Part shown: positions 1 through 64,000 of the stretch, piece after piece
How positions within the stretch are numbered: the first letter of the stretch is position 1
How the letters are laid out: each line of letters begins with the position of its first letter
DNA from: Desulfovibrio mangrovi
GTDB lineage: Bacteria > Desulfobacterota > Desulfovibrionia > Desulfovibrionales > Desulfovibrionaceae
Assembly (NCBI RefSeq): GCF_026230175.1
Contig: NZ_CP104208.1
Span: forward strand, 2,914,001-2,978,000
DNA length: 64,000 bases
Direction of reading: 5' to 3'
Translations under genes and position numbers: made by a program
Notes under the pieces: model-generated
What the model was told of the DNA's origin: nothing
Seen by the model: only the letters and a program-made list of their open reading frames with translations
The model's database searches: none

Positions 1-124
1 CTCTTTCTGCAAATGAAATCTTTTCATGTGGCTGATTAGTTTTTTTTAGGTGAGCGCACGAACAGTTCTGACGTATCGCATACACGAAACGGCTGCGTCT
101 GACGGCAGCGGACGTCAGCAGGCA

Positions 125-155
125 TAAAAAAAGCCACGGAGAACCCCGTGGCCTT
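125..155 (-). terminator. Rho-independent terminator of the HU gene
   Basis: A 7 bp stem (GCCACGG/CCGTGGC) with a short loop lies 23 bases past the HU stop codon. Read on the minus strand it is followed by seven or eight T residues. Positions 1-124 beyond it show no supportable gene. Confidence 0.85.
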
Positions 156-177
156 TGAGCAGCTTCGCGTAGAAAGA

Positions 178-465
178 CTACTTGTTGACGTCGTCAACCA
201 GAGCCTTGGCGGCGGAAAACTTGATAACCTTGCGAGCGGGAATGGAGATCGGCTTGCCGGTCTGGGGGTTGCGGCCGGTACGGGCAGCACGCTCAGAAAC
301 GGAAAAAGCGCCAACGCTGGGCAGGCGTACGCCGGACTTGGAGACAACGCCATCAGCAAGAACCTTGCAGAATGCATCGTATGCCTTCTCGGCACTCACC
401 TTGGTCTCGAACACTTCGGGCAGGGCGTCTTTCAGAGCCGTAACAAATTCAGCCTTGGTCAACAT
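178..465 (-). CDS. hup: HU-family DNA-binding protein
   Basis: 95-residue nucleoid protein of the HU/IHF family, which binds DNA as a dimer and bends it. The sequence shows the family layout: N-terminal helices (MLTKAEFVTAL...), the beta-arm entry around VRLPSVGAFSVSERAART, then the hallmark GRNPQTGKPISIPA, which forms the DNA-clasping arm, and a C-terminal helix. The start at 465 was chosen because AGGAGG lies 6 bases upstream at 475-480 and because upstream in-frame residues do not resemble the family. It is a single-gene unit with its own terminator. IHF-alpha or IHF-beta is less likely given the overall match to HU, but a paralogue cannot be excluded. Confidence 0.95.
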   Translation of the reverse strand: MLTKAEFVTALKDALPEVFETKVSAEKAYDAFCKVLADGVVSKSGVRLPSVGAFSVSERAARTGRNPQTGKPISIPARKVIKFSAAKALVDDVNK

Positions 466-536
466 CAGGAATATCCTCCTTAAATCACAATTCGGTTTCC
501 CCCCGGAATTACTAGCCGTGACCACATAACTATGTA

Positions 537-567
537 ATCCTATGCAGCGATCCACAATCAATGTCAA
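537..567 (-). promoter_or_regulatory. Candidate sigma-70 promoter of the HU gene
   Basis: On the minus strand a perfect TTGACA (562-567) is followed after 19 bases by TAGGAT (537-542), about 70 bases before the HU start. The spacer is longer than the ideal 17, so the -10 assignment is uncertain. Confidence 0.4.
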
Positions 568-716
568 TCGTTTCACGGAGCCACAACCGATTAGCACTCA
601 ATTTTCCCGAGTCCCGAGCCTTTTTGGTTACGGTATTGCTATTATCATATGAAGCGATTACGGTGTAAGGTATTACCAATTATTCAACTCACACAAACGA
701 TTGCGGAGCCTGCTGC

Positions 717-1334
717 ATGAAAAACGCAACGACGCATGACAACCATGCCCTGCTGACCATTGCGGAGCTTGCCACGCGCTTCTCTTTGCCGGAATCCACA
801 GCCCGATACTACTGCAAACGCTTTCTCGACTACCTGCCCCATGTGGGCGAAGGCAAGCGCAGACGCTACCGCGGAAACGCTGTTGCGGTTTTCGCCGTGA
901 TCCTTGAGGAGATGAAGAAAAACAAAAACGCAATGGCGGTTGAGGCAGTCCTTTCCAACAAATTTCCCAAGAATATCGACGTAGTTGTTCCAAAACCGCA
1001 AGCGCAACAACAAAACAACCACTTGGCAATATCTCCTGCGGTTTCCCCTGTTTCAGAGGCGGATGCCGGACGCTTTCTGGCCCTCATGGAACAGCAGACT
1101 TCCGCCATGCAGAGTATTGCAGGCACCCTTGAAGCCATAGCGAAACGCGATAGCGTGATACAGCATCTGGAGCAAGCACTGGAAACCAGAAATGAGGAAG
1201 TGACGCAGCTTCGCAAGGAAGTGGAGCACGTGAAGACCCTGCAGAGCGAATCCGAAAAGCTGCATCAGCAGGATCTGGATCAGATGCGCAAGTGGCTTGG
1301 CCGTATCGCCAGCGAGCAGGCCAACGGCAAATAG
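717..1334 (+). CDS. MerR-like HTH protein with C-terminal coiled coil
   Basis: 205-residue protein of unknown target. Residues about 10-60 form a MerR-type winged helix-turn-helix (LTIAELATRFSLPESTARYY, then a FLDYLPHVGEGKRRRYRG wing). A Gln/Asn-rich linker follows (about 95-103). Residues 120-200 are strongly heptad-like and charged, consistent with a coiled coil. There is no ligand-binding domain of classical MerR regulators. The protein resembles in plan the longer regulator at 35235-36428. A GGAG at 704-707 supports the ATG. It is transcribed away from the HU gene. Function could be transcriptional or chromosome-architectural; I do not recognise a named family. Confidence 0.75.
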   Translation: MKNATTHDNHALLTIAELATRFSLPESTARYYCKRFLDYLPHVGEGKRRRYRGNAVAVFAVILEEMKKNKNAMAVEAVLSNKFPKNIDVVVPKPQAQQQNNHLAISPAVSPVSEADAGRFLALMEQQTSAMQSIAGTLEAIAKRDSVIQHLEQALETRNEEVTQLRKEVEHVKTLQSESEKLHQQDLDQMRKWLGRIASEQANGK

Positions 1335-1344
1335 CGCCAAAGAA

Positions 1345-1372
1345 AAGCTGCGGACCCTGCGATCCGCAGCTT
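1345..1372 (-). terminator. Terminator hairpin between convergent genes
   Basis: A perfect 10 bp inverted repeat (AAGCTGCGGA/TCCGCAGCTT) with an 8-base loop lies just after the MerR-like gene. The T-rich side (TTTTCTTT) is on the minus strand, so it best serves the MucR gene ending at 1498. It may also stop plus-strand transcripts. Confidence 0.55.
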
Positions 1373-1497
1373 CAGCATGTCTTCATATCTACCGCCAGCC
1401 CACATACAGCGTGGCGGGCACACACGGGCGGCACATCACTGCCGCGTCTCTTCGCGCCAAAACCAGCACTATTCCGGAATGGCAGCCGTAGTCGGGG

Positions 1498-1893
1498 TTA
1501 CTTGGCCTTGACCCGCTTTTCCCACAGCTTCATGTCTTTCATCTTCTTGCGACGCTCACGCTGCAGGGTCTTGCAGACCAGCGGCACACCCTTCTTGTAG
1601 CCATATTTTTCGCGGTACTCGGCCAGACTCAATCCATGCGAGGCAAGATGCTTGCGGGTAAGGATCTTGAAGGCCTTTCCGCACTCAAGGCACGTAATGG
1701 ACTTTTCCTTGATCACTTTCAGGGGGTCCTGGTCCGTCTCCACCGCCGGTGCTTCAGGCTCCGCACCTTCTGCAATCTGCTTGATGGAAAGAGCTATACT
1801 CCGCATCATGGAGCTAATCTCTTCTTCATTCATGGTGCGCACCGATGCCTGAGCCTTGATGATCTCCAGCGCTTGCTTCAGATACTCATCCAT
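1498..1893 (-). CDS. MucR/Ros-family transcriptional regulator
   Basis: 131-residue regulator of the Ros/MucR family, whose members bind AT-rich promoters through a prokaryotic C2H2-like zinc finger. The diagnostic segment is ITCLECGKAFKILTRKHLASHG followed by LSLAEYREKYGY. The two Cys and two His that would hold zinc are C68, C71, H82 and H85 by count. The N-terminal half (about 1-60) is acidic and probably oligomerising. The C-terminus is very basic (RERRKKMKDMKLWEKRVKAK). AAAGGAG lies close upstream of the ATG. In other proteobacteria relatives control surface polysaccharide, motility and cell cycle genes; targets here are unknown. Confidence 0.92.
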   Translation of the reverse strand: MDEYLKQALEIIKAQASVRTMNEEEISSMMRSIALSIKQIAEGAEPEAPAVETDQDPLKVIKEKSITCLECGKAFKILTRKHLASHGLSLAEYREKYGYKKGVPLVCKTLQRERRKKMKDMKLWEKRVKAK

Positions 1894-2226
1894 ACGGTAC
1901 TCCTTTAGGCTTTCCGCACTTCAATCCGTTATCGGGGCCCGAGAATACTATGCCCTCCCGGATTCATGCACATACGTTGCGTACGCCCCATGCGGATGCA
2001 TATTCTGTCCTTATACTCCATTTAAGCAATACAATGACCATGCGCCATTATTTTATTCAGTGTCCAAACAGCATTACACAAAACTGTGTGCTCCCTCCCA
2101 CGTACCCATAACTACACGGAGCGGTGCGTCCCTGCATATAACGCAAATAAAAAAAGCGCGGGCATATATGCCCGCGCTGTAGCGTCGCATCAGATGATAG
2201 AACAGGTTACAGGCCAACAGGACTGA
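1894..2226. other. Intergenic region without a gene
   Basis: AT-richer stretch between the MucR gene and the VOC protein gene. It holds the terminator at 2148-2180 and presumably the MucR promoter. I see no convincing ORF or RNA gene. Confidence 0.6.
2148..2180 (-). terminator. Rho-independent terminator after the VOC/peroxiredoxin operon
   Basis: GCGCGGGCAT/ATGCCCGCGC forms a near-perfect palindrome at 2156-2177. On the minus strand it is followed by a run of T residues. It lies about 50 bases beyond the stop codon at 2227. Confidence 0.85.
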
Positions 2227-2862
2227 TCAGTTCTTCTTTTCTTCCCACCAATTACGCTTGCTGTGCAGAAAATCGTGCCCCTCGCCGGGGTAGACCATGC
2301 GGTCCTCCTCAGGTGTCTGGGCACCCTCGGGCCATACTCCGGCAACAGGTTCCGGCCCTTCCATGGCTACAGGGGTGGGGGCAGAATCTGTCATGCGCGG
2401 CTGGCTGCGCACATCCACCCCCGGGACATAGCAACTGAATTCAAGGGCAATGCCGTTGGGATCGAATGTGTAGACCGAGTGGATGAAACCATGATCCACA
2501 GGTTCGGAGACCCATACGCCCGCCCCTTCCAGCCTGTCACGGATTTCCCAGAGGGCATCGTCATCCGGCACACCGATCGACACATGGTCAAAGGCGTGTT
2601 TGCCGCGCACGGGCGCGCCGTGTTCCTTCTCATCCAGAGGTTCCACGCCGGGCCACTCGAAGAAGGCGATCATGTCCGTGTCTGAAATCTCGAAAAAATA
2701 CTGACGGTAGCCCGTATGGCCAAGACCGGCCACAAGGCGCATTCCCAAAAGATCACGCCAGAAGCGCACGGTGGCGTCCATGTCGCCCGTGGTCATGGCA
2801 AGATGATTCACTCCGGTATAACGGGTCATGCGGTCCATGTTCGATTGAAGGTTGCAGGGCAC
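2227..2862 (-). CDS. VOC-superfamily (glyoxalase/dioxygenase-like) protein
   Basis: 211-residue metal-dependent VOC-fold protein. One paired beta-alpha-beta-beta-beta module runs from GVNHLAMTTGDMDATVRFWRDLLG to GIALEFSCY. Candidate metal ligands are the His of VNHLA, the Glu of AFFEWPG, the His of FDHVSIGV and the Glu of LEFSC. The last 55 residues are a proline- and glutamate-rich tail without clear fold. I place the start at GTG 2862 because AGGA lies just upstream; ATG codons at 2838 and 2829 are alternatives. It follows the peroxiredoxin gene by 11 bases, so it is probably in one operon with it. The substrate is not readable from the sequence. Confidence 0.85.
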   Translation of the reverse strand: MPCNLQSNMDRMTRYTGVNHLAMTTGDMDATVRFWRDLLGMRLVAGLGHTGYRQYFFEISDTDMIAFFEWPGVEPLDEKEHGAPVRGKHAFDHVSIGVPDDDALWEIRDRLEGAGVWVSEPVDHGFIHSVYTFDPNGIALEFSCYVPGVDVRSQPRMTDSAPTPVAMEGPEPVAGVWPEGAQTPEEDRMVYPGEGHDFLHSKRNWWEEKKN

Positions 2863-2873
2863 AACGTCCTGAA

Positions 2874-3473
2874 TTACGGCAGCAACTCCAGCTGGTTGAT
2901 GATGTTGCCGAGTTCAGGCCGCACATTGATGTCCGATACAGCCGCGTACCGGATTATTCCCTGCCTGTCGATAATGATGATGGCCCGCTCGCTCACCCCT
3001 TCGGGACGCAGCACCCCGTAAGCGGCAGCAACGGCCCCGTGAGGCCAGAAGTCGGACAGGACCGGAAACCACAGCCCTTCAGGAGCCATCTGGTGCGTCC
3101 ATGCATACAGGGAAGGCAAGTTATCCGTGGTGATCCCCAGCATGATGGCATCATGCATCTCGAACAGCTCCCGGGCAATGTTGTAGCCCGGCCACTGATC
3201 AGAACAGACTGGGGTGAATGCCGCAGGCACAAACGTGATGACCACGTTCTTCTTGCCCCGATACTGCGACAGGCTCACCGGTTCGCCGGAAAGCGAAGGC
3301 AGCGTGAAGTCCGGTGCGGGCTCACCGACCGCAACCTTCAGCGTACTGTCCACCGGCTTCAGGTGGCCGGGATTGAATAACTGAGCAGGATCAACCACCG
3401 CCATGGCCTGCCCTGCGAACAGCACAAGGGCCAGCACAGACACACAGAGCATATGTACACTTAAACGCCGCAT
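2874..3473 (-). CDS. Exported peroxiredoxin (AhpC/TSA family)
   Basis: 199-residue peroxiredoxin with an N-terminal signal peptide (about 1-25, ending GQAMA), so it should act in the periplasm. The thioredoxin-fold domain begins at VGEPAPDFTLPSLSG. The peroxidatic motif PAAFTPVC places the active Cys at 90 with T87 and P83 in the canonical PxxxTxxC arrangement. No cysteine occurs after C90, so this is a 1-Cys type that needs an external thiol reductant. The neighbouring exported thioredoxin-like protein (3486-4049) is the obvious candidate. It probably reduces hydrogen peroxide or alkyl peroxides in the cell envelope. Confidence 0.9.
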   Translation of the reverse strand: MRRLSVHMLCVSVLALVLFAGQAMAVVDPAQLFNPGHLKPVDSTLKVAVGEPAPDFTLPSLSGEPVSLSQYRGKKNVVITFVPAAFTPVCSDQWPGYNIARELFEMHDAIMLGITTDNLPSLYAWTHQMAPEGLWFPVLSDFWPHGAVAAAYGVLRPEGVSERAIIIIDRQGIIRYAAVSDINVRPELGNIINQLELLP

Positions 3474-3485
3474 GGCTACCTCCCA

Positions 3486-4049
3486 CTATTTCAGTCCGGC
3501 CGCCTTAAGCTGTTTCTTCAAAAAGGTTTCCGGCGTTTTCATGCGTCCTGTTTCCGAATAGGCTGTCTGCAGGACGCCGTTCTTCAAATTAACCAGATAG
3601 AAATGCGGGGTGCCGGGCTGCCCCAGAAGCGAATGCAGAGTCATATCGCCATCCTCGAAAACCGGCAGGGATACGTCATATTTCTTTCTGAAAAACTGAA
3701 CCTCAAAACGTGAATTGCCTGCGCCGATGCCGATAAGCTTCATGGCTCCGGCATAGCTGGAACTATTCAGCAGCGTGAACAGTTCGTTCACTGCCGGAGC
3801 CTCAGCCTGACAGTGCGGACAGTACATGCTGAACACCTCGATCAGCACATAGTCCGCCTTCACGTCTTTCAGCGTCCAGGGCCCCTCGCCCTGCAGCCCC
3901 AGATAAGCCTTCTGGGTATCGGTCAGGTCGCCGACCAGAGCCACGTCCGGAAAGGCCTCCCCGGCCTTTATGGGTTCGGCACGGACCACAGATGCCATTA
4001 CGGTCGTGAGCAACGCAGCCAGAACCATCATTATCAGCCAGCGCTTCAT
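3486..4049 (-). CDS. Exported TlpA-like thioredoxin
   Basis: 187-residue thioredoxin-fold protein with a signal peptide (MKRWLIMMVLAALLTTVMASVVRA). The redox motif is CPHC (C77, C80), preceded by VLIEVFSMY. A cis-Pro region follows at QPGTPHFYLV. This is the layout of periplasmic TlpA/ResA-like disulfide reductases. The start at 4049 has AGGAG 10 bases upstream; longer in-frame extensions lack a signal sequence. It is the first gene of the operon with the 1-Cys peroxiredoxin and VOC protein, 12 bases apart. A role as electron donor to the peroxiredoxin is inferred from context. Confidence 0.88.
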   Translation of the reverse strand: MKRWLIMMVLAALLTTVMASVVRAEPIKAGEAFPDVALVGDLTDTQKAYLGLQGEGPWTLKDVKADYVLIEVFSMYCPHCQAEAPAVNELFTLLNSSSYAGAMKLIGIGAGNSRFEVQFFRKKYDVSLPVFEDGDMTLHSLLGQPGTPHFYLVNLKNGVLQTAYSETGRMKTPETFLKKQLKAAGLK

Positions 4050-5032
4050 ATCGCTACTCTCCTTTCGGGAAATTCGTTTGCCATTTCTGCCACTACAGGT
4101 AGTACAGCGGCTCACCGCTTCCTGTCCATCCCATGCGACCTGCGCACGGTTCTCCACCTCCCGCCCGCAGGCACAACTATTCCTTACCCCACAGGCAGCA
4201 CCACATAAATAAATATAAAAGCAAATTTAGTTCAACAGCACAGCACGTTAGCAGCTAGTGAACACGCATCTTACTGTCACTTCTCATCATATATTTTACT
4301 GCAACACCATAGACACAACTCTGCAAGTGTCGTATGTTTTAGTAAATGATACACGTACTGAGTCGTCTTTGCGTGTCGTTTTTGCAAAGGCCAACAGAAA
4401 TTTACGTAGTATCGTTGACATAATACAATGGCAAATTGAGTTGCCCTTATTCAACCCAGTGTGCACACGGCCCGAAGAGTTGGAAGGCATACCCCCCAAC
4501 CGGGCACCGCCGGTCACCGGCAAGCACAGAACGTGGCTAAGGCGTATTGCGAACGTGATAAGGAGGATAGCCCTGGCAGAGATGTTTTCCCATATCGGCA
4601 AAGTGAGTTGCCCATGAGCAGGGAAGATCTTGAGGTAAACCTGCCTGTCGTGCGCGAAAAGTCCCATTGACACGGTCCTGAAAGGACATGGATGCATGGG
4701 AACGCCGGTCACCGGAACGCGCACGACTTTTTTATTCAATAACCCCACCCCCTTTGCAAACGCGCTGCCTTTATCTTCGGCAGTAAATACACACAAACCT
4801 TGCCAAACGACCGATAAGGCATTAGACCTACCTTTCGGGTAGGATTTGACTTGTCGCCCGCTGCTGCGTATTCAGGCAACTTCCTGCCCTGTAAGGGAAT
4901 TCTCGTACTGTTTTCTCTTGATACCACTTATTTCCGCCGCCCTATCACATACCCCCTGCAGGCATGACGGACGGCCTTATTCATGATCGACGGCACAATC
5001 CGTCGCAAGCACGTGATTTCGGAGGATGCTCC
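4050..5032. other. Long region without a convincing protein gene
   Basis: About 980 bases between divergent genes. It contains a branched terminator-like RNA structure at 4647-4733, two copies of the small palindrome CCGGTCACCGG (4510-4520 and 4705-4715), an AAGGAGG at 4560-4566 with a poor-spaced 11-codon ORF at 4582-4617, an 18-codon ORF overlapping it by ATGA (4614-4670), and a small hairpin CCTACC-TTTC-GGGTAGG near 4828-4844. No ORF here has recognisable protein character. The promoters of both flanking genes must lie here. Confidence 0.6.
4647..4733 (+). ncRNA. Orphan three-way-junction RNA ending in a T-run
   Basis: Perfect 10 bp closing stem GTCGTGCGCG (4647-4656) with CGCGCACGAC (4718-4727), followed at once by six T residues (4728-4733). 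Inside it are a 6 bp stem TCCCAT (4662-4667) with ATGGGA (4696-4701), which encloses GTCC-TGAAA-GGAC, and a 5 bp stem CCGGT-C-ACCGG (4705-4715). This looks like the 3' end of a plus-strand transcript, yet no plus-strand gene lies upstream. It may be the end of a small RNA, or a terminator of a lost gene. Confidence 0.45.
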
Positions 5033-6742
5033 ATGTCCAAGCATGTTGTTGTCATCGGCGCGGTGGCGCTGGGTCCCAAGGCCGCCTGCCGATTCAAACG
5101 CCTCGAACCCGGCTCCAGGGTCACGCTTATCGATCAGGCCCCCCGCATATCCTACGGCGGCTGCGGCATTCCCTATTTTGTGTCCGGTGAAGTGAACAGC
5201 GTGACCGACCTGCAGTCCACGCCTTACCACATCATCCGTGACGCCGCGTTCTTCAAGACCAACAAGGATGTGGATGTTCTCACCAACACCCGCGCCACCA
5301 AGGTGAACCGGACCGACAAGACTGTTGAAATCGAAAACGTGCTTACCGGCCAGAAGGAAACCCTCAAGTACGACAAGCTCGTGCTGGCCATGGGTTCCAA
5401 GCCCAACCTGCCCCCCTTTGAGGGCATGAATCTTTCCGGCATTTCCGCCGCCACCAACCTGGACGAAGCCGAATTGCTGCGCAACGCCGTGGCCGCCGGT
5501 CAGGTGAACAGCGCGGTTATCGTGGGCGCAGGCTTCATCGGCCTTGAAATGGCCGTTGCCTTTGCCGACATGTGGGGTATTGAAACCACCGTGGTGGAAC
5601 TGCAGGATCAGGTGCTGCCCAATTTCCTCTCCAAGTCCATGGCCGCCATGGCGCAGCATGACCTTGAGGAAAAGGGCGTGACTGTACTGCTCGGCGAATC
5701 CGTACAGCGCTTTGAAGGCGAAGACGGTGCCGTTGCCCGCGTGGTGACCAACAAGCGCACCATCGAGGCCGACCTTGTGGTCCTTGCCGCCGGTGTTTCT
5801 CCCAACACTGCGCTGGCGAAGGACGCGGGCATCGAGTGCGACCCGCGCGGTGCCATCATTGTTGACGAATACATGCGCACCAACGACCCCGACGTTTATT
5901 CCGGCGGCGACTGCGTCACCATTCCCAACCTCGTGACCGGCAAGCGCGGCTTCTATCCCCTCGGCTCCATGGCCAACCGTCAGGGCCGCGTCATCGGCAC
6001 CAACCTTGCGGGCGGCAACGACACCTTCCCCGGCGCCGTGGGCAGCTGGGTCGTCAAACTCTTTGATCAGTCCGCATGCGGTGCAGGTCTGACCATCGAG
6101 AACGCCCTGAAGGAAGGCTTTGACGCCATCAGCGTGCATGTGGAGCAGTTCGACCGCGCCCACTTCTTCCCTGAAAAGGCGCTTATGTCCCTTGAACTGG
6201 TGGTGGACAGGCCCACCCGCCGCGTGCTCGGCATTCAGGGCATGAGTGAGCTGGGTGACGCGCTCACCGCACGCATCAACGCCGTGGTGCCGCTGCTCAA
6301 GGCTCACGACACGATTGAAGAAGTTTCCAACCTTGAAGTGGTCTACTCCCCGCCCTTCGCTTCCGCCATGGACATCGTCAATGCGCTGGGCAACGTGACC
6401 GAAAACGTGCTGGCAGGCCGCAACCACATGATGACGCCCACCGAGTTCGCCGAAAAGTGGGAAACCTGCGACACCGACGAGATGTGCTTCATCGACACCC
6501 GTCTCATCGGCAACGCCCAGCCCTATGTTGAAAAGTACCCCGGTCGCTGGAACAGCATCCCCAACGAGGAGCTCCGCGAACGCATCAGCGAAGTTCCTGC
6601 CGACAAGCCTGTTGTCGTCATCTGCAACACGGGTCTGCGCTCCTACGAAGCGATGCTGCTGCTCAACGAACTGGGTCGCACCAACGTCAAATCCGCTGCC
6701 GGCGGCATGGTGGCACAGAAAAAACTGGGTTCCGGCATCTAA
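5033..6742 (+). CDS. FAD/NAD-linked disulfide or persulfide reductase with rhodanese domain
   Basis: 569-residue fusion of a CoA-disulfide-reductase-like flavoprotein and a C-terminal rhodanese. The FAD site is VVVIGAVALGPKAA (about 5-18). The single redox Cys is C44 in SYGGCGIPYFVSG. The NAD site is VIVGAGFIGLEMA (162-174). The second FAD contact is VYSGGDC. The rhodanese part covers about 460-569 with active-site loop CNTGLRS (C531). Relatives reduce CoA persulfides, polysulfides or CoA disulfide with NADH, fitting a sulfur-metabolising anaerobe. GGAGG lies 8 bases before the ATG. It is a monocistronic unit with its own terminator. The exact substrate is inferred from family. Confidence 0.9.
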   Translation: MSKHVVVIGAVALGPKAACRFKRLEPGSRVTLIDQAPRISYGGCGIPYFVSGEVNSVTDLQSTPYHIIRDAAFFKTNKDVDVLTNTRATKVNRTDKTVEIENVLTGQKETLKYDKLVLAMGSKPNLPPFEGMNLSGISAATNLDEAELLRNAVAAGQVNSAVIVGAGFIGLEMAVAFADMWGIETTVVELQDQVLPNFLSKSMAAMAQHDLEEKGVTVLLGESVQRFEGEDGAVARVVTNKRTIEADLVVLAAGVSPNTALAKDAGIECDPRGAIIVDEYMRTNDPDVYSGGDCVTIPNLVTGKRGFYPLGSMANRQGRVIGTNLAGGNDTFPGAVGSWVVKLFDQSACGAGLTIENALKEGFDAISVHVEQFDRAHFFPEKALMSLELVVDRPTRRVLGIQGMSELGDALTARINAVVPLLKAHDTIEEVSNLEVVYSPPFASAMDIVNALGNVTENVLAGRNHMMTPTEFAEKWETCDTDEMCFIDTRLIGNAQPYVEKYPGRWNSIPNEELRERISEVPADKPVVVICNTGLRSYEAMLLLNELGRTNVKSAAGGMVAQKKLGSGI

Positions 6743-6769
6743 GCACTCCACCCCCCTTGAAAACACACA

Positions 6770-6797
6770 AAACCGCCCTTCTGGGCGGTTTTTTTAT
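6770..6797 (+). terminator. Rho-independent terminator after the flavoprotein-rhodanese gene
   Basis: ACCGCCC-TTCT-GGGCGGT stem-loop followed by TTTTTT, 30 bases past the stop codon. Confidence 0.92.
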
Positions 6798-7112
6798 TGG
6801 GCGCAAACAGCAGGTCGTTTTTTTTGTTTTACCGGCGCAAATCGCAATTACGAAGCTTGCGTTTTTGAAGTGTTTCCTGCGTTTTTCGACAGCAACACTT
6901 GTCGTTGCGGTTGCCCATCCGCAACGGCCTTGCTGAACCATGTTTACAATTGACGAACGCTTTTCGCTTCCCCTATCATCCTTTGACTACACACAATGCA
7001 CGACGACCTCAAGGCGCACTGCCCTGCCGTATACGCAGGCTTCGACGCTCTTGCCCGAGTCAATCAGCTTGTCATGACCCCATCGCCCTTATCTTCATCA
7101 GGAGACTCAGCC
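6798..7112. other. Intergenic region without a gene
   Basis: About 310 bases between the terminator and the cupin gene. An upstream in-frame extension of the cupin (from 6996) lacks domain character and ribosome-binding site, so I read it as 5' untranslated sequence. Nothing else was recognised. Confidence 0.5.
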
Positions 7113-7493
7113 ATGCCCATTCCGCCCCTCACCCCCGACACCATCCTTCAGACACAGGACGCTCTTGTCAGGGTTATGCGGCTCGGCCCCCGCGAGTCTT
7201 CCCCGCAGCATTTTCATACCGAGATCACCGACACCATGGTCGGGCTTACCGGCACCATCGTGGTGACCATGCATGCCGTTACGACTTCGGACGCCATTGC
7301 CGCATCAGACGATCAGCCCGTCCCGCCCATGCCAAAAGAAAGGGCGACCGAAGCCGCCGTTTCCCTCGCTCCCGGAGAGCGTCATACCGTGCCCCCCTTC
7401 ACCAGCCATTCAGTTTCCAATCCCGGTGATGAACCGGTGGAATACCTGCTGATTCAGGGTGTGGGCAAATACGATTTCATTCTTACTGTGTAA
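7113..7493 (+). CDS. Cupin-domain protein
   Basis: 126-residue single cupin barrel. Cupin motif 1 is visible as PQHFHTEITDTMVGLTGTIVV and motif 2 as PPFTSHSVSNPGDEPVEYLLIQG; the His and Glu residues in motif 1 and His in motif 2 could bind a metal. A proline- and charge-rich insertion (about 65-85) separates them. AGGAGA lies 8 bases before the chosen ATG. Its stop overlaps the 3' end of the convergent gene 7483-7860 by 11 bases. Small cupins of this type can be sugar isomerases, dioxygenases or mere binding proteins; the sequence does not decide. Confidence 0.8.
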   Translation: MPIPPLTPDTILQTQDALVRVMRLGPRESSPQHFHTEITDTMVGLTGTIVVTMHAVTTSDAIAASDDQPVPPMPKERATEAAVSLAPGERHTVPPFTSHSVSNPGDEPVEYLLIQGVGKYDFILTV

Positions 7494-7860
7494 CGGCGCC
7501 TTCTTCCATTCCTTCCAGGAACTTTGCCCGCATACGGGAAATCTCGTCGGAAAGCTCGCGGCGGTCTTCGCTGCTCAGCGCCAGCACGTCCATGCGGTGC
7601 ACTTCCGGCTCCAGATACTGAATGGAAATGAGGCCTCCCTCTTCCGCAAAGATAGAGGCCAACCCGCGCACGGTGTAACCCTCGCCCACCTTGATACGCT
7701 CATAGGTTGCCTTGTCGCACTGCGGGAAGAACAGGATGATGTCGTTCTCCTCATCCTCGGCGAACAGCACCTTGCCGTATACGTCCAGTTCATGACCGCC
7801 TTCTTCCATGTGCTTTTCCACGATGAAGACGTCTGAATTCACTTCTACTACCAGAGGCAT
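7483..7860 (-). CDS. Conserved acidic protein of unknown function
   Basis: 125-residue soluble, acidic protein with no signal peptide, membrane segment or cysteine cluster; its only Cys is in FFPQCDKATYERI. The first 90 residues look like mixed beta structure (VVEVNSDVFIVEK, VYGKVLFAEDEENDIILFF) and the last 35 like a charged helix (ALSSEDRRELSDEISRMRAKFLEG). It is not recognised. It ends inside the cupin gene, with an 11-base tail-to-tail overlap. The 290 bases upstream (7861-8150) separate it from the DUF1992 gene and show no other gene. Confidence 0.7.
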   Translation of the reverse strand: MPLVVEVNSDVFIVEKHMEEGGHELDVYGKVLFAEDEENDIILFFPQCDKATYERIKVGEGYTVRGLASIFAEEGGLISIQYLEPEVHRMDVLALSSEDRRELSDEISRMRAKFLEGMEEGAVTQ

Positions 7861-8150
7861 GTGTTTCTCTCTCTGTATATGGGGTTGCGCCTGACAGAGG
7901 CGTGGTACGTTTTATCTGTAGTTCATTCGCCTACGACGGGCAGGGGCCAAACGGTCCGCACCCCGAGACGATGACATTGGTTACTGTTGATTCCAGATCC
8001 GGCCTGACGGAGACGTGTTCTTCAAATCCGGGAGGAGCGTTGCAGTGCCTTTTCCTTTTCAGATATCCCTTCAGATGTCCCTTACGATATCAGGCGGAGG
8101 CCATCTCTACATGGCTCCCGTCCTGTTGACCAGCGGAAAGCGGCACCTGC

Positions 8151-8528
8151 CTAACGCTTACTTATCGTAATACGACTTACGACTTTATCGTAATACTCGT
8201 TTTCCATATCCACGACCATGGCGCCCTGGCCGCGCTCCTTCATCCGGAAAAAGATGGCCTGCAGCTTCTGCATCTGGCGGTAGCGGGTCTGCTCATCCAC
8301 GTTGCCTTGCAACATCTCGATGATGGTGGTGGCGTCCTTCATGTCCTGCGCTTCAGGCGGCAGATACCCGGCGTTCTTCAACACCTTGTAAGCCATGCGC
8401 AGGTCGGGCGGCACCATGGAGTCGTCTTCCAGCTCCAGCGGCCTGCCCGCCCCCGGCAGTTGCTCAAAAGCCCCTTTTTCAGTGGCTTCAGCGATGCGCT
8501 GTTCGGCTATGGTGGCTATGATGTTCAT
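8151..8528 (-). CDS. DUF1992 (DnaJ-homologue C28-like) protein
   Basis: 125-residue protein matching the conserved domain found in DUF1992 and in eukaryotic DNAJC28: IAEQRIAEATEKGAFEQLPGAGRPLELEDD, then PPDLRMAYKVLKNAGYLPPEAQ. It lacks a J domain and has no known activity. It is predicted cytosolic and mostly helical. It is the last gene of a long minus-strand run that includes the Mla transport genes, 45 bases after the lipoprotein gene, so cotranscription is possible but functional linkage is unknown. Confidence 0.85.
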   Translation of the reverse strand: MNIIATIAEQRIAEATEKGAFEQLPGAGRPLELEDDSMVPPDLRMAYKVLKNAGYLPPEAQDMKDATTIIEMLQGNVDEQTRYRQMQKLQAIFFRMKERGQGAMVVDMENEYYDKVVSRITISKR

Positions 8529-8573
8529 GATTCCTGATTATCTCCGCGCAGGCAGTTACCTGCCCGCAAAAAC

Positions 8574-9206
8574 CTAACGGGCCGCGGCAATGGCCTTCAA
8601 GCCTTCCGTACGCAGCCATTCGCCGATACGACTGGAAGCCGTGGCCATTCCCTTTGACGCCGCCTTTGCAATGGCCTGCGGGTTGAGCGTGGAAAGGGGT
8701 TCCGTCACCTCAATGCCGCGGGTGAGCAACAGACGCTTGCCCCGTTCCGTCCACAGAGACATGTGCAGGCTGATCTTCATCACGGAGTCCTGCTCGCGTA
8801 CCTCAAAGGCTTCCACCCGTCCTGTCAGCATGGCTTCATGCTCCAGCCTGTTGCGCGAAGGCCACACCAGGGTGAATTCCGACAGGCTCTGCAGGTGTGA
8901 GGCAATGCTTGCCGAGGCTATGGCCGCCGGTGCGCCCTCCCAGTACCAGCGGGAGCTGGGGGTGAGTACGTTTCCACGGGCCAGCATCACGGCCGACCTG
9001 TCGAGAGCGGGAAAGCAGTCCAGATTCTCCATGAGAATCATCGGACCGCTGAATTGACGCGATTCGCCAGCATGCTGGCCCTTTTCCGGCTGGTCAATGC
9101 GCAGAATCTGCTCGGACGGCACCGTGCCTCCCACACACCCCGCCAACACGGAAAGACACAGGGCAGCCAGAATAATACAGACAAGAGACTTTCGGGTACG
9201 AGGCAT
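8574..9206 (-). CDS. ABC-transport auxiliary lipoprotein (PqiC/LetC-like) of the Mla-type system
   Basis: 210-residue lipoprotein. The signal peptide ends in the lipobox LAGC (Cys about 23), so it is predicted to be lipid-anchored in the envelope. The mature part (EQILRIDQPEKGQ... SAVMLARGNVLTPSSRWYWEGAPAAI... LTGRVEAFEVREQ) fits the ABC_trans_aux fold of PqiC-like proteins, which accompany MCE-type lipid transporters. Its start is 3 bases after the MlaD stop, indicating tight coupling with mlaD, mlaF and mlaE. The likely role is an outer-membrane partner of the MCE bridge. The family assignment rests on context plus pattern, so the level of certainty is moderate. Confidence 0.8.
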   Translation of the reverse strand: MPRTRKSLVCIILAALCLSVLAGCVGGTVPSEQILRIDQPEKGQHAGESRQFSGPMILMENLDCFPALDRSAVMLARGNVLTPSSRWYWEGAPAAIASASIASHLQSLSEFTLVWPSRNRLEHEAMLTGRVEAFEVREQDSVMKISLHMSLWTERGKRLLLTRGIEVTEPLSTLNPQAIAKAASKGMATASSRIGEWLRTEGLKAIAAAR

Positions 9207-9208
9207 GG

Positions 9209-10168
9209 CTACTCCTTCTTTCTGTCATCCGGCCGGTAAATGACCTGCCACGGACGTTCCTTGAGGGACTGGGTAAGCACTTTAAGGTTGTGGGTCAGCT
9301 CGGCCGTATTATCCAGAATCTCTTCCACCTGTCGCTGATCATAATCCAGATCCTTCTGCAGCTGGTTGCTCAGCGTGGTGATGGAACCGCCAACGGCCCC
9401 GATCTGCGAACGCAGAGCCTGCAGCGTTGCCGCAGTATCGCCGTGCACGCCGGTGATGGCACTGTTCAGATTGTTCATGGCGGCGTTCATGTTCTGGCGT
9501 GTTTCACCTATGAACTCCCGCGTTTCCCGTATACCAGCGCTGGCTTCCTGGGTCATGGTGCGGACATCGGTATTCATTGACCCCACCATTTGATGGGCTT
9601 CCTTCAACACGGCAGTCGTTTCCGACAGTATGTTCTGCACCTGCTGCCTGTTGTCGTTATTCAGCAACTCGCGCAGGCTTTCGGCTATTTCGGAAATCTT
9701 GGGTTGCAGATTGGCGGCCATGGTGGCCATGGACGCTGCAAGCTCCATGAGGTCGGGCGTCAGTTCCGGCGGAATCTCACTGCCCGGCTTCAAGGGCGGG
9801 CCCGCCTTGCGCGAAAGGTTGAGCAACACGAAGTTATCTCCCACAATCCCTTTCTGGGAAATGGAAGCCATGGTTCCTTCATACACCGTAAACCCTTCCT
9901 GCAGGCCGACCACCACACGAACAAGGCTGGGATCCTCCCCGTCCACGGCGATTTCCAGTACACGGCCCACGTTGATGCCGGCGTACTTCACCGGACGCCC
10001 CACATCCAGATTCTTCACGCCGTTGAAACGGATGACGTACGTATCCAGCTTCTCCCAGAAACGGTGCCCGCCAAAGGCAATGATGAAAAGCCCCAGTATG
10101 AACAATCCTGCGACCACCGTTATGGCGGCGCGGATAAGTTCCTTTTTTCCTGCTGCCTTATTCAGCAC
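9209..10168 (-). CDS. mlaD: MlaD-type MCE-domain protein
   Basis: 319-residue periplasmic, inner-membrane anchored component of a phospholipid ABC transporter. One transmembrane helix (about 12-33, AAITVVAGLFILGLFIIAFGG) precedes a single MCE domain (about 38-120: YVIRFNGVKNLDVGRPVKYAGINVGRVLEI). The remaining 190 residues are long amphipathic helices with repeated Asn/Gln/Thr heptads, expected to build the lipid-conducting tube or needle. This makes it longer than E. coli MlaD (about 180 residues) and closer to Mce-type proteins with a helical needle. It lies 18 bases after mlaF and 2 bases before the lipoprotein gene. Confidence 0.93.
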   Translation of the reverse strand: MLNKAAGKKELIRAAITVVAGLFILGLFIIAFGGHRFWEKLDTYVIRFNGVKNLDVGRPVKYAGINVGRVLEIAVDGEDPSLVRVVVGLQEGFTVYEGTMASISQKGIVGDNFVLLNLSRKAGPPLKPGSEIPPELTPDLMELAASMATMAANLQPKISEIAESLRELLNNDNRQQVQNILSETTAVLKEAHQMVGSMNTDVRTMTQEASAGIRETREFIGETRQNMNAAMNNLNSAITGVHGDTAATLQALRSQIGAVGGSITTLSNQLQKDLDYDQRQVEEILDNTAELTHNLKVLTQSLKERPWQVIYRPDDRKKE

Positions 10169-10186
10169 GTTGCTTCTCCCCGTTGG

Positions 10187-10984
10187 TTAGGTATCGGTCC
10201 CTTCCCGCAGCAGACAGACGGGTGCCTGCCGGATGTTGGGCTGCCTATCCAGAAACTGTCGTATATAAATGTCTTCAGTCGTCTTCAGCTCTTCAATGCC
10301 GCCTTCAAAGAGCACCATGCCCCCGTGCAGCACCACCACATGCTCGGCAATGGTGAACAAGCTATCCAGATCATGGGTGACAACCACTACGGTCATGCCC
10401 AATGCGTCATGCAGATCAAGTATAAGCTGATCCACCTCTGCCGCAGTGATGGGATCAAGCCCTGACGAAGGCTCGTCGCAAAGCAGGATACGCGGGTCCA
10501 TGATCAACGCGCGTGCCAGCCCTCCCCGTTTGCGCATGCCGCCGGAAAGCTGGTTGGGGTAAAAATCCATGAACTTATCCAGCCCCACCAGAGAAAGTTT
10601 CAGGCGTACCATGGTGCGAATGGTAACTTCGTCCAGCTCAGTATGCTCAAGCAGCGGCAGGGATATATTCTCAGCCAGCGTCAGCGATCCGAGCAAGGCA
10701 CCGTCCTGAAACAGCACCCCCATGGATCGCTTGTGCTCATAGAAGCGTTTCGGACTCATGCCGAAAAGATCCTCACCTTCAATGAGGATCTGCCCTTGAT
10801 TGGGCACTGCCAACCCCAGAATATGCCGCAGCAACGTGGACTTGCCGCAGCCGCTTGCGCCCAGAATGACGGAAATCCTGCCGCCGGGAAGCGTAATGTT
10901 CGCATCGTGCAGGGTCACGAGTCCGGGATGCCCGACCTCAAGATTGCGGGTCACGATGGTAGGTGCTGGCGGCCGAGGCGTCAT
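10187..10984 (-). CDS. mlaF: MlaF-type phospholipid ABC transporter ATP-binding protein
   Basis: 265-residue ABC ATPase of the Mla/Ttg2A group. Walker A is GASGCGKST (42-50), the Q-loop is at Q93 (VLFQDGALLGSLTL, typical of this group), the signature is LSGGM (146-150) with the MRKRGGLARAL continuation, and Walker B is LLCDEP (167-172) with SGLDP. It energises lipid movement with permease MlaE (12 bases upstream) and MlaD (downstream). The C-terminal extension (about 245-265) is where MlaF contacts the STAS subunit MlaB in E. coli; a STAS gene sits two genes upstream here. Confidence 0.95.
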   Translation of the reverse strand: MTPRPPAPTIVTRNLEVGHPGLVTLHDANITLPGGRISVILGASGCGKSTLLRHILGLAVPNQGQILIEGEDLFGMSPKRFYEHKRSMGVLFQDGALLGSLTLAENISLPLLEHTELDEVTIRTMVRLKLSLVGLDKFMDFYPNQLSGGMRKRGGLARALIMDPRILLCDEPSSGLDPITAAEVDQLILDLHDALGMTVVVVTHDLDSLFTIAEHVVVLHGGMVLFEGGIEELKTTEDIYIRQFLDRQPNIRQAPVCLLREGTDT

Positions 10985-10996
10985 AGGCGTTCCCGT

Positions 10997-11749
10997 TTAC
11001 ATGAAGGTGTAGTTGATGGCCGTGAAAAAGAAGTCGAGCAGGATGATCAGGAAGATGGACTGCGCCACCGCACGGGTTGTGCGCCTGCCCACGTCAGCGG
11101 CTCCGTCACGCGCCATCATGCCCTGCCAGCAGGAAACGATGGTGATGGTTATGCCGAATCCCAGCGCCTTGATGAGTCCAGAGAACACATCGCCCACCGT
11201 GAGAAATTCCACACACTGGTCAAAATAGGTCTTAAGGGTCAGCCCAAGGAAAATGGCGGAGAACAGCCCACCCGCCACAATACCTACCATGTCCGCAATA
11301 AGTGTCAGAATGGGCAGCATCAGCGACATGGCTATCAGCTTGGGCCAGACGAGAAAACGGATGGGATCGATGCCGATGACCTGCAGGGCGTCGATTTCCT
11401 CCGAGATTTTCATGGTAGCCAGTTCCGCGCAGAAAGCCGCGCCGGAACGGCCTGTGAGGATGATGGCGGTAAGGAGCGGGCCAAGCTCCTTGATGATGGT
11501 GACGGACACCATGTTTGCCACGTAGCTGAGCGCACCGATCTTTTCGAGCTGACCGGCGGCCTGCAGCGCAAGGATCATGCCCGTACAGGCGGCAATGGTA
11601 GTCACAATGCCGATGGACCCTGTACCCACCGCTGTGAGATGGTTCCAGTTCTGCCACGAATAGAAGGCGCGCCTGCGCTTGAAAATGCCGCCAAGGCATT
11701 TGACCAGATCATTGATCAGGCCTGCGAGTATGGCCAACTCCTTCCACAT
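10997..11749 (-). CDS. mlaE: MlaE-type phospholipid ABC transporter permease
   Basis: 250-residue integral membrane protein of the MlaE/Ttg2B family with about five hydrophobic segments (GIVTTIAACTGMILALQA, LPILTLIADMVGIVAGGLF, IFLIILLDFFFTAINY). Family motifs are visible as ELGPLLTAIILTGRSGAAFCAELATMKISEEIDAL. It forms the inner-membrane channel for phospholipids with MlaF and MlaD. It begins 20 bases after the STAS-domain gene, which suggests coordinated translation. The operon order phosphatase, STAS, MlaE, MlaF, MlaD, lipoprotein differs from E. coli, where the STAS subunit is encoded last. Confidence 0.95.
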   Translation of the reverse strand: MWKELAILAGLINDLVKCLGGIFKRRRAFYSWQNWNHLTAVGTGSIGIVTTIAACTGMILALQAAGQLEKIGALSYVANMVSVTIIKELGPLLTAIILTGRSGAAFCAELATMKISEEIDALQVIGIDPIRFLVWPKLIAMSLMLPILTLIADMVGIVAGGLFSAIFLGLTLKTYFDQCVEFLTVGDVFSGLIKALGFGITITIVSCWQGMMARDGAADVGRRTTRAVAQSIFLIILLDFFFTAINYTFM

Positions 11750-11768
11750 GGCTGCGCCTTTTCAGTGC

Positions 11769-12074
11769 CTACATGCCGAAGAGAATGCCGACCTGCGTCA
11801 GGCTGAACAGCTTGCGCACCTGCGGAGAGGCGTCTGTGACTTCAAGTCCGCGACCGTCCATCATGAGTACCCGTCGCGCCTCGATGAGCACGGCAAGACC
11901 AGACGAATCAAGGTAGCTGACATTGCCGAGGTCCAGCTTGAGAACGCCGCTGGTCTCCTTCACTGCGTTCAGAAGGAATGCCCGAACGTCCGGCGTCACG
12001 GAATAATCAATCTCTCCGCTCAGAGAGATGAAGCCCTCGTCCTTTGTGGCTGTCCAGAGATCCTTTGCCGCCAT
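11769..12074 (-). CDS. STAS-domain protein, MlaB-like or anti-sigma-antagonist-like
   Basis: 101-residue single STAS domain. The key segment LDLGNVSYLDSSGLAVLIEARR contains the DSSGL phosphorylation motif of SpoIIAA/RsbV proteins (S57, S58). GGGGAGGA lies just upstream of the ATG at 12074. By sequence alone it would be named an anti-sigma factor antagonist. By position directly before mlaE it is a good candidate for the MlaB subunit of the lipid transporter, which is also a STAS domain. The next gene upstream is a SpoIIE-type phosphatase that could dephosphorylate it. No anti-sigma kinase gene is present in the window. Confidence 0.88.
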   Translation of the reverse strand: MAAKDLWTATKDEGFISLSGEIDYSVTPDVRAFLLNAVKETSGVLKLDLGNVSYLDSSGLAVLIEARRVLMMDGRGLEVTDASPQVRKLFSLTQVGILFGM

Positions 12075-12138
12075 TAAGTATCCTCCCCGCTCATGTGCGA
12101 CGCTCTGCCACTGCCCGGGCTGTGTGCTCCGGCCAGCA

Positions 12139-13413
12139 TCAGGACGGATCGCGCCACACTTCCAGAACAGTCTTGTCGTCGTTGCTTGGAACGCCTTCCT
12201 GCCAGAGATCCACCGCCGCCATGAGCGCCTCGCCGTAAGGCGGTTCACTCTTGGCATGCAGCAGCTCCATGACCCGCTCATCGCCGTACATGACATGGGC
12301 GGCATCATACGCTTCGGTTATGCCGTCGGATAACAGCAGAATAGCCTGGCCCGGCTGCAATTCCACCAAGGTGTCAATATACGGCACATCAGGTTCTATG
12401 CCAAGCGGCAAGCCTGTGGAAACAGATAATTCGCGTACCTCCCCGCCCGAAGCCACTATGGGCTGCAGATGTCCTGCGTTGGCAAGGGTTACCGTGTGGT
12501 TGCGTGAATCATACACCGCAATGCATACCGTAACAAACAGGCTGTTCTCCATGTCGTTAAGCAGCATTTCATTTAATATTTTCAATATATTGGATGGAGA
12601 AGATTCGATCTGTACATGGCTGCGGATGCGAGACCACACCGCAGTGCCCACCAGCGCCGCACCAAGCCCCTTGCCCGCCACGTCCGCGATGTAGGTCACC
12701 AGTCGACCGTCGGACAGGGAGATGCAGTCATACATGTCGCCGCCCACATGAATGGCGGGCTTGCTTGTGGCCCAGATGTGACTGCCATTCGGCATGGTCG
12801 GCAGCTTAGGAAGAAAGGCCTGCTGAATGCGGGCTGCAGCCTGCAACTGCACGGTCATGCGCTCCTGTTCAAGCAGAGCTTCAAGCAATTTGGAGCGCAC
12901 AAGTGCAACGCCGGCAAGATGGGCAAAGCTTTCCAGAATCTCGAGATCTTCCGTGGTGAAATCCTCACCGCTGTGAGAATTCAGCACCTGTGCGACGCCG
13001 AGCAGTTCATCCTTGTAGAGAATGGGGACGCAGATCAGCGATCGGGTCTTAAAGCCCGTTGCCGCATCCGCCACGCGATTGATGCGGACGTCATCGCCGC
13101 TGCACATGACTGAGGTCCGGGTCACAGCCACGGTACCTGCTATGCCCTCACCCATGCGGAGCGTGAAATCCCCTTCCAGTATCTGCTGTGCAATTCCCGG
13201 GGTATCATTGCGGGCAAGCGCAAAGCGCAGCACGTGCTCCGCGCTGTCGTACAGCAGAATGGACGAGGCCACAGCCTCCGTCACGTCCTGTGCCAGTTCC
13301 AGCAGTCTGGGCAGCAGTTCCGGCAAGGACTCCGTCTGCGCAAGCATCTGATTCGCCTGAATCAGTTTACGCAAACGGCTTTCCTGTCTACTCGCCATAT
13401 CCAGAAACTCCAT
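12139..13413 (-). CDS. GAF-domain SpoIIE/PP2C-type serine phosphatase
   Basis: 424-residue cytosolic protein. Residues about 28-178 form a GAF sensor domain (LAQDVTEAVASSILLYD... GEGIAGTVAVTRTSV... FKTRSLICVPILYKDELLGVAQVLN). A short coiled link is followed by a SpoIIE/PP2C phosphatase (about 195-420) with metal-binding aspartates in GGDMYD (D226) and ADVAGKG (D244) and in LLLSDGITEA. No HATPase kinase domain is attached. The start at 13413 has AGGGGGG upstream; farther upstream codons run into the heptose kinase gene. It sits 64 bases before the STAS gene, its probable substrate, in the Mla operon. The GAF ligand is unknown. Confidence 0.93.
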   Translation of the reverse strand: MEFLDMASRQESRLRKLIQANQMLAQTESLPELLPRLLELAQDVTEAVASSILLYDSAEHVLRFALARNDTPGIAQQILEGDFTLRMGEGIAGTVAVTRTSVMCSGDDVRINRVADAATGFKTRSLICVPILYKDELLGVAQVLNSHSGEDFTTEDLEILESFAHLAGVALVRSKLLEALLEQERMTVQLQAAARIQQAFLPKLPTMPNGSHIWATSKPAIHVGGDMYDCISLSDGRLVTYIADVAGKGLGAALVGTAVWSRIRSHVQIESSPSNILKILNEMLLNDMENSLFVTVCIAVYDSRNHTVTLANAGHLQPIVASGGEVRELSVSTGLPLGIEPDVPYIDTLVELQPGQAILLLSDGITEAYDAAHVMYGDERVMELLHAKSEPPYGEALMAAVDLWQEGVPSNDDKTVLEVWRDPS

Positions 13414-13453
13414 TTGCCCCCCTCTTGTGTACTTCCCCCCCGGGAAGCTCAGG

Positions 13454-14479
13454 CTACACCCAGCGCTGCACGTCCGGTATGCCTGAACGCTTGATGGCCT
13501 CCACAAGCCCTTCCGGCGAGACGGTGGCAGCCCCCACATGCCCTACCACCACGCCCGCGGCATAGTTGGCCAGCATACAGGATTCAAGAAGCGGCAGTCT
13601 TGCGGCAAGCGCAAGCGCCGCCGTGGCAATGACGGTATCGCCCGCGCCGGTCACGTCAAAGACCTCCTGCGCCATAGTGGGAATATGCCAGACCGCATCG
13701 CGCCCTTCAAAAAGGGCCATGCCGCGCGGTCCCAGCGTGGTTAACAGCCTGTCGCAACCAAGCAGGTCAAATATGGCCTGCCCTGCCGCCACAATCTCTT
13801 CCTGCGTCCCCACGGGCATGTTTGCGCCTTCGCTGGTTTCCTTGGCGTTAGGCGTAAGCATGAACACGTTCTTGTACCACTTGAAGTTCGGCGTCTTGGG
13901 ATCAACCAGAATCAGGGGCTTGCTTGCAGAAGCGTCCCGCAACGCCACCAGGCGTTCCATGAAGTTTTGCGTAACCAGTCCCTTGCCGTAATCGGAAACG
14001 ATGCAGACTTCGTAATCATTAATGCACGCAGCAACCACGCCGAGAACTTCTTCAAGCACGGCTCCGTTGATGGGCGAAGTGTCTTCCCTGTCTATGCGCA
14101 GCATCTGCTGCCGACTGGCAATGATACGGGTCTTGCGGGTGGTCTGCCTGCCTGCGATGCGGATGAAGGTGTGATCAATGCCGTCAGTGGTCAGCAGGGA
14201 ATCCAGCAGGTCTGACCCGCTGCCCGTGCCCGTGATGCAAACAAGATGCGGCACCCCGCCAAGGCTGCACAGATTGCGGGCCACGTTGCCCGCACCACCC
14301 AGCACATGCCTGTCGTTGAAAACACGTACCACGGGAACCGGCGCTTCAGGAGAGATGCGCTCCGCTTCACCGGTGAGGTATTCATCCACCATCACATCGC
14401 CGATCAGCAGCACCTTCTTGCCCGCAAGCGAAGGAACCATGGCGGCAAGCGCCTGAGTAGTCATTCTGGATTCGGTCAT
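13454..14479 (-). CDS. hldE: D-glycero-beta-D-manno-heptose-7-phosphate kinase (HldE kinase domain)
   Basis: 341-residue PfkB-family sugar kinase equal to the N-terminal half of HldE/RfaE, which phosphorylates heptose 7-phosphate at C1 for ADP-heptose and LPS inner core. Motifs are VLLIGDVMVDEYLTGEAERISPEAPVPVV, GGAGNVARNL, VSDYGKG and the catalytic DVTGAGDTVIA near the C-terminus. The adenylyltransferase half is absent, so a separate HldC-type enzyme is expected elsewhere. It starts 5 bases after the parB stop and precedes the phosphatase gene by 40 bases. Confidence 0.95.
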   Translation of the reverse strand: MTESRMTTQALAAMVPSLAGKKVLLIGDVMVDEYLTGEAERISPEAPVPVVRVFNDRHVLGGAGNVARNLCSLGGVPHLVCITGTGSGSDLLDSLLTTDGIDHTFIRIAGRQTTRKTRIIASRQQMLRIDREDTSPINGAVLEEVLGVVAACINDYEVCIVSDYGKGLVTQNFMERLVALRDASASKPLILVDPKTPNFKWYKNVFMLTPNAKETSEGANMPVGTQEEIVAAGQAIFDLLGCDRLLTTLGPRGMALFEGRDAVWHIPTMAQEVFDVTGAGDTVIATAALALAARLPLLESCMLANYAAGVVVGHVGAATVSPEGLVEAIKRSGIPDVQRWV

Positions 14480-14484
14480 CTAAG

Positions 14485-15405
14485 CTATCCGTTTACCGTA
14501 ACGCCGAGTCTGGCAAGCAATTCGTTAAGTTCATCCTGACTGGAGAAGGACAGGGTCACCTTGCCCTTCTCTTCCGTTCCGCTCACGGCAACCTTGCCGC
14601 TGAACACGGAAGAAAGCTGCGTATGAATATCCACCATACGCTCGGAAAGGCTCACGGCAGGTCTGGCTCCCTTGGCTTCCTTACCCTTTTCTGCGCCGGA
14701 TGCAGGCGGCAGTTCACCATGTGCCTTCCAGTACTGCGCCATGGCTTCCGCCTCACGCACGGTCAGCATATCCTTGATGATACGATCAAGCATTTCTGCG
14801 CGGACGTCTTCACCCACGGCAAGCAGCGTGCGGGCATGCCCTGCACTGATGGTACCGTTCTGCAGCATGCCCCTCGCCGACTCGGAGAGTTGAAGCAGAC
14901 GCAGCGTGTTGGCAATGGAAGAACGGCTCTTGCCCAGCTTCTGGGAAAGATCTTCCTGAGAAAGACCGAACTTTTCCTTGAGTTCCTGCATGCCAAGCGC
15001 CTCTTCCATGGGGTTGAGGTCTTCACGCTGCAGGTTTTCAATAAGCCCTACGGCAAGGGTCTCAAGGTCCGTCATCTCCTTGATGATAACCGGCACCTCG
15101 CGCAGCCCCACCATGCGGCTGGCACGCCAGCGGCGTTCACCGGCCACAATCTCGTAGAAGGATGTGTCGCCGTCCTTCAACGGACGAACCAACAGGGGCT
15201 GTAACACGCCTTGCGCCTTGATGGATGAAGCCAGCTCCTCCAGCGCTTCCTCGGTAAAGGCCTTGCGCGGCTGGTTGGGGTTCGGCTTCAGCATGCGCAG
15301 GGGAAGGGTATTCGGAGTGGTGGCACCGGCTGCAGCCGCCGGTTCTTCATTCGCCTTGAACAGGGCGTCCAGCCCTCTGCCGAGACCTCTTGGTGCTCCT
15401 GCCAT
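14485..15405 (-). CDS. parB: Chromosome-partitioning protein ParB
   Basis: 306-residue ParB/Spo0J CTPase clamp that loads at parS and spreads on DNA. The start MAGAPRGLGRGLDALF is typical. The CTP-binding ParB domain (about 35-125) holds NPNQPRKAF and GERRWRA (89-95). The HTH region is LSQEDLSQKLGKSRSSIANTLRLLQL. The C-terminus (about 250-306) is the dimerisation domain. AAGGAG lies upstream of the ATG. It is separated from parA by an oppositely oriented gene (15487-15939), which is unusual. Two parS sites lie upstream of parA. Confidence 0.97.
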   Translation of the reverse strand: MAGAPRGLGRGLDALFKANEEPAAAAGATTPNTLPLRMLKPNPNQPRKAFTEEALEELASSIKAQGVLQPLLVRPLKDGDTSFYEIVAGERRWRASRMVGLREVPVIIKEMTDLETLAVGLIENLQREDLNPMEEALGMQELKEKFGLSQEDLSQKLGKSRSSIANTLRLLQLSESARGMLQNGTISAGHARTLLAVGEDVRAEMLDRIIKDMLTVREAEAMAQYWKAHGELPPASGAEKGKEAKGARPAVSLSERMVDIHTQLSSVFSGKVAVSGTEEKGKVTLSFSSQDELNELLARLGVTVNG

Positions 15406-15486
15406 GTATAACTCCTTGACAATCCGTCATTTCGCCCTAAGTCTACACCTCAACGCAAATCAGCCGAAGCGCAAACGGAGGCATTC

Positions 15487-15939
15487 ATGTCTGAAAAAGA
15501 TTCTCACGTCGTCCCGCTCTATACCAAGGACGGCTCCATGTACGGCATTCTGCTCAGCCCCGAAATTTGGGACGTGGTGAGCCGCAAGGTGGCTCCCATT
15601 CTCGAGCAGGCTCTGGATACCATGTACCCTGCCCTTGCCAATCAGAAGCCGGAACCGCTCGATGACTGGCAGCAGTTCAAGGACTACTGGGACTTCAAGT
15701 ATCCGTTCAACGCCGAGGTAGAGTGCAAGCTCTGCGGTAGCAAGACCGATGATTGGGAGCATGATCCTGCAAAGCCCTTCCACCTCAAGAACGCCAGCCT
15801 GAGCGGGCTGTGTGTGTTCCACTGTAAGAAGTGCCAGGCAACCGTGCGCAAAAAACACTTCAAGGATCACATCTGCTTTGAGGCTTCAGCTACTGATTCC
15901 GGCAACACCGTGGGCAGTTGCGGAACCATCGTGAAGTAA
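15487..15939 (+). CDS. Zinc-ribbon protein of unknown function inside the par locus
   Basis: 150-residue soluble protein. The N-terminal 70 residues begin with HVVPLYTKDGSMYGILLSPEIW and look like a small alpha/beta domain. Residues 80-116 carry CKLC and CKKC knuckles with a further C109, a likely zinc ribbon. More Cys lie at 130 and 145. GGAGG stands 7 bases before the ATG. It is transcribed opposite to parA and parB, divergently from parB and ending 23 bases before the parA stop. I do not recognise the family. Position hints at a link to chromosome handling, but simple insertion is equally possible. Confidence 0.78.
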   Translation: MSEKDSHVVPLYTKDGSMYGILLSPEIWDVVSRKVAPILEQALDTMYPALANQKPEPLDDWQQFKDYWDFKYPFNAEVECKLCGSKTDDWEHDPAKPFHLKNASLSGLCVFHCKKCQATVRKKHFKDHICFEASATDSGNTVGSCGTIVK

Positions 15940-15962
15940 TCTCAAAACCACTACAGCGCGTA

Positions 15963-16736
15963 TTACGGGCGCGGGGGCCTTCTCAGCACAACCTCTTTGG
16001 CCAGTGCGAGATAGGACTCCGCGCCTTTTGATTTCACATCATAATGAATGATGGAACGTCCGAAGCTGGGCGCTTCAGACAGTCGTACATTGCGCGGCAC
16101 CACGGTCTCGAAGAGGTGATCGGGGAAGCACTTGCGCACTTCGTTCTTCACCTGGCGCGAAAGCCTGTTGCGCACATCGTACATGGTAAGCACCACACCC
16201 AGCAGATTCAGGCCGGGGTTGAGGCGCTTCTTAACCTGCTCAAAGGTCTGCAGCAGCTTTACAATGCCTTCCAGCGCAAAAAATTCACACTGCAGCGGCA
16301 CCAGCAGCTCGCGTGCGGCGCACAGCGCGTTCAAGGTAATGAGTCCCAGCGATGGCGGGCAATCCAGCAGAATATAATCGAACCGCGATTCCAGCGCATT
16401 CAACACATCCTGCAGATAGTACTCACGCCCCATCTTATCCACCAGTTCCAGTTCAATGGCGACCAGATCCGTGGTGGATGGCAAAATGGAAAGAAAAGGT
16501 GTCTTGGTCTCATACACCGCTTCCAACGCCTCTTCAGGCTGGAAGAACGTGGTATACAGGTTGTTGGGCATGTTTTCATGATCAAGCCCAAGACCGCTGG
16601 AACAGTTCGCCTGCGGATCGCAGTCCACGACCAGAACCCTCTTTTCCATAACAGCCAGAGATGCAGCAAGGTTGATGGAGGTGGTGGTCTTCCCTACTCC
16701 GCCCTTCTGGTTGGCTACAGCGATAATCCTAGCCAC
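15963..16736 (-). CDS. parA: Chromosome-partitioning ATPase ParA/Soj
   Basis: 257-residue P-loop ATPase that moves ParB-parS complexes. The deviant Walker A motif KGGVGKTTTSINLAASL begins at about residue 10. Walker A' is VLVVDCDPQANCSSGLG, and Walker B is FDYILLDCPPSLGLITLNAL. The start is GTG at 16736 with GAGG upstream; there is no N-terminal HTH extension, so this is a chromosomal Soj-like type. One parS-like site lies 33 bases upstream of the start, where ParB binding could affect transcription. Confidence 0.97.
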   Translation of the reverse strand: MARIIAVANQKGGVGKTTTSINLAASLAVMEKRVLVVDCDPQANCSSGLGLDHENMPNNLYTTFFQPEEALEAVYETKTPFLSILPSTTDLVAIELELVDKMGREYYLQDVLNALESRFDYILLDCPPSLGLITLNALCAARELLVPLQCEFFALEGIVKLLQTFEQVKKRLNPGLNLLGVVLTMYDVRNRLSRQVKNEVRKCFPDHLFETVVPRNVRLSEAPSFGRSIIHYDVKSKGAESYLALAKEVVLRRPPRP

Positions 16737-16768
16737 GTTGACCTCATTCTAAGTTGGTTGTGTGGTCA

Positions 16769-16784
16769 TGTTTCATGTGAAACA
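16769..16784. promoter_or_regulatory. parS-like site, one mismatch
   Basis: TGTTTCATGTGAAACA differs from the canonical 16 bp parS at one base (T for C at position 8). It lies immediately upstream of parA. Confidence 0.85.
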
Positions 16785-16975
16785 TCAAGAATCATCCAAA
16801 CGCACACGTGTACTTTCACTAGCTAGAAAAAGCAGCCTTTTGTGTCAACACGCCTCTCAGTTTACAGCGGTTACTTAATTTCTTCTCAACCTGCGCTACG
16901 TATGGGTTTGCGCCGAAATATGGTCTCAAAACTTTTTTCAGAAAATTTGCGATTTTTTCAGATCTCGAAACTGAA

Positions 16976-16991
16976 TGTTTCACGTGAAACA
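16976..16991. promoter_or_regulatory. Perfect parS centromere site
   Basis: TGTTTCACGTGAAACA is an exact match to the 16 bp chromosomal parS palindrome bound by ParB/Spo0J. It lies 240 bases upstream of parA and about 13 kb from dnaA, as expected for an origin-proximal centromere. Confidence 0.95.
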
Positions 16992-17210
16992 ATCTACACG
17001 TTAAAGTGAAGTTAAAGCGTAATACGAAGTATAGTTCAAAAGCATTGGTTGAAGGGATGTCAAATCGAGCACAGGTAAAAGCGATGCAAGGGGCAAAGAC
17101 TGGTTTCAGACCCAATCATTACTCCATTTACGGAGTAGCGGACGCAAGCCACTCGCCATGCTGGAAACAAGACCAACATAGGCAGGTATTGATCAGGTAA
17201 CATGCAGACA

Positions 17211-17237
17211 TAAAAAAAGCCCGCACAAGGCGGGCTC
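17211..17237 (-). terminator. Rho-independent terminator of the epimerase gene
   Basis: AGCCCGC-ACAA-GGCGGGCT hairpin with a T-run on the minus strand (A7 at 17212-17218), 23 bases after the stop codon. Confidence 0.9.
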
Positions 17238-17259
17238 TGAATCAGCATCAAAAGGCGTA

Positions 17260-18267
17260 TTACACCTTGTAGTAATCGCGGTACCAGTCAACGAAATTGC
17301 TGATCCCCTCTTCCACGGTGGTGCTGGGTTTGAAGCCGGTGTCCGCGATCAGATCATCCACATTGGCAAAAGTGGCAGCAACGTCGCCGGGCTGCATGGG
17401 CAGCATGTTCTTCTGAGCCTTCATGCCCAGCTTGTCTTCAAGCACTTCGATGAAGTGGCCGAGCTCTACCACGTTGTTGTTTCCGATGTTGTAGATGCGG
17501 TAGGGAGCTGGGCTGGTGCAAGGATCGGGATTGGCACCGGACCAGTCGGGGTTGGGCACAGGAGTGCGCTTGGTTACGCGCACCACACCTTCAACGATGT
17601 CGTCAATGTAGGTGAAGTCGCGGCGCATCTTGCCATGGTTGAACACGTTGATCGGCTTGCCTTCAAGAATGGCCTTGGTGAAAAGGAAGAGCGCCATGTC
17701 GGGACGGCCCCAGGGGCCGTAAACGGTGAAGAAACGAAGACCGGTGGTGGGCAGGCGGTACAGATGGCTGTAGGTGTGCGCCATGAGCTCGTTAGCTTTC
17801 TTGCTGGCGGCGTACAGGCTGATGGGGTGGTCCACGTTGTCATGCACGCTGAAGGGCATGGTGGTGTTCAGACCATACACGGAGCTGGAGGAGGCGTAGA
17901 CAAGGTGTTCAACCTTGTTGTGACGGCAGCCTTCCAGCACGTTGCAGAAGCCCACAAGGTTCGCATCCACATAGGAGTGCGGATTTTCAATGGAGTAGCG
18001 AACGCCTGCCTGCGCGGCAAGGTTCACAACGTGGGTGAACTTTTCTTCGGCAAAGAGCTTTGCCATGGCTTCACGGTCAGCAAGATCGATGTAGGCATGA
18101 CGGAAATTCTTGTCTTCGAGCAGAATGCCCAGACGGGTCTTCTTCAGTTCAACACTGTAGTAGTCGTTCAGGATATCCAGACCTACAACGGTATGTCCTT
18201 CAGACAGAAATCTGCGGGAAAGGTTGAAGCCGATAAAACCGGCTGCACCGGTAACAAGAATATGCAT
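17260..18267 (-). CDS. NAD-dependent UDP-glucuronate 4-epimerase-like protein
   Basis: 335-residue extended short-chain dehydrogenase/reductase. The NAD-binding motif is GAAGFIG (7-13). The catalytic residues are Y152 and K156 in LYAASK, with Ser in ASSSSVYG (about 126-132). The segment [40 protein letters not shown] is characteristic of UDP-glucuronic/galacturonic acid epimerases used for capsule or LPS sugars. AAGGAAG precedes the ATG. It stands alone between terminators. Activity on UDP-glucuronate is from family resemblance; a UDP-glucose epimerase is less likely. Confidence 0.92.
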
Positions 18268-18583
18268 GGTTACTTCCTTATATGAAGATTAATCAGTAGC
18301 TGACGGAAAGTGCCCGAAGCATCCATCAAAGGTATCTGCTTGAAACAGGCAGGCGCATATGTAGCACCATCATGCAGGATTCGCCAGCCTCACGTGCGGA
18401 GAAAAACTGATGGGATTCATCAATCAAAATGAAGCAGTGCCCTGATCCGGCAAACTTCAGAGAAGACTGCGGGCACATGCCTGAAAAAGAGCCGGAAAAG
18501 CCCCCAGAAGACACCGTAAAACATACCATGGATCATGAGTCGAAAATTCAGGAAAACGGGCTCAGAAGCCAAATGTGAAGGGC
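18268..18583. other. Intergenic region without a gene
   Basis: About 315 bases upstream of the epimerase. It presumably carries the epimerase promoter. A 67-codon minus-strand ORF (18326-18529) has no ribosome-binding site and no protein character. Nothing else was seen. Confidence 0.5.
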
Positions 18584-18611
18584 ATGAAAAAAGGGCCCGA
18601 AGGCCCTGTTT
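18584..18611 (-). terminator. Rho-independent terminator of the DUF116 gene
   Basis: AGGGCC-TTCG-GGCCC stem-loop with a TTTTTT tail on the minus strand, 22 bases after the stop at 18633. Confidence 0.9.
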
Positions 18612-18632
18612 ACCGATGCAAGAGCATGTCCC

Positions 18633-19580
18633 CTACTCTTCTCCCTCGGACGAGAGACGGGAAGAGGAATTGTCACCGCTGGGTGCCGAAATCCCTTCTG
18701 CCTGTCCTGATAGTTTTGATCCGGAGCGATCATCAAGAATCACATTTAGGGCAAGGGGGGCAGGCGGATTTTTCAGGAACATGCGAAGCGCCTTCTCCAA
18801 GGTCTCCTCCGTCACAACAGTGTCCAGACACGGTCCGTGCGGCCGCTCGTTCAAAACACCATAGACGGGCAAAGGATAGGTGTCCTGAATGCCGGAGGTA
18901 AGATCGCGTTCGCAGGCAACCGCAATGATCATTCTGGGGCGCTTCTGCACCACAATACGGCGCGCAATGGTGCCGCCGGTGGCAATGGCGAACTGCACGC
19001 CGTAATGATCGCGCAACCGCAACAACATGCTCACCGGGCATTTGCCGCAGCGCTTGCAGTGATCAACATCGTAGGAAAGACGTATGGCACACTGGCTGGA
19101 CTGCAGACAATGCGGAGTAAGAATAAGGATCTGCTTCGGTTCGAACGTATCGTTCTCTGAACGCACCAGTTCGTTGTTAACCTTGATGAAGGAATGACGG
19201 ACACGTTCCTTGGAAATGCCGAGAAAACGGGCGAGAAGCACCATGAGAGGCAGAAAGAGCTTAATGGTCAGGCCACGCATACGCTGGGTGCCAAGAACGG
19301 GGCGACCCTTGAGAATATGCAGAACAAGACCGAGCGAAGCCCAGGCGATAACCGCAATAAGCCCGAAGAGAAAGGCACCGCTGAGGTACGGCAGCAGGGG
19401 GTGGATGTTGGCCAATCCGATATAGGGCACGATCCAGAAAAGCAGCAAAATTGTGCACAGCAGAATGCTCGTACCCGTGATAAGGCCGATGAACAGGCGC
19501 TTTCTGGAACCGTAGTAATCCTCAGCCCTGTGCTCGGATGATTGCGGTGTTGCTGCGGATGAATTCTTGTGGAGGGTCAT
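18633..19580 (-). CDS. DUF116 membrane protein
   Basis: 315-residue protein. Two to three transmembrane helices fall within about 28-90 (LFIGLITGTSILLCTILLLFW, GAFLFGLIAVIAWASLGLVL). The cytosolic DUF116 part contains ILTPHCLQSSQC and YDVDHCKRCGKCPVSML, a Cys-rich set that could bind a metal or Fe-S cluster, then a nucleotide-like GVQFAIATGGTIARRIV and VACERDLTSGI. The C-terminal 40 residues are Ser/Gly-rich and disordered. The family has no proven function. It follows fmt and def on the same strand with a 195-base gap and an intervening fmt promoter-side terminator, so it is probably its own unit. Confidence 0.88.
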   Translation of the reverse strand: MTLHKNSSAATPQSSEHRAEDYYGSRKRLFIGLITGTSILLCTILLLFWIVPYIGLANIHPLLPYLSGAFLFGLIAVIAWASLGLVLHILKGRPVLGTQRMRGLTIKLFLPLMVLLARFLGISKERVRHSFIKVNNELVRSENDTFEPKQILILTPHCLQSSQCAIRLSYDVDHCKRCGKCPVSMLLRLRDHYGVQFAIATGGTIARRIVVQKRPRMIIAVACERDLTSGIQDTYPLPVYGVLNERPHGPCLDTVVTEETLEKALRMFLKNPPAPLALNVILDDRSGSKLSGQAEGISAPSGDNSSSRLSSEGEE

Positions 19581-19719
19581 TCAGTTTCTATCTGGGATAA
19601 AAGGTTATTCGTCGTGCAAAGTTGGATTAGCATACCTTATCCAGCCGTAAGTGCAAGGTATGACAAGTCAGTATCTAACTACGCAGAACCATGATGAATC
19701 CATTGAAGCATGCACAGGA

Positions 19720-19749
19720 TATAAAAAAAGGCCTGCTGTGCAGGCCTGA
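19720..19749 (-). terminator. Rho-independent terminator of the def-fmt operon
   Basis: AGGCCTG-CTGTG-CAGGCCT stem-loop with a run of seven T residues on the minus strand, 27 bases past the fmt stop. Confidence 0.9.
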
Positions 19750-19775
19750 TGAATCCCGGAAAAAAGTCACACCTG

Positions 19776-20759
19776 TCACAGGCCTTCGCCCGAACAGGCG
19801 GCATCGGCGCAATTACCCAGATAGCCGCAATGGAAGGCGGCTGCGGTCATGGGCTTCTTGTTCGCCGGACGCAGCATGGCGATGTGGTATTCACGATCCC
19901 TGGTGGCAATCACCAGCTTGCCGTCCTTGAGCCCGAGCACGGTACCGGGTGCGGGCAGCGATCCATCGGCGGCCGGTTCCATGGCGGGACCGATGACGCC
20001 GGGGTCGATAGATATACGCAGATCCTTCTGCCCTGCCCTGTGCATGGCGAAATAGGCGCCGGGCCATGGCGATACGCCGCGAATGCGGGCATGCACAACC
20101 TTGGCAGGCTGATTCCAGTCCACAATGCCTTCGGACTTCTCCAGCTTGGCGGCGTGGGTGGAGAGTGCGTTATCCTGCGTCTTGGGATGCAGACCGCCTT
20201 TGGGGAGCAATTCCAGTGCTTCCACAAGCAGCTTGCCGCCCATGGCTGCGAGCTGATCGTGCATGGTGCCTGCCGTGTCGGCAATGCCTATGGCCATGGC
20301 CTTCTGGAGCAGAATTGGGCCGGTATCAAGGCCCTTTTCCATCTGCATGATGGTCACGCCGGTAACAGGGTCGCCGTTCATGATGGCGCGCTGAATGGGA
20401 GCGGCTCCGCGATATTTGGGAAGCAGCGAGGCATGCACGTTGATGGCGCCGTAGGTGGGGATATCCAGAACCTTCTGGGGAAGGATCAGCCCGTATGCGG
20501 CAACGAGAAGCACGTCAGGACGCAGATCGCGCAGAACCTGAACATCTTCTTCGTTTTTGAAATTCAGGGGCTGGTACACGGGAAGGTCAAGCTCAAACGC
20601 CAGTTCCTTCACCTCGGAAATCTTGCAGACCTGCCCGCGTCCGCAGGGTCGGTCAGGCTGGGTGTATACACCCACAATTTCACAACCACCCCACTCTGCC
20701 ACCTGCCGCAGAATGGTTGCGGCAAATTCGGGAGTCCCCATGTAAACAGCGCGCATCAT
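19776..20759 (-). CDS. fmt: Methionyl-tRNA formyltransferase
   Basis: 327-residue Fmt, which formylates Met-tRNA for initiation using 10-formyl-tetrahydrofolate. The N-terminal hydrolase domain shows MGTPEFAATIL, the catalytic region INVHASLLPKYRGAAPIQRAI and GLDTGPILLQKAM. The C-terminal OB-like domain (about 210-315) contacts tRNA. The length is normal for the family. Two ATG codons in tandem (20759 and 20756) are both possible starts. It follows def with one base between stop and start, so the two are translationally coupled, the usual pairing of formylation and deformylation. Confidence 0.97.
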   Translation of the reverse strand: MMRAVYMGTPEFAATILRQVAEWGGCEIVGVYTQPDRPCGRGQVCKISEVKELAFELDLPVYQPLNFKNEEDVQVLRDLRPDVLLVAAYGLILPQKVLDIPTYGAINVHASLLPKYRGAAPIQRAIMNGDPVTGVTIMQMEKGLDTGPILLQKAMAIGIADTAGTMHDQLAAMGGKLLVEALELLPKGGLHPKTQDNALSTHAAKLEKSEGIVDWNQPAKVVHARIRGVSPWPGAYFAMHRAGQKDLRISIDPGVIGPAMEPAADGSLPAPGTVLGLKDGKLVIATRDREYHIAMLRPANKKPMTAAAFHCGYLGNCADAACSGEGL

Positions 20760-20760
20760 G

Positions 20761-21261
20761 CTACTTCTTCAACCATTTTTTGACTTTGTTATCGTACATG
20801 GTTCGCTTCAGCCGGCTGATTCTGTCAATGAACAGGACGCCGTTCAAGTGGTCGATCTCGTGCTGCAGGCAGATGGCCAGAAGACCATCCGCGTCCATGC
20901 AGATATCGTTGCCGTTAAGATCCTTGGCGTTCAGGCGTACCTTTTCGGCACGGGTGATCTTGGAACGATAGTTGACCACGGAAAGGCAACCCTCTTCGGA
21001 ATCCACTTCGCCTTCCATGTTATCAAGGCAGGGATTGATGAGGGTCATCAATTCCTTGCGCTCTTCGGGGCCGCTCACGTCCACCACGATAAGACGGCAG
21101 GATTCGCCCACCTGAGGCGCGGCAAGACCGATGCCCTCTTCCCTGTACATGGTTTCCGCCATGTCTGCGGCAAGCTGACGAATCTCGTCGGTGATCTCGG
21201 TGATGTCCTCGCACTCAATGGCAAGGCGCTCATCAGGGTATTTCAAAACTTTTCTAATCAT
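20761..21261 (-). CDS. def: Peptide deformylase
   Basis: 166-residue metallo-deformylase that removes the N-formyl group from nascent proteins. All three motifs are intact: GIGLAAPQ (43-50), EEGCLS with C92, and QHEIDH with H134 and H138 binding the metal and Glu acting in catalysis. The C-terminus is the basic tail KVKKWLKK. It is the first gene of the def-fmt operon, preceded by about 300 bases of noncoding DNA. Confidence 0.97.
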   Translation of the reverse strand: MIRKVLKYPDERLAIECEDITEITDEIRQLAADMAETMYREEGIGLAAPQVGESCRLIVVDVSGPEERKELMTLINPCLDNMEGEVDSEEGCLSVVNYRSKITRAEKVRLNAKDLNGNDICMDADGLLAICLQHEIDHLNGVLFIDRISRLKRTMYDNKVKKWLKK

Positions 21262-21565
21262 TAATATTACCGGACATATAGCCTGGAAGGCTACATGAAG
21301 ATTTAAATTTCAGGAAAGGGCGGAAATGCAATAATCCCGCCTGACGTGCAGGAACATAAGCACTAATTGCATGGATGAAAAGAGGAAAAGTCCTACCTAT
21401 ATTGAGGGGGATGAATCTGCATACGAATTACAGTGCGTCAGGCACACTGTGAGAGGGGGAAATATGCAGACTAAGCCTGCGGAATGCTGGTGAAGGGAAG
21501 CCCGCACGGTATGGCAGGATAACCGATGATCCCGCAGCGACTGACGCTACAGATTCAAAATCTGC
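21262..21565. other. Intergenic region upstream of def
   Basis: About 300 bases between the TPR lipoprotein stop and def. It contains short complementary segments (for example CAGTG...CACTG near 21431-21451 and paired GACG/CGTC elements), but I could not fold it into a known RNA family. It should hold the def promoter. Confidence 0.5.
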
Positions 21566-22351
21566 CTATTTCAGACGCTGCCGCAGATACTCCAGACGTT
21601 TCTCTATGGCCATGGGGTTGGGATAGGTCCCCAGAATGTCTTCGAGAAGGCTGATAGACTGGCGAGTTTTGCCCAGCTGATCATAAACGTCCGAAAGCAG
21701 CAGAGAAACGAGGGCGTGCAGCTCCATATCCAGATTCGGCGTCTGGATCACCTGCTCCAGCGTTTTCTCGGCTGCGTCGTAGTTCTCAAGATAGAACTGG
21801 GTCTGGGCGAGATCATAGAGGCAGCGGGCGTGCTCCAGATCATCGACCTTCAGTTCCACGCAGGCGCGCAAGGCGTCGATGGCAAGATCGTAATCACCGG
21901 TGTAGAGATAGGCTTCGCCGATGTTGCGGTAGGCACGGGCCTGATCCACAGAGGTGCTTTCAGGAAGATTCAGAAGCCGCTGCCATACTTCTATGGCCTT
22001 CTCCATGTTGCGGGTATCCATGCTCAGGTTGCCGAGACGGTAAAGAATATCCTTTGCCCGTCCGGCCTGATCGCCGAATTCCAGAAACATGGCTTCCAGA
22101 AGTTCAATGGCGTCCTGACTGTTGTTGCGAACATTGTACGCAAGCTCGTACAGCTTGTTCCACACTTCCCAGCGCTCGGGGCTCTGCTGGTGAATCTTGA
22201 GATAGCGTTCATACAGGCGCTCGGCCTCAAGGTACTGCCGTTCAACATACGCTTTACGGGCAGAAACAAGATCATCCTCGGCCTCCGGCTGCGAAGTGCA
22301 ACCGGAGGCGAGGATGGTAACCAGCAATACTGCAAGCAGCGTTCGTTTCAT
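21566..22351 (-). CDS. TPR-repeat lipoprotein
   Basis: 261-residue lipoprotein with lipobox LASGC (Cys 18). The mature part is an array of tetratricopeptide-like helix pairs (ARKAYVERQYLEAERLYERYLKIH, KAIEVWQRLLNLPES, AIDALRACVELKVDDLEHARCLYDLAQTQFYLENYDAAEKTLEQVI), about five to six repeats. It resembles envelope assembly scaffolds such as BamD/YbgF-type proteins but lacks a recognisable partner motif. Its ATG follows the gyrA stop directly (TAA-ATG), so it is cotranscribed and coupled with gyrA, a placement that does not explain its function. Confidence 0.85.
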   Translation of the reverse strand: MKRTLLAVLLVTILASGCTSQPEAEDDLVSARKAYVERQYLEAERLYERYLKIHQQSPERWEVWNKLYELAYNVRNNSQDAIELLEAMFLEFGDQAGRAKDILYRLGNLSMDTRNMEKAIEVWQRLLNLPESTSVDQARAYRNIGEAYLYTGDYDLAIDALRACVELKVDDLEHARCLYDLAQTQFYLENYDAAEKTLEQVIQTPNLDMELHALVSLLLSDVYDQLGKTRQSISLLEDILGTYPNPMAIEKRLEYLRQRLK

Positions 22352-24787
22352 TTATTCCTGATCTTCGGAACTGTCTTCCCGTTCCTGCACACGGTCGAAT
22401 CCGACCACAAGACCGCCCTCATTCAACGAGACGAGGCGCACGCCCTGCGTAGCACGGCCAACGCTGCGAACCTCGTTGATATTCATGCGGATGATCTTGT
22501 TGTCAGACGTGAGCAGGATAAGCTCGTCTTCAAGCTCAACGGGTATCGCACCAAGCACGGGACCGGTCTTGGGCGTCACCTTGAAGTTGATGATGCCCTT
22601 GCCGCCGCGGGTCTGAACTCTGTAGAGCTCAAGACGCGTGCGCTTACCGTAGCCGTGGTCGGAAACGGTCATTATCTCGGAAGTGGTATCCTGCGCAAGC
22701 GTCACGCAGGCCACAACCTCGTCCTTGCCGCGCAGGGCAATGCCCTTTACGCCGGTAGCGCTGCGGCCCATGGCACGTACGTCGTTGCAGCTGAAGCGGA
22801 TGGCAATGCCGTCCTGCGTGGTGAGCACCACGTCGCAACGGTCATTGACCTCGCGTACCATGATGAGTTCGTCGTCCTCACGCAGGCCCACGGCGATGAT
22901 GCCGGTACGACGGCACTTGCTGTAGAGGTCGGCGCTGGAACGCTTCACCATGCCGCGCTTGGTGGCAAAGAGGAAGTACTTGGTCTCGTCGAAGTCACGC
23001 ACGGAAAGTGCGGTGGTGACGAACTCGTTCTCCTCAAGCGGCAGCAGGTTGGCAATATGCACGCCCTTGGCGGTGCGGCTGCCTTCCGGAATCTGGTGAA
23101 CCTTCAGCTGGAACATGCGGCCCTTGTTGGTGAAGAGCAGCAGGTACTGATGGTTGGTCGTAGTCAGGAAGTCCTGAACAAAGTCGCCGTCACCTGTCTG
23201 CACGCCGGCCACGCCCTTGCCGCCACGCTTCTGGGCGCGGTAGGATTCCAGCGAGGTGCGCTTGATGTAGCCACGACGGGACAGGGTGATGACCACGTCT
23301 TCGTCGGGGATGAGGTCTTCAATGTCGATGCCGTCGAGTTCGGCTTCGATGATGGTGCGGCGGGGAGAAGAGAAGGTCTCTCTGAGCTGGGTAAGCTCAT
23401 CACGCACAACACCCTGAAGAACTTCACGATTTTCAAGAATGGACTTGAACCACTCAATCTGCTTGAGCAGTTCGGTGTATTCTTCGATAAGCTTTTCGTG
23501 CTCAAGGTTGGTCAGACGCTGCAGACGCATGTCCAGAATGGCCTGCGCCTGAATCTCGGTCAGCCCGAAGCGGTCCATGAGACCGGTACGTGCGTCCAGA
23601 GGCGTCTTGGAGGCGCGGATGATGCGCACCACTTCGTCGATGTTATCCAGCGCGATACGCAGACCTTCCAGAATATGGGCACGGGCTTCGGCCTTGCGCA
23701 GGTCGTAGCGGGTGCGGCGGATGATCACTTCGCGACGATGGTCAAGGAAGTAGGCAAGCGCGCTCTTCAGGGTCAGCGTCTGCGGGCGGTTGCCCACAAC
23801 TGCGAGCATGTTGATGCCGAAGGAGGATTCCAGCGGTGTGAACTTGTACAGCGCGTTGATGACGATTTCAGGTATGGTGCCGCGCTTCAGGTCCATGACC
23901 ACGCGGATGCCCTTACGGTCGGATTCGTCACGCAGGTCCGTGATGCCGTCGATCTTGCGGTCGTTTACCAGCGCCGCAATCTTTTCAACCAGGCTGGACT
24001 TGTTCAGGGCGTAGGGAATCTCGCGAATGACGATGGACTGGAAGCCCTTCTTGCGCTCTTCAATCTCCACCTTGCCGCGGATTTTCACGGTGCCGCGACC
24101 GGTGGTGTAGGCATCGCGCAGTCCCTGTCCGGCATAGCAGAAGCCGCCGGTGGGGAAGTCCGGACCCTTCACATACTGCATCAGTTCTTCAATGCTGCAG
24201 TCGCGGTTATCCAGCAGCACAAGCAGTGCATCCACCAATTCGCCGAGGTTGTGCGGCGGAATGTTGGTGGCCATACCTACCGCAATACCGGAAGAACCGT
24301 TCAGCAGCAGGTTGGGAACCTTGGTGGGAAGAACGGAAGGTTCCAGCAGCGTGTTATCGTAGTTGGGCTTGAAGTCGACGGTTTCCTTGTCGATGTCGGA
24401 AAGGAATTCGCCGGCAAGGCGGGACATGCGCACTTCCGTGTAACGCATGGCTGCCGCGGCGTCGCCGTCGATGGAACCGAAGTTACCCTGACCGTCCACG
24501 AGCATGTCGCGCATGGAGAAGGGCTGAGCCATACGCACGAGGGCGTCATACACCGCTGAGTCGCCGTGAGGATGGTATTTACCGATAACGTCACCGACCA
24601 CGCGCGCGGACTTCTTGTGGGCACGGTTCCAACCGTTGCCCAGCTCGTGCTGCGCGAACATGATGCGGCGGTGAACAGGCTTGAGCCCGTCACGCACGTC
24701 AGGAATGGCTCGGCCTATGATAACACTCAGAGAATACTCAAGATATGACTTCTTAAGCTCTTGTTCTATGGTTACTTGATTCGACAC
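22352..24787 (-). CDS. gyrA: DNA gyrase subunit A
   Basis: 811-residue GyrA, the DNA-cleaving subunit of gyrase. The active tyrosine is Y116 ([12 protein letters not shown]). The quinolone-resistance region reads [17 protein letters not shown] with Ser at 77 and Asp at 81, the susceptible residues. The GyrA box is QKRGGKG (about 517-523), and the C-terminal beta-pinwheel repeats follow (about 500-800, e.g. [20 protein letters not shown]). The acidic tail ends [11 protein letters not shown] at 24787 is the start, with GAGG upstream. It lies 14 bases after gyrB in the dnaA-dnaN-gyrB-gyrA series. Confidence 0.98.
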
Positions 24788-24801
24788 GTTCAGGCCTCGT
24801 T

Positions 24802-28361
<3,560 letters not shown>

Positions 28362-28440
28362 TATGATCTCCTTGTAATAGTAGTAGGGGGTGTGCCTTTG
28401 TTTCTACTAGAACTATCTATCTGATTTTCATGAATTTTAT

Positions 28441-28460
28441 CGGTAACAATGTCGGTAACA
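28441..28460. repeat. Direct repeats in the dnaN leader
   Basis: CGGTAACA occurs at 28441-28448 and again at 28453-28460, a 12 bp period, in the 136 bp gap between dnaA and dnaN. It may be a regulator site; nothing further is visible. Confidence 0.4.
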
Positions 28461-28498
28461 TTTTATGCACCGTCATTGCGTAACCTGTGCGCTTTTTC

Positions 28499-29815
28499 TT
28501 AACTGTCTCTGGTTAGACACTTTTTCTTCAACTCGGTTACCAAAATTTTCGTATCTCTGTTACTATCCTGTAATTCTTTAACTTTTTTAACAGCGTACAT
28601 GGCCGTGGAATGGTCCTTTCCGCCGAAGATGCGCCCGAGGGAAGGATAGGAACTGCCCAGCAGCTGACGGCATATGAACATGGCCAGCTGGCGGGCCTGC
28701 ACTATCTTCTGGTGCCGCTTGGTGCCGGTGATGTCCTTGTCGTGCAGCCCGAAATGCTCGGAAATGACGGCTATGACCGTATCTGGCGTTATGGAGCTGC
28801 CCTGCTTGTCATCCGTGTGGGCAAGAATCTGCTCGAAATCCTTGTCCGTCACTTCCCTGCTCATGAGATCGCGGTAAGCCGCAAGCTTGGTCAGAATGCC
28901 CTGCAGGTTCCGGAAATCAGGAAAGCGCTGGCAGAGCATGAAGGTCTGTTCTTTGGAAATGCGCAGCCTGTCATGCTTGAGCCGCTGCTGCACGAAGCGC
29001 ACGCGGATATCCAGATCCTGCGGCTTTATCTGGGCGATAAGGCCCCACTCCAGCCGCGATCTGAGCTTGGCATCCAGAAAATCATACCCCGAGACTATCC
29101 CGGTAGACGTAAAGATCATCTGCTTTCCGGCATCATGGAACATGTTGAAAATGATGACCATCTCTTCCTGCAGCAGGGGGAAATCCTTGAAGCGCTGCAC
29201 ATCGTCCAGCAGGAAATAGGCGAAGCGGGAAAGGTGCCTGCGTGCGCCGTAGAGATCGCCTTCATATTCCACGGCATACAGGGCGGCCAGATCTTCCACC
29301 GTACCAAGGAAGATGGATTCAGGGTCCGTGTGGCGGGCAATCTCGTTGGCCATGGCGCGCAGAAGGTGCGTTTTGCCGGAACCGCTGGGGCCGCACAGGA
29401 CAAAGGGATTGTATTTCGGGGCCCCCTGCTTCACCACTTCGCGGGCGCTGGCAATGGGAAATTCGTTTTTGCGGTTGTGCAGATAGGTTTCGAAGGTGAA
29501 CTGCTGTCCGAAAGGAATATCCAGATTCTTGATCCGCGCAGAAGCGGGAGAAACAGGCATTCTGCCGCCTGCTTTGGCAGAGGCGCGCGTGGAATAGTCG
29601 AGCTTGTACCCTTCGTCCAGATATTCGCGCAGGGCGTTTTCAAAGGCGCCTTGCGCATTCTGCTGAAACCAGTGCGCGAAAAAGGGATGCGGAAAATACA
29701 CGGAAAGCCGCTTTTCCGTGGCACTCATCACCAGCGTCAGCGGATCGTACCACTGGCGCAGGGCCTGATCGGAAAAGGTGTGGGAAAGATGGTCTCGGAG
29801 GGCTTTCTTGAGCAC
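28499..29815 (-). CDS. dnaA: Chromosomal replication initiator DnaA
   Basis: 438-residue DnaA, the AAA+ ATPase that melts oriC. Domain I covers about 1-75 (LKKALRDHLSHTFSDQALRQWYDPLTLV). A short linker follows, then domain III with Walker A GPSGSGKTH (142-150) and Walker B FLLDD (201-205). Domain IV carries the DNA-binding signature SLGRIFGGKDHSTAMYAV (G399 region). I chose GTG 29815 because the family N-terminus begins here; an open reading continues upstream to 29980 but has no domain character. The ribosome-binding site (AAAGAAA) is weak, so the start is the least certain part. Confidence 0.95.
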   Translation of the reverse strand: MLKKALRDHLSHTFSDQALRQWYDPLTLVMSATEKRLSVYFPHPFFAHWFQQNAQGAFENALREYLDEGYKLDYSTRASAKAGGRMPVSPASARIKNLDIPFGQQFTFETYLHNRKNEFPIASAREVVKQGAPKYNPFVLCGPSGSGKTHLLRAMANEIARHTDPESIFLGTVEDLAALYAVEYEGDLYGARRHLSRFAYFLLDDVQRFKDFPLLQEEMVIIFNMFHDAGKQMIFTSTGIVSGYDFLDAKLRSRLEWGLIAQIKPQDLDIRVRFVQQRLKHDRLRISKEQTFMLCQRFPDFRNLQGILTKLAAYRDLMSREVTDKDFEQILAHTDDKQGSSITPDTVIAVISEHFGLHDKDITGTKRHQKIVQARQLAMFICRQLLGSSYPSLGRIFGGKDHSTAMYAVKKVKELQDSNRDTKILVTELKKKCLTRDS

Positions 29816-30109
29816 GTGAATTTCTTTGCCGCAATCGGGGGTTACGAGGAAACAGGGAGTAATGAACAGCCGTGGGAATTCCAGTCTGCGGGGTGTGGAA
29901 AAAGCCACCCCGATCGGCACACAACAACCCGACATGCATAGCAGAAAACCATACTCAAGCCAAGCAGAATGGCAAATCACGCAACAGGCATAAAGAATTA
30001 GGCTTTTTTCGAGGGTTTTATTAATTGTGGAAAAGTCTAGACATTCATTAGACTGTGGAATACCGTCACACTAGGCCAAATAAGAAACAGTTTGCTCAGG
30101 GAGGATTGC
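29816..30109. other. Candidate replication origin (oriC) upstream of dnaA
   Basis: Noncoding region between divergent dnaA and the 52-codon gene. It has three same-direction DnaA-box-like 9-mers: TGTGGAAAA at 29894-29902 and at 30026-30034 (one mismatch to TGTGGATAA) and TGTGGAATA at 30054-30062 (two mismatches). An AT-rich tract lies at 29984-30026 and could unwind. The last two boxes flank an inverted repeat at 30034-30054. The dnaA-dnaN-gyrB-gyrA neighbourhood and nearby parS support an origin, but the box number is low. Confidence 0.5.
30034..30054. promoter_or_regulatory. Inverted repeat AGTCTA-N9-TAGACT
   Basis: A 6 bp perfect inverted repeat with a 9 bp spacer sits between two DnaA-box-like sequences, 56 bases before the 52-codon gene. 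It has the size of a dimeric repressor operator. Its protein partner is unknown. Confidence 0.4.
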
Positions 30110-30268
30110 ATGATACATCCCACCTCAAGCGTAACCGAACACGCACTCATGCACCCCGCAATGCGCCGGACTTTAAGAGAATTGCGCATCTACATGTGGG
30201 CTACTACGGCACTGGTTTCCATTACCGCACTTTCGCTCATGTACCTCAGCCTCGTACACGGTGTGTAA
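30110..30268 (+). CDS. 52-residue single-pass membrane protein
   Basis: ATG at 30110 follows a strong GGGAGGA with good spacing and opens 52 codons ending TAA at 30266-30268. The predicted protein has a basic first half (HPAMRRTLRELRIYM) and one hydrophobic helix (WATTALVSITALSLMYLSLV) near the C-terminus, so it is likely a small inner-membrane protein with N-terminus inside. It lies 11 bases before the M23 peptidase start, whose own ribosome-binding site is poor, suggesting translational coupling. It resembles no family I can name. Ordinary gene callers may skip it because of length. Confidence 0.6.
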   Translation: MIHPTSSVTEHALMHPAMRRTLRELRIYMWATTALVSITALSLMYLSLVHGV

Positions 30269-30279
30269 ATTATCACGGC

Positions 30280-31617
30280 ATGACAAACAGATACCGTTTT
30301 ACCTCCACTGATTCCAAGCGTAAAAAATACCTGGCCATAGCCGGGTGTTTCATCCTTGCCGCCTCTCTGGCGGTGTTTACAGGCATTTTCAATACGGGCT
30401 CGGATTCCCCCTCACAACAGGTCGCCACCGCGGAACAGGAGAAGCCGGTTGAGCAACCTGCTCAGGTAGTGCCTCAGGGTCCTGTGAAAGCCGTGCACCC
30501 CGGCATAGTTGGGAACGGAGACACTGCCTCCTCCATTCTTGCCCAATGGTTCAATCCCGCTGAAATCCATGAGCTGGCCCAGATATGCAAACCCGTTTTC
30601 CCGCTCCGACAGCTTCGTGCGGGCCAGCCATACCGCGTGTACACTGAAGACGGGGCAGTCTCCCGTCTTGAGTACGAAATAGATGCCGACAAGTATCTCA
30701 CCGTTACCCCGCAGAAGAAGCAGGAGAGCGCTGAGTCTGCTCCTTCCTTCACTGCGGAATTGCATGACATTCCCTATGATTACAAGACGGTGTCCATTGC
30801 AGGCACCATCAATTCCAGCCTGTTCGAAGCTGTTGAGGAAGCGGGCGAAAACGCCTCTTTGGCCATCGTCATGGCAGACATCTTCGGCTGGGAAATCGAC
30901 TTTATCCGCGATCTGCGCACCGGTGATTCCTTTTCCGCAGTTGTGGAAAAGCGTTACCGTGACGGTGAGTTCAAAGGCTACAAGCGCGTTCTTGCCGCCT
31001 CCTTCACCAATCAGGGAGAGTTGCACGAAGGCTTCCGCATGAAGGACGAATACGGCGTGTACCAGTTCTATAACGCCGAGGGCGGCAACCTGCGCCGCGC
31101 CTTCCTCAAGGCTCCCCTCTCCTTCCAGCGTATTTCCTCCAATTTCTCCAACAGCCGCCTGCATCCGGTACTCAAGACCTATCGTCCCCACCATGGCGTC
31201 GACTACGCTGCCCCCACGGGTACGCCAGTGCATGCCATCGGTGACGCCACGGTCATCAAGATCGCCCGCGACAATGCGGCCGGCAAGTACATCAAGCTTC
31301 GCCACAGCAATGGCTATGAAAGCGGCTACCTGCATCTTTCCGGCTACGCCAGAGGGCTCAAGACCGGCAAGCGCGTTCGTCAGGGCGATGTAATCGGCTA
31401 CGTGGGCGCCACAGGCTACGCTACCGGCCCTCATCTGGACTTCCGCATCCAGAAGAACGGCACCTACATCAATCCGCGCAAGGTCATCAGCCCGCGCTCC
31501 GAACCCGTGAGCAAGAAGCAGATGGATGAATTCAAGGCGCTGGTGCAGGAAATGCGTCCCAAGCTGCAGCCAAAGACCACAGTAGGAACACTTGATGTTC
31601 CTAAGACCGTCAACTAG
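30280..31617 (+). CDS. M23-family cell-wall endopeptidase
   Basis: 445-residue membrane-anchored peptidoglycan hydrolase. A transmembrane anchor spans about 17-37 (YLAIAGCFILAASLAVFTGIF). Residues about 75-270 form Csd3/OapA-like regulatory domains. The LytM-type peptidase covers about 290-405 with HHGVDYAAP (H304, D308), YLHLSGY and GPHLDF (H385, D387). The usual HxH is HxD here. The start at 30280 was chosen because the membrane anchor follows; upstream in-frame residues belong to the overlapping small gene. A terminator follows at 31638. It likely trims cross-links in the periplasm. Confidence 0.88.
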   Translation: MTNRYRFTSTDSKRKKYLAIAGCFILAASLAVFTGIFNTGSDSPSQQVATAEQEKPVEQPAQVVPQGPVKAVHPGIVGNGDTASSILAQWFNPAEIHELAQICKPVFPLRQLRAGQPYRVYTEDGAVSRLEYEIDADKYLTVTPQKKQESAESAPSFTAELHDIPYDYKTVSIAGTINSSLFEAVEEAGENASLAIVMADIFGWEIDFIRDLRTGDSFSAVVEKRYRDGEFKGYKRVLAASFTNQGELHEGFRMKDEYGVYQFYNAEGGNLRRAFLKAPLSFQRISSNFSNSRLHPVLKTYRPHHGVDYAAPTGTPVHAIGDATVIKIARDNAAGKYIKLRHSNGYESGYLHLSGYARGLKTGKRVRQGDVIGYVGATGYATGPHLDFRIQKNGTYINPRKVISPRSEPVSKKQMDEFKALVQEMRPKLQPKTTVGTLDVPKTVN

Positions 31618-31637
31618 CTGAAATAGAAATAGAATAA

Positions 31638-31672
31638 CGAAAGGCCTGTCCAAAATGGACAGGCCTTTTTGT
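31638..31672 (+). terminator. Rho-independent terminator of the M23 peptidase gene
   Basis: AAAGGCCTGTCC-AAAAT-GGACAGGCCTTT stem with TTTTTG tail, about 25 bases after the stop. Confidence 0.93.
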
Positions 31673-31733
31673 TTGGTGGCTTATCGATGGGTGACGATGG
31701 TGTTTCGTCAATGAATCTAGTGTATTGATTCTG

Positions 31734-33011
31734 TTAGTTGAAAAGCATGTGTGGAAGCGTCAGGGCAATATCCGGCACAAGGCAGACCAGAGCCAGATTG
31801 ATGATCAGCGCCAGCAGGAAGGGAAGGATGGCTCGTGTTATCGCTTCCAGTCTTGTGGAGGCGATGGAGCAGGAGACGATGAGGCAGACGCCCATGGGCG
31901 GCGTGAGCATGCCGATGGCAAGGTTCATGATCACGATGATGCCGAGATGCACCACGTCCAGCCCCAGTGCGGGCAGCAGGGGCAGCAGCACGGGTACGAA
32001 CAGGATGAGGGCGGCCGTGGTTTCCAGAATGGTGCCGGCCAGCAGCAACAGGCAGTTTATCAACAGGAGCAGCAGCACGGGATGGGTGGTGATGCTCGTG
32101 AGCCATGCGGCGATGCCTGCGGGAATGTCCTGAATGGCCATGTACCACGAGAAGACAGATGCCGCGCTGATAATGAACAGAATGATGCTGGAGGTGATTC
32201 CCGCCTGCAGGAACAGTGCAGGCAATTGCCTGAAGCTGATTTCCCGGTAAATGAACAGCCCTGCGAACAGTGCGTAGAACACGGCCACGGCGGCGGATTC
32301 CGTTGCCGTGAATATGCCGCCCATGATGCCGCCGAGGATGATTACCGGTGCGCCCAGCGCCCACAGGGCCTGCCTGAATGCGCTGAACACTTCCTTCAGG
32401 GAGAATGCGTGTTCCGGCTGCCAGTCGTGTCGTTTGGCGTGCACCAAGCACACGGTGATGAGCGAAAGGCCCGCCAGCAGCCCGGGCACGATGCCTGCTG
32501 CAAAGAGCTTTCCGATTGACGCGCCCGTGAGCACGCCGAAAATGATCATGGGAATGGACGGCGGAATCACCACCCCGATGGAGCCGGCCGCGGCCTGCAC
32601 TGCTCCGGCGAAGGCCGGAGAATGGCCGCGTTTCACCATGGCAGGAATGAGAATGGCTCCTACGGCCGCGGTATCAGCCGCAGCAGAGCCGGAAATGCCC
32701 GCGAAGAACATGGCGGAAAGTACGGAAACCGCAGCAAGCCCGCCCGGAAGATGCCCCACCAGCGCGTCGGCAAGACGCACAATGCGGCGGGATATGCCGC
32801 CTGCCCCCATGAGGTTGCCTGCGATCATGAACAGGGGCACGGCCATGAGCGGAAAGGAATCCGCCCCTGCGTACATGCGCTGGGTGACCAGCATCAGGTT
32901 CATGTCGCCCTGCAGCATGAAGGCTGCCACGGCACTTACCCCCACAGCCACGGCAATGGGCGTATTCAGCGCGAAAAGCAGCACCAGAAGGCCGAACAGC
33001 ACCACGGTCAT
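31734..33011 (-). CDS. dctM: TRAP transporter large permease DctM
   Basis: 425-residue large membrane subunit of a tripartite ATP-independent periplasmic transporter. About 12 hydrophobic helices are visible. Family signatures include AAVSVLSAMFFAGISGSAAADTAAVGAILIPAM and GVVIPPSIPMIIFGVLTG. It couples sodium or proton flow to uptake of an organic acid. Its start overlaps the dctQ stop by 4 bases. The operon order on this strand is dctP, dctQ, dctM. Confidence 0.96.
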   Translation of the reverse strand: MTVVLFGLLVLLFALNTPIAVAVGVSAVAAFMLQGDMNLMLVTQRMYAGADSFPLMAVPLFMIAGNLMGAGGISRRIVRLADALVGHLPGGLAAVSVLSAMFFAGISGSAAADTAAVGAILIPAMVKRGHSPAFAGAVQAAAGSIGVVIPPSIPMIIFGVLTGASIGKLFAAGIVPGLLAGLSLITVCLVHAKRHDWQPEHAFSLKEVFSAFRQALWALGAPVIILGGIMGGIFTATESAAVAVFYALFAGLFIYREISFRQLPALFLQAGITSSIILFIISAASVFSWYMAIQDIPAGIAAWLTSITTHPVLLLLLINCLLLLAGTILETTAALILFVPVLLPLLPALGLDVVHLGIIVIMNLAIGMLTPPMGVCLIVSCSIASTRLEAITRAILPFLLALIINLALVCLVPDIALTLPHMLFN

Positions 33012-33562
33012 GCCCTGCCCTCCTCACACGTATTCTCGTCCTTGTTTCCGTAGCAGGGAGCCTTGCTCACGGGACCGAAGAGAAAGCACAGGCAGTGCAA
33101 GGCCATGATGCAGCCGCTGAACGGTACGGCCATAAAGGGAACACGCTTGGAAACGCCGAGGGTGGTGGTCATCTGCACGGACAGGAACTCCGCAAACTGA
33201 AATCCATAGATGGCCATGACCACGAAAAGGAACAGGCTTGCCAGATGCGTGCACCGCGCAGCCATGTTCCTACCAACAGGCGAAAGGCGGCAGACCACCG
33301 TATCCACCCCGATATGCGCTCCGGCTCTGTAGGCCACAGCCGCACCGAAAAAGGTGAGTTGCACGAGCAGAACCCTGCCGAGTTCCTCTGACCAGAAGAG
33401 TGATGCGTTGAGCACGTAGCGGAAGAACACCTGCGCGCCGATAACGCCCGCCATGCCGACGCAGGATGCGAACAGGATGACGCGGCAAACAGTATCCGCA
33501 TAGGCGCTCAGGTGATTCAGCAGCGCCAGGGCACGTGTGCAATATGTGGAAACACTGGACAT
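33008..33562 (-). CDS. dctQ: TRAP transporter small permease DctQ
   Basis: 184-residue small membrane subunit with four hydrophobic helices (VILFASCVGMAGVIGAQVFFRYV, LGRVLLVQLTFFGAAVAYRAGAHIGVD, LASLFLFVVMAIYGFQFAEFL, FMAVPFSGCIMALHCLCFLFG). The LFWSEELGRVL and HIGVD segments are typical of DctQ. It bridges substrate-binding protein and DctM. It overlaps dctM by 4 bases; 388 noncoding bases separate it from dctP. Confidence 0.93.
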   Translation of the reverse strand: MSSVSTYCTRALALLNHLSAYADTVCRVILFASCVGMAGVIGAQVFFRYVLNASLFWSEELGRVLLVQLTFFGAAVAYRAGAHIGVDTVVCRLSPVGRNMAARCTHLASLFLFVVMAIYGFQFAEFLSVQMTTTLGVSKRVPFMAVPFSGCIMALHCLCFLFGPVSKAPCYGNKDENTCEEGRA

Positions 33563-33950
33563 GTTCGTAGTGTTTGTAAAATTTTATCTAGTATTTTGGT
33601 GTGTTATTGCTGTTATGAACAGCTCTTGTGCGTTATTGGCAGTGGCTTGATGAAGCCTGCCGCCATGTTCCAATAGGATGTTTCGTGAACTGGTCTAGTT
33701 GGCTGACAGGGATGTGTGAAAATGGGACAACTACGCCGTTCATAAAAGAGAGGGGATGCGCAGCGACCATCAGGTAAGGGTGTTCCCTATGCCTGCGACA
33801 TACCCCCCAATAAGCCGTAACTGTCTGTACCGGCACGAAAGGGCTCGCTTGCAAGGGTGCAGGGGATTATCCCCTGCCCGCCGGAGGCTGTCCCCCTGCT
33901 AAATACGACACCCAAATCATCTCTCGAAAAAAACTACAAAATTTCCAGTC
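33563..33950. other. Spacer between dctP and dctQ
   Basis: A 388-base noncoding gap within the TRAP operon, long for such an operon. It contains the hairpin at 33859-33877 and no supportable ORF. A separate promoter for dctQM could lie here. Confidence 0.55.
33859..33877 (-). promoter_or_regulatory. Intercistronic hairpin after dctP
   Basis: Perfect 8 bp stem GCAGGGGA/TCCCCTGC with a 3-base loop, 74 bases past the dctP stop and without a T-run. It is suited to protect the dctP transcript 3' end or reduce read-through into dctQM, giving more binding protein than permease. Confidence 0.5.
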
Positions 33951-34994
33951 CTACTTGGCGGCTTCCAGAATCCTGTCCAGCAGCGCACGGGTGGCGGGGG
34001 CTGCGTACATTTCCATATCCTTCAGGCTGCTCACACGCTCTCGGAAACTGGCCAGATCAGGCTGTTCATCCACGACCATGCCGTTGGCGCGCATTTCTTC
34101 GAGATAGGCTGCTTCCTGCGAGCGGTTGAAGGCACGCTGATACAAGGCGGCATCATGCATGGCGGTGGCGATGAGAATCTGCTGATCCTTGGGCAGCGCG
34201 TTGAACCAGGCGAGGTTGGCGATATCTATGTGCGCCGAATAGACGTGACCGGTCAGGGACAGATACTTCTGCACCTCATGGAGTTTGTACACGGAGAGCA
34301 CCCAGAGCGGGTTTTCCTGCGCGTCTATGGTGTGCTGCTGCAGTTCGGAATAGATGGGCCAGCCCATGGGGGTGGGATTTGCCCCGAGTGCGCGCCAGAG
34401 TTCCTTGTGGAAGGTGGATTCCATGACGCGGATTTTCAGCCCTTCTGCCTCCTTGGCGGTATGCACGGGCTGGCGCGAGTTGGTCAGGTGGCGGAAGCCG
34501 TTTTCGGAAAAGGCAAGCCCCTTGAAGCCGGCAGACTCCAGCTTTTTGAGGATATCCTGCCCTACGGGACCGTCAAGAACGCGGTCCACGGTGTCGTGGT
34601 CCTTGAACAGGAAGGGGAAGGCCACCACCTTCACTTCCGGCACGAAGGTGTCGAAGGGCCCGAGGGTGATGATACCCATCTGCACGGCGCCGAGCTGGAT
34701 CTGCTGGAGCATTTCGGTTTCTGTTCCCAGCGAGCCGGAATGGAATATCTTCACGGTGGTTGCACCGCTGGAGCGTTCTTCCACAAGCTGCGCGAATTTC
34801 TCGGCGGCGATGTACTGCGCGGAACCGGGCTTGGTCACCACGGCCAGGGAGATTTGTGCCGCAGATGCCGCAGATGCCACAGATACTGGGGATGCTGTAA
34901 TCAGCAGGCAGAATGCGAACAGGCAGCTCAGGACAACGGGCATGAGACCACGACCGGCAGTTGCGGGCCGCACGGAGAATAGCTTGCAGGGCAT
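33951..34994 (-). CDS. dctP: TRAP transporter substrate-binding protein DctP
   Basis: 347-residue periplasmic binding protein with a long signal peptide (about 1-45, ending SVASAASA). The DctP fold shows [50 protein letters not shown] and the ligand-carboxylate arginine in [10 protein letters not shown] (about R182). GAGGAT precedes the ATG. The ligand is probably an organic acid, but its identity cannot be read. It is the first gene of the TRAP operon, divergent from the MerR-like regulator at 35235, which might control it. Confidence 0.95.
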
Positions 34995-35234
34995 ATGTGT
35001 ATCCTCGGATGTATGCGTAAGGGTGGATTACGGGCAAGTGATGAGAGTGTAACGTGCCTTGCAGGATGCTTCAAGTCTTGTAATGGGTGCGTAACCAATT
35101 CTGTTTGGTTGTGTGGTGCTTCATTTTTGTTCACTGTCGTTCACGGGGGTAACATTTACTTGCTTGACTGGGGATGCGCAAAGACTTATCGATGGGTTAC
35201 GATCTAGCACAATCAAGCCGTTATGAGGGTTACG

Positions 35235-36428
35235 ATGAGCGACAACACGCTTACCCACAGAGACCTTGGCCGCATGCTCGGCGTTTCCGAAACGACCATC
35301 AAGAGCTACCGCCGCAAATTCCCCGACTGCATTCCCGTTGCCAACGACGGCAAGCCCATCCGCTTCACCAGAGAAGCGGGCAAGGTCTGCCTGCGCATCC
35401 GCGAGCTTTTCAGCAGGGGCATGTCTGTGCCGGAGGTCCGCACGAGGCTTGAAAAGGAATATTCATGGATCCCTCCCCTGCCGGAAGAAATGCAGGATGA
35501 GGAGATCAGGGCAGCCGAACCGGTAATGCCCGCAGGCCCCGTAGAGGTGGAGCTGCCGGAAGACTACACGCAGGCCCTGAGCAATCTTGCCAAGAGCATG
35601 GTGAACCTGACCATGAAGCAGGACGCCATAGCCCGCAGGCTGGAGAGCATGGATGCCCGTCTGCAGAAGCTGGACCCGCAGGGTGCCGGTGCAGGCAGCG
35701 TTGCCGGGGGCATGGGCTCTGAGATGGAAGCATGGCTGGAGCGCGCTACCGGCCTGCTTGAACGCCTTGAGCAGATGGCTGCCGCACCCGTGCAGGCCTC
35801 AGAACAGGGTGTCCATCAGGGCAAGGTTATCCGTATTCGCAATGCCTATGGAGATGTGAGCGAATACACCATGGAAACCGCCGCCGCGCCGACGGGCTCC
35901 GGAGAAGCAGGTGAGGAACCTGATCAGCAGGATCTGGAGGCTGGTGAAGCGACAGCCGGGGCAGCGGAAAGAGCTGTGGACGCAACTGCGGCAGAAGCGG
36001 AGGCCGACGCCGGATTCATCTTTGATGCGGAAGAACCTGCGCAGGAAGAGATTTCGTCCATGGTGCAGGAACCTCCTCGCACCCTGCTGACCATGCCACT
36101 GGTGATCCAGTCGCCGGAAGGTGAATTTCTGGGAGTGGCGGGCAGAACTCGCGGCCGCTTCAACATCAATGACCTGAAGGCCATGCTCATGAGCCATTAC
36201 GAGGGGAACCAGCGTTTCACCATGCAGTGGCAGTTGACCGACAACGGCTGGCTCATGCTGCTGGAACAGAAGGAACTGTCAGACCCCTATTCACTGGCTG
36301 TGCTGGTGGAACAGACCACTACGCCACGCGGGAATAATGTGGCGCTTATCGAACACTTGACGATTAACGGCAAGGACGAGAATCCTGTAGAAATGTATAA
36401 CTTCATCAACAGGATATACGAGGCATAG
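35235..36428 (+). CDS. MerR-like HTH protein with long acidic linker and C-terminal domain
   Basis: 397-residue protein. The N-terminus is a MerR-type HTH (LTHRDLGRMLGVSETTIKSYRRKFPDCIPVANDGKPIRFT). Residues about 100-150 form a predicted helix with MSDARLQ-like heptads. The middle (about 220-280) is Ala/Glu-rich and disordered. The last 110 residues (LLTMPLVIQSPEGEFLGVAGRTRGRFNINDLKAMLMSHYEGNQRFTMQWQL... MYNFINRIYEA) look folded but I do not recognise them. The ATG at 35235 has GAGGG upstream; another ATG lies at 35223. TTGACT-N17-TATCGA (35164-35192) is a weak promoter candidate. It is divergent from dctP. Confidence 0.75.
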   Translation: MSDNTLTHRDLGRMLGVSETTIKSYRRKFPDCIPVANDGKPIRFTREAGKVCLRIRELFSRGMSVPEVRTRLEKEYSWIPPLPEEMQDEEIRAAEPVMPAGPVEVELPEDYTQALSNLAKSMVNLTMKQDAIARRLESMDARLQKLDPQGAGAGSVAGGMGSEMEAWLERATGLLERLEQMAAAPVQASEQGVHQGKVIRIRNAYGDVSEYTMETAAAPTGSGEAGEEPDQQDLEAGEATAGAAERAVDATAAEAEADAGFIFDAEEPAQEEISSMVQEPPRTLLTMPLVIQSPEGEFLGVAGRTRGRFNINDLKAMLMSHYEGNQRFTMQWQLTDNGWLMLLEQKELSDPYSLAVLVEQTTTPRGNNVALIEHLTINGKDENPVEMYNFINRIYEA

Positions 36429-36559
36429 GCAGCCCTGACGACATTCCCATCTCTGATGGGCAAACAGGTATCATGTCCATGCCGGGTAAGACCGTATGTC
36501 CGGAGAAGCATATCGAATCTGAGTGGGAGAACTGTTCATAGCGTTTGCGGGAGAACACT

Positions 36560-36991
36560 ATGCCGAACATCGTGTGGTCTGATGAACTGAGTCTGGGAAT
36601 TGACATGATCGACAGGCAGCACAAGATGTTGATCCGTCTGTGCAATCATCTCCTCATAGCCATCCGGCGCGGCAAGTCGCATAGCGAGCTGCAGGCTCTT
36701 TTTCATGAACTTTCCGAGTACACGGTGTATCACTTCAGTGCGGAAGAAAAGTTCATGGAGGAACTCAAGTATCCCAAGCTCAAGGAGCACAGGGAGAGCC
36801 ATGTCATCTTGAAGCGTGAGGTGCGGGCCTATCAGAACCGCCTCTTCCATCAGGAGGAAATCAATCCCGATGAGGTGCTTGCGTTCATGCGCAAATGGCT
36901 TATCGAGCATATCCTGGGTGAGGACAGGGCCATAGGGCGTTATCATCATCGCGATGACCATCTGAAAAAGAATGATGACATGGTTCACTAA
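36560..36991 (+). CDS. Bacteriohemerythrin, first copy
   Basis: 143-residue four-helix hemerythrin with a non-heme diiron oxygen-binding centre. All seven ligands are present: H21, H58, E62, H77, H81, H117 and D122, numbering identical to the well-studied methanotroph protein. The ATG at 36560 follows GGGAGA. It is a cytosolic stand-alone domain, not fused to a chemoreceptor. The neighbouring gene at 37040 is a clear tandem duplicate. In anaerobes and microaerophiles such proteins are linked to oxygen sensing, storage or detoxification. Confidence 0.95.
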   Translation: MPNIVWSDELSLGIDMIDRQHKMLIRLCNHLLIAIRRGKSHSELQALFHELSEYTVYHFSAEEKFMEELKYPKLKEHRESHVILKREVRAYQNRLFHQEEINPDEVLAFMRKWLIEHILGEDRAIGRYHHRDDHLKKNDDMVH

Positions 36992-37039
36992 GCCATAAGG
37001 GATGTGGAATCTTCCTGTATGTAACAGAGGAGCGGTTTC

Positions 37040-37501
37040 ATGCCGAATATTGTCTGGTCAGATGAACTGAGTCTGGGAATTGAGATGATCGACAGTCAGC
37101 ACAAGATGCTGATCCGTCTGTGCAACCAACTGCTCATAGCCATCCGGCACGGCAAGTCGCATAGCGAATTGCAGAAGCTTTTTCACGAGCTTTCGGAATA
37201 CACCGTGGTTCACTTCAACGATGAAGAGGCGTTTCTGCATGGCATGGGGTATCCCAGACTGAAGGAACACAGGGTGTTCCACGCCAAGCTGAAGAGGGAT
37301 GTGCGTGAGTATCAACGGCGTCTGTTCCATCATCAGGAGATAGAGGCCAACGAGGTGCTCGCCTTTCTGAAGAGTTGGCTCATAGACCACATTCTCGCGG
37401 AAGATACACGCTATGCCAGATTCCATCACAGGGAGGAGCATCTGGCCAAGCAGGCTGCCGACCAAAACGGTAACTCGGATACCTCCTCCCCATCAGCATG
37501 A
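37040..37501 (+). CDS. Bacteriohemerythrin, second copy
   Basis: 153-residue paralogue of the preceding protein. The first 57 residues are nearly identical (MPNIVWSDELSLGI), and the diiron ligands H21, H58, E62, H77, H81, H117 and D122 are conserved. It differs mainly around 59-70 (HFNDEEAFLHGMG) and in a Ser/Pro-rich C-terminal tail. GAGGAG lies 9 bases before the ATG. The 48-base gap to the first copy and 18-base gap to the flavodoxin-fold gene suggest one operon. Confidence 0.95.
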   Translation: MPNIVWSDELSLGIEMIDSQHKMLIRLCNQLLIAIRHGKSHSELQKLFHELSEYTVVHFNDEEAFLHGMGYPRLKEHRVFHAKLKRDVREYQRRLFHHQEIEANEVLAFLKSWLIDHILAEDTRYARFHHREEHLAKQAADQNGNSDTSSPSA

Positions 37502-37519
37502 CATCTGGAGGGACATTTC

Positions 37520-38113
37520 ATGAAAGTGAGCGTCATTCTCGCGCATCCATATGCGAAGAGCTTCAATCACGCGATTTACAACACCATCTGTGAGACCCTT
37601 GCATCCCTGAATACCCCCTTCTTTGCGCACGATCTTTATGCCGAACGCTTTGATCCCGTGCTCACCGTGGAGGAGTTGGGTAAAAAGCCCACGCAGGATG
37701 CGCTGGTGCGGCAGTATGCCATGGAGCTCATGGAGTCCGACGTGCTGTTCTTTGTGCATCCCAACTGGTGGGGCCAGCCGCCCGCTATTCTCAAGGGCTA
37801 CGTGGACAGGGTCATCCGTCCGCCCTACGCCTACGATTTTCCGCCGGATGACAGCGGTGGCGGTCTGCCCATCGGCAAGCTGGCAGGCAAGACCGGTGTG
37901 GTCTTCAACACCTCCAACACCGAAGATACCCGCGAGAAGGAATACTTCGGCGATCCGCTGGAGAACATCTGGATTCAGTGCGTGTTCGGCTTCTGCGGTA
38001 TTGAGAAGAGCCACCGCCGTATGTTCAGTATCATCGCAGACAGCACCCCCGAAGAGCGTGCCGCATGGCTGCAGGAAGTGGCCGAAACCACGCGGAAGAT
38101 GGTCGGGCGCTAG
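37520..38113 (+). CDS. NAD(P)H quinone reductase-like flavodoxin-fold protein
   Basis: 197-residue FMN/FAD-binding protein of the NQO1/ModA/MdaB group. Typical segments are VILAHPYAKSFNHAIYNTI at the N-terminus and FFVHPNWWGQPPAILKGYVDRVIRPPYAYDF in the middle. It likely carries out two-electron reduction of quinones or other electrophiles with NAD(P)H. GGAGGG precedes the ATG. Its place behind two hemerythrins points to oxygen or redox stress. The exact acceptor is unknown. Confidence 0.88.
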   Translation: MKVSVILAHPYAKSFNHAIYNTICETLASLNTPFFAHDLYAERFDPVLTVEELGKKPTQDALVRQYAMELMESDVLFFVHPNWWGQPPAILKGYVDRVIRPPYAYDFPPDDSGGGLPIGKLAGKTGVVFNTSNTEDTREKEYFGDPLENIWIQCVFGFCGIEKSHRRMFSIIADSTPEERAAWLQEVAETTRKMVGR

Positions 38114-38251
38114 GCCGTATTGATTGGCACTTGGCGTGCTCTCCGGAGTTTATTACGTCACGGCGTAAGGCATGTTGCTTGTTAGTTTGCGCTATGTATG
38201 TGTTTGCGTAATACGAACAGTACACGGCTTTATCGATTTATAGCCATTGAA

Positions 38252-38292
38252 AAACAAAACCCCCGTCGGAATATCCGACGGGGGTTTTTCAT
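38252..38292. terminator. Bidirectional terminator between quinone reductase and ilvD
   Basis: CCCCCGTCGGA-ATA-TCCGACGGGGG with T-rich flanks on both strands, between two convergent genes. Confidence 0.92.
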
Positions 38293-38311
38293 TCTTTATC
38301 AGCAGGATAGC

Positions 38312-39976
38312 CTACTTGTACACAGCACCGTTGGCGGCGCTGCTGATCATGCGGCTGTAGCGGCGCAGCAGGGGCGAAGTGATCTCCTTCTGCACGGGCT
38401 TCCAGTCCTTCTTGCGCTCGGCAAGGGTGGCTTCGTCCACAAGGAGGTTCAGCTTGCGCTCAGGGATGTTGATCTCGATTTGGTCGCCTTCCTGTACGAA
38501 GGCGATGGGCCCGCCGTCCGCAGCTTCCGGGGAAACGTGGCCGATGGCCGCGCCACGGGTGCCGCCGGAGAAACGGCCGTCCGTGATGAGGGCCACGTCC
38601 GCGCCAAGGCCGATACCCGCGATGGCGGCCGTGGGCGAGAGCATCTCACGCATGCCGGGGCCGCCCTTGGGGCCTTCGTAGCGGATGATGATGGCGTCGC
38701 CCTTGTTAATCTTCTGGCCCATGATGGCCTCGAAGGCGGCTTCTTCAGACTCGAACACGCGCGCGGTGGCGGTGCGAACCATCATTTCGGGAGCCACGGC
38801 GGACTGCTTTACCACGGCACCGTCGGGGGCAAGGCTGCCGCGCAGAATGGCGATGCCGCCTTCCTGCGAATAGGGGGCGTCGATGGGCTTGATGACGGTG
38901 GGGTCGAGGTTCTCGGCCTTCAGATCTTCAAGGTTCTCACCCAGCGTCTTGCCGGTAACGGTCATGACGTCGAGGTTGATGCGGTCCTTCTTGCGCAGTT
39001 CCGTCATCACGGCGGGAATGCCGCCGGCGCGGTGCAGGTCCTGAATATGCTGTTCGCCTGCGGGAGAGAGCTTGCACAGGTTGGGAGTGCGCTTGGAAAC
39101 CTCGTTGAACATGTCGAGGTTGATATCAAGCCCAGCTTCGCGGAACACGGCGGGCAGGTGAAGCACTGTATTGGTGGAGCAGCCCAGCGCCATATCCACG
39201 GCCATGGCGTTGGCTACGGCCTTTTCGGTGACGATGTCGCGCGGCTTGATGTTGCGTTCCAGCAGTTCCATGACCTTCATGCCCGCTTTCTTGGCAAGGC
39301 GGATGCGCGCAGCCGTGGTGGCAGGCGTGGTGCCGTTGCCGGGCAGCGCAAGGCCTATGGTCTCGGAAAGGCAGTTCATGGAGTTGGCCGTGAACATGCC
39401 CGCGCAGGAGCCGCAGCCGGGGCAGGCGCATTCGGAAAGGTCTTCCAGTTCGGCCTCGGTCATCTTGCCCTGCTTCACGCGGCCCACACCTTCGAACACG
39501 GTGATAAGGTCGGAACGCACGCCGGACTTTTCGCCCGCAAGCATGGGACCGCCGCTGACCATGACGGAAGGCACGTTCATGCGCAGCATGGCCATGAGCA
39601 TGCCGGGCACGGACTTGTCGCAGTTGGGAATGAACACCAGCGCGTCAAAGGGATGCGCGGTGGCCATGATCTCAATGGAATCGGCGATGATCTCGCGGCT
39701 GGGCAGCGAGAAACGCATGCCCTCATGGTTCATGGCAAGGCCGTCGCAAACGCCGATGGCCGGAAATTCAATGGGCGTGCCGCCTGCATGGCGCACACCG
39801 GCCTTCACCGCTTCCGCAATGGTGTCTAGGTGGATGTGGCCGGGAACAATCTCGTTGGCGGCGTTCACCACGCCCACGAGGGGGCGGGCAATCTCTTCGC
39901 GGGTAAGCCCGAGGGCATAGAGCAACGAACGATGGGGCGCTTTTTCAAGCCCGTGGGTCATCTTCTTGCTACGCAT
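38312..39976 (-). CDS. ilvD: Dihydroxy-acid dehydratase
   Basis: 554-residue IlvD, the Fe-S dehydratase of branched-chain amino-acid synthesis that makes 2-ketoisovalerate and 2-keto-3-methylvalerate. Iron-sulfur regions are CDKSVPGM (C119) and [11 protein letters not shown] (C191). The position used by a third Cys in plant-type [2Fe-2S] enzymes is Gly in VPGHIHL, as in E. coli-type oxygen-sensitive enzymes. Other motifs are [11 protein letters not shown] and GRFSGGTRG. It is monocistronic, with 255 noncoding bases upstream. Confidence 0.96.
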
Positions 39977-40231
39977 GTGCGGTGTCCTTTCGGTACTCTT
40001 GCGGTACCCGAATCTTGCGGTGTTGCAGGCGGATCAGGATGAATGTTGCCTCCGGCGGGCAGGGAGATGATCCCGCTCGGCTCTCTTCATTCATTAGCCT
40101 CAAAGATTCGGCTGACGACTGAAGGCCTGCACCCTCGAATAGCGTCGGAATTTCTGTGCTTCAAAGACTATTCCGGCTTGGCGGGGTGCTGTGGGAGGAA
40201 CAGTTCAAACTGATTGCTGCGGCTATGACAC

Positions 40232-41128
40232 CTAGTTTCTTACAGCGATCCAGCTGCTGACAAAGCCCATAAGGGCCGGTAGAGCCACCAACAATACACT
40301 CTGTTCAAGGGGCAGGAAATGCAGCTCCATGAACAGCGGAGAAAAGTTGAGTACATCTTTCAGGTGGTACCATGCAAGCCAAAGCAGGCCCACGGCGCAG
40401 ATGCCGCCGATGGCTCCCTGCAGGGCGCCGGTCACGAGCAGGGGCAGGCGGATAAACCAGTTGCGCGCGCCCACCAGTTGCAGAATTTCGATCTCGTCGC
40501 TGCGGTGCACGAGAGAAAGCTTGATGGTGTTGCCCACCATGAGCGCCAGCACCAGCGCCAGAAAGCCGATGATGGGCCACATGACGGAGTTGGCGAAGGT
40601 CTTCCATGCCTTGGTGAGATCGTCCTTGAGCGGATTGGCGCGCACGGTCTCCACGCCGGGGAGCTTTTCAAGGTACTGGCGTGTGGCCTTGCTCCATGCC
40701 TCAAGATCGGCCTCGTGCGGCGAGAAATGCAGCATGGCCGTGGGCGGCAACGGGTTGCGGTCTTTAAGCCACCCTGCGTGCGCAGAGAGCGTTTTTCCGC
40801 CGCGATCGTTACCGGAGTTCTTGAGCAGCGCCTCCAGTGCCTCGGCAGGGGTAAAGGTCTTCATTTCGGTCAGCCACGGCAGATGGCGCATTTCATCCCA
40901 GCGGGATTGAACCAGCTCCATGCTCGTGTCGGGCTTCCAGAATACCTGATAGACCACCTCGCCGCGCGTGATGTTCAGTTCTTCATTCAGGTTGGCGAAG
41001 CACAGCAGAAAGAAGCCGGAGAGAAAGGTCACCAGCGTCACGGCGGCCAGCGTGAGCATCTGTGCCCACGGATGCAGGCCGAAATCCCGGATGCCTCGGG
41101 CGAACAGTTTGCAGAAGACTCCGAACAT
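40232..41128 (-). CDS. ftsX: Cell-division protein FtsX
   Basis: 298-residue FtsX, the membrane partner of FtsE that controls peptidoglycan hydrolases at the septum. Four transmembrane segments appear (AAVTLVTFLSGFFLLCFANL; VMWPIIGFLALVLALMVGN; GALQGAIGGICAVGLLWLAW; SVLLVALPALMGFVSSWIAV) with a periplasmic loop (about 45-170) between the first two. It starts 8 bases after the ftsE stop. The M23 peptidase at 30280 is a potential but unproven downstream target. Confidence 0.93.
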   Translation of the reverse strand: MFGVFCKLFARGIRDFGLHPWAQMLTLAAVTLVTFLSGFFLLCFANLNEELNITRGEVVYQVFWKPDTSMELVQSRWDEMRHLPWLTEMKTFTPAEALEALLKNSGNDRGGKTLSAHAGWLKDRNPLPPTAMLHFSPHEADLEAWSKATRQYLEKLPGVETVRANPLKDDLTKAWKTFANSVMWPIIGFLALVLALMVGNTIKLSLVHRSDEIEILQLVGARNWFIRLPLLVTGALQGAIGGICAVGLLWLAWYHLKDVLNFSPLFMELHFLPLEQSVLLVALPALMGFVSSWIAVRN

Positions 41129-41136
41129 GGCGATTC

Positions 41137-41880
41137 CTATGAGCGAAGGCGCAGGCCGTTGGAGCGGCCAACAGCGCAGGTTTCATCGTCGTCCGTACAG
41201 TTTTCAATGACGGCCCCGGGCCAGTTGGCTTCGGTGATCTTGCCGTCGTCCAGCCGCAGCAGCTTGGCCTTGGGGTGCTGGGCAATCAGTTCGGGACTGT
41301 GCGTTGCCAGCACAAGCGTGGTTCCATATGTGTGGAATTGCTTGAAAATATCCATCATGCGGCGGGAAAGCTCGGGATCCAGATTGCCCGTGGGCTCGTC
41401 CGCCAGCAGAATCTGCGGGTTCACCACAATGGAACGCGCCACGGCCACACGCTGCTGCTCACCGCCGGAAAGCTCGCCGCACAACAGGCCGATGCGGTTT
41501 TCAAGGCCCAACCCGCGCACCACGGCGCGCACACGGCGATCTATATGCTGGGGGGGCAGGCAGCGTACCTCAAGGGCAATGGCCACGTTGTCGTAGACCG
41601 TGCGGTGCGGAAGAATCTTGAAGTCCTGAAAGACCACGCTCACCTGCCGCCGGAGCAACGGCACCTGACTGCTGCGCAGCTTCTTCAGGTCGAAGCCCGC
41701 AACCTCTACGCTGCCGCGCTGTACGGGCAGTGAGGCATACAGCAGCCTGAGCAGGGTTGTCTTGCCCGCGCCGGAAGGGCCGGAAAGGAACAGAAAATCG
41801 CCCTTCTCCAGATGGAAGGAGCAGTTCTTGAGCGCCCAGTGCGTACCGAAGTTGTGCGAGAGGTGCTGTACCTTGAGCAT
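41137..41880 (-). CDS. ftsE: Cell-division ATPase FtsE
   Basis: 247-residue ABC-type ATPase. Walker A is SGPSGAGKTTLLRLL (about 33-47), the Q-loop is VFQDFKILPHRTV, the signature is ELSGGEQQRVAVARS, and Walker B is ILLADEPTGNLDPE. The VFQDFKLL-type Q-loop and downstream ftsX identify FtsE. I set the start at 41880 from homology; a clear ribosome-binding site is missing and longer forms run to 42102. The last 25 residues after GKITEANW are longer than usual. It is divergent from the RHS remnant. Confidence 0.93.
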   Translation of the reverse strand: MLKVQHLSHNFGTHWALKNCSFHLEKGDFLFLSGPSGAGKTTLLRLLYASLPVQRGSVEVAGFDLKKLRSSQVPLLRRQVSVVFQDFKILPHRTVYDNVAIALEVRCLPPQHIDRRVRAVVRGLGLENRIGLLCGELSGGEQQRVAVARSIVVNPQILLADEPTGNLDPELSRRMMDIFKQFHTYGTTLVLATHSPELIAQHPKAKLLRLDDGKITEANWPGAVIENCTDDDETCAVGRSNGLRLRS

Positions 41881-42100
41881 ATGATCCAGATGAACGTGTT
41901 GGGATCGGGTTTTCAGGGCCGTTTGTTTCTTACCCTTTTTTTCTGCGTTTGTAAAAATACTCCGTTTCCGGCGGGTGAAGGCAGGCATGGGGCAGCCTTG
42001 AGCAAAGTCGAAAGCACAAGGCCGGGCATCCAGGGTATGGATTTTAGGCTGATAGATTTTTTGAATAACTTTGGGAACTCCCAGCGTTTCCCTGCCCGGC

Positions 42101-43117
42101 ATGTGGGAAGGTCAATGCAATGCCGCTCCTGTGCAACCCGCCATCCAATCCGGTTCGTCCGTGCTGTATGTTGTGTTGCAGCGCGACACCCAAGGCCGCA
42201 TCGTCCGCAAGGTGGAAGGCGTCGGCAGCGGATCGCTGGAATACCGCTATGCTTATGATGCACAGGGGCACCTTACCAAGGCATGGCTGAACGGTCAGCT
42301 TGTGGAGCAATATGTCTACAATGAGCATGGTCAGCGCGTGGCGGATGCGACCATGTGCCGCGGCAAGCGTGAACTGGTCTATGACGTTGCGGGCAGGCTG
42401 GTGCAGGCGGGCGACACCATCTATGAATACACGCCTGAAGGCTCCCTCTGTCGCCGCATCCGTAGCACGGGACAGGGTGCGGAGATCACCACCTTCAGCT
42501 ACGGCGCGGACACCCGTCTGGACAGCGTGATCCTGCCCGACGGCACACAGATTACCTATTACTATGGTTCAGCGCTCGGCCCTGTGGAGAAGCACGTGAA
42601 CGGCGTGCTGGCGGAGTCCTACATCTGGAAGGATTCCCTGCGCCTCGGCGCATGGATTGACCACACCCGCGGCACCCGTTGTCTGTTCCATTATGAAGAA
42701 GGCCAAAGCGCTGTCGCTGTTACCATGGAGCACCCGCGCGGTGCCGCCAACTACCGTCTCGGCTTCGACCAGATCGGCTCGCTCAAGCTGGTGGTGTTGG
42801 CGGATGCCTGTGGCGGCAAGTTGATAAAGGATATGGCATATGATAGCTTCGGCACCATGCTGAGCGACTCCAATCCCGAACTATTCCTGCCTGTTGGCTT
42901 TGCCTCCGGCCTTGTGGACCGCCACACGGGCCTTATCCGCTTCGGCTACCGTGACTACTCCCCCGAACTGGGCCGTTTCACCGCCGCCCTTATCTGCATT
43001 GGCCTGCCCGCGATATGCGCGGCGATGGCGACCTGTGAGATTACTGCGTTGATGATCCGGTGAACAGCGTGGACCCGTGGGGTGAGACTGAAGCCACCTA
43101 TTTTGAGCCGATCATGA
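42101..43117 (+). pseudogene. RHS/YD-repeat C-terminal fragment, frameshifted and nonsense-mutated
   Basis: About 320 codons of RHS/YD repeats (RDTQGRIVRKVEGVGSGSL, YAYDAQGHLTKAWLNG, YEYTPEGSLCRR) and the RHS core (YDSFGTMLSDSN... GFASGLVDRHTGLIRFGYRDYSPELGRFTA). The frame is lost right after FTA near 42987. In the next frame the expected continuation ARDMRGDGDL-DYCVDDPVNSVDPWG reappears, but with TGA where Trp or Tyr is usual (43036-43038). The N-terminal shell is missing and no toxin tip is readable. It is therefore a decayed remnant of a polymorphic toxin or RHS gene. Confidence 0.85.
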
Positions 43118-43152
43118 AAAAGGAGCCTGTAACTACTTACAGGCTCCTTTCT
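43117..43152. terminator. Bidirectional terminator between the RHS remnant and nrdJ
   Basis: AAAGGAGCCTGTAA/TTACAGGCTCCTTT stem with 5-base loop and T-rich sides on both strands. Confidence 0.9.
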
Positions 43153-43183
43153 TGTTTGCGTCAGACGGGTGAAGCTGTTCGGG

Positions 43184-45442
43184 CTAGCCGCACTTGGTGT
43201 AGCCGCAAGAATAGCACTTGTTGCAGCCTTCCTCGAACACGAGTTCCTGTCCGCATTCGGGGCAACTCTGGCGTGCGAGGCCGTTTGCGCCGTGCACGGC
43301 CAGTTTGGACTTCATGTAGCGGTTTTCGAGAATCCAGGAGATGGCGTCCGGAATGGAGAGCAGCAGGCCTTTCTTCTGGAAGACCGGATGCTCGCCGCCG
43401 ATGCCCTTGAGCTGCTTCACGATATCTTCGGGTTCCACACCCACACGGAAGCACAGGGAGACGAGGCGGCCGATGGCTTCCGCCTTGGCGGTGATGGAAC
43501 GGCCGGACTTGCCGATGGTGGTGAACAGTTCGAAGGGTTTCCCTTCCACTTCGTTGATGGTCACGTACAGCACACCGAGACCGGTCTGCACCTTCTGGGT
43601 GAAGCCGTAAACGATGTCGGGGCGTTCGCGTTTGGGGCAGACGAAGGGAACGGCGGCGGAGCTGTCCTTGGGTTCATCGTCCTTCTTGCTCGAATCGCCC
43701 GTGCAGAGCACCTGCGAGGTGAGGCAGCCGTCGCGGTAGACGGTAACGCCCTTGCAGCCCTGTTCGTAGGCCATCCAGTAGATGTTGCGGATGTCGTCCA
43801 CAGTGGCATCGTGAGGCAAGTTCACGGTCTTGGAAACGGCGTTGTCGGTGAAGTGCTGGAAGGCGGCCTGCATCTTGAGGTGGTATACAGGCTCAATATC
43901 CATGGCGGTGACGAACACCTTGCGCAGGGATTCCGGGAGAATGTCTTCCATCTTCTGGACGGAGCCCTTGGCCACCACGCTTTCCATGAGCTTGGAAGAC
44001 CAGCAGCCTTCTTCGCGCAGTGCGGTTTCGAAATAGGGGTTGGTTTCCACCAGACGCTGGCCGTCCATGACGTTGCGCGCGAAGGAGAGCGCAAACAGCG
44101 GCTCAATGCCGGAGGAACAGCCTGCAATGATGGAGAGCGTGCCCGTGGGGGCAATGGTGGTTACGGTGGCGTTGCGGAACGGCCCGAGATCGCGGGCAGC
44201 GAAGATGGAGTCCGGATAGGCGGGGAAGGCGCCGCGTTCCTTGGCAAGCTGCTTGGAGGCTGCGCGGCCTTCGTTGCGAATGAACTCCATGACGCGTTCG
44301 GCAAGGTGCACGGCTTCCTGGCTGTTGTAGGGAATCTTCAGCTGGAACAGCAGGTCCGCCCAGCCCATGATGCCGAGGCCGATCTTGCGGTTGGTGTGCA
44401 CCATCTCGGTGATGCGTTCCAGCGGGAAGCGGGAGGCGTCGATGACGTTGTCGAGGAAGCGCACGGCAAGGTGGATAACGCGCTTGAGCTCGTCCCAGTC
44501 CACACCGGCATCCTTCTCGGCATTGAACACCGTGGCAAGGTTGATGGAGCCGAGGTTGCAGGCTTCGTACGGCAGCAGGGGCTGCTCGCCGCAGGGGTTG
44601 GTGGATTCGATCTCGCCGAGCTTGGGCGTGGGGTTGTCACGGTTGATGCGGTCGAGGAACACGATGCCGGGGTCGCCGCTTTCCCATGCCTTGCGCACCA
44701 GCAGCTCAAACACTTCACGCGCGTTCAGGCGACCGCGCTCCTTCTGGGTGTGCGGGGCGATAAGGGGATATTCCTCGCCCTTTTCTACGGCCTTCATGAA
44801 GTCTTCGGTCAGCGCCACGGAGAAGTTGAAGTTGTTGAACTCCCCTTCTCTTTCCTTGGCCTTGATGAATTCCAGAATGTCGGGATGATCCACGCGCAGA
44901 ATGCCCATGTTCGCGCCACGGCGGGTGCCGCCCTGCTTTACCTGCTCGGTGGCGGTGTTGAAGATGCGCAGGAAGGATACGGGACCGGAGGCCACGCCGC
45001 CCGTAGAGCCCACGCGGGCATCCTTGGGACGCAGGCGCGAGAAGGAGAAACCCGTGCCGCCGCCGGACTTGTGGATCATGGCCGCGTATTTCACGGCATC
45101 GAAAATCTCTTCGATGGAGTCGCCCACGGGCAGAACGAAACAGGCGGAAAGCTGGCCCAGATCAGTACCCGCGTTCATCAGCGTGGGCGAGTTGGGCAGG
45201 AACTTCCAGCTGGTCATCAGGTCGTAAAAGTCCCTCGAAAGAGCATCGGGCTTGACCGTGCTCTTCTTGTACTTCTTCTCTTCGCCGGCAATGGCGGAAG
45301 CCACGCGCCAGAACATCTGCGTGGCATTCTCTGTGGGTTTGCCGTCGGGGCCCTTGCGGTAGTACCGCTTGGAGAGCACGATCTCGGCGTTGGCATTGAT
45401 TTCCGCGGGTTTTACGTCTGCTGGTACCTTCAGTGCTGCCAT
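43184..45442 (-). CDS. nrdJ: Adenosylcobalamin-dependent (class II) ribonucleotide reductase
   Basis: 752-residue class II RNR that makes deoxyribonucleotides with B12 and works with or without oxygen. The active-site region contains SACFVLPVGDSIEEIFDAVKYAAMIHKSGGGTGFSFSRLRP, GANMGILRVDHPDILEFI and NPCGEQPLLPYEACNLGSINL (about residue 285). The C-terminus has the zinc-like SCPECGQELVFEEGCNKCYSCGY (about 725-750), typical of this group and involved in thiol regeneration. No class I or III enzyme gene is in the window. The upstream region shows no clear NrdR box or cobalamin riboswitch. Confidence 0.97.
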   Translation of the reverse strand: MAALKVPADVKPAEINANAEIVLSKRYYRKGPDGKPTENATQMFWRVASAIAGEEKKYKKSTVKPDALSRDFYDLMTSWKFLPNSPTLMNAGTDLGQLSACFVLPVGDSIEEIFDAVKYAAMIHKSGGGTGFSFSRLRPKDARVGSTGGVASGPVSFLRIFNTATEQVKQGGTRRGANMGILRVDHPDILEFIKAKEREGEFNNFNFSVALTEDFMKAVEKGEEYPLIAPHTQKERGRLNAREVFELLVRKAWESGDPGIVFLDRINRDNPTPKLGEIESTNPCGEQPLLPYEACNLGSINLATVFNAEKDAGVDWDELKRVIHLAVRFLDNVIDASRFPLERITEMVHTNRKIGLGIMGWADLLFQLKIPYNSQEAVHLAERVMEFIRNEGRAASKQLAKERGAFPAYPDSIFAARDLGPFRNATVTTIAPTGTLSIIAGCSSGIEPLFALSFARNVMDGQRLVETNPYFETALREEGCWSSKLMESVVAKGSVQKMEDILPESLRKVFVTAMDIEPVYHLKMQAAFQHFTDNAVSKTVNLPHDATVDDIRNIYWMAYEQGCKGVTVYRDGCLTSQVLCTGDSSKKDDEPKDSSAAVPFVCPKRERPDIVYGFTQKVQTGLGVLYVTINEVEGKPFELFTTIGKSGRSITAKAEAIGRLVSLCFRVGVEPEDIVKQLKGIGGEHPVFQKKGLLLSIPDAISWILENRYMKSKLAVHGANGLARQSCPECGQELVFEEGCNKCYSCGYTKCG

Positions 45443-45802
45443 GGGAGTTCGATTCCTAACTATGTGAAATTATTAATTAAGCATTTCAATGACTCTGAAA
45501 CTAACTAGGAAGTATTCTTAACTGAATCCAGATAAAAAATCCACACTCTTTTGAAAAAATCTAGATATCCATTGCCACCGCACGGTTATGGCAATCGGCT
45601 CATATTCCGGCAAAAAACCAGTTTTAATTCTCCGTTTGTTTGACGCCTCGGTGCCCGCATACTATGCTAACCCGGTATATCCATTGAGTTCCGGTCAGCA
45701 TTCTGCGGGTCGGCATGGCTATTAACAAGGTCGGTACGACGTGCTGTCTGCAACGGGCGCAGGTGCACTGTCTCCGGCCGCTAGCTTCAGGAACGGAACA
45801 CC
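45443..45802. other. Divergent promoter region of nrdJ and the SGNH-like gene
   Basis: About 360 noncoding bases, AT-rich on the nrdJ side. It holds the sigma-70-like promoter at 45640-45668. I did not find a B12 riboswitch or NrdR box pair. Confidence 0.55.
45640..45668 (+). promoter_or_regulatory. Sigma-70 promoter of the SGNH-like gene
   Basis: TTGACG (45640-45645), 17-base spacer, TATGCT (45663-45668), 135 bases before the ATG at 45803. Confidence 0.5.
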
Positions 45803-47035
45803 ATGTTCATTCGCATTCTTCTGGCTTTGGCGGCAGCGGCGATGCTCACGCAGGGCGTTGCGCTGTATGGTCTGGCAAGCGCTCATGCTCTTGCCTATCT
45901 GTTCGGTCTGGCGTTCATGATCTTTCTGTTTGTCTCGCAGCGCACCGGATTCAGCATTGTGGGCTCGTTCTTTGTGGTGACGTTGCTTATCTGGGGCAGC
46001 ATCACCATGCTGGGGCTGCTCGGCAAGAACGGGCAAGCGCCCGAACGCATTCTTGCAGCGTATGACATGGAACTGGATACCCTGAAGTTCAGGCCGGACA
46101 TGGATGTTGCCACGACGCAGGTTTCCGGCGATCTCGGCAGCATCACCGCCGACCCGATGGTGCCCCGCACTCCGCGCGAGGTGGAGTTCCGCACGGACAG
46201 TCTCGGCTTCCGCAACAACCGGCCTCTTGCGGCTGATGACGTGATACTGGTGGGCGATGGCTTTATCGCAGGCAGCGGCAATACGCAGGCCGATACGCTT
46301 GCTGTGGTTCTCGGCAGGGAGCACGGCATTTCCGCCTATTCTCTGGGGGCACCCGGCGATCTGTATGATTATGCTGTCCGTGTGCAGGCGTATGCGAAGG
46401 AACACACGGGGGCCGTGTATCTCTTCCTGTTCGAAGGGGATGATTTCGGCCGCTACAAGGATTCGCTGCGCCCTGTTCTGCAACGCTATGCGCGGTTTAT
46501 GCAGACTACGGACATGGGCAAGTTCTGCAACCTGCAGATGGAAAAACTCAGGGCGGCCGAGATGTCCAGAGAGGTGAGCATTCTGCCGCTCGAGAATATC
46601 AGCATGGCCTTTTACGCCCCCCATGTGCAGGAAAGCCGTCGCACAGAGTGCGCCGCCGGTCCGGTGTTTCCTGTGCTGATCAGAGCCCTGAAGGACAGTG
46701 TGGACGGCATATTCTTCATCCCCACCAAGTACCGAGTATACGCCCCGCTGCTCATGACCAACGATGCAACCACCCTGCCCGATGCGGACTGGAATGCTCT
46801 GAAGGCTGCCTGCGCCGAGGCGCAGATTCCCTGCTACAATCTTACGGATGCCCTGCGCACCGAGGCAGAAGCCCTGTGGAACAGTGGCCGGGAGCTGCTC
46901 TGGTGGCCAGATGACACCCACTGGAATCGGAACGGTATTGCCGTTGCCGCCCGCGCCATTGCTGAACTGCAAAAGCCCGCCGAGCTGCCGGAGCCTGCCG
47001 GACAGCAGGAGTCTGAAGGGGTGAAGGCTGAGTAA
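45803..47035 (+). CDS. Membrane-anchored SGNH/AlgX-like protein with altered nucleophile
   Basis: 410-residue protein. Two to three N-terminal hydrophobic helices (about 4-25, 27-46, 52-74) precede a periplasmic domain resembling SGNH hydrolases or AlgX/AlgJ-type acetyltransferase-like proteins. The block-I region reads VILVGDGFIAGSGN, with Gly153 where GDSF normally supplies the Ser nucleophile. The catalytic DxxHWN box is intact (D370, H373, W374, N375). The protein may be catalytically inactive or use another residue. The last 30 residues are Pro/Glu-rich. It is a stand-alone gene with its own promoter. Confidence 0.78.
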   Translation: MFIRILLALAAAAMLTQGVALYGLASAHALAYLFGLAFMIFLFVSQRTGFSIVGSFFVVTLLIWGSITMLGLLGKNGQAPERILAAYDMELDTLKFRPDMDVATTQVSGDLGSITADPMVPRTPREVEFRTDSLGFRNNRPLAADDVILVGDGFIAGSGNTQADTLAVVLGREHGISAYSLGAPGDLYDYAVRVQAYAKEHTGAVYLFLFEGDDFGRYKDSLRPVLQRYARFMQTTDMGKFCNLQMEKLRAAEMSREVSILPLENISMAFYAPHVQESRRTECAAGPVFPVLIRALKDSVDGIFFIPTKYRVYAPLLMTNDATTLPDADWNALKAACAEAQIPCYNLTDALRTEAEALWNSGRELLWWPDDTHWNRNGIAVAARAIAELQKPAELPEPAGQQESEGVKAE

Positions 47036-47156
47036 TCGATTCTCGGGAAGATCCACGAGGCGTATGGGCAGTGCGGAAGGGGCGGTTGCCCGACCGGAGA
47101 ACCCCATACAGACGGAAGCGCCTGTTTCCGGGGCATTCACGGTTGGCTTACGATGT

Positions 47157-47222
47157 AAAAAACGCGGGGTAACGCAAAGCTCGGTGGCATGGTCACCAAG
47201 TTATGCGTTACCCCGCGTTTTG
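47157..47222. repeat. Nested palindromic repeat, copy 1
   Basis: Arms AAACGCGGGGTAACGCA (47160-47176) and TGCGTTACCCCGCGTTT (47204-47220) are perfect inverse complements of 17 bp. The 27-base loop contains an inner hairpin GGTG-GCATGGT-CACC. Poly-A and poly-T edges suit a bidirectional terminator between the SGNH-like and arfB genes. A second copy with compensatory changes lies at 49513-49582. Confidence 0.85.
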
Positions 47223-47247
47223 CTTGTATTGGGGCTGTAACCCTGCC

Positions 47248-47673
47248 CTACTCGTCCCGGACCTTGCCGCGCATCTGTTTGACGCTGCCCCGCTGTTTCT
47301 TTGCGGTGATTCTGCGGTTCTTTGAGCCGAGCGTGGGGCGTGTGGCCTTGCGTGGAGGCAGCTTCTTCAAGGCCTTCTGGACAAGCTGAATGAATCTGTC
47401 CAGGACTTCCTTGCGGTTTGCATGCTGGCTGCGTTGCGATTCACAGGAAATCGCAAGAACCCCTTCCTTGTCTATGTAACCAGCGAGCTTTTCGAGAATT
47501 TTCGCCCGTTGCCAGTCGCTGAGCGAAGGCGAGTTCTGCACATCGAACCGCAAGGTAATGCGCGAACTGGTGGTGTTCACATGCTGGCCGCCGGGTCCTG
47601 AGGAGCGCGAGGCCGTGTAGCTGAATTCTTCTTCGGGAATGGTCAGATCCGGCTGAACGGTGATGATAACCAT
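47248..47673 (-). CDS. arfB: Alternative ribosome-rescue factor ArfB
   Basis: 141-residue class-I-release-factor-like protein that hydrolyses peptidyl-tRNA on stalled ribosomes. The catalytic GGQ is at 28-30 in SRSSGPGGQHVNTTSSRITLRFDV. The C-terminal tail after RPTLGSKNRRITAKKQRGSVKQMRGKVRDE is basic and would occupy the mRNA channel. This size and lack of a codon-recognition domain distinguish ArfB from RF1 and RF2. Confidence 0.95.
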   Translation of the reverse strand: MVIITVQPDLTIPEEEFSYTASRSSGPGGQHVNTTSSRITLRFDVQNSPSLSDWQRAKILEKLAGYIDKEGVLAISCESQRSQHANRKEVLDRFIQLVQKALKKLPPRKATRPTLGSKNRRITAKKQRGSVKQMRGKVRDE

Positions 47674-47908
47674 GATGATAACCTGTTCTTGTCGTGGAAT
47701 AAACCAGACGGTGCAGGTGTTCTGCCTTGTTCCGCCCTTGTGCCGCCTGTTACACCGGACGGGCCGGAAACCACAAGCAATAGTCGAGCCCCGTAGCGGT
47801 TGAGGGGCAACCGCCTGTGCGGGCAGTGCCTGCGGTCAACGCCAACGGAGCGTGATGAAAATCGTTAAACTCTATTTCCGCTCGCCGGAAGGCGTCAGCC
47901 ACAGGAGG

Positions 47909-48313
47909 CTAGCTTTCCAGAACGGCCTTGTCGATAAGGCGTTTCAGCGCTTGCTGGGTGTCCCAGTCAATGTCCACGAAACGGATGCCCACAAGATATT
48001 TTCCGTAGGAATGTTCCACCCACGCCACCTCGGCAATGGCGTTCAGGTACTGGTCTATGTCGTTTTCGTGGTGCTTGTAGAAGCCGCCGGAATACCTGTT
48101 GAGGGTGGGAATGTTCACACGCACCTGCACCTTGGCACCCTGATCGAATCGTTGGGATGATTCAAGGCACAGGCCGCCGCTGCTTATATCCACGCACGTT
48201 GTTTCAACGCGCGGCTGGGAAGCCATGGGAAACTTGAATTCAAACGCTTGAACGGAAAATGGTTTGGGAAGGCGGACAAATTCGCGACGTTCATCAGTGG
48301 TTAAGCGCGTCAT
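47909..48313 (-). CDS. PilZ-domain c-di-GMP receptor
   Basis: 134-residue protein with one PilZ domain. The c-di-GMP motif RxxxR is R10-EFV-R14 in DERREFVRL. The second motif D/NxSxxG is D42-ISSGG (S44, G47). The rest (AEVAWVEHSYGKYLVGIRFVDID) is the PilZ beta barrel. The ATG at 48313 has AGGAGA upstream. It has no fused output domain, so it likely acts by binding a partner. It could respond to the GGDEF-EAL protein at 59686. The 235 bases downstream to arfB hold no other gene. Confidence 0.93.
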   Translation of the reverse strand: MTRLTTDERREFVRLPKPFSVQAFEFKFPMASQPRVETTCVDISSGGLCLESSQRFDQGAKVQVRVNIPTLNRYSGGFYKHHENDIDQYLNAIAEVAWVEHSYGKYLVGIRFVDIDWDTQQALKRLIDKAVLES

Positions 48314-48514
48314 GTTCTCTCCTGAACCTGATGTTCGGCCCCTGCCGCAAAGGGGGAGATGGGCGGGGGGCAATGGATGAATGATCCTGTTTGCCACAAC
48401 CTATCATTTGTCTTCCGGCTCTGACAACCGCATTGGGAAATATATCAAAACATCCTGCGATTACGGTGGTTATGGTGCCGTTTGTAAAAGTGACGTCCAC
48501 TATGTAAGTGACCA

Positions 48515-48542
48515 TTGACTTATTGTCTGCAGGCACTATATC
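48515..48542 (+). promoter_or_regulatory. Candidate promoter of the NifX-like gene
   Basis: TTGACT (48515-48520), 16-base spacer, TATATC (48537-48542), 37 bases before the start codon. GTGAC occurs twice just upstream, a possible activator site. Confidence 0.35.
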
Positions 48543-48578
48543 TCGAACGTTCATCTCAACATATCATGGAGAACCATC

Positions 48579-48956
48579 ATGAAAATTGCCATTCCTTCCC
48601 GTCAGGGACTTGTCGACGAACATTTCGGACACTGCGAAGCCTTCACCATTCTCACGCTGGACGAAACCAGAAAAATCGTGAAAGAAGAACTTCTCACGCC
48701 GCCTCCCGGTTGCGGCTGCAAGTCCAACATCGTGCCCACCCTTGCGGATATGGGCGTGAAGGTGCTGCTTGCGGGCAACATGGGACAGGGGGCTGTAAAC
48801 AAGCTTGAGGAAGCAGGCATTGCCGTTATCCGCGGCGCCAGCGGTTCTGTCGGTGCCGTTGCCGCGCAGTGGATTGCAGGCACCCTGCAGACCACCAACA
48901 CGATTTGCACCGCGCATCATGGCCACGATGGCCACGGAGGCTGCGGAAACCACTAA
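48579..48956 (+). CDS. NifX/NafY-like iron-molybdenum cofactor family protein
   Basis: 125-residue protein with the ribonuclease-H-like fold of the dinitrogenase cofactor-binding family (MKIAIPSRQGLVDEHFGHCEAFTI... GVKVLLAGNMGQGAVNKLEEAGIAVI). In addition it has GCGCKSN (about 44-50) and a His-rich tail HHGHDGHGGCGNH that could bind metal. Stand-alone proteins of this type are common in anaerobes and often not linked to nitrogenase; no nif genes lie nearby. It is followed 12 bases later by the SEC-C protein. Confidence 0.9.
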   Translation: MKIAIPSRQGLVDEHFGHCEAFTILTLDETRKIVKEELLTPPPGCGCKSNIVPTLADMGVKVLLAGNMGQGAVNKLEEAGIAVIRGASGSVGAVAAQWIAGTLQTTNTICTAHHGHDGHGGCGNH

Positions 48957-48968
48957 TAGGATGCACGA

Positions 48969-49454
48969 ATGAGCACTTGCCCTTGCGGCTCCGGCCTTAC
49001 TCTGGAAAACTGCTGCGGCCCCATCATCCATGACGGAAAGCCCGCCCCCACTGCGGAAGCCCTGATGCGTTCGCGCTACACCGCGCACGTACTCGGCATT
49101 TACGAATACCTGAACTCCTCCATGCATCCCTCCGTGCGTGGCGAGGACACTGTGGACGATATCGAACAGTGGTCCTCCAAGATCGAATGGCAGGGACTGG
49201 AGATTCTCTCCACTGCTGGCGGCGCCGAAGGCGACGTTGATGGCGAAGTGGAATTCGTTGCCCGCTACACCCTTGCGGGTGTGCCCCAGCAGCTGAACGA
49301 ACTGGCTGAATTCCGCAAGGAAGGCGACTACTGGTTCTACGTGGACGGCAAGGTGCGCGGCCACGAGACCGTTCGCCGCGAGACCCCCAAGGTGGGCCGC
49401 AACGAGCCCTGCCCCTGCGGGTCCGGCAAGAAGTTTAAGAAGTGCTGCGGCTAA
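48969..49454 (+). CDS. YchJ-like protein with two SEC-C motifs
   Basis: 161-residue protein with SEC-C zinc motifs at both ends: [13 protein letters not shown] (about 4-16) and [15 protein letters not shown] at the C-terminus. The middle ([22 protein letters not shown]... [35 protein letters not shown]) matches the NTF2-like YchJ domain. Its function is unknown; SEC-C knuckles bind zinc and often SecB or ribosomes in related proteins. It is cotranscribed with the NifX-like gene. Confidence 0.92.
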
Positions 49455-49763
49455 CAGCCTGCGGCGCAGCGTCTGCGTCGCCCCGCTGATTGCGGGTTGC
49501 GCGGAACAGCAAAAAACAAAGCGTGGGGTAACGCGCAATGCGGTGACATGAGCACCGTATTCCGCGTTACCCCACGTTTGTTGCGTTTCGGCCCCCAGTG
49601 CCCAAAGAGCCCGCATATGACAGGCAGGACGTGCAATACGGGGTGCAAAGCTCCCTGCCCTGCCTTGTGCTTTCTGTGTAGCGACAAAGGCAGGCGGCTG
49701 CATTGGCATACGATTTTATCAGCCTAGGTGACAGAAGTCCGCAGTTCGGATACAGCATCGATC
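49455..49763. other. Intergenic region with repeat copy 2
   Basis: About 310 bases. The main content is the nested palindrome at 49513-49582. No credible gene was found in the rest. Confidence 0.6.
49513..49582. repeat. Nested palindromic repeat, copy 2
   Basis: Arms CGTGGGGTAACGCG (49522-49535 region) and CGCGTTACCCCACG (49563-49576) enclose an inner hairpin CGGTG-ACATGAG-CACCG. It shares GGGGTAACGC arms and a CGGTGNCATG inner segment with copy 1 at 47157-47222. It follows the SEC-C gene and may terminate its transcript (T-run is weak). Confidence 0.8.
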
Positions 49764-50108
49764 ATGACGAAAGGTTCCACACAAAAGGCGATCCGCCGTT
49801 TCTGCATGGCCTGTCAGGGCGCTTCTTCAAAGCAGGTTGCGGCCTGCGAGGATACGGAATGCGCACTGCACCCCCACCGCTCCGGTGAAGAGGTCGCGGA
49901 CGCCCCCTGCCCATCGCACCGCGCCATCCGTCGCTTCTGCATGGCCTGTTGCGCCAACCTGCGCGCCGAGGTGCGCGGCTGCGCCGCTCGTGAAGATTGC
50001 GCCCTGTGGTCCTTCCGTTTCGGCTGCACGCCGGAAACGTGGCGGCGCGTGAAGAACCGCCGCTCCTCTCCCCGCCCCCTGCTGCTGCCGGGGTTCAGCA
50101 AGAAATAA
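49764..50108 (+). CDS. Cys-rich protein with two related metal-binding repeats
   Basis: 114-residue protein. The unit AIRRFCMAC occurs twice: first AIRRFCMACQGASSKQVAAC followed by CEDTECALHPHR (about 9-39), then AIRRFCMACCANLRAEVRGC followed by CALWSFRFGC (about 54-87). Each unit has four or more Cys, suitable for zinc or Fe-S. A basic Pro-rich tail follows. The start is uncertain: ATG 49764 has no clear ribosome-binding site, while GTG 49728 has only a weak one. I do not recognise the family; the repeats argue it is a real gene. Confidence 0.65.
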   Translation: MTKGSTQKAIRRFCMACQGASSKQVAACEDTECALHPHRSGEEVADAPCPSHRAIRRFCMACCANLRAEVRGCAAREDCALWSFRFGCTPETWRRVKNRRSSPRPLLLPGFSKK

Positions 50109-50338
50109 ACCTCTGTTTCCATACGGCATGGCGTGACTGCGGTAGACGCATGTGCCCGCCCTGTGGCCCGCCTTCGTATCTGCCGTGAGAACTCGCTAGT
50201 ATTGTTCGAGTTTCGGAGAGCCGTTTTTGCATTTGAATCATATCGCAATTCGGATTACTAAGCTTGCCGGAGGCACGGCCTCCGCGATCAATACGCAAAC
50301 CCCGCAAGCCGCTGCATGAGGCGGCAAAGGAGAAGGAT

Positions 50339-50650
50339 ATGCGCGGAATGAATGACATGCTGCGTCAGGCGCAGATGATGCAGAGAAAGATGACCGCCCT
50401 GCAGGATGACCTGGGCAACCGTACCCTCGAAGTTACCAGCGGCGGCGGCATGGTTACCGTTACCTGCACCGGCAAGCAGGAAATCACCTCCATCAAGATC
50501 GATCCCTCCGTGGTTGACCCCAACGACGTGGACATGCTTCAGGACCTCGTGATGACCGCCGTGAACGAAGCCGTGCGCCAGACCAAGGCCATGGTTGAGA
50601 AGGAAATGAGCGTCATTACCGGCGGCCTGCGCGTTCCCGGTCTGTTCTAA
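50339..50650 (+). CDS. ybaB: YbaB/EbfC nucleoid-associated protein
   Basis: 103-residue DNA-binding protein of the YbaB/EbfC family (MRGMNDMLRQAQMMQRKMTALQDDLGNRTLEVTSGGGMVTVTCTGKQEITSIKIDP... GGLRVPGLF). It forms tweezer-like dimers. The start at 50339 is fixed by AAGGAGAAGG just upstream. It lies 15 bases before recR, the usual pairing; the dnaX gene often found before it is absent. Confidence 0.96.
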   Translation: MRGMNDMLRQAQMMQRKMTALQDDLGNRTLEVTSGGGMVTVTCTGKQEITSIKIDPSVVDPNDVDMLQDLVMTAVNEAVRQTKAMVEKEMSVITGGLRVPGLF

Positions 50651-50665
50651 GCCGGAAGCAAGTCC

Positions 50666-51271
50666 GTGCAACGACTCCCCGAACCGCTCAAGGTGCTTGT
50701 GGAGCAGCTTTCCCGGCTGCCCGGTCTCGGCCCCAAATCGGCGCTGCGTCTTGCCATGACGCTGCTGAAATGGCCCGAGAACAACACCCGCAGCCTCGGT
50801 AAGGCCATTCACGACCTGCGCGACAATCTGCATTTGTGCTCGCGGTGCGGTTCGCTGACCGATACCGACCCGTGCGCCGTCTGTACGGACGGTTCCCGCA
50901 GCCGCGAGACCCTGTGTCTCGTCTCGGAATGGGATTCGCTGCTCGCGCTGGAGGATGGCGGTTTCTACCGCGGCCAGTACATGATCCTTGGCGGGCTTAT
51001 TGCCCCGCTGGATAACGTGACGCCCGAACATCTTGAATTGAACAGGCTGCAGCACCGGCTTGCGGAAGGCGAGATCACCGAACTCATCTTCGCGCTGGGC
51101 ACCACCATGGAGGCGGAAAACACCGCCACCTACGTGAAGCAGCTTGTGGCCTCGCGTTTCCCGCACATCCGCGTTACCCGCCTCGCGCAGGGCATTCCGC
51201 TCGGCTCAGAGGTCAAGTTCGTGGACAAGGAGACCCTGCGGCAGTCGCTGAACTACCGGCAGGAATTGTAG
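50666..51271 (+). CDS. recR: Recombination mediator RecR
   Basis: 201-residue RecR, which works with RecO or RecF to load RecA at gaps. Visible features are the HhH region LSRLPGLGPKSALRLAM, the C4 zinc motif CSRCGSLTDTDPCAVC (about 57-72) and the TOPRIM part LCLVSEWDSLLALEDGGFYRG followed by HLELNRLQHRL. The start is GTG at 50666 with GGAAG upstream. It is coupled with ybaB. Confidence 0.97.
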   Translation: MQRLPEPLKVLVEQLSRLPGLGPKSALRLAMTLLKWPENNTRSLGKAIHDLRDNLHLCSRCGSLTDTDPCAVCTDGSRSRETLCLVSEWDSLLALEDGGFYRGQYMILGGLIAPLDNVTPEHLELNRLQHRLAEGEITELIFALGTTMEAENTATYVKQLVASRFPHIRVTRLAQGIPLGSEVKFVDKETLRQSLNYRQEL

Positions 51272-51316
51272 CAGCGTTTGAGCGCGCTGGCGCGGCGTGT
51301 AAGCGCATGAAATGAA

Positions 51317-51350
51317 GAAAGGGAGCATCCGTGAGGGTGCTCCCTTTTTG
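51317..51350 (+). terminator. Rho-independent terminator of ybaB-recR
   Basis: GGGAGCA/TGCTCCC stem with TTTTT, about 45 bases after the recR stop, shared with the fliI end at 51371. Confidence 0.9.
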
Positions 51351-51370
51351 TGTTCCATGTTTGAAAATAA

Positions 51371-52687
51371 TTAGATTGCCGCCAGCTGTTGCATCTGCTC
51401 GAAACTCAGCTCAAGGGGGCAGGGCTCGGTAACGGCCTGCTGCAGGAACTTGTTGATCTGCGGCACCATGTGGATGGCCTTGTCGATGTCGGGGTTGGAG
51501 CCCTGTGCGTAGGCACCGATGTTGATCATGTCTTCCACGCGCTTGAACGTGGCGAGATGCTTGGTCAGCACACGGCCCGCCAGCACCACTTCCGGCGAGC
51601 AGATGTCGCTACGCAGACGTGAAACGGACTTGAGCACGTCGATGGAGGGATAATGGCCCTGGTCGGCAAGCTCGCGGGTGAGCACGATGTGCCCGTCCAG
51701 AATGGAGCGCGTGGCGTCCGCAATGGGCTCGTTGAAGTCATCGCCGTCCACGAGCACCGTGTAGATACCGGTGATGGTGCCCTTCTCGCTGCGTCCTGCA
51801 CGTTCCAGCAGCTTGGGCAACTGGGCGAAAACGGTGGGGGTGTAGCCCTTGGTGGTGGGCGGTTCGCCCACGGCAAGGCCGATCTCGCGTGCGGCCATGG
51901 CGAAACGGGTGATGGAGTCCATCATCAGGAGCACGTCCTTGCCCTGATCGCGGAAATATTCGGCCACGGCAGTGGCGGCATAGGCGGCGCGCATGCGCAC
52001 CAGCGGCGACTGGTCGGAGGTGGCGATGATCAGCACGGAGCGGGCCATGCCTTCCGGCCCAAGGTCCTTCTCCATGAATTCCACAACCTCGCGGCCGCGT
52101 TCGCCGATAAGGCCGATGACGTTCACGTCCGCCTTGGTGTAGCGGGCCATCATGCCCATGAGGGTGGATTTGCCCACGCCGGAACCGGCCATGATGCCCA
52201 CACGCTGGCCCTTGCCGAGGGTGAGCAGGCTGTTGATGGCGCGCACGCCCACGTCCAGCGGTTCATCAATGCGTGGACGCAGCAGGGGGTTGGGCGGGTC
52301 GGCGTAGAGCGGATTATAGCCGCCGGTGGCGATGGGGTGTGAGGCTCCGGCCTTGAGTTCTGCGCCGAAGGCGTCAAACGCCTTGCCGAGCAGGCCGTCG
52401 CCCACGGGAAATACGGGGGGCAGACTGGAGTTGCGGATGAGAGAACCGGGGCTTATGCCGCGCATATCGCCATAGGGCATGAACAGCAGGTTGCCGTCGC
52501 GAAAGCCCACCACTTCGGCGGGCACGGGCTCACTTTCGTCGTTGGGGATGATCTGGCACACGGAACCCAGCGGCGCTTTTATGCCGCATCCTTCCGCCAC
52601 CAGACCTACGACCTTGTTGACCTTGCCGTAGGCCTGCGCCGGTCTCAGGCTCTGCAGCATGGACAGCGCGCCACGGGGGTCGATCAT
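51371..52687 (-). CDS. fliI: Flagellar export ATPase FliI
   Basis: 438-residue ATPase of the flagellar type III export apparatus. Walker A is GIMAGSGVGKSTLMG (about 165-179), and LLMMDSITRFAMAAREIGLAVGEPPTTKGYTP is the F1-ATPase-like catalytic stretch. The length and motifs separate it from FlhA or F1 beta. Its ATG overlaps the fliH stop (ATGA). It is the last gene of the flagellar operon; the usual fliJ does not follow. Confidence 0.97.
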   Translation of the reverse strand: MIDPRGALSMLQSLRPAQAYGKVNKVVGLVAEGCGIKAPLGSVCQIIPNDESEPVPAEVVGFRDGNLLFMPYGDMRGISPGSLIRNSSLPPVFPVGDGLLGKAFDAFGAELKAGASHPIATGGYNPLYADPPNPLLRPRIDEPLDVGVRAINSLLTLGKGQRVGIMAGSGVGKSTLMGMMARYTKADVNVIGLIGERGREVVEFMEKDLGPEGMARSVLIIATSDQSPLVRMRAAYAATAVAEYFRDQGKDVLLMMDSITRFAMAAREIGLAVGEPPTTKGYTPTVFAQLPKLLERAGRSEKGTITGIYTVLVDGDDFNEPIADATRSILDGHIVLTRELADQGHYPSIDVLKSVSRLRSDICSPEVVLAGRVLTKHLATFKRVEDMINIGAYAQGSNPDIDKAIHMVPQINKFLQQAVTEPCPLELSFEQMQQLAAI

Positions 52688-53415
52688 ATGCCGTCTCCGG
52701 GCAGTTCCAGTTGTTCGAGAATCTGGTCCACCAGCGCGTAGCGGCTTTCTATGGTGTTATCCACCATGCCGTCGCGGCTTTCCACCACCAGCCCGCCGGG
52801 ATTGATGGAGGGATCGCCCTTCACGGACCATGCCTCCAGACCGGGATGACGCTGCTGGGTGGCTACCAGAATGTCCTGCACGGCGGCTTCGTCTTCGGGA
52901 TTCACGCGCACGATGAGCTTGCGCTGGCTGTCCAGCGTTTCCACGGCCTTGACCAGCAGGCTTTCCAGAATGGCGGCACGGTTCTCGGCAATTTCTATTC
53001 CCACGGCGCGGTGCACGGCAACGCGGAGCAGGGTGACAAGATCTTGACGCCAGCGGTAGAAGATACCTGAACACTGGCCCTGAATGGCTCCGAGCACGCC
53101 GGAAACGGAGTCGCCCATGGTCTGCTGGAATTCCTCCAGCTCCTGCTGGGCCTGCTGCAGACCGGCATTGTAGCCATCCTGCATGGCCTGCTGCTTGAGC
53201 TGTTCGGCTTCCAGCTGGGCCTGCGCAAGAATCTCGGAAGCACGCTGGGCCGCACGGGCGCGTACGCGTTCCATGTAGGCGGTCTCTGTGGCCTCGTCCC
53301 ACTGCATGGTGCGTGAGCCTTCCACCTGATGCAGCGAGCGCTCATCGGTGCGGGCCGGTCCCATGAAGATGGTGCCCCACTTGGAGGATTCCGAGGGCGT
53401 GTTAGATGAAGACAT
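52684..53415 (-). CDS. fliH: Flagellar assembly protein FliH
   Basis: 243-residue FliH, the FliI regulator or stalk. It has a long charged coiled N-terminal half (ERVRARAAQRASEILAQAQLEAEQLKQQAMQDGYNAGLQQ) with a GxxxA-rich helix and the typical C-terminal FliH fold (VNPEDEAAVQDIL... GGLVVESRDGMVDNTIESRYALVDQIL). The ATG at 53415 has GGAGG upstream and overlaps the fliG end by 14 bases. Confidence 0.93.
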   Translation of the reverse strand: MSSSNTPSESSKWGTIFMGPARTDERSLHQVEGSRTMQWDEATETAYMERVRARAAQRASEILAQAQLEAEQLKQQAMQDGYNAGLQQAQQELEEFQQTMGDSVSGVLGAIQGQCSGIFYRWRQDLVTLLRVAVHRAVGIEIAENRAAILESLLVKAVETLDSQRKLIVRVNPEDEAAVQDILVATQQRHPGLEAWSVKGDPSINPGGLVVESRDGMVDNTIESRYALVDQILEQLELPGDGI

Positions 53416-54403
53416 CTCCACCTCCGCGGCCGATGACTATGCGGCCTTCCACTTCCAGTCTGCGTACAACCTTGACCACGTTCTGCTGGGCGCCTTCCAC
53501 GTCGGCGAGACGCGTGGGTCCCATGATTTCCAGGTCTTCGCGGATCATGGTGGCCGCACGTTCGGACATGTTCTTGAAGAAGCGTTCCTTCAGGTCGTCC
53601 GATGCGCCGCGCAGCGCCATGGTCATGTCCTCGTTGGAGATTTCCTTCAGCAGTTCGCGAATGGCGCGGTCGTCCAGACCGGTGACATCTTCGAACACGA
53701 ACATGAGGTTGCGGATATCTTCGGCCATCTGTGCGGATTCTTCTTCGATTTCGGAGAGAACCTCTTCTTCGGTGGCACGGTCCACGGCGTTGAGGATTTC
53801 GGCAACCGCGCTGACACCGCCCACCTTCTTGCCTTCCTTGCCGCCCATGGCGATGAGCTGGCTCTGCAGCACCTTGTCCACTTCCATGAGCATGTCTTCG
53901 GGCACGGCTTCCAGTCTGGCAAGGCGCATGAGGATTTCCGGGCGCACGCCTGCGGGCAGGTTGGTGAGCAGCTCCGCGGCCTGATCGGGGTGCAGATGGC
54001 CCAGAATGAGGGCCAGCGTCTGCGGATGTTCGTTGCGCAGAATCTGCGAAAGAATACGCGGGCTCACGTTTTCCAGTTCGCGGAAGGGAGCGGGGCCGGT
54101 ATCCAGGTTCAGCGAATCCATGATGTACTTGGCGGTTTCGCTGTCCAGGTTCTTCATGAGCAGACGCTTTACGGTGTCCGCGCCGCCGGAGATCATTTCC
54201 TGTCCGGTCACGAGGGCGTGGTGGAATTCACGCAGCACGTCCTCGACCAATTCCTTGGGAATGGAATCCAGGTCGACCATGGCCTTGGATATCTGGGCGA
54301 TTTCGGTACGGTCCATGCGCTTGAACGCTTCGGACGTGAACTTGTCGCCCATGGCCAGTAACAGGATGGCGGTCTTGGACGCGCCGCTCATCTTCTCTGC
54401 CAC
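53402..54403 (-). CDS. fliG: Flagellar motor-switch protein FliG
   Basis: 333-residue FliG of the C-ring, which interacts with MotA and FliM. N, middle and C domains are visible; the middle motif EHPQTLALILGHLHPDQAAELL and the torque-helix ALRGASDDLKERFFKNMSERAATMIREDLE are typical. The start is GTG at 54403, overlapping the fliF stop by one base, with AGGAG upstream; ATG 54391 is an alternative. Confidence 0.97.
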   Translation of the reverse strand: MAEKMSGASKTAILLLAMGDKFTSEAFKRMDRTEIAQISKAMVDLDSIPKELVEDVLREFHHALVTGQEMISGGADTVKRLLMKNLDSETAKYIMDSLNLDTGPAPFRELENVSPRILSQILRNEHPQTLALILGHLHPDQAAELLTNLPAGVRPEILMRLARLEAVPEDMLMEVDKVLQSQLIAMGGKEGKKVGGVSAVAEILNAVDRATEEEVLSEIEEESAQMAEDIRNLMFVFEDVTGLDDRAIRELLKEISNEDMTMALRGASDDLKERFFKNMSERAATMIREDLEIMGPTRLADVEGAQQNVVKVVRRLEVEGRIVIGRGGGDVFI

Positions 54404-56013
54404 TACTTTGCTCCTTCAGGCTGCTTGAGCCACATCTTCAGAATGCCCACTGCCTGCTCCATGTTCTGTTCGGCAAGCTGCATAGCATGTGCCTTGATGT
54501 CTTCGATCTTCTTCAGGGCGTCAAGGGCGTCGAGCTCGTCGCCGCTTTCAATGAGCGCCAGCCGTTCCTCGCCTGCGGGCAGGCCTTCCAGACCTTCGAC
54601 CACGTCACCGGCATGCACCTTGGGACGGATCATGGCCATGATGACCGGGCGAACGATCATGATGAGGAACAGGAAGATCAGCAGGGCGTTCAGCAGGGGC
54701 TTGCCGAGGCGCAGGGCATAATCCATGACCACGTCGGTCAGGCTGGGCTCAAGCGCGACATCGGGGCCGCCGAAGGAAATGCTGGAAACCTCAATCGTAT
54801 CGCCGCGTGCGGAGTCGAAGCCCACAGCATTGGCAACGAGCTGGCGGATGCGGCTCAGCTCTTCCTCGCTGCGGGGGGTGAAAACATATTCTCCGGTATC
54901 CGCGTTCTTTTCATACGTGCCGTCAACGATAACCGCAACAGAAAGGCGGCTGATTTCGCCCACGGGCGCGACGATATTATGTTCTTCCTTGTTGATTTCA
55001 AAGTTGGTGGTTCGGGTTTCGCGGGTGGACTCCTGAGAGCTCAGGCCGCCGGTAACGCCGTCACCGCGGAAGTTGGGGTCGGGGGTGCCGGCCTCAAGGT
55101 TGGACTGGCCGCGGGTGTTTTCTTCGCTGCGCTGCTCGGAACGCACAACCGCGCTTTCGGGGTCGAACAGTTCCTTGCGGATGGTTCGCTGGGAGAAGTC
55201 GAGGTCGGCGTTGACCTTGGAAATAACCTTGCCGGGTCCGATGACGGGGTAGAGCATTTCCTGAATGCGGCGTTCAATGTCGCGCTGCAGGGTCAGCTTG
55301 TTGTCCATCTGCGAGGAGCTGAGCCCCTGCAGGGTTTCTTCGTCGCTGGGGTAGTAGAGAATGTTGCCCTTGGTGTCGTTTACGGAGATGCGGCTCTTGT
55401 CCATGCCTTCAACAGCCATGGTCACAAGATTGACGATGGCCATTACGTCCTTCTGGTCCATCTTCTTGCCTTCGGCCAGCGTCAGCACGACGGATGCGGA
55501 AGGCTTCTGCTCTTCTTCAATGAACAGGCTGCGGTGGGGCACCACAAGGTGGATGCGGGCGCTTTCTACATCGGGGAATTCCGAAATGGTGCGGGAAAGT
55601 TCGCCCTGCAGGGCGCGCTGGTAGTTGATCTTCTGCACGAATTCGGTTTGGCCGACCTTCACTTCGTCAAAGATTTCAAAGCCGATGCCCTGTCCCACAA
55701 GGCTGCCTTCACCGGCCACACGGATGCGCTGGTCATAGACGCGGTCTGCGGGAACAAGAATGGTGGTGCCGTCGTGCTGCAGCTGGTAGGGGACCTTGTC
55801 GGCGTCCAGCAGCTTGACGACGCGGTTGGCATCCTCAAGGCTCAGGTTGGAGTAGAGTACCTTGTAGTCCGGCTGGTTGATCCAGAAAATAAGGGCGAAG
55901 AATATGCCGATAACGGCCAGAGCCAAACCGCCGATGAAAACGCGCTGGGAAAGGCTGATCTGGCCCCAGAAGGCTTTGGACTTGTCTACGGCATCATTGA
56001 GCAGAAGGGACAT
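54403..56013 (-). CDS. fliF: Flagellar MS-ring protein FliF
   Basis: 536-residue FliF, the MS-ring monomer. Two transmembrane helices lie at about 25-45 (VFIGGLALAVIGIFFALIFW) and 438-460 (LLNALLIFLFLIMIVRPVIMA). The periplasmic RBM domains occupy the region between, with the YscJ/FliF signature YQRALQGELSRTI. The C-terminal tail binds FliG, the next gene. GGAGT precedes the ATG. Confidence 0.97.
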   Translation of the reverse strand: MSLLLNDAVDKSKAFWGQISLSQRVFIGGLALAVIGIFFALIFWINQPDYKVLYSNLSLEDANRVVKLLDADKVPYQLQHDGTTILVPADRVYDQRIRVAGEGSLVGQGIGFEIFDEVKVGQTEFVQKINYQRALQGELSRTISEFPDVESARIHLVVPHRSLFIEEEQKPSASVVLTLAEGKKMDQKDVMAIVNLVTMAVEGMDKSRISVNDTKGNILYYPSDEETLQGLSSSQMDNKLTLQRDIERRIQEMLYPVIGPGKVISKVNADLDFSQRTIRKELFDPESAVVRSEQRSEENTRGQSNLEAGTPDPNFRGDGVTGGLSSQESTRETRTTNFEINKEEHNIVAPVGEISRLSVAVIVDGTYEKNADTGEYVFTPRSEEELSRIRQLVANAVGFDSARGDTIEVSSISFGGPDVALEPSLTDVVMDYALRLGKPLLNALLIFLFLIMIVRPVIMAMIRPKVHAGDVVEGLEGLPAGEERLALIESGDELDALDALKKIEDIKAHAMQLAEQNMEQAVGILKMWLKQPEGAK

Positions 56014-56073
56014 GGGCTACTCCGTGTGGTGTCAGTTTCAGGGCGCCAACCGCCATGAGATCAGAATTGCAGG

Positions 56074-56403
56074 TTAGAAGCTGGTGCGGCTCAGTTCCTT
56101 GTAGGCCTCCATGACCTTGTTGCGCACCGCGCTGGTCATGGACATGGCGAGACTTGCCTTTTGCAGGGTGATCATCAGTTCATGCACATTCTGGGTTTCG
56201 CCGGAAGCGAATGACTTGATCTGGCGTTCCTTCTCGCCCTGCATCTCGTTGGTCTTCTGAACAGAGTCCTTCACGGTCTCCACGAACGAGGTTTTGGGGG
56301 CCTTGGGCAAGGTGAAGGATTCACCGGTGGTGGCCTTCTGCGCCTTGCTGAAGTTGTGCATGGCGCTGGAGTACGCCTTCATGCCGATATTCTGAATGCT
56401 CAT
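56074..56403 (-). CDS. fliE: Flagellar hook-basal body protein FliE
   Basis: 109-residue FliE, joining the MS ring to the rod. The C-terminal half QNVHELMITLQKASLAMSMTSAVRNKVMEAYKEL is the conserved FliE motif. It is 21 bases after flgC and 60 bases before fliF. Confidence 0.95.
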   Translation of the reverse strand: MSIQNIGMKAYSSAMHNFSKAQKATTGESFTLPKAPKTSFVETVKDSVQKTNEMQGEKERQIKSFASGETQNVHELMITLQKASLAMSMTSAVRNKVMEAYKELSRTSF

Positions 56404-56424
56404 GGCCTGTCTCCTTCAGCCCGC

Positions 56425-56862
56425 TTATTTGGCGAGTTCAAGTGCCTTGTTGTACATGGCCTTCACGGCGTCCATGGTGGACACGTTGGCTTCATAACCG
56501 CGCTGCACGGTCATGAGGTGGGCCATTTCTTCCACCACGTTGATGTCGGGGTAGAAGACGTAGCCTTCCGCGTTGGCGTCGGGGTGGCCGGGTTCGTACA
56601 CCTGCTTGAGCGGACGCTTGTCCTGCGCCACGTGCATGACGCGGACGCCGCGGAGTTCCCTGTCCAGTGCGGACTGCATCTGCTTGCTGAACGGATGATC
56701 CACTTCCGTTGCCGCCATGAGCACCGTCTTGCGGCGGTAGGGGCCGCCTTCCGGAGTGCGGGTGGTCTTGGCGTTGGCAAGGTTCATGGAAATGATGTTC
56801 ATATGGGTCCGTTCCGCGCTGAGCGCAGAGGCGCCGATATCGAGTGCTGTCATGAAATCCAT
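56425..56862 (-). CDS. flgC: Flagellar rod protein FlgC
   Basis: 145-residue proximal rod protein. The start MDFMTALDIGASALSAERTHMNIISMNLANAKTTRT and the end EEMAHLMTVQRGYEANVSTMDAVKAMYNKALEL are the conserved rod/hook motifs. It overlaps flgB by one base (start 56862 at flgB stop). Confidence 0.96.
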   Translation of the reverse strand: MDFMTALDIGASALSAERTHMNIISMNLANAKTTRTPEGGPYRRKTVLMAATEVDHPFSKQMQSALDRELRGVRVMHVAQDKRPLKQVYEPGHPDANAEGYVFYPDINVVEEMAHLMTVQRGYEANVSTMDAVKAMYNKALELAK

Positions 56863-57272
56863 TACTTCTGCCCTTCCGTTATGATTTTGTTCAGGCCTTC
56901 AAAGTTACCCTTCAAAACAGTGGCAAGCGCGTTGTAACGCATATTGTTCTTGGCCATTTTTGCCATTTCCTTGTCGATGTCGACCTGGTCTTCGCCGTGA
57001 ACGACGCGCGGCTTGAAGACCTTGCCCCATTCGGGGCCGAAATTGTCCGGGTTGAAAACCGCGGGCATGTGCGAACCGGAGGTGCGGGTCATCTTGCCCT
57101 GTGCGTCCAGATTGAGCGCCTTTTGCAGATCCTCTTCGAATTCGAGGGTGCGCTCCTTGTATCCGGGCGTTTTCAGGTTCGCCAGGTTGCTCATGACGAC
57201 ATTCTGACGCTTGAGCTGCATGTCCAGAACCTTTTCAGTAATGGACATATGCGAGCTGAACAGGCTTTTCAT
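56862..57272 (-). CDS. flgB: Flagellar rod protein FlgB
   Basis: 136-residue proximal rod protein and first gene of the flagellar operon. Motifs are MKSLFSSHMSITEKVLDMQLKRQNVVMSNLANLKTPGYKERTLEFEEDLQ and the C-terminal NMRYNALATVLKGNFEGLNKIITEGQ. GGAGGAT precedes the ATG at 57272. Confidence 0.96.
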   Translation of the reverse strand: MKSLFSSHMSITEKVLDMQLKRQNVVMSNLANLKTPGYKERTLEFEEDLQKALNLDAQGKMTRTSGSHMPAVFNPDNFGPEWGKVFKPRVVHGEDQVDIDKEMAKMAKNNMRYNALATVLKGNFEGLNKIITEGQK

Positions 57273-57790
57273 GCAAGTATCCTCCGTAGTTACGACAAAT
57301 CGGGCGTTCTTGTCGGGTGCCCGTCCGGTATGATCTGCAAACTAAATAGCAAGAGCTGTTCCATAGCTGTAACACTTTGTTTTTAATGTATAAAAAAGTT
57401 AAAAAAGGAAGGCTTGGGGCGTTGCTCGCACTTTCGCAAGCACACAGTGTCAGGGAGTCGGCAGGGGAAGGTGGAAGAGGCAGGAAAGTCCGAAAAGAAA
57501 TAATTCCTGAAAGGTACAGTTCTTGGATTCGTCAGCCGATAAGCAACTCGGCTCTTGCGTTGTGCCTATATATTGATGTAAATGGCCGCGCCTTCATGCA
57601 TGATTGCATGGGCGTGAGTGGAACACACTCTTTGGCGATAGTTTTGGCACACGTGTTGCATTTGTTTTCGCAACCGGCGTCTCTCAAGGCAGAAAGGATA
57701 AAATTTGCCTGGTTCGTCGGCTCGCATTTCATCCGACCGGATGCCCGGTCGGGGGCGCGAGGGGAAACTTTGTCCTACATGGAGGGGACC
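57273..57790. other. Divergent regulatory region of flgB and the TPR gene
   Basis: About 520 noncoding bases. It contains the sigma-54 promoter at 57645-57660 for the TPR gene and a GCCGATAA octamer at 57535-57542 that resembles a sigma-28 -10 but lacks a matching TAAA. I found no clear sigma-54 or sigma-28 site on the flgB side. Confidence 0.6.
57645..57660 (+). promoter_or_regulatory. Sigma-54 promoter
   Basis: TGGCAC-N5-TTGCA is an exact match to the -24/-12 consensus, 131 bases before the TPR gene start. Transcription would begin near 57672. Confidence 0.75.
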
Positions 57791-58360
57791 ATGAGCAACC
57801 ATCTCGATTACGAAATCAACAAGGAACTCGGCGAATGCTACCTGTTTATGGGTGAGCTGGACAAGGCGGAAGAGTATTACAAGAAGGCCGCCAACTCCAA
57901 CGGTGTGCACCCCGACCCCTATCTGGGTCTTGCCACCATCGCCGTGCAGCGCGGAAAACTTGACGAAGCCCTTGTGCTGTACAAGAAGGCTGACTCCATA
58001 GAGAGTAACGACAAGGCGCTCGCCGGTATGGGCCTGATCCATATGGATCGCGGCAACAACAAGGAAGCATTGGAATTTTTCGTCCGTGCATTGGAGCACA
58101 ATCCGGACAACATGATCGCCATGAGCGGGATGATTCAGGAAGGCTACGCCCTGAACTGCGTGGCAGATATCGTCCCCGTGCTGATCAGCAGCCTTGAACA
58201 TGATCCCAACAAGGACGCCGTGCGATTCTCGCTGGCTGGCTGCCTGATCTGGCTTGGCAAGAATGCGGAAGCCATGGAACATCTCGAGCTTCTGTTGAAG
58301 AAGGATCCGGAAAACGAAGGTGCCCGCCAGCTTTACGAAAAGGCAAGCGGCGCCCTGTAA
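57791..58360 (+). CDS. TPR-repeat protein under a sigma-54 promoter
   Basis: 189-residue cytosolic TPR protein. About four repeats are visible (ELGECYLFMGELDKAEEYYKKAANS, PYLGLATIAVQRGKLDEALVLYKKADSIE, GLIHMDRGNNKEALEFFVRALEHNPDN, RFSLAGCLIWLGKNAEAMEHLELLLKKDPEN). The ATG at 57791 follows GGAGGGG. It is divergent from the flagellar operon, so a role in motility or its regulation is possible but unproven. A hairpin (58443-58482) lies after it. Confidence 0.82.
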   Translation: MSNHLDYEINKELGECYLFMGELDKAEEYYKKAANSNGVHPDPYLGLATIAVQRGKLDEALVLYKKADSIESNDKALAGMGLIHMDRGNNKEALEFFVRALEHNPDNMIAMSGMIQEGYALNCVADIVPVLISSLEHDPNKDAVRFSLAGCLIWLGKNAEAMEHLELLLKKDPENEGARQLYEKASGAL

Positions 58361-58442
58361 TCCATAGACGGCAAAATCTCCCCTCCCCATACGATTTTCC
58401 GGCCCTGACGCTGGCGCTTACGGGCCGGGAAATCCCTTTTTC

Positions 58443-58482
58443 AAAAACCGCCTGCGGCAATTTATGCCGTGGGCGGTTTTGC
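58443..58482. terminator. Bidirectional terminator between the TPR and solute-binding genes
   Basis: AAAACCGCC/GGCGGTTTT stem with a smaller inner TGCGGCA/TGCCGTG pairing and T-rich edges. An additional CCGGCCC/GGGCCGG hairpin lies near 58400-58428. Confidence 0.85.
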
Positions 58483-58589
58483 GTTTGTCTGCGGGGGCGG
58501 AGAGAAGAAATACCCCTCGCCGCTCCGGCTGGCTGCCGGTGCGGGCCTCAAGGCCGGAACATGGCGGAGCTGGGTGTCCGGGGACACGG

Positions 58590-59372
58590 TCAGGGGATGG
58601 ATTCGTAATACTCGATGATGGGTTTCAGAATCTCCCGCAGCTTGCCTGAGGCGCGAACTTTATCCACCAGCCGGACCAGAATGGAATCCAGCGCATCGCC
58701 TCTGCTGTCAGGGGGCAGAACAAAGGAGGCTTTGAAGGTCTCAAAGGGGATGGCGACGATATTCTTGCGGCCCGTCCATCCTTCAGCCTCCATTTCCTTG
58801 AATGTCTTCTCCATGCTCAGGGCGGCGAAGATGAACCCGTCAAGCCGCCGGTGCTCCAGCTTGCGAATGCTGCTTTTGAGACCCGTCGTTCCCGACTGTG
58901 CAAAGGGGAACAGGTCAACGTGCGCGATGTCTGTTTCAAGGATGTATTTGCCGCTACGCGCCTGCTCAGGCGTAAGCAGCATATCCTTGTGGCAGTAGAG
59001 GTAGAATTTCGCTTCATAGATGAAGGCGCTGGAATACTGGAAAGACATGGTGCGCTTGGGAAGCCTATCATTCCACGCGTAAGGAAAGAGCACGTCAGCT
59101 TTCTTGCCTACAGAGTCCTTGGCACGCATGAAGGGTAGAATGAGGGGTATGATGCGTCCTTCCGGATACGCATCATCCATGGCGGTAATAAGGTCGATGA
59201 ATCTGCCTTGGAGTTTGCCGTCGTCACCAAGGTCCACCAGCGAAGGAAGCAGGGGCATGGCTATGGTGATGTCACGGGCATGTGTCCATGCGGGGTGGCC
59301 AACTCCCACTGTAATTGTGAGCAGCAGTAGCGACAGGATCCGGTATACCTGGCGGCAGAAACTGTAGTTCAT
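58590..59372 (-). CDS. Periplasmic amino-acid-binding-like protein
   Basis: 260-residue exported protein with signal peptide (about 1-32, ending HPAWTHA). It has the type-2 periplasmic-binding fold of ABC amino-acid receptors (ITIAMPLLPSLVDLGDDGKLQGRFIDLITAMDDAYPEG... LLTPEQARSGKYILETDIAHVDLFPFAQSG... RLDGFIFAALSMEKTFKEME). The ATG at 59372 follows GGAGC. No permease or ATPase genes are adjacent, so it may feed a sensor such as the hybrid kinase nearby rather than a transporter. Confidence 0.82.
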   Translation of the reverse strand: MNYSFCRQVYRILSLLLLTITVGVGHPAWTHARDITIAMPLLPSLVDLGDDGKLQGRFIDLITAMDDAYPEGRIIPLILPFMRAKDSVGKKADVLFPYAWNDRLPKRTMSFQYSSAFIYEAKFYLYCHKDMLLTPEQARSGKYILETDIAHVDLFPFAQSGTTGLKSSIRKLEHRRLDGFIFAALSMEKTFKEMEAEGWTGRKNIVAIPFETFKASFVLPPDSRGDALDSILVRLVDKVRASGKLREILKPIIEYYESIP

Positions 59373-59685
59373 AGGTGCTCCACGCTTTAGGGGGGAATGG
59401 TTGCAGTCAGAGTAGCAGGACTTGGCAGATAAAACCATCCGAAACCCTCCATAGGCTGCCGGTTGCGTCGGTTATTTTCGCAGCAGTCTATTTGTGGCGG
59501 TTCATCCTATTGAAATAACAGATGCTTGTTATTGTTATAATGATGTATTAAAGGGGGGAGTCGTGGGGTGAGCTCCGGGGTGGCCCTGCCGGTGATGTGC
59601 CGCAGGGTGGAGCGATTGAGAGAGGCTGCTTCAGAAGAGGCTGTACGGGTGTATTCCCCAACGGGTGAACAGGAGGGAACGGGCC
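59373..59685. other. Intergenic region with promoter
   Basis: About 310 noncoding bases between divergent genes. It holds the extended -10 promoter at 59533-59541. No other feature was recognised. Confidence 0.55.
59533..59541 (+). promoter_or_regulatory. Extended -10 promoter of the GGDEF-EAL gene
   Basis: TGTTATAAT contains a perfect TATAAT with the TGn extension, 145 bases before the start codon. A TTGAAA at 59510-59515 is too far (20-base spacer) to be an optimal -35. Confidence 0.45.
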
Positions 59686-61497
59686 ATGGCAGGATCAACG
59701 CCTGACGGAAGCCTTAGTGCCTGCGAGTCGGGGGAAGCGGTTGCAGGAAATAATGCGTGCGGCGACTTGCGCCGTGCGCTGTTTGAGTGCCGGCAACGGT
59801 TTGCCGTGCTGGCAGAAAACCTTTTCAACTGGGAAGTCTGGCAAGGCCCTGACGGGCGCATGGAATTTATTTCCGATGCGTGTGAACGCATATGCGGATA
59901 CAGTGCCGAGAGCTTCTACAGGAACCCCGACTTTTTTTCCGCCATCATGCATGAGGCGGACATTCCCATCTGGCGTAAATTGCAGGCCATGATGCAGGGC
60001 GGTGCGCGTGCCGGAGAGGCCGAATTCCGCCTGCGTACTCCTGATGGCCGCGAGCGCTGGATTCACTACCTTGTTCGCCGTGTGGAAAACGACGGCGGCG
60101 AGTTCATGGGCTACCGCGCCATCTGTCGCGACATTAGCGAACGAAAGCTCATGGCCATGCAGCTGAAGCATCAGGCATGGCACGACCCCCTGACAGACCT
60201 GCCCAACCGCACCCTGTGCATGGACCGCCTCGGGCGTACCCTTGAGCGCGTCAAGCGCAAGGGGGGCTCGGACTTTGTTCTGGCCTTCGTCGACCTGGAC
60301 CGCTTCAAGGTCATTAACGACTCGCTCGGCCACGGCATCGGCGACCAGATCCTGCGCGAGACGGCCTTGCGCCTAATGCGCGAGGTGCGTGCTATGGACA
60401 CGGTTTCCCGCATCGGCGGTGACGAGTTCGTCATTCTGCTGGAAGAGGTGGATTCTCTGGATGAGGCGCAGGGCGTCATCCGCCGTATCATGGATGCCGT
60501 TGAAGAGCCCATCACCATAGGGCCGCGCATTGTTCGCGTTACCGCCAGCTTCGGCGTTATCATGGGCGGCTCCGGGTACGGAACCGCCGACGAGGTGCTC
60601 CGTAACGCCCATATCGCCATGCATCACGCCCGGGAGGAAGGGTGGGGCAATATGGTCGTTTTCAACGACAACATGCTCGAGCGCGCCATGAATCTCATGC
60701 ATATAGAGATGGACCTCTACCGCGCGTTGGACATGGAAGAGTTTTTTCTCGTGTACCAGCCTATTGTGAATCTGGGCTGCCGCAGCATTACCGGGTTCGA
60801 AGCGCTTGTGCGCTGGAACCATCCCGAACGGGGCACGGTTTCTCCTGCCGAGTTCATACCGGTATCGGAAGGTACGGGCCAGATACTCAACATCGGCAAA
60901 TGGGTTCTGTATGAAGCCTGCCGGGCCATGGCCCGGTGGCGTGAAGAGTTTCCCGAATTCGAGGATATGCTGGTCAGCGTCAATCTTTCCGCCAGACAGC
61001 TTTCCCAGCCCGGTATGGTTGATCAGGTTGCCGACGTGCTGCGTGCGACCGGACTGCCCCCCCGTTGCCTGAAGCTCGAGGTGACGGAAACCATGCTCAT
61101 GGGCAATCCCGAATTCGCCAACATGGCCCTGCGCCGTCTCAAGGAGATCGGCGTGAAGCTGTGTATCGACGACTTCGGCACCGGCTATTCCTCGCTGACC
61201 TACCTGCAGGCCTTCCCCATCGACACCCTGAAGGTGGATAGAAGCTTTGTGGCCAAGATGAGCCGCGATCCGGGCAACTTCAAGATAGTGCAGGCCGTTG
61301 TGGCGCTGGCCCATTCACTGGGGCTTGAGGTGGTTGCGGAAGGCGTGGAGGAGGAAGAACAGCGCATCATGCTTTCCGAACTGCGCTGTGAAGGCGGGCA
61401 GGGGTATCTGTTCTCCCGGCCTGTACGCGCCGAGGAGGTGCCTACGCTGGTGTTCGGCGTTTCCGTTAATACGGAGCCGATGAAGGGCGTGGCCTAG
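59686..61497 (+). CDS. PAS-GGDEF-EAL c-di-GMP enzyme
   Basis: 603-residue protein. PAS domain about 35-155 (FAVLAENLFNWEVWQGPDGRMEFISDACERICGYSAESFYRNP). GGDEF domain about 163-328 with intact GGDEF (244-248) and inhibitory I-site RAMD (235-238). EAL domain about 335-590 with EALVRW (372-377) and DDFGTGYSSL. Both synthase and phosphodiesterase sites look intact, so it may be bifunctional. The start at 59686 has AGGAGGG upstream. The PilZ protein at 47909 could be an effector of its product. Confidence 0.95.
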   Translation: MAGSTPDGSLSACESGEAVAGNNACGDLRRALFECRQRFAVLAENLFNWEVWQGPDGRMEFISDACERICGYSAESFYRNPDFFSAIMHEADIPIWRKLQAMMQGGARAGEAEFRLRTPDGRERWIHYLVRRVENDGGEFMGYRAICRDISERKLMAMQLKHQAWHDPLTDLPNRTLCMDRLGRTLERVKRKGGSDFVLAFVDLDRFKVINDSLGHGIGDQILRETALRLMREVRAMDTVSRIGGDEFVILLEEVDSLDEAQGVIRRIMDAVEEPITIGPRIVRVTASFGVIMGGSGYGTADEVLRNAHIAMHHAREEGWGNMVVFNDNMLERAMNLMHIEMDLYRALDMEEFFLVYQPIVNLGCRSITGFEALVRWNHPERGTVSPAEFIPVSEGTGQILNIGKWVLYEACRAMARWREEFPEFEDMLVSVNLSARQLSQPGMVDQVADVLRATGLPPRCLKLEVTETMLMGNPEFANMALRRLKEIGVKLCIDDFGTGYSSLTYLQAFPIDTLKVDRSFVAKMSRDPGNFKIVQAVVALAHSLGLEVVAEGVEEEEQRIMLSELRCEGGQGYLFSRPVRAEEVPTLVFGVSVNTEPMKGVA

Positions 61498-61526
61498 CTT
61501 TTCCCGCTTCCTTTTGAACAACATGA

Positions 61527-61564
61527 AACAGGGCACGGAGCATATTGCTCCGTGCCCTGATTGC
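61527..61564. terminator. Terminator between convergent GGDEF-EAL and kinase genes
   Basis: CAGGGCACGGAGCA-TAT-TGCTCCGTGCCCTG is a long perfect stem located 30 bases after each stop. T-runs are short. Confidence 0.75.
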
Positions 61565-61586
61565 GTTTATGCGGCAGTGCGGCAGG

Positions 61587-63464
61587 TTATGCCTTTTCCC
61601 CTTTCCTTTTATGGGGGGAAGCGGACACCCATTTATTGATGATGCCCCAGAACTCCTCATGGGAGAAGGGCTTGGAGATATAGCCGTTGGCTCCTGCTTC
61701 CAGGAAACGTTCTTTGTCACCCTTCATGGCGTAGGCGGTGAGTACCACGACAGGGGTAGCTGCGATTCGCTGATACTGTTTGTCGTTGCGCAGCTTCTGT
61801 AGCATTTCAACGCCATTCATGACGGGGAGCTGGATGTCGAGCAGGACAAGGTCAAAGGGCTTTTCAAGCAGGGTGTCCAGCGCCTCTTGTCCGTTGTTTA
61901 CAGCCTGTGTGACCCACTCCCGTTCCGTGAGCAGGGTTTTCACAACATGCTGCGTGACAGGGTCGTCCTCCACGATCAGTACGCTTCGTTTGCCCTTGAC
62001 CGGAGTCACCGGCTTGCTTGCTCGCAACTGAGCCTCATCGGAGGAGGAAAAGGCCAGCGGAATGGTAAATGAGACCTTGGTACCCAACCCGGTTTTGCTT
62101 TCAATGGTAAATACCCCGCCCATCTCGGCAACAAGGGTCTTGCAGATGGCCAGTCCAAGACCGGCTCCCTGATGCTTTCTCGTGAAGCTCTGATCGGCCT
62201 GTGAAAACGGTTCGAGCAGAAAGGGCAGTGTTTCCGGTTCAATGCCGCAGCCCGTATCTTCGACGGTGAAGATCACCTTGGCCTTGGTGCCGTTCTGCAC
62301 TGAAAGTAGGCGGGCCGTCAGTGCGATGGTGCCTGCGTCTGTATACTTGCAGGCATTGCTCATGAGGTTTGCCAGCACCTGATGCAGGCGTTCAGCATCA
62401 CCTTCCACGCATCGGGGGATGGCTTCGTCAATGTCTGAACGAAAGGTCACTGCATTGTTCTTGTATCGCTGGGCAAAATGGCCTGCCACATCATCCAGCA
62501 GGTCACGCAGGATGAAGGGGCGGGAAATGATGTCGATTTTGCCCGCTTCTATTTTCGCAAGGTCGAGCAGATCAGAAATGAGCCGCGAAAGACGCTCGCT
62601 GGATTGAATGGCCATGGAGAGCAGTTCCTTCTGGCCGGGATGCGTGATCTGGGTCTGAAGCATCTGCAGAACGCCGGCAATGCCGTTGAGCGGGGTTCTG
62701 AACTCGTGACTCATGTTGGCTAGGAAGAGGGATTTGGCCTGCGTTGCTGCCTCTGCCGCCTCCTTGGCGCGGATGAGTTCGCCGTTGATGTTAGTCAGCT
62801 CCTGCACGAAACGCTTGACGGATCGGTGATAGAGCGCCTGAAGCGGCAGTGAGGCGAGAATGAGGGCTGCGGTAATGATGGCAGCAATGAAGAAGTTGCG
62901 GACCCTGAGAGCGGTGATGTGCGAAATGTCGTAGTCTGCGCAGGCAAGATAGGTGCGCCCTCCGGGAGAAGTTTCCGGAATTACCACCGACCGGAAGGTT
63001 CCCCATTGGTCGGTATAGGAGGCAAAGACCGCCCTGCCGGTACGAAGTGCGGAAACAAAACTGTCCGGCACGTCTTCGTAGGGGTAGTAATACCAGCGCT
63101 TCCGGCTTGCAGCCTCTTCTTCACTGACGGTGGGGGCGGCGAAGAAATATTTTCCGTGGTTGCCAACTACCGTATAGGCGTAGGTGAGACCTGAAAAGAG
63201 CGTGAGGTCGTTGACGCGTTTGCGATTTTCCATTTCCTCTTCGTAGGAGATGGAATCCGGTCCCGTTGCGCGGTCATGGAAGTCCTCGGCGAGCATGTGC
63301 TTGATGGAGAGGGCTGCGGTTTTCAGGCGCGAGTCTATGTAGTCCATCTGACGCTGCTCTTCATAGATGGTCCATGTCACGGCCATGAGCAGTACGACAA
63401 ACAGGAATACTCCATACAGGAAGGGGTATCTTCGGAAGGTACGGTCAGTCGTCATGTCCTGCAT
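61587..63464 (-). CDS. Hybrid sensor histidine kinase
   Basis: 625-residue membrane kinase. Transmembrane helices lie at about 14-33 and 190-210, enclosing a periplasmic sensor (about 35-188). The HisKA box is NMSHEFRTPLNG with H253. The HATPase shows SNACKYTDAGTI, DTGCGIEP and GAGLGLAICKTL. A C-terminal receiver has the phospho-acceptor D543 in LVLLDIQLPVMNG, with the Lys in YISKPFSHEEF. There is no separate response regulator nearby, so a phosphorelay partner is expected elsewhere. The start at 63464 or ATG 63455 cannot be decided. Confidence 0.94.
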   Translation of the reverse strand: MQDMTTDRTFRRYPFLYGVFLFVVLLMAVTWTIYEEQRQMDYIDSRLKTAALSIKHMLAEDFHDRATGPDSISYEEEMENRKRVNDLTLFSGLTYAYTVVGNHGKYFFAAPTVSEEEAASRKRWYYYPYEDVPDSFVSALRTGRAVFASYTDQWGTFRSVVIPETSPGGRTYLACADYDISHITALRVRNFFIAAIITAALILASLPLQALYHRSVKRFVQELTNINGELIRAKEAAEAATQAKSLFLANMSHEFRTPLNGIAGVLQMLQTQITHPGQKELLSMAIQSSERLSRLISDLLDLAKIEAGKIDIISRPFILRDLLDDVAGHFAQRYKNNAVTFRSDIDEAIPRCVEGDAERLHQVLANLMSNACKYTDAGTIALTARLLSVQNGTKAKVIFTVEDTGCGIEPETLPFLLEPFSQADQSFTRKHQGAGLGLAICKTLVAEMGGVFTIESKTGLGTKVSFTIPLAFSSSDEAQLRASKPVTPVKGKRSVLIVEDDPVTQHVVKTLLTEREWVTQAVNNGQEALDTLLEKPFDLVLLDIQLPVMNGVEMLQKLRNDKQYQRIAATPVVVLTAYAMKGDKERFLEAGANGYISKPFSHEEFWGIINKWVSASPHKRKGEKA

Positions 63465-63643
63465 AGGTCTTCAGCAAACCTCCATTCGGCGGGTGCGCCA
63501 GACAGTTCTGGTGCTGGTAGGGATTCTGCAGCGCGCCGCGCATATGCGTGGCGGAAAGTATGCCATGAGATAATACCTGCTGCAACAGCTTACAGAAAAA
63601 TGAAATGATTGGGTTTGAAACGATTCGGATCCGCTACGTGCCA

Positions 63644-64000
63644 TCAGCGCCCCATCGTATCCTCGGAAGGGGGGGCGTTGTTCTGCACGAGATGCACGTT
63701 GGCATCACCGAAGCGAACAAGCACCATGCCTGAGAATTTATTTTCACGATAGACTTCAACACGATACACGGTTCCCGCTTTATCAATGGAATAGGCATCC
63801 ATGATGTCGTTCTTGCTGATTGAGATGCCGCATTCGTTCTCCACGCCGGATCGTGTGAAGCCGATGACATTGACGCGATACCCTTCTTCCGGCGTCACTT
63901 CGAATGCTTCGCCCACCTGCACCATGCTGCCTATGGGGGCTGCTGTCTGTTTGCCGTCAACCATGAGACGCAGCGTCTTGAGGCTGTCGTCATAATCAAA
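63644..64000 (-). CDS. Unknown protein, cut by the right edge
   Basis: The reading frame is open through the window end: codons from 64000 read FDYDDSLKTLRLMVDGKQ before the internal Met at 63964, so the true start is beyond the window. The visible 118 residues are beta-rich (SMVQVGEAFEVTPEEGYRVNVIGFTRSG... DKAGTVYRVEVYRENKFSGMVLVRFGDANVHLV). There is no cysteine cluster apart from one Cys in ENECGIS. The family was not recognised. It lies upstream of the hybrid kinase gene on the same strand. Confidence 0.65.
   Translation of the reverse strand, partial: FDYDDSLKTLRLMVDGKQTAAPIGSMVQVGEAFEVTPEEGYRVNVIGFTRSGVENECGISISKNDIMDAYSIDKAGTVYRVEVYRENKFSGMVLVRFGDANVHLVQNNAPPSEDTMGR

Follow-up and report, generated by a model that had tools for sequence, protein, structure and literature searches.

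A kinase-less partner-switching module in an MCE lipid-transport operon of Desulfovibrio mangrovi suggests possible control of transport by phosphorylation

Sequence comparison indicates that a partner-switching module is attached to an MCE lipid transporter in several phyla, and that the version carried by Desulfovibrio mangrovi is kinase-less. The operon lies in a window of 64,000 nucleotides (the whole stretch of DNA analysed here; NZ_CP104208.1, positions 2,914,001 to 2,978,000), and its composition, taken with the matching kinase found in related operons of several other phyla, suggests that phosphorylation of one of its parts may be how bacteria turn this transporter on and off. Taken as a whole, the explanation that a phospho-switched STAS protein gates this MCE transporter stands, in our view, a little above an even balance. 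More tentatively, and just short of that balance, the operon and its relatives may represent a new class of partner switch found in several phyla, in which the STAS protein would have two alternating partners, a serine kinase and the MCE transporter's ATPase, with no sigma circuit, and outer-membrane lipid traffic would be gated directly and post-translationally.

Gene content of the operon

Open reading frames and Pfam matches place a GAF-SpoIIE gene, a STAS gene, mlaE, mlaF, mlaD and a PqiC-like lipoprotein gene in one run on the minus strand, bearing out the six-gene operon that an earlier, sequence-only reading had proposed. Gaps between the genes are, in transcription order, 64, 19, 12, 18 and 2 bases; the upper bound of 64 bases given in that reading stands, while its lower bound of 3 is corrected to 2. 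The first gene (12139..13413, with its start taken at the ATG at 13413) encodes a 424-aa GAF-SpoIIE (PP2C-type) serine phosphatase (Pfam SpoIIE, 2.2e-42; GAF_2, 3.5e-17), in which the metal-site and catalytic motifs GGD, ADVAGKG, SDG and DD are all present. Next comes the STAS gene (11769..12074; Pfam STAS_2/STAS), coding for a protein of 101 aa with D56-S57-S58-G59; the Ser57-Ser58 codons, at 11901..11906 on the same strand, form a phosphorylation site predicted from the sequence. Its start was assigned at the ATG at 12074, preceded by GGAGG; a longer frame from 12308 overlaps the SpoIIE gene.

The transporter part comprises the permease gene mlaE (10997..11749; Pfam MlaE, 2.7e-74), the ABC ATPase gene mlaF (10187..10984; Pfam ABC_tran, with PRK11831 MlaF as the best NCBIfam match at 2.8e-59, under its cut-off), mlaD (9209..10168; Pfam MlaD, 2.3e-12), whose product has a single MCE domain and a long helical C-terminus, and the gene of the PqiC-like auxiliary lipoprotein (8574..9206; Pfam ABC_trans_aux, 8e-08). 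With an MlaE permease, an ABC ATPase and an MCE-domain protein in one operon, the system is of the MlaFEDB type. Both neighbours are also on the minus strand: upstream is an rfaE/hldE-like heptose kinase gene (13454..14479), which is context outside the switch, and downstream a DJC28_CD protein gene (8151..8528), which served as a locus marker where mlaEFD is missing. Promoter-like sites (3, versus 4.3 in shuffles) and terminator-like sites (10, versus 8.3) were uninformative.

Phosphatase and STAS protein in the Desulfovibrionaceae

Orthologous mlaE was found in 49 of 288 family genomes, and the STAS gene adjoins it in 46 of these 49 loci. Among the 54 family loci read, 21 combine SpoIIE, STAS and Mla, 25 hold STAS and Mla without SpoIIE, and the others consist of Mla alone (3), SpoIIE-STAS without Mla (3) or SpoIIE alone (2). 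The conserved phosphatase-STAS-mlaE order, which the sequence-only reading had set as its own check, is therefore found in 21/49 of the genomes with mlaE, spread over four genera. SpoIIE catalytic motifs are intact in 26/26 locus-linked family copies, a count that ignores the row for genome G093, where the relocated SpoIIE had been swapped for a weaker match at the same locus. In the D. mangrovi genome, SpoIIE-domain matches number only seven in 3.95 Mb, and GAF-SpoIIE is probably the phosphatase of the STAS protein. SpoIIE paralogues of 28-34% identity exist in genera g4, g6 and g19; since the four examined (L153-L156) lie away from mla and cluster with two other SpoIIE of the D. mangrovi genome, such paralogues were left out of the tally of locus phosphatases. 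The set from which the SpoIIE HMM for the locus scans was built took in those four and also three relocated copies. In the tree, which lacks resolution, the family SpoIIE does not join Mla-linked SpoIIE from elsewhere, and a single origin for all of them is unsupported.

The STAS protein, in which DSSG is present, barely passes the model of STAS-only anti-sigma antagonists (TIGR00377; 53.6 bits, cut-off 53.45) and stays below that of MlaB (NCBIfam NF033618 mlaB_1; 27.4 bits, cut-off 90), scoring closer to anti-sigma antagonists than to MlaB. Its predicted model (pLDDT 90.2) matches RsbV, SpoIIAA and MlaB chains. A C-terminal extension of MlaF was considered as a marker of STAS binding and set aside, as the tails vary by genus and do not clearly separate loci that have STAS from those that lack it.

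That the STAS protein is closest to SpoIIAA/RsbV in sequence and fold would suit an alternative in which SpoIIE-STAS is an arm of an ordinary Rsb-type switch on an anti-sigma factor or other target, the transporter being merely co-transcribed. We consider this unlikely, yet deserving of serious weight. The three loci of 54 with SpoIIE-STAS and no mlaEFD fit such a switch, and in genome G293 the pair is still under constraint without this transporter; on the other side, STAS-mla is retained without SpoIIE in 25 loci. Furthermore, no SigB/F/G sigma factor scored over the TIGR02980 cut-off in the 21 genomes checked, although this cut-off is strict (passed by 1/14 control genomes), weaker matches remain and other sigma types are possible.

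The serine kinase and the conserved serine

A HATPase_c_2 serine kinase gave no match at the window locus, nor beside mlaE in the other 48 family loci read, and the nearest match in the same genome is a weak one in a 627-aa open reading frame about 50 kb away, in agreement with the earlier remark that no dedicated kinase is visible nearby. With the kinase absent from the window, it would have to act from elsewhere. Outside the family, an RsbW/SpoIIAB-type kinase lies directly upstream of STAS in 24 of 36 STAS-mlaE loci, and a GAF-SpoIIE-kinase fusion follows mlaD in three further loci of the 36 (the SpoIIE-kinase fusion was confirmed by Pfam in L218); the scan behind these loci preselected DSSG-type STAS. 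All of these Mla-linked kinases (27/27) match HATPase_c_2, and E43 and N47 are invariant among Mla-linked kinases. In two genomes of the same phylum, GAF-SpoIIE, kinase, STAS, mlaE, mlaF and mlaD follow in that order. In the kinase tree, 22 of 29 Mla-linked kinases belong to a supported set of 25; because Mla-linked kinases fall in two sets, a common origin of them all is unsupported.

These kinase loci also bear on the Rsb-type alternative. The kinase-STAS-mlaE arrangement is seen repeatedly, in several phyla, and 10/17 genomes checked gave no kinase match besides the Mla-linked one, so that in those genomes it is unlikely to serve a different Rsb module; both observations speak against an ordinary Rsb-type switch. 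In its favour, mlaF was not recognised in the stretch read at 13 of the 24 kinase-STAS-mlaE loci, placing the proposed partner elsewhere in those, and at least one HATPase_c_2 match occurs in 24/24 genomes checked that hold the family SpoIIE (the check left out one further genome, G288). A stand-alone kinase at 927 kb, with an orthologue in 10/10 genomes sampled (D. mangrovi included), belongs to a module that includes a SpoIIE and a STAS protein of its own.

Residues S57 and S58 are invariant in 19/19 aligned STAS proteins. DSSG occurs in 49/49 STAS of family loci whether or not SpoIIE is present, so that conservation of the phospho-site is non-discriminating and was dropped as a test of the switch. 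Ser57 is kept in 25/25 STAS-Mla loci without SpoIIE; its conservation is therefore not proof of phosphorylation, and is what would be expected if the STAS protein were a constitutive, structural MlaB in which Ser57 is required for ATPase activity, with SpoIIE acting elsewhere or a relic. According to portions of two eLife papers, T52 of E. coli MlaB is located at the MlaF interface, T52E weakens MlaF binding, and T52A keeps binding while ATPase activity is abolished (PMC7367683, PMC5016091). The interface position of T52 and the effect of T52E are in line with a phospho-switch. T52A shows that the hydroxyl matters irrespective of phosphorylation, which agrees with a structural role, as does the lack of a kinase match in the 49 family mlaE loci. 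However, the intact SpoIIE motifs in 26/26 locus-linked copies and the attachment of kinase and phosphatase genes to STAS-mla units in other phyla make a purely structural role improbable, and we regard the STAS protein as probably both an MlaB-type subunit and a phospho-switch. An accidental neighbourhood is highly implausible: 28/49 mlaE loci lack SpoIIE, but synteny disfavours it, with the identical order in four family genera and kinases adjoining STAS-mlaE in other phyla.

Proposed mechanism and relation to known systems

We infer the following cycle. The STAS protein would be an MlaB-type subunit of the MCE lipid transporter that doubles as a phospho-switch. Phosphorylation of Ser57 by an RsbW/SpoIIAB-type kinase would leave it unable to hold the ATPase MlaF, and transport would stop; upon a signal from its own GAF domain or partners, GAF-SpoIIE would dephosphorylate the STAS protein and transport would resume. 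For the window, the kinase acting in trans may be the stand-alone one encoded at 927 kb. The phospho-switch idea of the sequence-only reading is strengthened by the conserved order (21/49), the kinases in 24/36 loci (plus three fusions) and the two complete same-phylum operons; it is weakened by the retention of Ser57 independently of SpoIIE (25/25), the survival of SpoIIE-STAS beyond the transporter (3/54) and the kinase loci without mlaF (13/24).

Control of MlaB was described as an open question in 2020, phosphorylation being proposed without evidence in the part of the paper drawn on here (PMC7367683). Natural operons in which the STAS gene adjoins genes for a kinase and a phosphatase provide specific proteins for testing MlaB phosphorylation. 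If the mechanism holds, a shared signalling subunit would put a bacterial ABC transporter under direct phospho-control, and a widespread signalling module would gain a second kind of output.

Like E. coli MlaFEDB, for which MlaB phosphorylation is proposed in portions of both eLife papers (PMC7367683, PMC5016091), the operon combines mlaE, mlaF and mlaD with a STAS protein of one domain whose switch position holds a hydroxyl residue. In contrast to the E. coli system, with which those portions describe no kinase or phosphatase gene, the STAS protein here scores far under the mlaB_1 cut-off, and the operon lacks an adjacent mlaC, codes for a longer MlaD and includes a PqiC-like lipoprotein gene. 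With the B. subtilis SpoIIAA/SpoIIAB/SpoIIE and RsbV/RsbW/RsbU switches it has in common a PP2C-type phosphatase and a DSSG STAS protein, along with a HATPase_c_2 kinase in the operons of relatives; unlike them, it runs on into a lipid transporter, the window is without a kinase, and SigB/F/G stayed below the cut-off in the 21 genomes checked. SypA/SypE of V. fischeri and HmpUVW of Nostoc likewise use STAS phosphorylation to control an output that is not a known sigma factor, according to the portion of the source consulted (PMC8256260). Whereas their targets are given there as unknown, the operon described here suggests a direct one, MlaF.

The operon and its place in the Desulfovibrionaceae

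The six genes that the sequence-only reading had assigned to one operon lie at the positions it gave, all on the minus strand, and Pfam assigns them GAF plus SpoIIE, STAS, ABC ATPase, MlaE, MlaD and ABC_trans_aux domains. Its spacing of 3-64 bases holds at the upper end and fails at the lower, the actual gaps being 64, 19, 12, 18 and 2 bases. The single STAS gene (start ATG at 12074, minus strand; 101 aa) does carry the intact DSSGL motif it had described, as D56-S57-S58-G59. In this 3.95-Mb genome, the operon is flanked by rfaE/hldE upstream, where two further genes are presumably parB and parA, and by a DJC28_CD gene downstream. Elsewhere in the window, a 592-aa ORF (4964-6742) resembles, by eye, a pyridine nucleotide-disulfide oxidoreductase whose end is rhodanese-like. 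The genome also holds a second mlaE (G000:C1:463306-463947; 39% identity to the first), near which we looked for a STAS match and found none.

The window's type of mlaE occurs in 49 of 288 family genomes (E <= 1e-65), and GAF-SpoIIE was searched in an equal number. We counted 54 loci, namely 49 with mlaE (the window itself and 48 that were fetched) and five with SpoIIE and no such mlaE, leaving out seven further fetched loci with SpoIIE elsewhere. The synteny proposed for checking, SpoIIE-STAS-Mla, is kept in 21/54 loci, while 25 have STAS-Mla without SpoIIE, three have Mla alone (including G296, where a contig end inside mlaE makes STAS presence unassessable), three have SpoIIE-STAS without Mla (G150, G265, G293) and two have SpoIIE alone (G117, G168). 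STAS is thus the hinge of the locus, occurring in some loci with only the phosphatase and in others with only the transporter. With parB upstream in 52/53 fetched loci and DJC28 downstream in 43/53 (contig ends account for some of the others), the family loci share a common chromosomal place. At L149, L151 and L152, the loci of the three Mla-less genomes, mlaEFD-pqiC is gone between STAS and DJC28, with SpoIIE-STAS retained. In genus g12 (L145, L146), the orthologous SpoIIE lies elsewhere, adjoining a gene judged CheA-like by eye, and STAS is missing from the mla locus of G093.

DSSG is kept in all 49 family STAS proteins, and because this includes 25 without SpoIIE, Ser57 conservation is by itself uninformative about this phosphatase. 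In the Mla-less G293, compared with six near relatives, constraint persists on both proteins (STAS dN 0.10-0.16, SpoIIE dN 0.11-0.14; dS >1 or saturated). Five control pairs retaining Mla gave a lower STAS dN (0.06-0.11; SpoIIE 0.07-0.13), so STAS may be slightly freer in G293.

Candidate kinases in trans, and kinases in cis

The sequence-only reading had seen no dedicated kinase nearby, and this extends to the family: no RsbW/SpoIIAB-type (HATPase_c_2) kinase lies beside mlaE in the stretch read at any of the 49 mlaE loci. The window's genome holds three complete SpoIIE/STAS/kinase modules elsewhere (839 kb, 927 kb, 3.02 Mb), and HATPase_c_2 matches occur in 24/24 genomes checked among the 25 others with the family's SpoIIE at the locus. 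An orthologue of the 927-kb kinase is present in 10/10 genomes whose kinase loci were read (kinase tree, SH-aLRT 99). By its presence, the 927-kb kinase is a candidate for acting in trans; in the window's genome it is adjoined by its own SpoIIE and STAS.

Outside the family, kinase, STAS and mlaE do occur together. A STAS-alignment scan of named genomes kept 80 of 214 confirmed loci, 15 of which have titles placing them in the window's family or order. STAS is followed directly by mlaE in 36 of the 65 others; this share and those below are biased by the scan pattern (DSSGLAx[LF][IL]E), which favours phosphorylatable STAS. Among these 36, a kinase lies directly upstream of STAS in 24, overlapping it in several, and three Verrucomicrobiota loci encode phosphatase and kinase as one SpoIIE-HATPase_c_2 chain directly after mlaD (L218:8852-10528, L226:8940-10616, L233:3365-5038; GAF-SpoIIE-kinase make-up confirmed by Pfam in L218). 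Nine loci show no kinase, including L192 at a contig end. SpoIIE is near in 10/36 (four upstream, three downstream, three within the fusions). All 27 kinases match HATPase_c_2, with E43 and N47 invariant. The 24 kinase loci comprise ten from Planctomycetota, six from Omnitrophota, two from Auribacterota and six without phylum. mlaF lies beside mlaE in 11 of them and was not recognised there in 13, ten from Planctomycetota (L174, L175, L177, L179, L181, L182, L184, L186, L202, L234) plus L228, L235 and L236, so their ATPase would have to be encoded elsewhere. In the Omnitrophota operons L212:8641-12244 and L221:6945-10647, mlaD is followed by two extra genes and a SpoIIE protein; in L212, one of the extra products carries a FecR domain, the other gives a weak beta-barrel match, and the SpoIIE protein is a CHASE2-SpoIIE (by Pfam).

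A kinase-alignment search independent of STAS covered 247 genomes from the phylum of the window and found matches (E <= 1e-22) in 47. At 28 of 30 kinase loci read, no mlaE lies within flanks of up to 1.5 kb each side, and many are ordinary SpoIIE/STAS modules. The other two, G404 and G367, carry GAF-SpoIIE (GAF verified by Pfam in G367), kinase, a DSSG-bearing STAS, mlaE and mlaF, with mlaD in longer stretches; they are two of only three genomes available from their class.

Descent and possible dedication of the Mla-linked kinases

Three trees, for mlaE, kinase and SpoIIE, come from quick searches and have many weak forks. In the first, the family's 49 mlaE rows fall on one side of a branch (support 99). 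Twenty-two of 29 Mla-linked kinases join one supported set of 25 (97), with three non-Mla-linked, and the other seven, of Omnitrophota type, are placed apart. The family's SpoIIE and its relocated copies form a separate clade (100), not joined to other Mla-linked phosphatases. The split kinase sets and separate SpoIIE clade suggest that the module may have been assembled more than once.

Of 27 genomes with Mla-linked kinase loci, 17 were checked, including only two of the ten from Planctomycetota. Ten have a single HATPase_c_2 match (E <= 1e-8), which in each of the ten maps to the mla operon, and the remaining seven have 3-7 matches each; these counts may depend on genome completeness, as most are MAGs. 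No SigB/F/G-type sigma factor passed the curated cut-off in 21 genomes, a cut-off passed by 1/14 control genomes. Weaker matches of up to 143 bits persist, including stand-alone proteins of ~270-280 aa, so another sigma type may be the target.

Among the matches listed, titles and abstract openings in the open-access literature (subscription journals mostly, and bioRxiv preprints wholly, lie outside this scope) gave no description of mla genes accompanied by a SpoIIE phosphatase or an RsbW-type kinase. Open-access full text gave no paper joining SpoIIE, STAS and MlaE, RsbW and MlaE, or partner-switching with MCE and lipid transport, and none on a Desulfovibrio SpoIIE phosphatase with STAS. PMC8256260 does not mention MlaB.

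The STAS protein compared with RsbV, SpoIIAA and MlaB

The STAS model (pLDDT 90.2) best matches RsbV in its RsbW complex, then SpoIIAA, and also MlaB chains from MlaFB and MlaFEDB structures; by sequence, its score is barely above the anti-sigma antagonist cut-off and far below that for MlaB. From its position after the conserved Asp, we take Ser57 to be the equivalent of MlaB Thr52 and SpoIIAA Ser58. If so, MlaF and the kinase would compete for one STAS face, and phosphate would take STAS off MlaF. According to PMC7367683 and PMC5016091, phosphorylation of E. coli MlaB is a proposal without evidence, Thr52 lies near the middle of the interface with MlaF, T52E weakens binding, and T52A retains assembly and abolishes ATPase activity.
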